From a virus: 20,269 nucleotides of DNA. The stretch covers positions 1 through 20,269 of the IMG/VR virus record IMGVR_UViG_3300031711_000031; one strand, given 5' to 3'. The position numbers and the translations under genes were made by a program. Shown here piece by piece: positions 1 through 20,269 of this stretch; position 1 is the stretch's first letter; each line of letters starts with the position of its first letter. The notes under the pieces are model-generated. The model ran no database searches. It worked only from the letters and a program-made list of their open reading frames with translations, and was not told where the DNA came from.

Positions 1-485
1 CAGATGCTCTCACCTCCGAACTTCGTGCACAACTCTTGGTCGAGCCTAGTGACAAGCTCCACCCGCTTCATGTGCGGATTCCATGCAGCTAGTTCTACGA
101 AACCGAGGGCGCGGCTGGCATCCTTGTTTCTGTGATGGGGAAATACATGAGCGCTATAGAACGTCGGGAAACCATAAGCCCAGGACTTTGAAATGACCTG
201 GTCGTAAACGGGCACATGCCGCCAATTACTTGGGGCATGAATCAGGGCAGCTTCGGCAAAGCGGTCGCCGTTGATGTTGGAGCTGTAGTACTCACCGGCA
301 CCCATCGCATTGACCAGTACATACTGAGAATCATTGCGTGGCTTCAACTGCCCAATATATGTAGCTACCTCGGGAAGTAACGTCGATGAAGCGACTTTCT
401 CGAAGTAAGAATCGGCTACGCCAAAAAGAGGTACTGCGGGAGGACCAAACTCTTCGCTGCCATTGAAGAGGCTGACCTTTATCAT
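1..485 (-). CDS. Prohead (head maturation) protease-like protein, C-terminus beyond the window
   Basis: The start ATG (485-483) overlaps the stop of the preceding gene in an ATGA arrangement. The frame is open for 161 codons to the window edge, so the C-terminus is missing. Readable landmarks are a GEYYSSNINGDRF segment (residues 64-76), an aromatic stretch around residues 102-110, HVFPHHRNKD (113-122) with clustered histidines that could include a catalytic His, and an AAWNPHMKRVELV segment (133-145). This order of Asn-Gly-Asp, His-His-x-Asn-Lys-Asp and Asn-Pro-x-Met-x-Arg-Val-Glu resembles prohead proteases of large myoviruses, which cut scaffold and capsid proteins inside the procapsid. 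I match it by memory of the family pattern, not by a search. A KVAS tetrapeptide at residues 30-33 is of the kind repeated in two other proteins here. Position at the end of the packaging module fits a head gene. The catalytic Ser is not assigned. Confidence 0.62.
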   Translation of the reverse strand, partial: MIKVSLFNGSEEFGPPAVPLFGVADSYFEKVASSTLLPEVATYIGQLKPRNDSQYVLVNAMGAGEYYSSNINGDRFAEAALIHAPSNWRHVPVYDQVISKSWAYGFPTFYSAHVFPHHRNKDASRALGFVELAAWNPHMKRVELVTRLDQELCTKFGGESI

Positions 486-1069
486 CCGTATTCGTTCTGC
501 GTATGTTCGACCTGCTCCACTACTTGGTCGCTGGTTCCTGGTGCGTACTTAGTCTTGGTCTGCCCAACTAGTTGCTTCTTTGGGCCTTCACTCCTCGTTC
601 CGAGGCCTCGGCTGAAGCCTTCCATTGCCGACTCAACCATCGGATGAGGCCGCTGTTGCTTCATGGCGCCCATGGCGTCGACACCAAGCATGCCGCGGTT
701 CTCCACTGGGGATTCCATGGCGCGCCGCATGTAAGCCCCGGCAACCATAGGCTCCCTGGTGAAGTCAGGGGCAAACGTCCGAAGAGAGGTGAACATCCGA
801 TTGAAACCAGCCGGGTCGCTATGGCTATGTTCTCTCAAATCGGGATTGGCCTCCATCATGCTGTTGAAGTCCCTGGTCTTTGTAGCAGCCAAGTAGGCCT
901 TGTGCGCTACGCCAGCTATCCCGCCAAATGCGGCGGCACCTGCGCCCATTGCCAGGGCGGTGCCTCCTGTAGCGGCCATTTGCTTTGCAGCAGGTGCCAT
1001 CTTGCCGGCAAACCCGCCTAGGTTTAGTGCCCTCTTCTCGAGCAAGAACTCATCGACTGGATTTGCCAT
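482..1069 (-). CDS. Gly/Ala-rich virion-type protein, 195 aa, function unknown
   Basis: This 195-residue protein lies between the 434-residue gene (stop 2 bases upstream of its ATG) and the prohead protease gene (4-base overlap), so it is surely in the same transcript. Residues about 20-62 are Gly/Ala/Met-rich with small residues spaced by four, like a glycine-zipper membrane segment. The middle holds NPDLREH, FNRMFTSLRTFAPDF and a VAGAYMRRAME stretch that I associate with conserved proteins of large phages without a known role. Lys-x-Ala occurs at residues 12 and 23. An internal capsid protein or a membrane-active ejection protein would fit, but that is inference. No enzyme motif or N-terminal signal peptide is seen. 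Confidence 0.75.
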   Translation of the reverse strand: MANPVDEFLLEKRALNLGGFAGKMAPAAKQMAATGGTALAMGAGAAAFGGIAGVAHKAYLAATKTRDFNSMMEANPDLREHSHSDPAGFNRMFTSLRTFAPDFTREPMVAGAYMRRAMESPVENRGMLGVDAMGAMKQQRPHPMVESAMEGFSRGLGTRSEGPKKQLVGQTKTKYAPGTSDQVVEQVEHTQNEYG

Positions 1070-1071
1070 AG

Positions 1072-2376
1072 TTACTGCCCTGTCATATTACGATATCGAC
1101 GGTTTTGATACTCCGCTGTACCGGGCACAACGGATTTGACTGCACGCGTTGCCCCCTGCACTGCTGGTCTATCAGTGACGCTTTGCAGGGCTGCATTACC
1201 GGCAAGTCCTGCACCTACAAGTGCTGTACCCTTGGCTCCCATAGCCAGTCGAGGCGCCAATGACTTGGCACCCTCCGAGCCTACAAGCAGATGGGCCATC
1301 GGCTTGGACACCGCATCGATGCCCTTACTGGTGCCCTTTACCGCTTTTCCCAACGCCCCAAGGGCACCGCCTGCCGCCTGCTTAAGCAGGTATTCAGTGC
1401 GGTCGGCTCCACGCGCCAACTCCTCGCACGCAGCACGCGTCGAAGCCAACTTGTTCAACGTCTCCACGAATTCCGCATAGGACGTAACCAACGGGTGTTC
1501 TGGGTTGACGACACCCGCCGACGCCCGCTTCGTCAAAGACTCTCCGATGGCATCGAGGGAAGTGAACAACCGCTCCTTTTGAAAGCGCGGAGTGAGAATG
1601 TGGAAAGCCACCTTCACATACACCGGGTCCTTCGTCACCGTGGACCATGCATTCACGACGTCGCCGAGACTGGCTCCCTCCAACGAGGCCTGTTTGACCT
1701 GACTGTATAGCCGGTCTCCGGCGTCTGCATAAATGAGCTCGAGCGCATCAATTTCGGAGCTCAGCGTGTCGCGCGCGCCGGCCAACTTCTGGTTCAGCTC
1801 CATCAACGGCCGCAGCGGGTCAGCAAACACCATGGGTGCAGGGGTGCCCGTGCCAAACAGGTCCCACATCTGCTGCTCGTAATGCGCGTGCTTCGGGAGG
1901 CCCGGCATCTTGGTCAGTTTTGGTAACCCCGGCACGGGCGGGTCCGACTCGGCAGACGCCGTCTTGTCCATGCCCGCATCACCGCGCTCCGCCGAGGCGC
2001 GCTTTGCCATCGATGGAGTCATTGCGAAGTCCAAAGTCCCGCGGTCGTACACGGAGCCCCCGCCTCCATCATTCAAGTCTTGTAATACCTGCGAAGGGTC
2101 GGCAGGGCCGCAGTCGAAATGAACTACCTTGTGGCTGCCTTCCTTACGAAATTCTTGCAGGTAGGCATCGCCATTGGTGAATTCAACTACGCGCCGAACT
2201 TGCTCGGGGGACAGCCGCTCGCTACGAACATTGTTCACAATGGCCTCGTTCAATGAGGCATACTTGCCCATCACCCAGTCTGATGCAGACTTTTTGCCAA
2301 GTACCTCCAGATGCTCACCAGAAACTGGCCTGGCGTCACGTTGTTGGAGAATAGTCTGAATCGGTGCATCACTCAT
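1072..2376 (-). CDS. Virion-type protein with many Lys-x-Ala repeats, 434 aa, function unknown
   Basis: A ribosome site reading AGAAAGG lies about 8 bases before the ATG. Residues 40-80 form a predicted helical domain (LNEAIVNNVRSERLSPEQVRR followed by a FTNGDAYLQEF segment) that looks like a conserved domain of large-phage structural proteins. Residues 100-170 are low complexity with Gly and Pro. Residues 333-405 are Gly/Ala-rich with a hydrophobic stretch near 377-397 that might contact a membrane. Eleven of 25 lysines are followed two residues later by Ala (29, 38, 125, 138, 162, 197, 228, 255, 283, 309, 332), and the C-terminal 100 residues have none. With 12.7% Ala about three would be expected. 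The gene sits between terminase and prohead protease, so a scaffold, internal head or ejection protein is plausible. I do not recognise a definite family. Confidence 0.78.
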   Translation of the reverse strand: MSDAPIQTILQQRDARPVSGEHLEVLGKKSASDWVMGKYASLNEAIVNNVRSERLSPEQVRRVVEFTNGDAYLQEFRKEGSHKVVHFDCGPADPSQVLQDLNDGGGGSVYDRGTLDFAMTPSMAKRASAERGDAGMDKTASAESDPPVPGLPKLTKMPGLPKHAHYEQQMWDLFGTGTPAPMVFADPLRPLMELNQKLAGARDTLSSEIDALELIYADAGDRLYSQVKQASLEGASLGDVVNAWSTVTKDPVYVKVAFHILTPRFQKERLFTSLDAIGESLTKRASAGVVNPEHPLVTSYAEFVETLNKLASTRAACEELARGADRTEYLLKQAAGGALGALGKAVKGTSKGIDAVSKPMAHLLVGSEGAKSLAPRLAMGAKGTALVGAGLAGNAALQSVTDRPAVQGATRAVKSVVPGTAEYQNRRYRNMTGQ

Positions 2377-2428
2377 GACTGTGGCCTTTCTTCACGACTC
2401 TGTAAGAATTAGCACATTGAAACGGCCC

Positions 2429-3139
2429 ATGGGAAGGCAAGACGGTCTCATCAATCATACTCAAGCAGCCAAACTGCTGGGTGTTACAAAGGGTCATCTT
2501 CGAAAAATGGCCAGCAATGGGGTCATCTTCCCGGCGCGCACCGGCGACCACTGCCATGAAACCGTCTATCGGCCCGAGGAAGTGTACGCGTTGCTCGAGT
2601 TGCGGGGACGCCGACTGCACATGCCCTCCATTGCCACAATGGCGCTCCAAGCTCAAGCACTTAGCCGCACAACAGCCAAGCGTTTAGACAGGCTTTGTCG
2701 ATTCCTTGGAATAGAGAACAACCGCTTGAAGCACGATGAGGAATCCATCTTCAATCTGCACATGCAGGTACGCGAGACGCTGAGAGAAGACCTAACTACC
2801 ATGCGTTCTGCTGCGCTCATTGAGTGGGCAGCCGTGTTCAACTCTTTCGATGAAGCTTACCTAGGACTGATTGAGCACTACACCTTGAACGAAAGCCCGT
2901 GGGACCTGTACCTTCAACTGGCGAACAATCTCATGCTACAACGTAGTGCTGAAGTGGACACCAACTTGGATTTCGCCTACGCCTGCCTTGACGCCGCTCG
3001 GCGGAACCTGCGGCACGTTGCCTACCACTACACGGCAGCAAAGCATGGGTATCGAGTGGCTGAAACGCTCTTCACAAAAGAAGCAGCCACCGAAGAAATC
3101 ATCGCGCAGTTGTACCCGCGCGACATCAGCCCATCCTGA
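2429..3139 (+). CDS. Helix-turn-helix (MerR/excisionase-type) DNA-binding protein
   Basis: This gene occupies the only stretch between the 434-residue gene and the terminase that has no minus-strand gene, so it is real despite being on the opposite strand. The N-terminus carries LINHTQAAKLLGVTKGHLRK followed after a short wing by a YRPEEVYALLELR helix, the usual layout of a MerR/excisionase-like winged helix-turn-helix. The rest is helical with no motif I recognise. The frame can be extended to an ATG at 2375, but that codon overlaps the start codon of the divergent gene and has no ribosome site, so I prefer the ATG at 2429, although its own ribosome site is weak. The stop lies 4 bases from the convergent terminase stop. 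It may be a transcription regulator or, less likely, a small terminase subunit. Confidence 0.72.
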   Translation: MGRQDGLINHTQAAKLLGVTKGHLRKMASNGVIFPARTGDHCHETVYRPEEVYALLELRGRRLHMPSIATMALQAQALSRTTAKRLDRLCRFLGIENNRLKHDEESIFNLHMQVRETLREDLTTMRSAALIEWAAVFNSFDEAYLGLIEHYTLNESPWDLYLQLANNLMLQRSAEVDTNLDFAYACLDAARRNLRHVAYHYTAAKHGYRVAETLFTKEAATEEIIAQLYPRDISPS

Positions 3140-3143
3140 CATA

Positions 3144-6017
3144 TCAACCCTGGTAGGTCGGACCTGAGTAACTGGACCAAACTGGGCCAACGTTGTCGCC
3201 CTCCTTGTTCGGGGCAATTACATCCGGGCGTGGCTTCACAATCATTGAGGCCAGGAAGCAATACAGCAGCGAGTGAAAAGCGTCGTCAGTCTTACCGGCA
3301 GTATGCCCGTACTGAATCATGCGAATTCTCTCGTTGTACTCGCTAAAGATGTTCAGCATGTCCTGCCCATAAGGCTCCTTGAATTCCTGCCAACGAGGGA
3401 ATTCAAATATGCCTCCACGCTTGATGGCAGCAAAAATGGCGCTCATAGCCTCTGTCCTATGTACTATCCAGCGTTGTAGCTTCGACTCCCAGCGCACCTT
3501 GGCCGAAAGTCTCGCAGCATATTGGTACTTCATTACGCGCTCTCTACCAAACCTGCGTGTGAGAAAGTCGTTGGGATAATGCCCGCCACCGTAGTCTGTC
3601 CCGATGATGCGAACGTTGTACGCCCGTAGGATTTCCTCAATCTTCTGCATTTGCCGTTCGGGCTCAGTATCCTCACCCATGAATCGGTGCATGTAAAAGA
3701 CACGGAACCTGTTACCCATGTACGTGCCCAGTGTCAGCACCGTGTAGCTGTGCTCGCCTGTGTTACCCTGGTAGGAAATACATCCATTACGTTCAGTAAC
3801 GATATAACCAGTGGGCACAGCACAGCAGTACACGCGCCCTTTGTACGGAACGTACTCAATCGAAGTTGATGGCGTGTTGAAGGCGTAATCACCAGCCATT
3901 GACCACAGCACCCTCCAACGAGTTTTACGATTTCCCTCAGCGGGTTTATGCAGACGAACCACCGCACGTAGGCCAAGTCGAATACAAAGCTCTTGAAAAT
4001 CTTCACAGAGACCCTTTGACGTTGAATAGAGGGCGCCACCAGTACAATCCTCACGTGGGTCATCATATCCATCCCCATCCACCATCGCCCGAAACAGCAC
4101 CCAAAGCTGCTCTGGGGCTAACTCCAAAAACTCCCTAGGAATACGCTTAGTGTCACACGCAGTGCCAATGTTGTCGGCATACCACTGCCAATATTGTTTA
4201 CCGTAAATTGTCCAGTTCACATCCCCCGTTTTTGGATTGGGAAACGTACTGAACGGAATGCTCATACGCTCCATGCAGTGTTGCATCTTCAAGTATGTCT
4301 CATGGTTTACAGTCTCACGCTGAGACATCTTTAGACAAGAAGGTCGGTCCCCGTCAAAGCATAACCCGCCTTCTGTAATTAGGTAGCCAAGTAATTCGAG
4401 CCAATCGCCCATACTATACGTAGCATCACAGGAGCCGGAATAACCTGGGCTAACAGGCAATCCAGGAAGTACAAACGACTCACGTTTCTCTCCGACCCAA
4501 TTCAATGCTCCGACAAACTTTACGTTGCCTCCACGCTTAGCTAGCTCACCTGCAGACTCAGTTACCCAACGTTCTCCCTGAGACATGCCAACACGCATAC
4601 GATGCGTATGCGTCACCATCAGGTCCATTCCGCCTTTGGTTTTCAGATGCAGTAATGGTTGGTCCCAATCACGTACCGTACGTACTTTGGGAAGTACAAA
4701 CGTCATTTCCCTGCTGTCAGGGTCCCACTGAGCTACCTTATCGTCATCAGTCAAATCTTTGAAGTACTTGAATCCGGTCTCCGTAAGAATCCTGGTCTCT
4801 TCATCATGGCAACCCCAATCGATACCAGCAAATATCTCCTGACCAAACCCCAGCGATTGGTACTTGTGCGCGTCCACCATGTAGACGTTGTCGCTGCAGC
4901 AAGCCCTTATCTGAGCAGTCGTAAGCGGGCGGAGCCCTGTGTCGAAAGAAACACCGAGTACCTCGTTGTAGAACTTGTTGCGGCCATAGTGGTCGTAGTT
5001 GTAAAGAAGCTCGTCCCAATCGAGCCACGGAACCATGAGCTGGGGGATGCGGTAGCCTTCGAATGGCGTATGTACTGGGTCATATTCAATGGAACACGCC
5101 CACTGTGCGTCATCTCCCATCGGGTAGATTCGCTTACCACATTTCTCGCAGATGAGATGTGCAAGCCCGATGTTCTTCTCACCAAGGATGTTCCAGTAAC
5201 GACCACCCTCCCCCATGGTGCAGTCACAGGGGACTACCCATTGGTTCTGAGTTGACCGGTTAGCCCAGTAGTCCTCGATGACGTTGTCGAGGGTCTTCGG
5301 GGTACCCGAGTAGATGTAACGCTTGAGTTGCTCAGGCGAGTGGGAAAGACACTGCTCGATAACGGGAATGTTGTCAGCGAGAATGTCTTGAATCTCATCG
5401 ATATCCAGCAGGTTGGCTGGTACGCCTCGAGCACGGTCAGCGTTTAGAAACGCGTTACGTAATGTAATCTTCGACCGATTGATGAACTGCTTCTCGAAAA
5501 CGTTCTGCGACAACATGTGTGTCGTAAACGTCTTCAATACTGGGCTGGTCTCGATGGGCTCTTTGATACGGTCGTTTGAGAATGTCTTGGTCTGCGTAGC
5601 TGAAGGGCTCACGTAGAGCACTTTGTACGAAGGAATGAGGCAGCTATAACTGAGCGCCATGTTGCCGAGCAACGTGGACTTCTCCACCTGGCGACCGCAC
5701 ATCAGCAGGATGCGGCGAAACGGGGTGTCATAAATCTGGCGTAGATGCCGCCGCCCATTGAACGTGAAATTCTCGTACCCGTCCATGCCGGGCATGCGAA
5801 AAGCATACTCAGTGAAACTTGACGGAAGTACTATCGGGGGAGGTTCGCGTTCGAGGATGCTGCCTTCCTCCTCCATGAACGGGTCTGAGTATTCCTCGAT
5901 TTCAGGAATCCATGACTTCCCAAGTTCAATTTGTCGTAGCTCAGCGTCGGTGAGTGGTCTACCATCTGGACCGTACTCAAGTTCTTCATCTGACGTGTAG
6001 ACTTCAGCAGCAGCCAT
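3144..6017 (-). CDS. terL: Terminase large subunit (DNA-packaging ATPase/nuclease) interrupted by an intein
   Basis: The 957-residue precursor would splice to a 607-residue terminase large subunit, a normal length. Visible in order: a Walker A variant CGRQVEKST (107-115); a Walker B region LLDIDEIQ (203-210); a zinc-binding insert with Cys264, Cys266, Cys290 and Cys293, as in GpA-like terminases; and a RuvC-type nuclease with acidic positions in GIDWG (398-402), GTDYGGG (806-812, numbered in the precursor) and KTDDAFHSLL (909-918). It powers DNA translocation into the procapsid through the portal and cuts the concatemer. The intein covers residues 403-752, right after GIDWG. A G-rich ribosome site (GGGGGGA) precedes the ATG at 6017. 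The downstream neighbour is convergent, with 4 bases between the stops. The family call is secure; the genome-end type it produces is not visible. Confidence 0.95.
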   Translation of the reverse strand: MAAAEVYTSDEELEYGPDGRPLTDAELRQIELGKSWIPEIEEYSDPFMEEEGSILEREPPPIVLPSSFTEYAFRMPGMDGYENFTFNGRRHLRQIYDTPFRRILLMCGRQVEKSTLLGNMALSYSCLIPSYKVLYVSPSATQTKTFSNDRIKEPIETSPVLKTFTTHMLSQNVFEKQFINRSKITLRNAFLNADRARGVPANLLDIDEIQDILADNIPVIEQCLSHSPEQLKRYIYSGTPKTLDNVIEDYWANRSTQNQWVVPCDCTMGEGGRYWNILGEKNIGLAHLICEKCGKRIYPMGDDAQWACSIEYDPVHTPFEGYRIPQLMVPWLDWDELLYNYDHYGRNKFYNEVLGVSFDTGLRPLTTAQIRACCSDNVYMVDAHKYQSLGFGQEIFAGIDWGCHDEETRILTETGFKYFKDLTDDDKVAQWDPDSREMTFVLPKVRTVRDWDQPLLHLKTKGGMDLMVTHTHRMRVGMSQGERWVTESAGELAKRGGNVKFVGALNWVGEKRESFVLPGLPVSPGYSGSCDATYSMGDWLELLGYLITEGGLCFDGDRPSCLKMSQRETVNHETYLKMQHCMERMSIPFSTFPNPKTGDVNWTIYGKQYWQWYADNIGTACDTKRIPREFLELAPEQLWVLFRAMVDGDGYDDPREDCTGGALYSTSKGLCEDFQELCIRLGLRAVVRLHKPAEGNRKTRWRVLWSMAGDYAFNTPSTSIEYVPYKGRVYCCAVPTGYIVTERNGCISYQGNTGEHSYTVLTLGTYMGNRFRVFYMHRFMGEDTEPERQMQKIEEILRAYNVRIIGTDYGGGHYPNDFLTRRFGRERVMKYQYAARLSAKVRWESKLQRWIVHRTEAMSAIFAAIKRGGIFEFPRWQEFKEPYGQDMLNIFSEYNERIRMIQYGHTAGKTDDAFHSLLYCFLASMIVKPRPDVIAPNKEGDNVGPVWSSYSGPTYQG
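3762..4811 (-). mobile_element. Intein with LAGLIDADG homing endonuclease, inside terL
   Basis: This 350-residue in-frame insertion begins with Cys403 (CHDEETRILTETG, splicing block A) and ends with ISYQGN at residue 752 (block G), followed by a +1 Thr of the extein. Block B is MVTHTHRMRV with the T-x-x-H pattern (Thr469, His472), and block F is VYCCAVPTGYIVTERNG. Between them lie the two LAGLIDADG motifs LLGYLITEGG (542-551) and LFRAMVDGDGYDDP (641-654), with a KRIP block D (624-627) between those. Removing it joins GIDWG to TGEHSY and restores a continuous nuclease motif, which fixes both borders. It should self-splice, and its endonuclease should cut intein-less terminase alleles. The residue before the final Asn is Gly instead of the usual His. 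Both endonuclease motifs keep acidic residues, so the enzyme may be active. Confidence 0.93.
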
Positions 6018-6375
6018 GTATCCCCCCGTCCCAACTAAAGACCCCTACGAGATGGTCGGTAACATGTGGGCGTCTTTGAAACGAGCGGCTGAAGGACATT
6101 GGGCTGATGAAGCAACCGTGAACCCAGACGGCCAAGGTTTCAAGGTCGCATTGAAGCTTGCACAGAAAATAGAACCAAGCACATGGAGCCTCGCCTCCAA
6201 GTACATACATCGCTACGCCCGCCACTCGCATTGGAAGCTGACAGAGATGTCTCGTTCTAATGGCTACGCGCAGTTTCGTATAGAGCATGCCCCGCCTAAG
6301 CCTAAGAAGAAGTGGCGTGGGCGGCGTAAACGCGGTCGAGAGCATCGTCCAGACGCTCAAAAAAAGTCAGAATGA
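6016..6375 (+). CDS. Small basic protein, 119 aa, function unknown
   Basis: This plus-strand frame fills the 284-base space between the terminase start and the stop of the next minus-strand gene, where no minus-strand gene can be read. The protein has a mixed helical body with four tryptophans and a strongly basic C-terminus (KPKKKWRGRRKRGRE), suggesting binding to nucleic acid. Its ATG overlaps the terminase ATG on the other strand within one CATG, and no ribosome site precedes it. A start at the ATG at 6052 or 6064 is possible. The 3' end overlaps the convergent 160-residue gene by 74 bases. It could be a small terminase partner or a regulator, or a spurious frame; sequence-like composition favours a real gene. 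Confidence 0.55.
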   Translation: MYPPVPTKDPYEMVGNMWASLKRAAEGHWADEATVNPDGQGFKVALKLAQKIEPSTWSLASKYIHRYARHSHWKLTEMSRSNGYAQFRIEHAPPKPKKKWRGRRKRGREHRPDAQKKSE

Positions 6376-6784
6376 AGTTGTCAGCATTCAACAGATTGGC
6401 AAAGCCACCCGCTCTGAAGTACCAACTGGTCATCTCCGGTACATATTGAGCGGAGATTCTTGGAAGGGTTGCCCGAAAGTACGCTTCAGCAACAGGGCTC
6501 AGTACTTCTGGGAACAAACGCTGCCAACGTAGCAAAGACTCTTCACGTACTCGATGCTTTCCGGCAACTTCAATGTATTCTTCTTTCGCAGGGAAGAAGT
6601 GCACGATGATATCGCCATCCAGAAAGGCGTACTCCGCCAAGAATGTAGTGTACTGCTCTACCTGAATGAACTTCACGACGGCATTCAGAACATTGCCAAC
6701 AGCCACCGGAGCATCTTTGCCTCCTGCAGCCACTCGTTCCTGATTGAATAGCTCCGCTGTCTCTTCCGCACTATGCATGGTCAT
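6302..6784 (-). CDS. Unknown protein, 160 aa, in the packaging module
   Basis: The ATG at 6784 lies inside the last codons of the 335-residue gene (14-base overlap); a second ATG two codons on, at 6778, also overlaps it. Such overlap indicates translation coupled to the upstream gene. The protein looks mostly helical, with hydrophobic segments around residues 32-66 and 120-140, and contains no cysteine cluster, signal peptide or catalytic motif that I recognise. It is followed on the same strand by the terminase large subunit after a 284-base gap holding a plus-strand frame. A packaging or head-completion role is suggested only by position. Confidence 0.75.
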   Translation of the reverse strand: MTMHSAEETAELFNQERVAAGGKDAPVAVGNVLNAVVKFIQVEQYTTFLAEYAFLDGDIIVHFFPAKEEYIEVAGKHRVREESLLRWQRLFPEVLSPVAEAYFRATLPRISAQYVPEMTSWYFRAGGFANLLNADNFILTFFERLDDALDRVYAAHATSS

Positions 6785-7778
6785 GGGTTGGGTCTACCTC
6801 GTCTTCGAACTCGCCCTCGTCATCGTCATCAACGCTCTCACCCTCTACATCTATAACTTGTGCCTTGGCGTCTGGGTGCACGTTTGTCGTATGCCGACCG
6901 GCGGACAACTGATGTAATGTAGGCACTACACTAGTTGTAGTAGCAACCCCAATCTTTCTCAAGTCCTCTCGTAGGCCCGTCTCAGGATTTACTACAAGTT
7001 CCTTGATTCGAGTCATGCCCTCGGCGATGGCGGAGAAGCCCTGGCCCATCTGTGCGCCATTTGGCCCTCCATAATTGACTGACTCCCAGGCACGATAGGC
7101 AGCAATATCCAATGTGCTTTGAACTATCTCGGCAGTTGGTATGGCCTTTGGCAGCACTCCCATATGCAATTGAGTCAACATTGAAGCCAATGGAGACGAC
7201 GGTAGACGGGCAGCAACTACACGTGGGTCCCCGTGGCGCATCCGAGTCAAGGAAGGAATCTGCGCCAACTTCTCCCTGTCCCTGCTCTCTTCGAAGGCTC
7301 CCGTAAATCTCATCTCAAGCAAAGCCCGCATCTCTGCAGAATCCAGCAGGTCAACGTCCCAGAAAAAGTGACGATACAACCGCACGGTTTCCTCATCGGC
7401 CTGCGTTACTCCGAAGCGCGAACGAAGCCCATGCGCCACGACCTCCAATGGAGCGTGCGAGATAAGCAGCGTCTCTACCAGCTCACGCCAACGCGGCTTA
7501 CTCAACACCTTGATGGCGCGGTTCATTGCCGGGGTAGGGTTGAATGCCTTGGCTAGCCCCTCCTTTATGAGAAACTTCTGTGAGCGAAGATGCCCTTCGT
7601 CCTCCGGATAAAACGGAGTGGGCGGACGCATCCTGTCTCGAAGCCACTGAATGTACCAGTCCCCGAGATAGTCGAGGCCCAGCTCATTGGCAGTGGCTCT
7701 AATGAATACGTTATCGTAGGTGTCGGGATGAACTACAAGGTACTTGTAATAGTTCTCAGCGGGGCTACGCCTAATCAT
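6771..7778 (-). CDS. Unknown 335 aa protein with helix-turn-helix-like segment and acidic tail; candidate small terminase subunit
   Basis: Residues about 97-145 read as a helix-turn-helix-like unit (helices around LVETLLISHAPLEVVAHGL and DEETVRLYRHFFWDV), the type used to recognise a sequence and pair with an aromatic FFDV-like helix. The last 30 residues are very acidic (VDDDDEGEFEDEVDP). A TGGAG ribosome site lies about 10 bases before the ATG. The gene is upstream of the terminase large subunit on the same strand, separated only by the overlapping 160-residue gene. DNA-binding helices plus packaging context make a small terminase subunit possible; this is inference, as no family signature is clear. 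Divergent HNH gene starts 38 bases upstream. Confidence 0.78.
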   Translation of the reverse strand: MIRRSPAENYYKYLVVHPDTYDNVFIRATANELGLDYLGDWYIQWLRDRMRPPTPFYPEDEGHLRSQKFLIKEGLAKAFNPTPAMNRAIKVLSKPRWRELVETLLISHAPLEVVAHGLRSRFGVTQADEETVRLYRHFFWDVDLLDSAEMRALLEMRFTGAFEESRDREKLAQIPSLTRMRHGDPRVVAARLPSSPLASMLTQLHMGVLPKAIPTAEIVQSTLDIAAYRAWESVNYGGPNGAQMGQGFSAIAEGMTRIKELVVNPETGLREDLRKIGVATTTSVVPTLHQLSAGRHTTNVHPDAKAQVIDVEGESVDDDDEGEFEDEVDPTHDHA

Positions 7779-7816
7779 CCTAAAAGTCTCCAGTAAAGTC
7801 GGGAATAAGAGCTAGG

Positions 7817-8431
7817 ATGGCAAAAAACAATCGAAGCATTGATTACACCAACAACATTTACGGGGAAGTACTAATCATACGCCAGGTTGATACAAGACAC
7901 TGGTGGGGCCGTTGTAGCTGCGGGGTTGAAAAGTCTTTCATCATCTCAAACCTAGTTAGCGGTAGCACAAAAACCTGTGGGCATGGACGGGTAATTCATG
8001 GGAGGTCCAAGATAGACCCTGAATACATGGTTTGGTACTGCATGGTAGACCGCTGCCACAACCCAGAAAACCCTGCCTACAAAGACTATGGAAAACGAGG
8101 AATCACCGTTTGCTCGGAATGGCGTGAAGACTACATGGCATTCTTGAACTACATGGGCAAAAGACCATCCCACTTGCATACATTAGACCGCAGGGACAAT
8201 TCTGGAAGATATGAGCCAGGAAACGTGCACTGGGCAAACATGAAGGTTCAGTCAAATAACCGCCGTAGCAACCGCCTAATTACAATTCAAGGGGTCACAA
8301 AAACAGCACAGCAATGGATTGAGACGTACCCACACCTAAAAGGTGCACGTCACATCGTCAGTCAGAGACTAAAACGAAAATGGAGTGAGGAAAAAGCAAT
8401 CCTCACTCCAGTTCGTGTGAAGCGCCGTTAG
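7817..8431 (+). CDS. Free-standing HNH-type homing endonuclease
   Basis: The 204-residue protein begins with a small zinc-ribbon-like unit (Cys43, Cys45, Cys64 in GRCSCG...KTCGHG). A central block follows with YGKRGITVCSEW (101-112), TLDRRDNSGRYEPGNVHWA (132-150) and VQSNNRR (154-160). That order is typical of phage HNH endonucleases in which the Asp/Asn/His cluster binds the metal. The C-terminus (about 163-200) resembles a small DNA-binding helix repeat. The gene is opposite in strand to its neighbours and carries a terminator of its own. Lines I counted by hand run from 43 to 53% G+C, against about 60% in a line of the adjacent 716-residue gene, which suggests separate origin. It probably acts as a mobile cutter rather than in phage assembly. 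Confidence 0.88.
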   Translation: MAKNNRSIDYTNNIYGEVLIIRQVDTRHWWGRCSCGVEKSFIISNLVSGSTKTCGHGRVIHGRSKIDPEYMVWYCMVDRCHNPENPAYKDYGKRGITVCSEWREDYMAFLNYMGKRPSHLHTLDRRDNSGRYEPGNVHWANMKVQSNNRRSNRLITIQGVTKTAQQWIETYPHLKGARHIVSQRLKRKWSEEKAILTPVRVKRR

Positions 8432-8440
8432 GCGCTTTTT
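8420..8440 (+). terminator. Rho-independent terminator of the HNH gene
   Basis: A perfect 7-bp stem (aagcgcc, loop gtta, ggcgctt) is followed by further T residues. The stop codon TAG (8429-8431) lies in the loop and the first base of the second arm. The T run is present only in the plus direction, so it should end HNH transcription before it enters the antisense of the 716-residue gene. Confidence 0.85.
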
Positions 8441-8449
8441 AGCTACTTA

Positions 8450-10600
8450 TCAGCCTTGGAACGCTATAACTTTGAGCCCCTCTATCACGTCTTCCAGCGC
8501 GCGAATACAACGCTCGATGGACCCTTCTGACAGCTCCCGCATGCCAAGGCGTGCCCCAATGAGCAACTCGCACAAGCGTCTCTGAGCCTCATCAAGCGTC
8601 GGCAAGTATCCGATGAAGGTGGCCAAGTTCTCGGGATTGATGAACCCCAAGCTGAGCACGGTGTCGACAGCCACTGGGTCCGCCAATGAAGCTGCCTCTT
8701 TCCACATGCGGTGCCTAAATGACGGAACTGCGCTCAAATAGTCACGTGCCTGCGTGTAAGCCTCCCCGCGCAGCTCGGAGGCCAGCTTCAACTTCCTGCC
8801 AACGCGCACCTGCTCAACCCGGCTAGCGCCGGAACAGGCCGACGCAAGTTTCTTTTGGGCATAGGCTGGCTCGGCCCCAAGACCCACCAGAACAAATAGC
8901 GCCTGAGACTGCGTCAGAAAATCCCTCGAGTCAGAAGCCAACTTCTCCACGGGCATTCCACGAAGGGAGAAGCAATCCAGTCCGCCTGCACGAACCTCCA
9001 CCGTCGCCAGCTTCCTTCCCAAGCTCGCTACCTTGCCGACCTCTGCCGGCGACTCCGCCAACTCAACCTCAGCGGACTGGTCAAGGGGCATCCACTGCCA
9101 CCCCTCGGGGATAATCATCATCCCGTCGACACCGACTACCGTGGCCACGTACGACTGAACGCACACCTGCGTTTGACGGCCGTCGAACGTCTCTGCCTGG
9201 AAATGAGGACTCTCCTCGCTGCCGGGCGCGCCTTGCACCGTAGCGCCCAACGTCAACGGGAGCGTCGCACACGGAATGCCTCCGTTGATGGTGATGAAAC
9301 AGCCGTGCCCACTAGCTTGCTCCGCCGGCACAGTTCCAGGTGGGCTGAATTCTCCCACTGGTACGCCAGAGATGTCCGACTGCACGGCGGCGTGCTGCCC
9401 ATCCGTAAACAGGGCGATTGGTAGCGCGGTCCCGTCAATGTCTAGCAAATTGGGGATAACTACACCCGTCAACATTTCACCAGCAGTGGAACTGACCTGG
9501 TACATCCCGGGGGCGGAGATGGGGCCAGCTCCAGTACCTGGTGCCGCTTCGACACCTTCCTCCGTGACTCCATCCCCTTCACCCATGGTGACTCCGCCGG
9601 ACATATCAGCCGCGAGGGCAATCTTGCTACCCACGCGCCGAACTAGTTCACCACGGTCGATGCGCTCTTCCGTTGGCTCCCACGCGTGATGGCTAGCTGT
9701 CTTGACCACATAGCCATTGTCCGTGCGAAGCACCTGCACAACGCTCGGCTTCAGATGTGACATGACCGTGCTCGCCTGCTTCTCGAGCGACATGGGATTA
9801 GCTGAGCCAATCTTCTCGAGGGCGTCGTACGTCGCTGGATTCTGCAGGAAGGCAAGCTTCGTCGTCTCATCCACAAGGCTCTGCTTGAACGACAACAGGT
9901 CAGTTTCATTAGCCGTATGAAGGACTGCGTCGAGCACAGAGCCAGTCTTGGTGCGTGCAATAGACGCCTCAAGAGCAGCCATCTTCAAGAACTTCTCACG
10001 TCCATCGGCGGCAGTCTTATCCAATGGCTCTGCAGACAGGTACGCTTCGAGAGCTGAACCAATCTTGGCCTCAGCAGTCTTCCCACCCATACCTGCACCC
10101 ATGGAAACACCACCGCCACCAAAGCCATAGTTCTGACGGTATGGTGGGTAGAGCTGCCCAATCATGGACTGGTCACCTGGGGTTTTGCTGGTGACGTCGA
10201 AGTTCTGCGGGCGGAACATCGCTTGACGAAGGCGCCCTTCGGTAAGAGGCAGCGCGCGCGAATCGTCCGTAATCAGCACATCGAAGGGGCACAACTTGCT
10301 GTCCTTGATGATGATGGGAATGCGCGACGTGCGAATGCCGGCGGACTCCATCTGCTCTTTAGGGGAAGTCATAGGGGCTTCCGTCTTGTTCTGCACCTCA
10401 ATGTGCCCAAGACCGTAGCCACGCTCGCCGTCGACCGTCTCCATCGTTACATCAAGGTCGAAGTCGGCCAGATAGGGGACCTGCTTGTAGACCTCCTGCA
10501 GCACTGCATCCGGCCACTTGTTGGGGTCTTCTGGGAGCGTTGTCTCCGCAGCGGTCTTAGAGAATTCAACTTGCGGGACGAGGTAGAGGGGCTGGGTCAT
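8450..10600 (-). CDS. Large virion-type protein, 716 aa, with Lys-x-Ala arms and a lysine-free core
   Basis: A strong ribosome site (AGGAG, 7 bases before the ATG) overlaps the upstream stop codon TAG. Residues 94-170 contain IPIIIKDSKLCPFDVLITDD, PLTEGRLRQAMFRPQNFDVT and QLYPPYRQNYGFGGGG, which I associate with a conserved structural protein of large phages. Residues 327-522 have no lysine at all and look beta-rich. Outside this core 14 of 30 lysines are followed two residues later by Ala (15, 174, 195, 206, 248, 274, 300, 326, 523, 530, 553, 584, 605, 634), against about 3 expected at 10.5% Ala. Residues 655-716 are helical. It lies downstream of the tail spike genes. A tail, baseplate or internal head role is possible; the exact role is unknown. 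Confidence 0.82.
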   Translation of the reverse strand: MTQPLYLVPQVEFSKTAAETTLPEDPNKWPDAVLQEVYKQVPYLADFDLDVTMETVDGERGYGLGHIEVQNKTEAPMTSPKEQMESAGIRTSRIPIIIKDSKLCPFDVLITDDSRALPLTEGRLRQAMFRPQNFDVTSKTPGDQSMIGQLYPPYRQNYGFGGGGVSMGAGMGGKTAEAKIGSALEAYLSAEPLDKTAADGREKFLKMAALEASIARTKTGSVLDAVLHTANETDLLSFKQSLVDETTKLAFLQNPATYDALEKIGSANPMSLEKQASTVMSHLKPSVVQVLRTDNGYVVKTASHHAWEPTEERIDRGELVRRVGSKIALAADMSGGVTMGEGDGVTEEGVEAAPGTGAGPISAPGMYQVSSTAGEMLTGVVIPNLLDIDGTALPIALFTDGQHAAVQSDISGVPVGEFSPPGTVPAEQASGHGCFITINGGIPCATLPLTLGATVQGAPGSEESPHFQAETFDGRQTQVCVQSYVATVVGVDGMMIIPEGWQWMPLDQSAEVELAESPAEVGKVASLGRKLATVEVRAGGLDCFSLRGMPVEKLASDSRDFLTQSQALFVLVGLGAEPAYAQKKLASACSGASRVEQVRVGRKLKLASELRGEAYTQARDYLSAVPSFRHRMWKEAASLADPVAVDTVLSLGFINPENLATFIGYLPTLDEAQRRLCELLIGARLGMRELSEGSIERCIRALEDVIEGLKVIAFQG

Positions 10601-10610
10601 GCGCTGTCTC

Positions 10611-11255
10611 CTACGAGGTCTTCAGAATACCGCCCAAAGCGGCAAAAACTACAGGGTCTTCGGTGAGGATGAGTATGCCACTGACTGGAACACCGGGGCC
10701 GATGGGGTGTGACCCTCCGATACCCGCTGCAAATAATGCGGCAATCTCGTTACCGGTGAAGCTCAATGTATCACCCGTAAACGAGAGTAGCTGCACCGGA
10801 CCTGCTGATAGTGCCGCCGAAATCTGTGCCACATAACGAAGAGCCGGTATCTTCACGGCGGCCCCAGCGGCAAGCATGGCCTTGATGCCGCCCACTTTCA
10901 GGGCAAGCGTGCCGCTGAGCGAGGCCATCGCGGCTATTTGCGCACCAATCTGCAAAGACACCGTGGGCAACCCAAACGACAGGGCCACAGCAAGCGCGGC
11001 CTGCAGCGAGGCAAACGCGGCAATGGTGGCTCGAATGGCAGCCAGCGGGTCGCTGATGCTGAGGCTCAACTGCAGCTGAGCCGAGATGGCGGCGGCGAAC
11101 TGCACCTGAATATCCGCCAAGAATGGCCCGAGTCCAAATTGTCCAGTCAAGAATAGGTCGAGCTGCAACAACAGGGGGTTCAAAAGTCCAACGCCTGCCA
11201 GCAGCGCAATGTTGACCTCCCCCAACGTGAAGCTGCCTACTTCATTTAGCGGCAT
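10611..11255 (-). CDS. Ala/Leu-rich hydrophobic protein following the baseplate spike, 214 aa
   Basis: Two bases separate the spike stop codon from this ATG, and the stop overlaps the ribosome site of the next gene, so it is translated with both. Residues 15-155 are mostly Ala, Leu, Ile, Ser and Gly with very few charges and repeated hydrophobic helices. There is no signal peptide at the N-terminus. Residues 155-214 turn to short beta-type segments with Gly and Pro. Proteins of this composition beside spike genes are known to me in large phages, without a stated function. A tail-tip component, a spike chaperone or a membrane-contacting protein would all fit; none can be shown here. Confidence 0.75.
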   Translation of the reverse strand: MPLNEVGSFTLGEVNIALLAGVGLLNPLLLQLDLFLTGQFGLGPFLADIQVQFAAAISAQLQLSLSISDPLAAIRATIAAFASLQAALAVALSFGLPTVSLQIGAQIAAMASLSGTLALKVGGIKAMLAAGAAVKIPALRYVAQISAALSAGPVQLLSFTGDTLSFTGNEIAALFAAGIGGSHPIGPGVPVSGILILTEDPVVFAALGGILKTS

Positions 11256-11257
11256 GG

Positions 11258-12535
11258 CTATCCATTACCTAGCAAAGTTGGGTCACCGCTCGTCACAGTA
11301 CCCGCTATTGTCAGGAAAGTTGGAATGGTTGATATAGGGAACTGGCCTGGTCCAGGTGTGCCCATAAGTAACGTAGGCGGCAGCACACTTATCACTGCGG
11401 AGCCAACTGTGGCCATCGGTTTGTTGCCTCCATTGAGACGGATGGTGGGAGCGGTCAGCTCGAGAGTCCCTCCTACGGTGACCTTCGCGCTCTTGGCCAC
11501 ATTCAGCGAGAACGTGTTGTCCGCAAAAATCTCCATCACATCTTTCACACGCAACCGCAGCTTCTTACGGCACAGTACACCGAGATTCCCATCTATCCTT
11601 GCGAATGTGTTTCCTCCGCGGTCAAAAGTAAAACGTAGCTTGATGAGGTTCCCGGTTCCTGGAAGCAATGAGCCATCTTCCCCATTGAATCCGTTCCGAG
11701 CCAATGCCAGTTCATAGACAACGGGCTCAGTCGCACCAAGACCCGTTGCCTGCTGGTCAATGATTCCATCGCTGTCAGTTTCCGGAACAGGGTCATGCAC
11801 GCGGCCTGCTCCAACACGAATATCGGCGTACTTGTCGTTCGCATACACGCGCAACGTCTGCTTGAACTCAGTAGGTAGGTTTGTAATACCCTCGCCTTCC
11901 TGAATACCCCATTTGATTGAGCCACCCGCTGTATGCATCGCGTAGTTCTCTGCAAAATCCATTATCAGATTGTTGAGAGGCACATAGATGCGCTGAGCTA
12001 ACTCATTACTACCGATTTGAAGTACGCCACCTCGATGAAGCACGATGAAGTTTCCATCACGCCCACGCACAAACATGTCGCCGGGCTTACCGATGGGTCT
12101 TCCGCCCGCAAAACTTGCCGCTGTAGGAGCTTGGTTCTCACTCCCGTGGCTTGTAGTACCACCGGGGGCCTCCGTGGCGTCCCCGGACATGGGCACCGTC
12201 TCATGCGTCATTACAAAGGCCAAAACAAAAGGGGGAGAGCTATCCCCAGGCCAGCAAACAGCACACTTGGCCCCGACATCTGGAATGGCAGTGAAACCGT
12301 CACCTCGATTGGCGTGCACATAGGGAGAACCGACAGGTATCTGCAACATGCGCTGTTGGTCGAATTGGCTAAATACATCGACCGTATAGTTCACGAGGTC
12401 CACGTTGACCACGCGACCCATCAAGATATCGGTCTTACCTAAGCCGGCTGGCGCCGTCATGCTTGAGCGAAACTCTGTCCGCTGCTCGCGCACTCCACGC
12501 GCTCCACCCGACACGCCTTGCCGAACAGGTGCCAT
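11258..12535 (-). CDS. Baseplate spike protein (gpV/gp5-like, OB-fold)
   Basis: Residues 39-110 form an OB-fold-like domain (GRVVNVDLVNYTVDV, then IPDVGAKCAVCWP and FVLAFVMTHE) as in Mu gp45, P2 gpV and T4 gp5. A GDMFVRGRDGNFIVLHRGG turn follows (152-170). The C-terminal part (about 325-369) has short beta strands (LRLRVKDVMEIFADN, SAKVTVGGTLELTAP) typical of the intertwined needle that pierces the outer membrane or cell wall. The last 40 residues are Gly/Pro/Thr-rich. The start overlaps the polymerase stop as TGATG, with a GAGG site about 10 bases upstream. This gene is the main reason to assign a contractile tail. No lysozyme domain is seen. A downstream ATG at residue 26 is a weaker start. 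Confidence 0.85.
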   Translation of the reverse strand: MAPVRQGVSGGARGVREQRTEFRSSMTAPAGLGKTDILMGRVVNVDLVNYTVDVFSQFDQQRMLQIPVGSPYVHANRGDGFTAIPDVGAKCAVCWPGDSSPPFVLAFVMTHETVPMSGDATEAPGGTTSHGSENQAPTAASFAGGRPIGKPGDMFVRGRDGNFIVLHRGGVLQIGSNELAQRIYVPLNNLIMDFAENYAMHTAGGSIKWGIQEGEGITNLPTEFKQTLRVYANDKYADIRVGAGRVHDPVPETDSDGIIDQQATGLGATEPVVYELALARNGFNGEDGSLLPGTGNLIKLRFTFDRGGNTFARIDGNLGVLCRKKLRLRVKDVMEIFADNTFSLNVAKSAKVTVGGTLELTAPTIRLNGGNKPMATVGSAVISVLPPTLLMGTPGPGQFPISTIPTFLTIAGTVTSGDPTLLGNG

Positions 12536-15500
12536 CAGTACGCGTGCCTCGGTACATCATGCAGATGGGCCAGAGACAGCCGGTTCTTAGCGTGCTCCTG
12601 GTTCAACCCAAACTCCGCACCATAAGCCATCCCTGGTATCGGGTGGAGGCTATGGATGTCAGACCTGCCACCTGTGGCGGCCGATTCAAGCAGCGTATTG
12701 TGCAGTCGAACGTGCTGCATCTTGGCCATCCAATCTTCTTGAACGGACAAGGGCATCATGTCCACCCCCTTCAGCACTGGCTCATGCTCGATGGGGCGCT
12801 TGCCTGATTGAACCAGTTCTCTATTGATGGCGCTAATCTTTGACGTTGGATGAAACTCCCCACGAAGAACGCCCTCATAGTCACCGGGCTCCTTGATTTT
12901 CGTGAGGTTGCTCATCGCCTTTACGACCGTCTCAATGTGCTGGCGCTTGATACCTTCATCCTTGTACAACTTGTGGACTTCATCCGCCATGTAATTCTGT
13001 ACGGACTCCATGTTCCCAGTAGCCTTGTAAAGGTCATGCGGATTCACTACGGTACGGCTAGGGTCGCTGAGCAGTTGTCCCCGCTCAATCTTGGCTCCTA
13101 CATGTGGAGGAGCCCATTGAGAGGGGACTTCATCACCTACCGGTCGCCACAACGGGGCACCACTGGCATCCTTACCCACATGGTGCTTCTTGCCGCCCAC
13201 ATAGACGTTGACCCCTGTGGCGTCTTTGTCGACGCGTTCAACCACGCCTGCCCTCATAGCCAATGTAGCTGAGTCCTTTACATTCTTGGGTAGCTTCATG
13301 AGCTGAGAGAACCGGTCAAAGCCGCCGAGCACCTTTGAGTTGCCACCTGTAGATACAGAACCACCTGTATGAAATACCTTCATGGTGAGTTGCACAGCGC
13401 GCTCTCCCAAGGACTGTGCGGCTACAACGCCAACGTTCTCGCCAATGTCATGCAGCTGCCCATGCGCTGAAATGCCCATGCACTTCTGGCATACTCCCTT
13501 GGCATGTTCGCACTTCAAGGGACTACGAACTTCAATCTTCGCGTTGCGGTCCGCCGCACGCATCTTCGACACAATGTCAGGCGTAAGTAATGTACCCGCC
13601 GGCACAGTCATTCCCTTTGAGCTGAACTCCTTTTGAAGGAAGCGGTCATGTACATCGCTATCAGTAATGGGCAACGAGATACCGCGAGTTGTACCGCAGT
13701 CATGCCCAGTCACCACCATGTCCATGGTATTGGCCATGAGGAGCTTCGACAAGTAGCCAGGCTCACGCACCTCTTGTACTTTCATCACAGCACCGTGCCT
13801 GGCTCCGTGCATCTGCGTCCAATACTCACCAGTGTCGAGGCCTTCAGAATAGCTCTTGGTAATAGGCGTAGGTATCGTTTTACCGGCGGCGTCCTTCACC
13901 AACATGGGGGCCAGCGTAAGCTGCTTGTACTGGTCCCATCCGGGTTTGACTCCTGCCAAATGCATCATCATCAAGTTGCTGGGGTCGTCCGTCGCCTTTT
14001 CAAGATGGCGCTTCTTCAACTCTGTTGAGGCATCCGTCCAAACTTTTATGGCGTCTCGGTCAGCTTTAGCCTGACTGTTGTGCGTGTTGGCACGAATAGC
14101 AGCAACTTCTTTCCTGGCAGGACCTAATACACGCTCCCTTGTAGCAATGTCAGGAGTAAAATCGGACAAAGCCAGCGTATGCACACCCACCGGAATGTAC
14201 ACCCGCTGCGCTGGGTCCAATCTATCAGCGCCAACAAAGCCGCTGTGCTCCACAGTAACCACTCCACTAGCTGCGCCATTACCAATGTCCTTCAATTTGT
14301 CAGCCACGGCGCCGTACTCACCGCTATGGCTATGCACAACCTGAGTCAGTAAGGCGTCGAGACCCTTGCCGTTGAGCCGCGTGTGCAAGTCTTCCAGCAT
14401 CTTCTTTTGCATGGGCTCGGGCAGCGCAGCTGCCATGAGGATACGACCAGGTGTGGTTACCTGAGTGCCGATTCTGACCTTACTCGTAACGGAAATCTTG
14501 CCCTTCTGTACAGCGGTCAAAGCATCTGCTGGATGCTTCATGTCATGCACCTTGCCACCTTCATCGACTCTTGAAAGCTTGTAAAGGCCCAATGCTGACT
14601 CCAACGTAGGCTGATACATCACGCGACCAGAGGCCTCACTAAACAAGTTGTTCGAAGGGAACATCTTCTTAGCTTCTGCCACTGCCTCATCACTGATGGG
14701 GACAAAGACACTCATCGTGTCACCGTCAAAGTCCGCATTGTAGCCGCCAGTTACTAACGGGTGAATCTTGATGGCATTGCCTTCTACAACCCTAGGCCTA
14801 AACGCCTGCACGCTGTACTTGTGCAGAGCTGGGTCTCTCTTTAGCATCACAGGACGCTCAGAAAGAACCTGCTGCAGCGCGCGCTGTGCCTGCGGAGAAT
14901 TCTTAGACACCAAGCGCTGGGCTTCAATAACTGTGCTCGCCACACCGGACTTCTTCAATTGTCCAACTACGAAGGGGGCGAACAACTTCATCGCGTGCTC
15001 GGCGGGAAGCCCTACCTCATCAAGCGACAATGAGGGCTCAGGGACGATGGTCGAGCGCATGCTCATATCCTGCTTACGACTGATGAGTGTGCTCTGGAAG
15101 TAACCCGTCTTTGGCTGGGCTCCTTGAATCTGATGAATCAAACCCTTGTGCTCGGCATCCGCATAAGGAATGCCAACGCCCATGATGGCCTTTACCCCAT
15201 CGTATAGGTTCTTTCGAAGCTCAGTTTTATTCTCATCGGTCAAGTTGGCCGTGAGCACTGGGTCCTTCATCTGGTCATTGTTTTGGGCGAACTGAGAATA
15301 CAGCTCATTGATATCCGCGTACTTGAAGTTCCCGTCGGGCATCGTTGTGATGGGGCGCATCGCAGGAGGTATCACCGGCAAGTTATGCAAAATGTAGGCG
15401 TCGGCCGGCGTCATACCGGCTTCCTTCAACGCCTGCAGGCGCTTCACTTTCTTCAGCACCTTGTCCACCTTCGTGGCTGAAGTCGAATTGAGCTCCTTCT

Positions 15501-18500
15501 TCGCAGCGGTCAGCTCTGCGGTTACATCGATTCGAGAAAGAAGCTGCTTGATGGCGGCACCACCAGTAACCCCTTTGCCCAACGGAACGTGCTGGTCATG
15601 CTTGTCCAAGGCACGGGTGCCCTGCACAAGTCCGTTGTAGTCATCAGCGCTCAACCCTGTGAGAGCGCGAATCGAACCCTCAAACACTGGATTAGGCACA
15701 GGCTCAGCCAATTCAATACGGCTCCACTTCTTTCCACCATGGCCGCCCGTCAACTTCTCGTCGAACAACCCACCTGGCTTTGGCCGCGGGTCTCCGCTCT
15801 TCGGGTCCGGCTTGGCATAAAGAAGCTCAGCCGGCTTCGGCAGCACCCGGTCCCCCGTCATCTCCTTGATTTTGGCGTCAGTCAACGGGCTCAAGATGAA
15901 TTGATGCCCTTGCTTCTCTACGTTGATGCCAGCACCCTTGAGCATGTCTGTGAACTTCTTGAAGGCAAAGGTAGGCTTTGGCGTAGGTAATGCGTCACCC
16001 TGCTGGATGGCATCCCACACATCGTGATGCTGGCTCTGCCATTGCTTTTGGGGGCTGACGTTGGGGTCTGGTCCTTCACTCTTCCAGGTCTGCATCTCCC
16101 GGATATTCGCGCGTGCACCGTGCGCCAATAGGGCATAAAGCCCTAGGGGGTCCATGGACTGGCCTCCCGAATGCCCGCCTCCGGAGGGCTGCAGGTTGGT
16201 GTCGTACTTCACAGGCTCGCTACCAGGGAGGTTCAAGCCTGAGCGCACCGACACTTTCTTATCGACCTGATGATGCAGCTTTATCATGTGCTGGTACCCC
16301 ACCAGGGCATCGCCAAGATGCTGCTTCGTTGTGGGGTCGTACAGCGCTTCAGTGTCGCTGATGCCGTGCTCTTTCAGCAGCCGCTGCACGTTAGCTAGCT
16401 GGTTGGTCCCATCGAAGTTACTAACGATGTAGGGCTTCCCAGTCTTCTTGGCAATCTTGCTGGCGGCTGTCTCAAGTACCTGCCCGACGTTCATACGCCC
16501 AGGAACCCCAGATGGATTCAACGCAACTTCAATGTGCTTACCATCGGGCGTGTGAGGCATATCATGGTCAGCCACAACTTTAGTAACAATGCCTTTGTTA
16601 CCGTAGCGTCCAGCAATCTTGTCGCCCACCTGCATAGGCTCAACTGCTTTGACGTGAACTACAATCTCATTACCTTTCTTGAATGAGCTAACAACCTCGC
16701 CAGCTCCTTCACCTTCCCACGTCAACGATTGGTCAGCGTATTGCCCTCCCAGACTTTTTCGAATAGCGGACAAACCCACCCTATCGTGCACGTTGGACTT
16801 CTTCATAGCGAGTACAAGCGGGTCCCCAGGGAACACCTTTGTACCAACTCTTACTAAGCCATCGTCACCAATAGTACCTACCTGCTCCTTGTTGTAGCGA
16901 CCTACGTGCTGTGTCAGGTAGCGGCCCTTGGCAAGCACGGTCTCTTCATCGACAGGAAGATTGTGCTTGTACAAATGAACGCTGCTCAATTTCTTGGCGG
17001 CACTCTCGCTAACTACTACGCCATCCTCGAAGTTGTAGCCCTTGTATGGAATGTAGCCAACTCGCAGGTTTGTACCGAGGGCGATGGTGCCATTCTTGGA
17101 GAAGTTCGTATCCGCGATAGTCTGCTCTCGACGTACCCTATCCCCCAGCTTCACTAATGCCGTTGAATCGAGCACCGACTTCGCATCATTGAGCGGATAG
17201 TTCCTGTAAATCTGAACCTCATGGTCTGCTCCATGCTTGTCAGTGATGATAATGGCGTCGTGCTTTACCGCCTTCACAGTCCCATCCACGGGGGATTGGT
17301 GCGACGCCTGAGAACCAATGACTTCTTCGAATGTCCTAGCCCCTACCCAGTCACGTCCAGTACCCACCTGAACTAACGGGGCTTCCCTGTGCTCCAATGA
17401 AATAGCCTGCTCCATGTGCCTAGTAGCCATGGAGGCACGCCCTCCTGACGTATTATTGATGAACGGAATGAGATTACTAGTTACATTGAAGAACTGGGAC
17501 GGATGCCGCATCACATAGTCAGCATCCTTCAAATGCCCCTCGGTGATTTCATTCCCAGGTGCTGACCACTTCACAGCTGTGGTCTTCGCCGTAGGCTTGT
17601 CATCCTTCCACTCAACCTGGTCTGGCAGCACGACACGCGAACGCAAGAACTTGGCGGGCCCTATGTACTCCATCTGCCCGGTCTTCACATTGTACAAAGG
17701 AACCTGCGGCTCATTGCCGACTTTGCGCACACCAAGTGGCATGCGAAGCGTTACCCCAGTCTTACTCCCTTCAGGTGTATGAATCGGGTCTAGAAAGCAC
17801 ATGTGAGATGGATTGACGAACTTCACCTCATCGAGGATTGTATTCTCAGATTGAATCCCCCCGGGGCCCATCACCGTCGTTTGCTGTGCAGCGGATACCA
17901 TCTCCACAGGGTTCACCTGCTTTGCCACCTGCGCCGCAGAGTTCTTGTGGAAGGTCTCACGTACTGGTTTATTGAAGAACTCAGGACGAACTATTTCGCG
18001 CGGGTTGCTTGAAGTGTTGACCTTACGCAGCATCTTCATTCGAATGGTAGGTGCGGCAGCTACAATCTTGTCGTGCGAGAAATCCCCTACGCTACGTAGG
18101 TCTTTGAACATCAAAGAATCACGGTCATCCATCGGGGCGCCACCATGCACATCCAACATGCGCTTAGTCGCGCGCACCAAGACGTCGCCGTCAACATGGT
18201 CTACAGCCCGGCCTAAGGTAACAACGGTTGACTCTGGCCGCATGTCGAACTGGTCAAAGTGCTGAGCTACGTTGGCCACTGCTGCCGCATGAGATGGTGC
18301 TTCAACTCGTCGTGTAGTTTTGTAAAACCTGGCTAAAGCGCCGGCCGTATCGCGGGCACCCTTGTTTGCAGCCAGTACATCCTTACCCCAGGTCTTTTCT
18401 AAATCCTCATCATGAACACCCAGTGTCGACAGCAGCGGGTACAACGGGATGCGCGCCTTTGTACCGAACTCAACCTTGAACTCCTTTGATACATCGTCAA

Positions 18501-18933
18501 ATGTAACGTCGAAGTTAGGCTTCTTACTCGATTGAAAGGCAGTCTCAATCTCGCCTGTCTGCTTTCGTCGAGTATAGGCACCCGGTTTCAACTGCCACTG
18601 ATTATCAACTTGATACTCCTGCCCGTTGACGATTTGGCTATGACGACGCGTGACTTTAGGCAGCTCAGCAATACGCGTCTTCGCGCGTATCTCACGGCCA
18701 GTCTGCTTGTCCCGTAAAACCAGGTGGGCAATCACCGGAACACCCCACGTTTGGCCGTTCACCTTGGCCTGATGCTGCCCGCGCAGGTCATCTGGGTTTA
18801 GGTTGTCCTGCACTTCCAAGTGCTCGAGCGAAAGGACCTGTGTCCTCCCATCCACTGGGAACTGTTTCCCAATGGCCTCCAGCGTCCGGTCTCGATAGTT
18901 GTTGAAGGCTTCAGCAGGGTCCAAGTACGACAT
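12535..18933 (-). CDS. Single-chain DNA-directed RNA polymerase, beta fused to beta-prime
   Basis: The protein has 2132 residues from the ATG at 18933, which has GGAGAG 5 bases upstream; an in-frame ATG 18 codons earlier has no such site. The first ~1009 residues are beta: MGPGGI and HTPEGSKTG, GYNFEDGVVVSES (632-644), GDKIAGRYGNKG (770-781), LNPSGVPGRMNVGQ, and the C-terminal GGQ...GARANIREM clamp segment. From about residue 1010 it is beta-prime: LPVIPPAMRP, QAFRP...EGNAIKIHPL, catalytic NADFDGD (1399-1405, aspartates 1401, 1403, 1405), a bridge-helix region, a C-terminal zinc site (Cys1746, 1808, 1815, 1818) and QLTMKVFHTGG of the trigger loop. E. coli beta plus beta-prime total about 2750 residues, so large inserts are lacking. 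It should transcribe phage DNA. Cellular fusions (Helicobacter, Wolbachia) have the same order, but the neighbours here are phage genes. Confidence 0.96.
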   Translation of the reverse strand: MSYLDPAEAFNNYRDRTLEAIGKQFPVDGRTQVLSLEHLEVQDNLNPDDLRGQHQAKVNGQTWGVPVIAHLVLRDKQTGREIRAKTRIAELPKVTRRHSQIVNGQEYQVDNQWQLKPGAYTRRKQTGEIETAFQSSKKPNFDVTFDDVSKEFKVEFGTKARIPLYPLLSTLGVHDEDLEKTWGKDVLAANKGARDTAGALARFYKTTRRVEAPSHAAAVANVAQHFDQFDMRPESTVVTLGRAVDHVDGDVLVRATKRMLDVHGGAPMDDRDSLMFKDLRSVGDFSHDKIVAAAPTIRMKMLRKVNTSSNPREIVRPEFFNKPVRETFHKNSAAQVAKQVNPVEMVSAAQQTTVMGPGGIQSENTILDEVKFVNPSHMCFLDPIHTPEGSKTGVTLRMPLGVRKVGNEPQVPLYNVKTGQMEYIGPAKFLRSRVVLPDQVEWKDDKPTAKTTAVKWSAPGNEITEGHLKDADYVMRHPSQFFNVTSNLIPFINNTSGGRASMATRHMEQAISLEHREAPLVQVGTGRDWVGARTFEEVIGSQASHQSPVDGTVKAVKHDAIIITDKHGADHEVQIYRNYPLNDAKSVLDSTALVKLGDRVRREQTIADTNFSKNGTIALGTNLRVGYIPYKGYNFEDGVVVSESAAKKLSSVHLYKHNLPVDEETVLAKGRYLTQHVGRYNKEQVGTIGDDGLVRVGTKVFPGDPLVLAMKKSNVHDRVGLSAIRKSLGGQYADQSLTWEGEGAGEVVSSFKKGNEIVVHVKAVEPMQVGDKIAGRYGNKGIVTKVVADHDMPHTPDGKHIEVALNPSGVPGRMNVGQVLETAASKIAKKTGKPYIVSNFDGTNQLANVQRLLKEHGISDTEALYDPTTKQHLGDALVGYQHMIKLHHQVDKKVSVRSGLNLPGSEPVKYDTNLQPSGGGHSGGQSMDPLGLYALLAHGARANIREMQTWKSEGPDPNVSPQKQWQSQHHDVWDAIQQGDALPTPKPTFAFKKFTDMLKGAGINVEKQGHQFILSPLTDAKIKEMTGDRVLPKPAELLYAKPDPKSGDPRPKPGGLFDEKLTGGHGGKKWSRIELAEPVPNPVFEGSIRALTGLSADDYNGLVQGTRALDKHDQHVPLGKGVTGGAAIKQLLSRIDVTAELTAAKKELNSTSATKVDKVLKKVKRLQALKEAGMTPADAYILHNLPVIPPAMRPITTMPDGNFKYADINELYSQFAQNNDQMKDPVLTANLTDENKTELRKNLYDGVKAIMGVGIPYADAEHKGLIHQIQGAQPKTGYFQSTLISRKQDMSMRSTIVPEPSLSLDEVGLPAEHAMKLFAPFVVGQLKKSGVASTVIEAQRLVSKNSPQAQRALQQVLSERPVMLKRDPALHKYSVQAFRPRVVEGNAIKIHPLVTGGYNADFDGDTMSVFVPISDEAVAEAKKMFPSNNLFSEASGRVMYQPTLESALGLYKLSRVDEGGKVHDMKHPADALTAVQKGKISVTSKVRIGTQVTTPGRILMAAALPEPMQKKMLEDLHTRLNGKGLDALLTQVVHSHSGEYGAVADKLKDIGNGAASGVVTVEHSGFVGADRLDPAQRVYIPVGVHTLALSDFTPDIATRERVLGPARKEVAAIRANTHNSQAKADRDAIKVWTDASTELKKRHLEKATDDPSNLMMMHLAGVKPGWDQYKQLTLAPMLVKDAAGKTIPTPITKSYSEGLDTGEYWTQMHGARHGAVMKVQEVREPGYLSKLLMANTMDMVVTGHDCGTTRGISLPITDSDVHDRFLQKEFSSKGMTVPAGTLLTPDIVSKMRAADRNAKIEVRSPLKCEHAKGVCQKCMGISAHGQLHDIGENVGVVAAQSLGERAVQLTMKVFHTGGSVSTGGNSKVLGGFDRFSQLMKLPKNVKDSATLAMRAGVVERVDKDATGVNVYVGGKKHHVGKDASGAPLWRPVGDEVPSQWAPPHVGAKIERGQLLSDPSRTVVNPHDLYKATGNMESVQNYMADEVHKLYKDEGIKRQHIETVVKAMSNLTKIKEPGDYEGVLRGEFHPTSKISAINRELVQSGKRPIEHEPVLKGVDMMPLSVQEDWMAKMQHVRLHNTLLESAATGGRSDIHSLHPIPGMAYGAEFGLNQEHAKNRLSLAHLHDVPRHAY

Positions 18934-19035
18934 GCGCTCTCCGAAGTATAACCGGCCTGGGGTACCAAGTGGCCTGGAATATCGCAACTACCACACTTTT
19001 GCCGAGATAAGAGCTTTGAACAAAGGAATCACGGC
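18934..19035. promoter_or_regulatory. Divergent control region between polymerase and small plus-strand genes
   Basis: These 102 bases are the only gap between the leftward structural transcript and the rightward small genes, so promoters for both directions probably lie here or just inside the flanking genes. I found no convincing host sigma-70 -35/-10 pair on either strand. A TATACT on the minus strand (18945-18950) is too close to the start codon to leave a leader with the ribosome site. No repeat or operator-like dyad stands out. Phage-specific promoter signals would not be recognised by eye. Confidence 0.35.
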
Positions 19036-19194
19036 GTGCAAAGCAACGATACACCCTCTAAAGGCAATGAAACACCCAGCCCGCCTACAACAACGGGCAA
19101 AGCATACGAGCAGCTTGTAGAAAGCCTTTACCTAGGAAGAACACAATCGATCGAGGAGACGGGTCAATGCTCACATCCGACAAAGAAAAATTAG
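19036..19194 (+). CDS. Possible small protein, 52 aa (GTG start)
   Basis: A GTG at 19036 is preceded by AAAGGA with 8 bases spacing and opens 52 codons to a TAG. The first 20 residues are Ser/Thr/Pro/Asn-rich and the following part (KAYEQLVESLYLGRTQSIEE) could form a helix. It is the first gene of the plus-strand cluster, divergent from the polymerase. Its end overlaps the next small gene by 28 bases. No family is recognised. The good ribosome site is the main support. Confidence 0.45.
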   Translation: MQSNDTPSKGNETPSPPTTTGKAYEQLVESLYLGRTQSIEETGQCSHPTKKN

Positions 19195-19328
19195 AAGATT
19201 ATGGCAACCGTCTGCTGGCAGTAGGTGAGCCACAGCTGGAGTCAGCCGAGGCCAAGTTGGCACTCGAGAAATTCACTGACGACCTGGCAGAGATGGTGGT
19301 TGGTCAGTTACAACCGTTTGACCGCTGA
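19167..19328 (+). CDS. Small acidic helical protein, 53 aa
   Basis: A strong ribosome site, GAGGAG, ends 8 bases before the ATG at 19167. The 53-residue product (MLTSDKEKLEDYGNRLLAVG at its start) is acidic and looks fully helical, with Leu/Ala spacing suited to a short coiled coil. It has no cysteine, signal peptide or membrane segment. It lies in a run of overlapping or closely spaced small plus-strand genes, typical of phage early or accessory genes. Function unknown. Confidence 0.65.
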   Translation: MLTSDKEKLEDYGNRLLAVGEPQLESAEAKLALEKFTDDLAEMVVGQLQPFDR

Positions 19329-19357
19329 AAAAAGCAAAGACACGGAATAAGAATTAC

Positions 19358-19477
19358 GTGAAAGTACTAATCATCTGGGCGTTCATCGCGGGCCTTCTCA
19401 ATGGAATCCTGATGAGACTACATGACTTCTGTCTGGAGATGGAGGCTATAGATGCTGGTCAATCCTTCGGCTGCTAG
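19358..19477 (+). CDS. Possible small membrane protein, 39 aa (GTG start)
   Basis: From a GTG at 19358, with GGAA about 10 bases upstream, 39 codons run to a TAG. Residues 2-19 (KVLIIWAFIAGLLNGILM) are a single hydrophobic helix after one Lys, followed by a polar tail, so it could sit in the inner membrane. The end overlaps the next gene by 26 bases in another frame. Tiny single-helix proteins are common in phage accessory clusters. A GTG start and short length make it tentative. Confidence 0.42.
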   Translation: MKVLIIWAFIAGLLNGILMRLHDFCLEMEAIDAGQSFGC

Positions 19478-20063
19478 CAGTGAGCTACTAACTACACTGC
19501 CAGGAACGAACATCCTTGGAGAGACATTCGGAATAATCGGGGCCAGCTTTCGCGACCCTACAAACATCATTCGAGAATGGACAGTACAATCGTTGTACTC
19601 CCCAGTGCACGGACGAGCACTCGGGGGAATTAGAGCAAAGGTAGTAGACCAAAAAGACTTCATCAGTTTTGTAAACCAAAGGGATTTAGAGGTTCTGCTT
19701 GAGCTTGGCTACCCAGGAGCCTACTGCAAATGGCTAGACCAGGACTATGTAGAACCCGGGGAACCAGGCTGGTTCGGGCTTTGCGTAGACAGTAACGACC
19801 TAATCGATGACCTATACGACCGAGAGATGGAAGCCAGGGCACAATTCCCTGAAGACTATGTGCTTCCGGAAGGGTTGAACTTCGAGCGACGCGTCCACGA
19901 TGGAGAAGACAACGACTACATAGAAACCATGCTGTTGCTGTGGGACTTTGACCCAGTGTCTGGGATGGGGCCCGATACACGACTAGAGACAGTCGGGCGT
20001 CGTTGGCAAAGCATTGAACGTACATCTGGAAGGGAGCGCGACAGATTATGGATACGTCTCTAG
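19452..20063 (+). CDS. Unknown protein, 203 aa
   Basis: GGAGG lies 6 bases before the ATG at 19452, a near-ideal ribosome site. The 203-residue protein is rich in Asp, Glu and aromatic residues in its middle (KWLDQDYVEPGEPGWFGLCV) and has no recognisable catalytic motif. The last part (RRWQSIERTSGRERDRLWIRL) is basic. It overlaps the next gene by 16 bases. Together with the small genes before it, it forms a plus-strand cluster divergent from the polymerase. I cannot assign a family. Confidence 0.78.
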   Translation: MLVNPSAASSELLTTLPGTNILGETFGIIGASFRDPTNIIREWTVQSLYSPVHGRALGGIRAKVVDQKDFISFVNQRDLEVLLELGYPGAYCKWLDQDYVEPGEPGWFGLCVDSNDLIDDLYDREMEARAQFPEDYVLPEGLNFERRVHDGEDNDYIETMLLLWDFDPVSGMGPDTRLETVGRRWQSIERTSGRERDRLWIRL

Positions 20064-20269
20064 CTGACTTCCCTTTCGAAGAGGAAGAAGACACCGAAGA
20101 AGAAGAAGATGAGTCACTCGAGCCCACCGGTTGCTATTGCGGGCAATGCTCGAACGAATTGGAGATGGTGGAAGAAGTCTTCCTGCTGCGGGTAGTACAG
20201 CCCTACATGGTAGACGGGAAACTACAACATAACGATGTGCTCACTCATGAAGGTGAGTTCAAGTATGAA
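20048..20269 (+). CDS. Acidic protein with a CxCxxC cluster, C-terminus beyond the window
   Basis: The ATG at 20048 overlaps the end of the 203-residue gene and has GGGAG about 11 bases upstream. The frame stays open for 74 codons to the window end. Residues 7-26 are mainly Glu and Asp; then GCYCGQCSN offers three cysteines that could bind zinc with a fourth further on. A hydrophobic strand-like stretch (VFLLRVVQPYMV) follows. No family can be named from the N-terminus alone. Confidence 0.6.
   Translation, partial: MDTSLADFPFEEEEDTEEEEDESLEPTGCYCGQCSNELEMVEEVFLLRVVQPYMVDGKLQHNDVLTHEGEFKYE

Follow-up and report, generated by a model that had tools for sequence, protein, structure and literature searches.

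A phage gene predicted to encode both large subunits of a bacterial-type RNA polymerase in one chain

Can a phage carry a bacterial-type RNA polymerase whose two large subunits form a single protein, and with which partners might such a protein work? The question is raised by one gene in a complete virus record of 20,269 bases, the whole of which was analysed and is called the window below. The gene (12535-18933, minus strand) is a single ORF for a putative RNA polymerase core of 2132 amino acids, and it begins with an ATG, as in most relatives. The ORF could be extended upstream to a TTG at 18987 (12535-18987, minus strand), but this codon is probably unused because the majority of relatives start at the matching ATG. 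A sequence-only reading of this DNA had proposed that both subunits lie in one frame with NADFDGD, GYNFEDG, and GDK/GNKG motifs and a C-terminal zinc site, and the ORF, Pfam matches, and conservation among relatives confirm each of these elements.

The beta-like part covers residues 1-1006 (15916-18933, minus strand), ending where cellular beta ends on the family HMM for most bacterial loci. It is followed by a fusion linker, residues 1007-1016 (15886-15915, minus strand), and by a beta-prime-like part, residues 1017-2132 (12535-15885, minus strand), which is 31% identical to E. coli RpoC. Profile searches recover RpoB and RpoC domains in order along the one chain, as the sequence-only reading would predict. 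The Pfam order is Rpb2_3, Rpb2_6 (E 5e-56), Rpb1_1, Rpb1_2 (9e-31), and Rpb1_5, and bacterial beta-prime chains in the PDB match with E values near 1e-110. The NCBIfam scores (rpoC 502 bits, rpoB 325 bits) all fall under the cut-off because the window polymerase is divergent.

The residues expected of an active site are in place. The beta motif GYNFEDG (residues 632-638; 17020-17040, minus strand) is supported by a conservation check among relatives. The beta active-site lysines lie in GDKIAGRYGNKG (residues 770-781; 16591-16626, minus strand) and the catalytic NADFDGD occupies residues 1399-1405 (14719-14739, minus strand). Both lysines of GDK/GNKG and all three aspartates of DxDGD are without variation in 120 fused relatives. 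The C-terminal zinc site of beta-prime (13480-13698, minus strand) consists of C1746, C1808, C1815, and C1818, equivalent to E. coli C814, C888, C895, and C898, and the trigger-loop motif TMKVFHTGG (13360-13386, minus strand) includes H1855, equivalent to E. coli H936. By its catalytic residues, the gene is close to certain to encode a two-barrel polymerase of the multisubunit type, whose synthesis of RNA is inferred from sequence.

Two other features set the protein apart from bacterial enzymes. None of 138 relatives shows the N-terminal zinc ribbon of beta-prime (E. coli C70-C88), which 80 of 81 bacterial beta-primes have; its absence was not part of the sequence-only reading. Three residues of the rifampicin pocket are altered (H526 to A, R529 to Q, and S531 to T), and therefore rifampicin resistance is predicted. 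A segment resembling a coiled coil is kept where the bacterial clamp helices bind sigma.

The joint between the two parts was placed by applying the family HMM to bacterial loci, 71 of which are near full length. In most of these loci the end of beta maps to about residue 1006 and the beginning of beta-prime to about 1017-1020, which leaves a linker of about 10 residues. An AlphaFold2 model of residues 600-1490, built with 53 relatives as input (mean pLDDT 87, pTM 0.77), renders the joint as a beta hairpin of strands 1003-1008 and 1011-1016 with a local pLDDT of about 94, and a Foldseek search with the model returns bacterial beta-prime. If the model is correct, the final strand of beta turns by way of a tight hairpin into the opening strand of beta-prime, and as a result both double-psi barrels of the active site would come from one chain.

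The arrangement is not confined to the window. Scans of IMG/VR for relatives yielded 41, then 316, and then at least 555, with 80 loci listed for each of the last two. Among 139 distinct viral relatives, whose polymerases are more than 1.5% apart, 115 have the one-frame architecture, on contigs of up to 210 kb. With the exception of an HNH gene, the window genes have orthologues in two related genomes, G002 and G006, where their order is conserved. These phages form a large and little-noticed group.

Two peculiarities of individual loci were recorded in passing. In L125, L126, L149, L168, L182, L197, and L198 the polymerase frame is interrupted solely by isolated in-frame TGA codons, which suggests that those phages or their hosts decode TGA as an amino acid. 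In L027, L030, L032, L034, L035, L039, L107, L115, L117, and L128, conserved polymerase motifs carry large insertions at sites such as NADFDG/D, HTPE/G, and GNKG. Most of these are intein-like, with a Cys start and an Asn end, and the L035 polymerase has three of them.

In the phylogenetic analysis, the window polymerase shares with those of the phages Arash and D69 a clade from which bacterial and other phage polymerases are excluded (100/100). In a 65-row mixture-model tree the branch supports are 100 for bacteria, 100 for the fused phages including Arash and D69, and 98 for phages that encode the subunits in separate genes. For the same groups, the supports in a careful 24-row tree are 100/100, 100/100, and 94/96. 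The trees include an alphaproteobacterium and E. coli, and are without archaeal, eukaryotic, Helicobacter, or Wolbachia sequences. An origin within a sampled bacterial clade was rejected since the phage clade falls outside the sampled bacteria in the mixture-model tree. The proposal of a phage-encoded fusion is thus borne out by a phage clade of its own (100/100) and by neighbours that are phage genes. The sequence-only reading had left undecided whether this is a deep-branching metagenomic phage polymerase or a separate capture. The choice is now narrowed, in that the clade lies neither within sampled cellular clades nor with the separate-gene phages, which include the candidate mReC group discussed below.

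Arash, a Salmonella phage, and D69, a Vibrio phage, are cultured relatives in which the fusion has gone unrecognised. It is unmentioned in the text of the Arash paper (PMC10585845) and in the annotations examined, and we found no published account of it in the open-licence literature. Arash was isolated from hospital sewage, so the purely aquatic setting that had been suggested does not hold. Together with D148 and D181, these phages share with the window a common clade (100/100), a matching site at which beta is joined to the front of beta-prime, and the lack of the N-terminal zinc ribbon. Their genomes are about 180-187 kb and encode a sigma of the Gp10 type, a feature established for the large genomes of the clade rather than for the window, which at 20 kb is too short to show it. 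They differ in that beta-prime is cut near residue 1489, with the remainder in a second gene, and in having AADYDGD instead of NADFDGD. Their polymerases are 31% identical to that of the window, and no cultured one-frame member was found.

The cuts in the D69/Arash branch help to order these events. Beta-prime is cut at about 1489 and, in some phages, additionally near 1115-1142, positions that correspond to E. coli beta-prime residues of about 550-569 and 172-199. The cuts never coincide with the cellular boundary between beta and beta-prime. Because beta and the start of beta-prime are joined throughout the clade and the cuts fall elsewhere, the fusion is likely to be ancestral, and would be old relative to the division of beta-prime in D69- and Arash-type phages. 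The position of the branch depends on the model: LG puts it beside a fused sequence (87), the mixture model makes it sister to the rest (95), and the careful 24-row tree leaves it unresolved. A fusion followed by a fission could be ordered on the tree of this clade. As side observations, relatives of Arash and D69 at L210-L241 have the polymerase in three genes, with cuts near window residues 1115-1142 and 1489, and most two- and three-gene types have Ala in place of the Asn of NADFDGD.

Companion genes were surveyed in 29 large records of the clade (163-210 kb, completeness not rated), the scan for alpha, omega, and sigma genes that had been proposed for the full genome. Each genome has exactly one polymerase. 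No member of the alpha family (control 13/14) or the omega family (control 14/14) was detected in any of the 29, and we cannot exclude that such genes have diverged past detection; host alpha could also be used. All 29 encode a homologue of the Arash virion sigma Gp10, and none of 15 other phages with a polymerase gene does. Only some of the 29 genomes give a Pfam match to sigma region 2 or 4. The Gp10 homologues of G002 and G006 match sigma region 3 (E about 1e-11; 7e-12 for G002), and PDB matches of the G002 protein are SigA and RpoD.

These data lead us to lean, with some reserve, toward a packaged two-protein holoenzyme composed of the one-chain core and a phage sigma, wherein packaging and the promoter steps are inferred. 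The alpha scaffold and omega chaperone would probably be dispensable, assembly without them being an inference. The core would partner with the Gp10-type sigma, whose presence in the large genomes is established and whose binding is inferred. By analogy with Arash, core and sigma would probably be packed in the virion, reach the host cell together with the phage DNA, and begin phage transcription without host polymerase.

Support for packaging comes from the published Arash proteome. Gp206, which we identify as beta plus the front of beta-prime, has 3516 spectra, the highest of all virion proteins, followed by 1210 for Gp216 and 467 for the sigma Gp10 (PMC10585845). Such counts reflect copy number only roughly. 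Per residue, those counts amount to 2.31, 2.00, and 2.00, respectively, compared with 1.51 for the portal and 4.34 for the capsid (counts from PMC10585845). A second Arash sigma, gp196, is missing from the published list of virion proteins, in which Gp194 is followed by Gp197 (PMC10585845). The case is weakened because the proteomic data were obtained for Arash, whose enzyme is split and only distantly related (31% identity), and because there are no activity, structure, or virion data for a one-ORF form.

A real one-chain polymerase might instead be made during infection to transcribe middle or late genes, with virion copies representing carry-over. The Arash authors themselves admit possible carry-over of abundant proteins (PMC10585845), and some clade genomes have additional sigma-like genes; both points favour this explanation. 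However, the Arash polymerase heads the particle proteome, per-residue spectra are alike for Gp10 and the two polymerase pieces, and each genome has a sole polymerase, all of which count against it. We regard the carry-over explanation as unlikely, yet it cannot be set aside lightly.

It is less probable still, and in our estimation improbable, that the chain is functional only in a hybrid enzyme, with alpha or sigma taken from the host. The absence of alpha from all 29 genomes and the coiled-coil-like segment kept at the sigma-binding clamp helices would both accommodate such borrowing, whereas a dedicated sigma in every clade genome tested and the activity of phiKZ-type phage enzymes without alpha (PMC7598289) speak against it.

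A bipartite promoter-like motif is inferred to mark the phage transcription units. Upstream of G002 and G006 genes, an element rich in AA, in many cases GCAA or GAAA, is followed after about 13-14 bases by TC(A/G)GGGATAAGA, often immediately before the ribosome-binding site. The matrix was trained on these two genomes, and its statistics are independent only for the window and other loci. In the window, the best promoter-like site, an ATAAGA box preceded by an AA element (7765-7810, plus strand), scores 25.1, a value reached by none of 200 window shuffles (maximum 17.2). A weaker site (18967-19012, plus strand; score 13.6, reached by 14 of 200 shuffles) lies upstream of the polymerase gene, within the divergent region, and is directed away from that gene, and G002 and G006 have sites at the matching place. 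No site scoring 18 or more occurs in 1445 kb of bacterial loci. The ATAAGA-type box may resemble the minus-10 element of FliA (sigma-28). The motif occurs chiefly in close relatives, and its reader, which may be the phage enzyme or host polymerase carrying a phage sigma, is only inferred.

The gene next downstream of the polymerase (11258-12535, minus strand) has no family match and is spike-like by inspection only. Overlap of its ATG with the stop codon of the polymerase makes co-translation of the two probable, and its orthologue adjoins the 3' side of the polymerase gene in G002 and G006. The large terminase gene (3144-6017) lies in the same block; this arrangement and the overlap count in favour of the packaged holoenzyme. 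Where the terminase has its nuclease motif GIDWG/TGEHS, it contains an intein of about 350 residues (3762-4811, minus strand) that matches LAGLIDADG weakly; the G006 orthologue is without it. The HNH endonuclease gene (7817-8431, plus strand) directly follows the strongest promoter-like site. Finally, a gene on the opposite strand inside the structural block (2375-3139, plus strand) has a weak match to a MerR/excisionase-type HTH, and its protein is conserved in G002 and G006.

It is also very doubtful that the window polymerase belongs to the mReC lineage, whose discovery was based on beta and beta-prime HMMs (Weinheimer and Aylward 2020; PMC7481178). The mReC phages likewise are large tailed phages that encode a deep-branching, bacterial-type multi-subunit polymerase, and the window protein would probably satisfy those HMMs. 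However, mReC capsid proteins match PF07068, two named mReC contigs come from IMG 3300017989, and no fusion was reported among that study's own sequences (PMC7481178). By scanning with another phage beta-prime, we located a second large phage group (L434-L513) with separate genes for beta-prime (about 900 amino acids) and then beta (about 1010 amino acids), the reverse of the order in bacteria. This group includes two contigs of IMG 3300017989. The T4-type capsid PF07068 is present in 7 of 12 separate-gene records and in none of 29 fused-clade genomes, so the separate-gene group is the likely mReC, an identification made without the published mReC sequences and without a certain match of the three named mReC contigs to records. 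Unlike the window clade, it keeps the N-terminal zinc ribbon (69 of 75), and no Gp10-type sigma was found in it. The candidate mReC contigs L449 and L466 fall in another clade than the fused phages. Capsid family, gene order, and tree all disagree with mReC membership, and the window polymerase probably lies outside the published group. The beta-prime of RHph_TM30 was rejected as a close relative since it keeps the zinc ribbon, and a scan for close kin of that protein found none; the PF07068 search was positive in RHph_TM30 and in Carin-5.

An origin of the fusion by faulty assembly, or by decay of a bacterial gene, has no supporting evidence that we could find and is practically untenable, given an unbroken frame in 176 loci (start before residue 60 and end after 2030; some share a contig), the invariant catalytic residues, and a contig of a different dataset that is 100% identical to the window polymerase over 1451 residues; recurrence in independent contigs excludes an assembly error. 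None of the outcomes named in advance as refuting the fusion came about, since there is no placement in a sampled cellular clade, there are no bacterial neighbours, and the fusion stands in independent contigs.

Taken as a whole, the clade would represent a deep new family of phage polymerases with a one-chain core and a Gp10-type sigma, carried in virions and operating without alpha or omega, in which fusion preceded the radiation and beta-prime was later cut in the Arash/D69 branch. Our confidence in this full account is evenly balanced by doubt. The usual polymerase has five or more chains and here two might suffice; to our knowledge, every cellular multi-subunit polymerase relies on a scaffold of the alpha type. 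A core that is naturally one chain, together with sigma, would be, if true, approximately the smallest known bacterial-type holoenzyme. Because cultured relatives (Arash and D69) exist and the genes are compact, the two-protein holoenzyme is directly testable.

The sequence-only reading took known fusions of rpoB and rpoC to be cellular. This stands for Helicobacter and Wolbachia, and needs amending because Arash and D69 carry one as well. The cellular RpoBC proteins (NCBIfam PRK09603 and PRK14844) likewise have beta and then beta-prime on one chain, but are about 2840-2890 amino acids long. Kinship with them was rejected: the window polymerase scores 558 and 522, far under the respective cut-offs of 5372 and 4632, and the separate rpoC and rpoB models together outscore each fused model. 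The crAss-like phage polymerase also has both barrels on one chain. Its homology to beta and beta-prime HMMs was not detectable to the mReC authors (PMC7481178), whereas most of the window polymerase can be aligned with the bacterial subunits beta and beta-prime. The phiKZ and AR9 jumbo-phage polymerases, like the fused clade as far as detected, have no alpha or omega, and a virion form of them exists. However, they consist of several divergent fragments, with two enzymes per phage and a promoter factor that is not sigma-like (PMC7598289), and show mere traces of similarity to the window protein. Membership in the phiKZ type, with its split core and its virion and non-virion sets, is not met by one chain in one copy per genome. 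The fused phages add a polymerase lineage beside the mReC-like and phiKZ-like ones, which bears on the age of phage polymerases.
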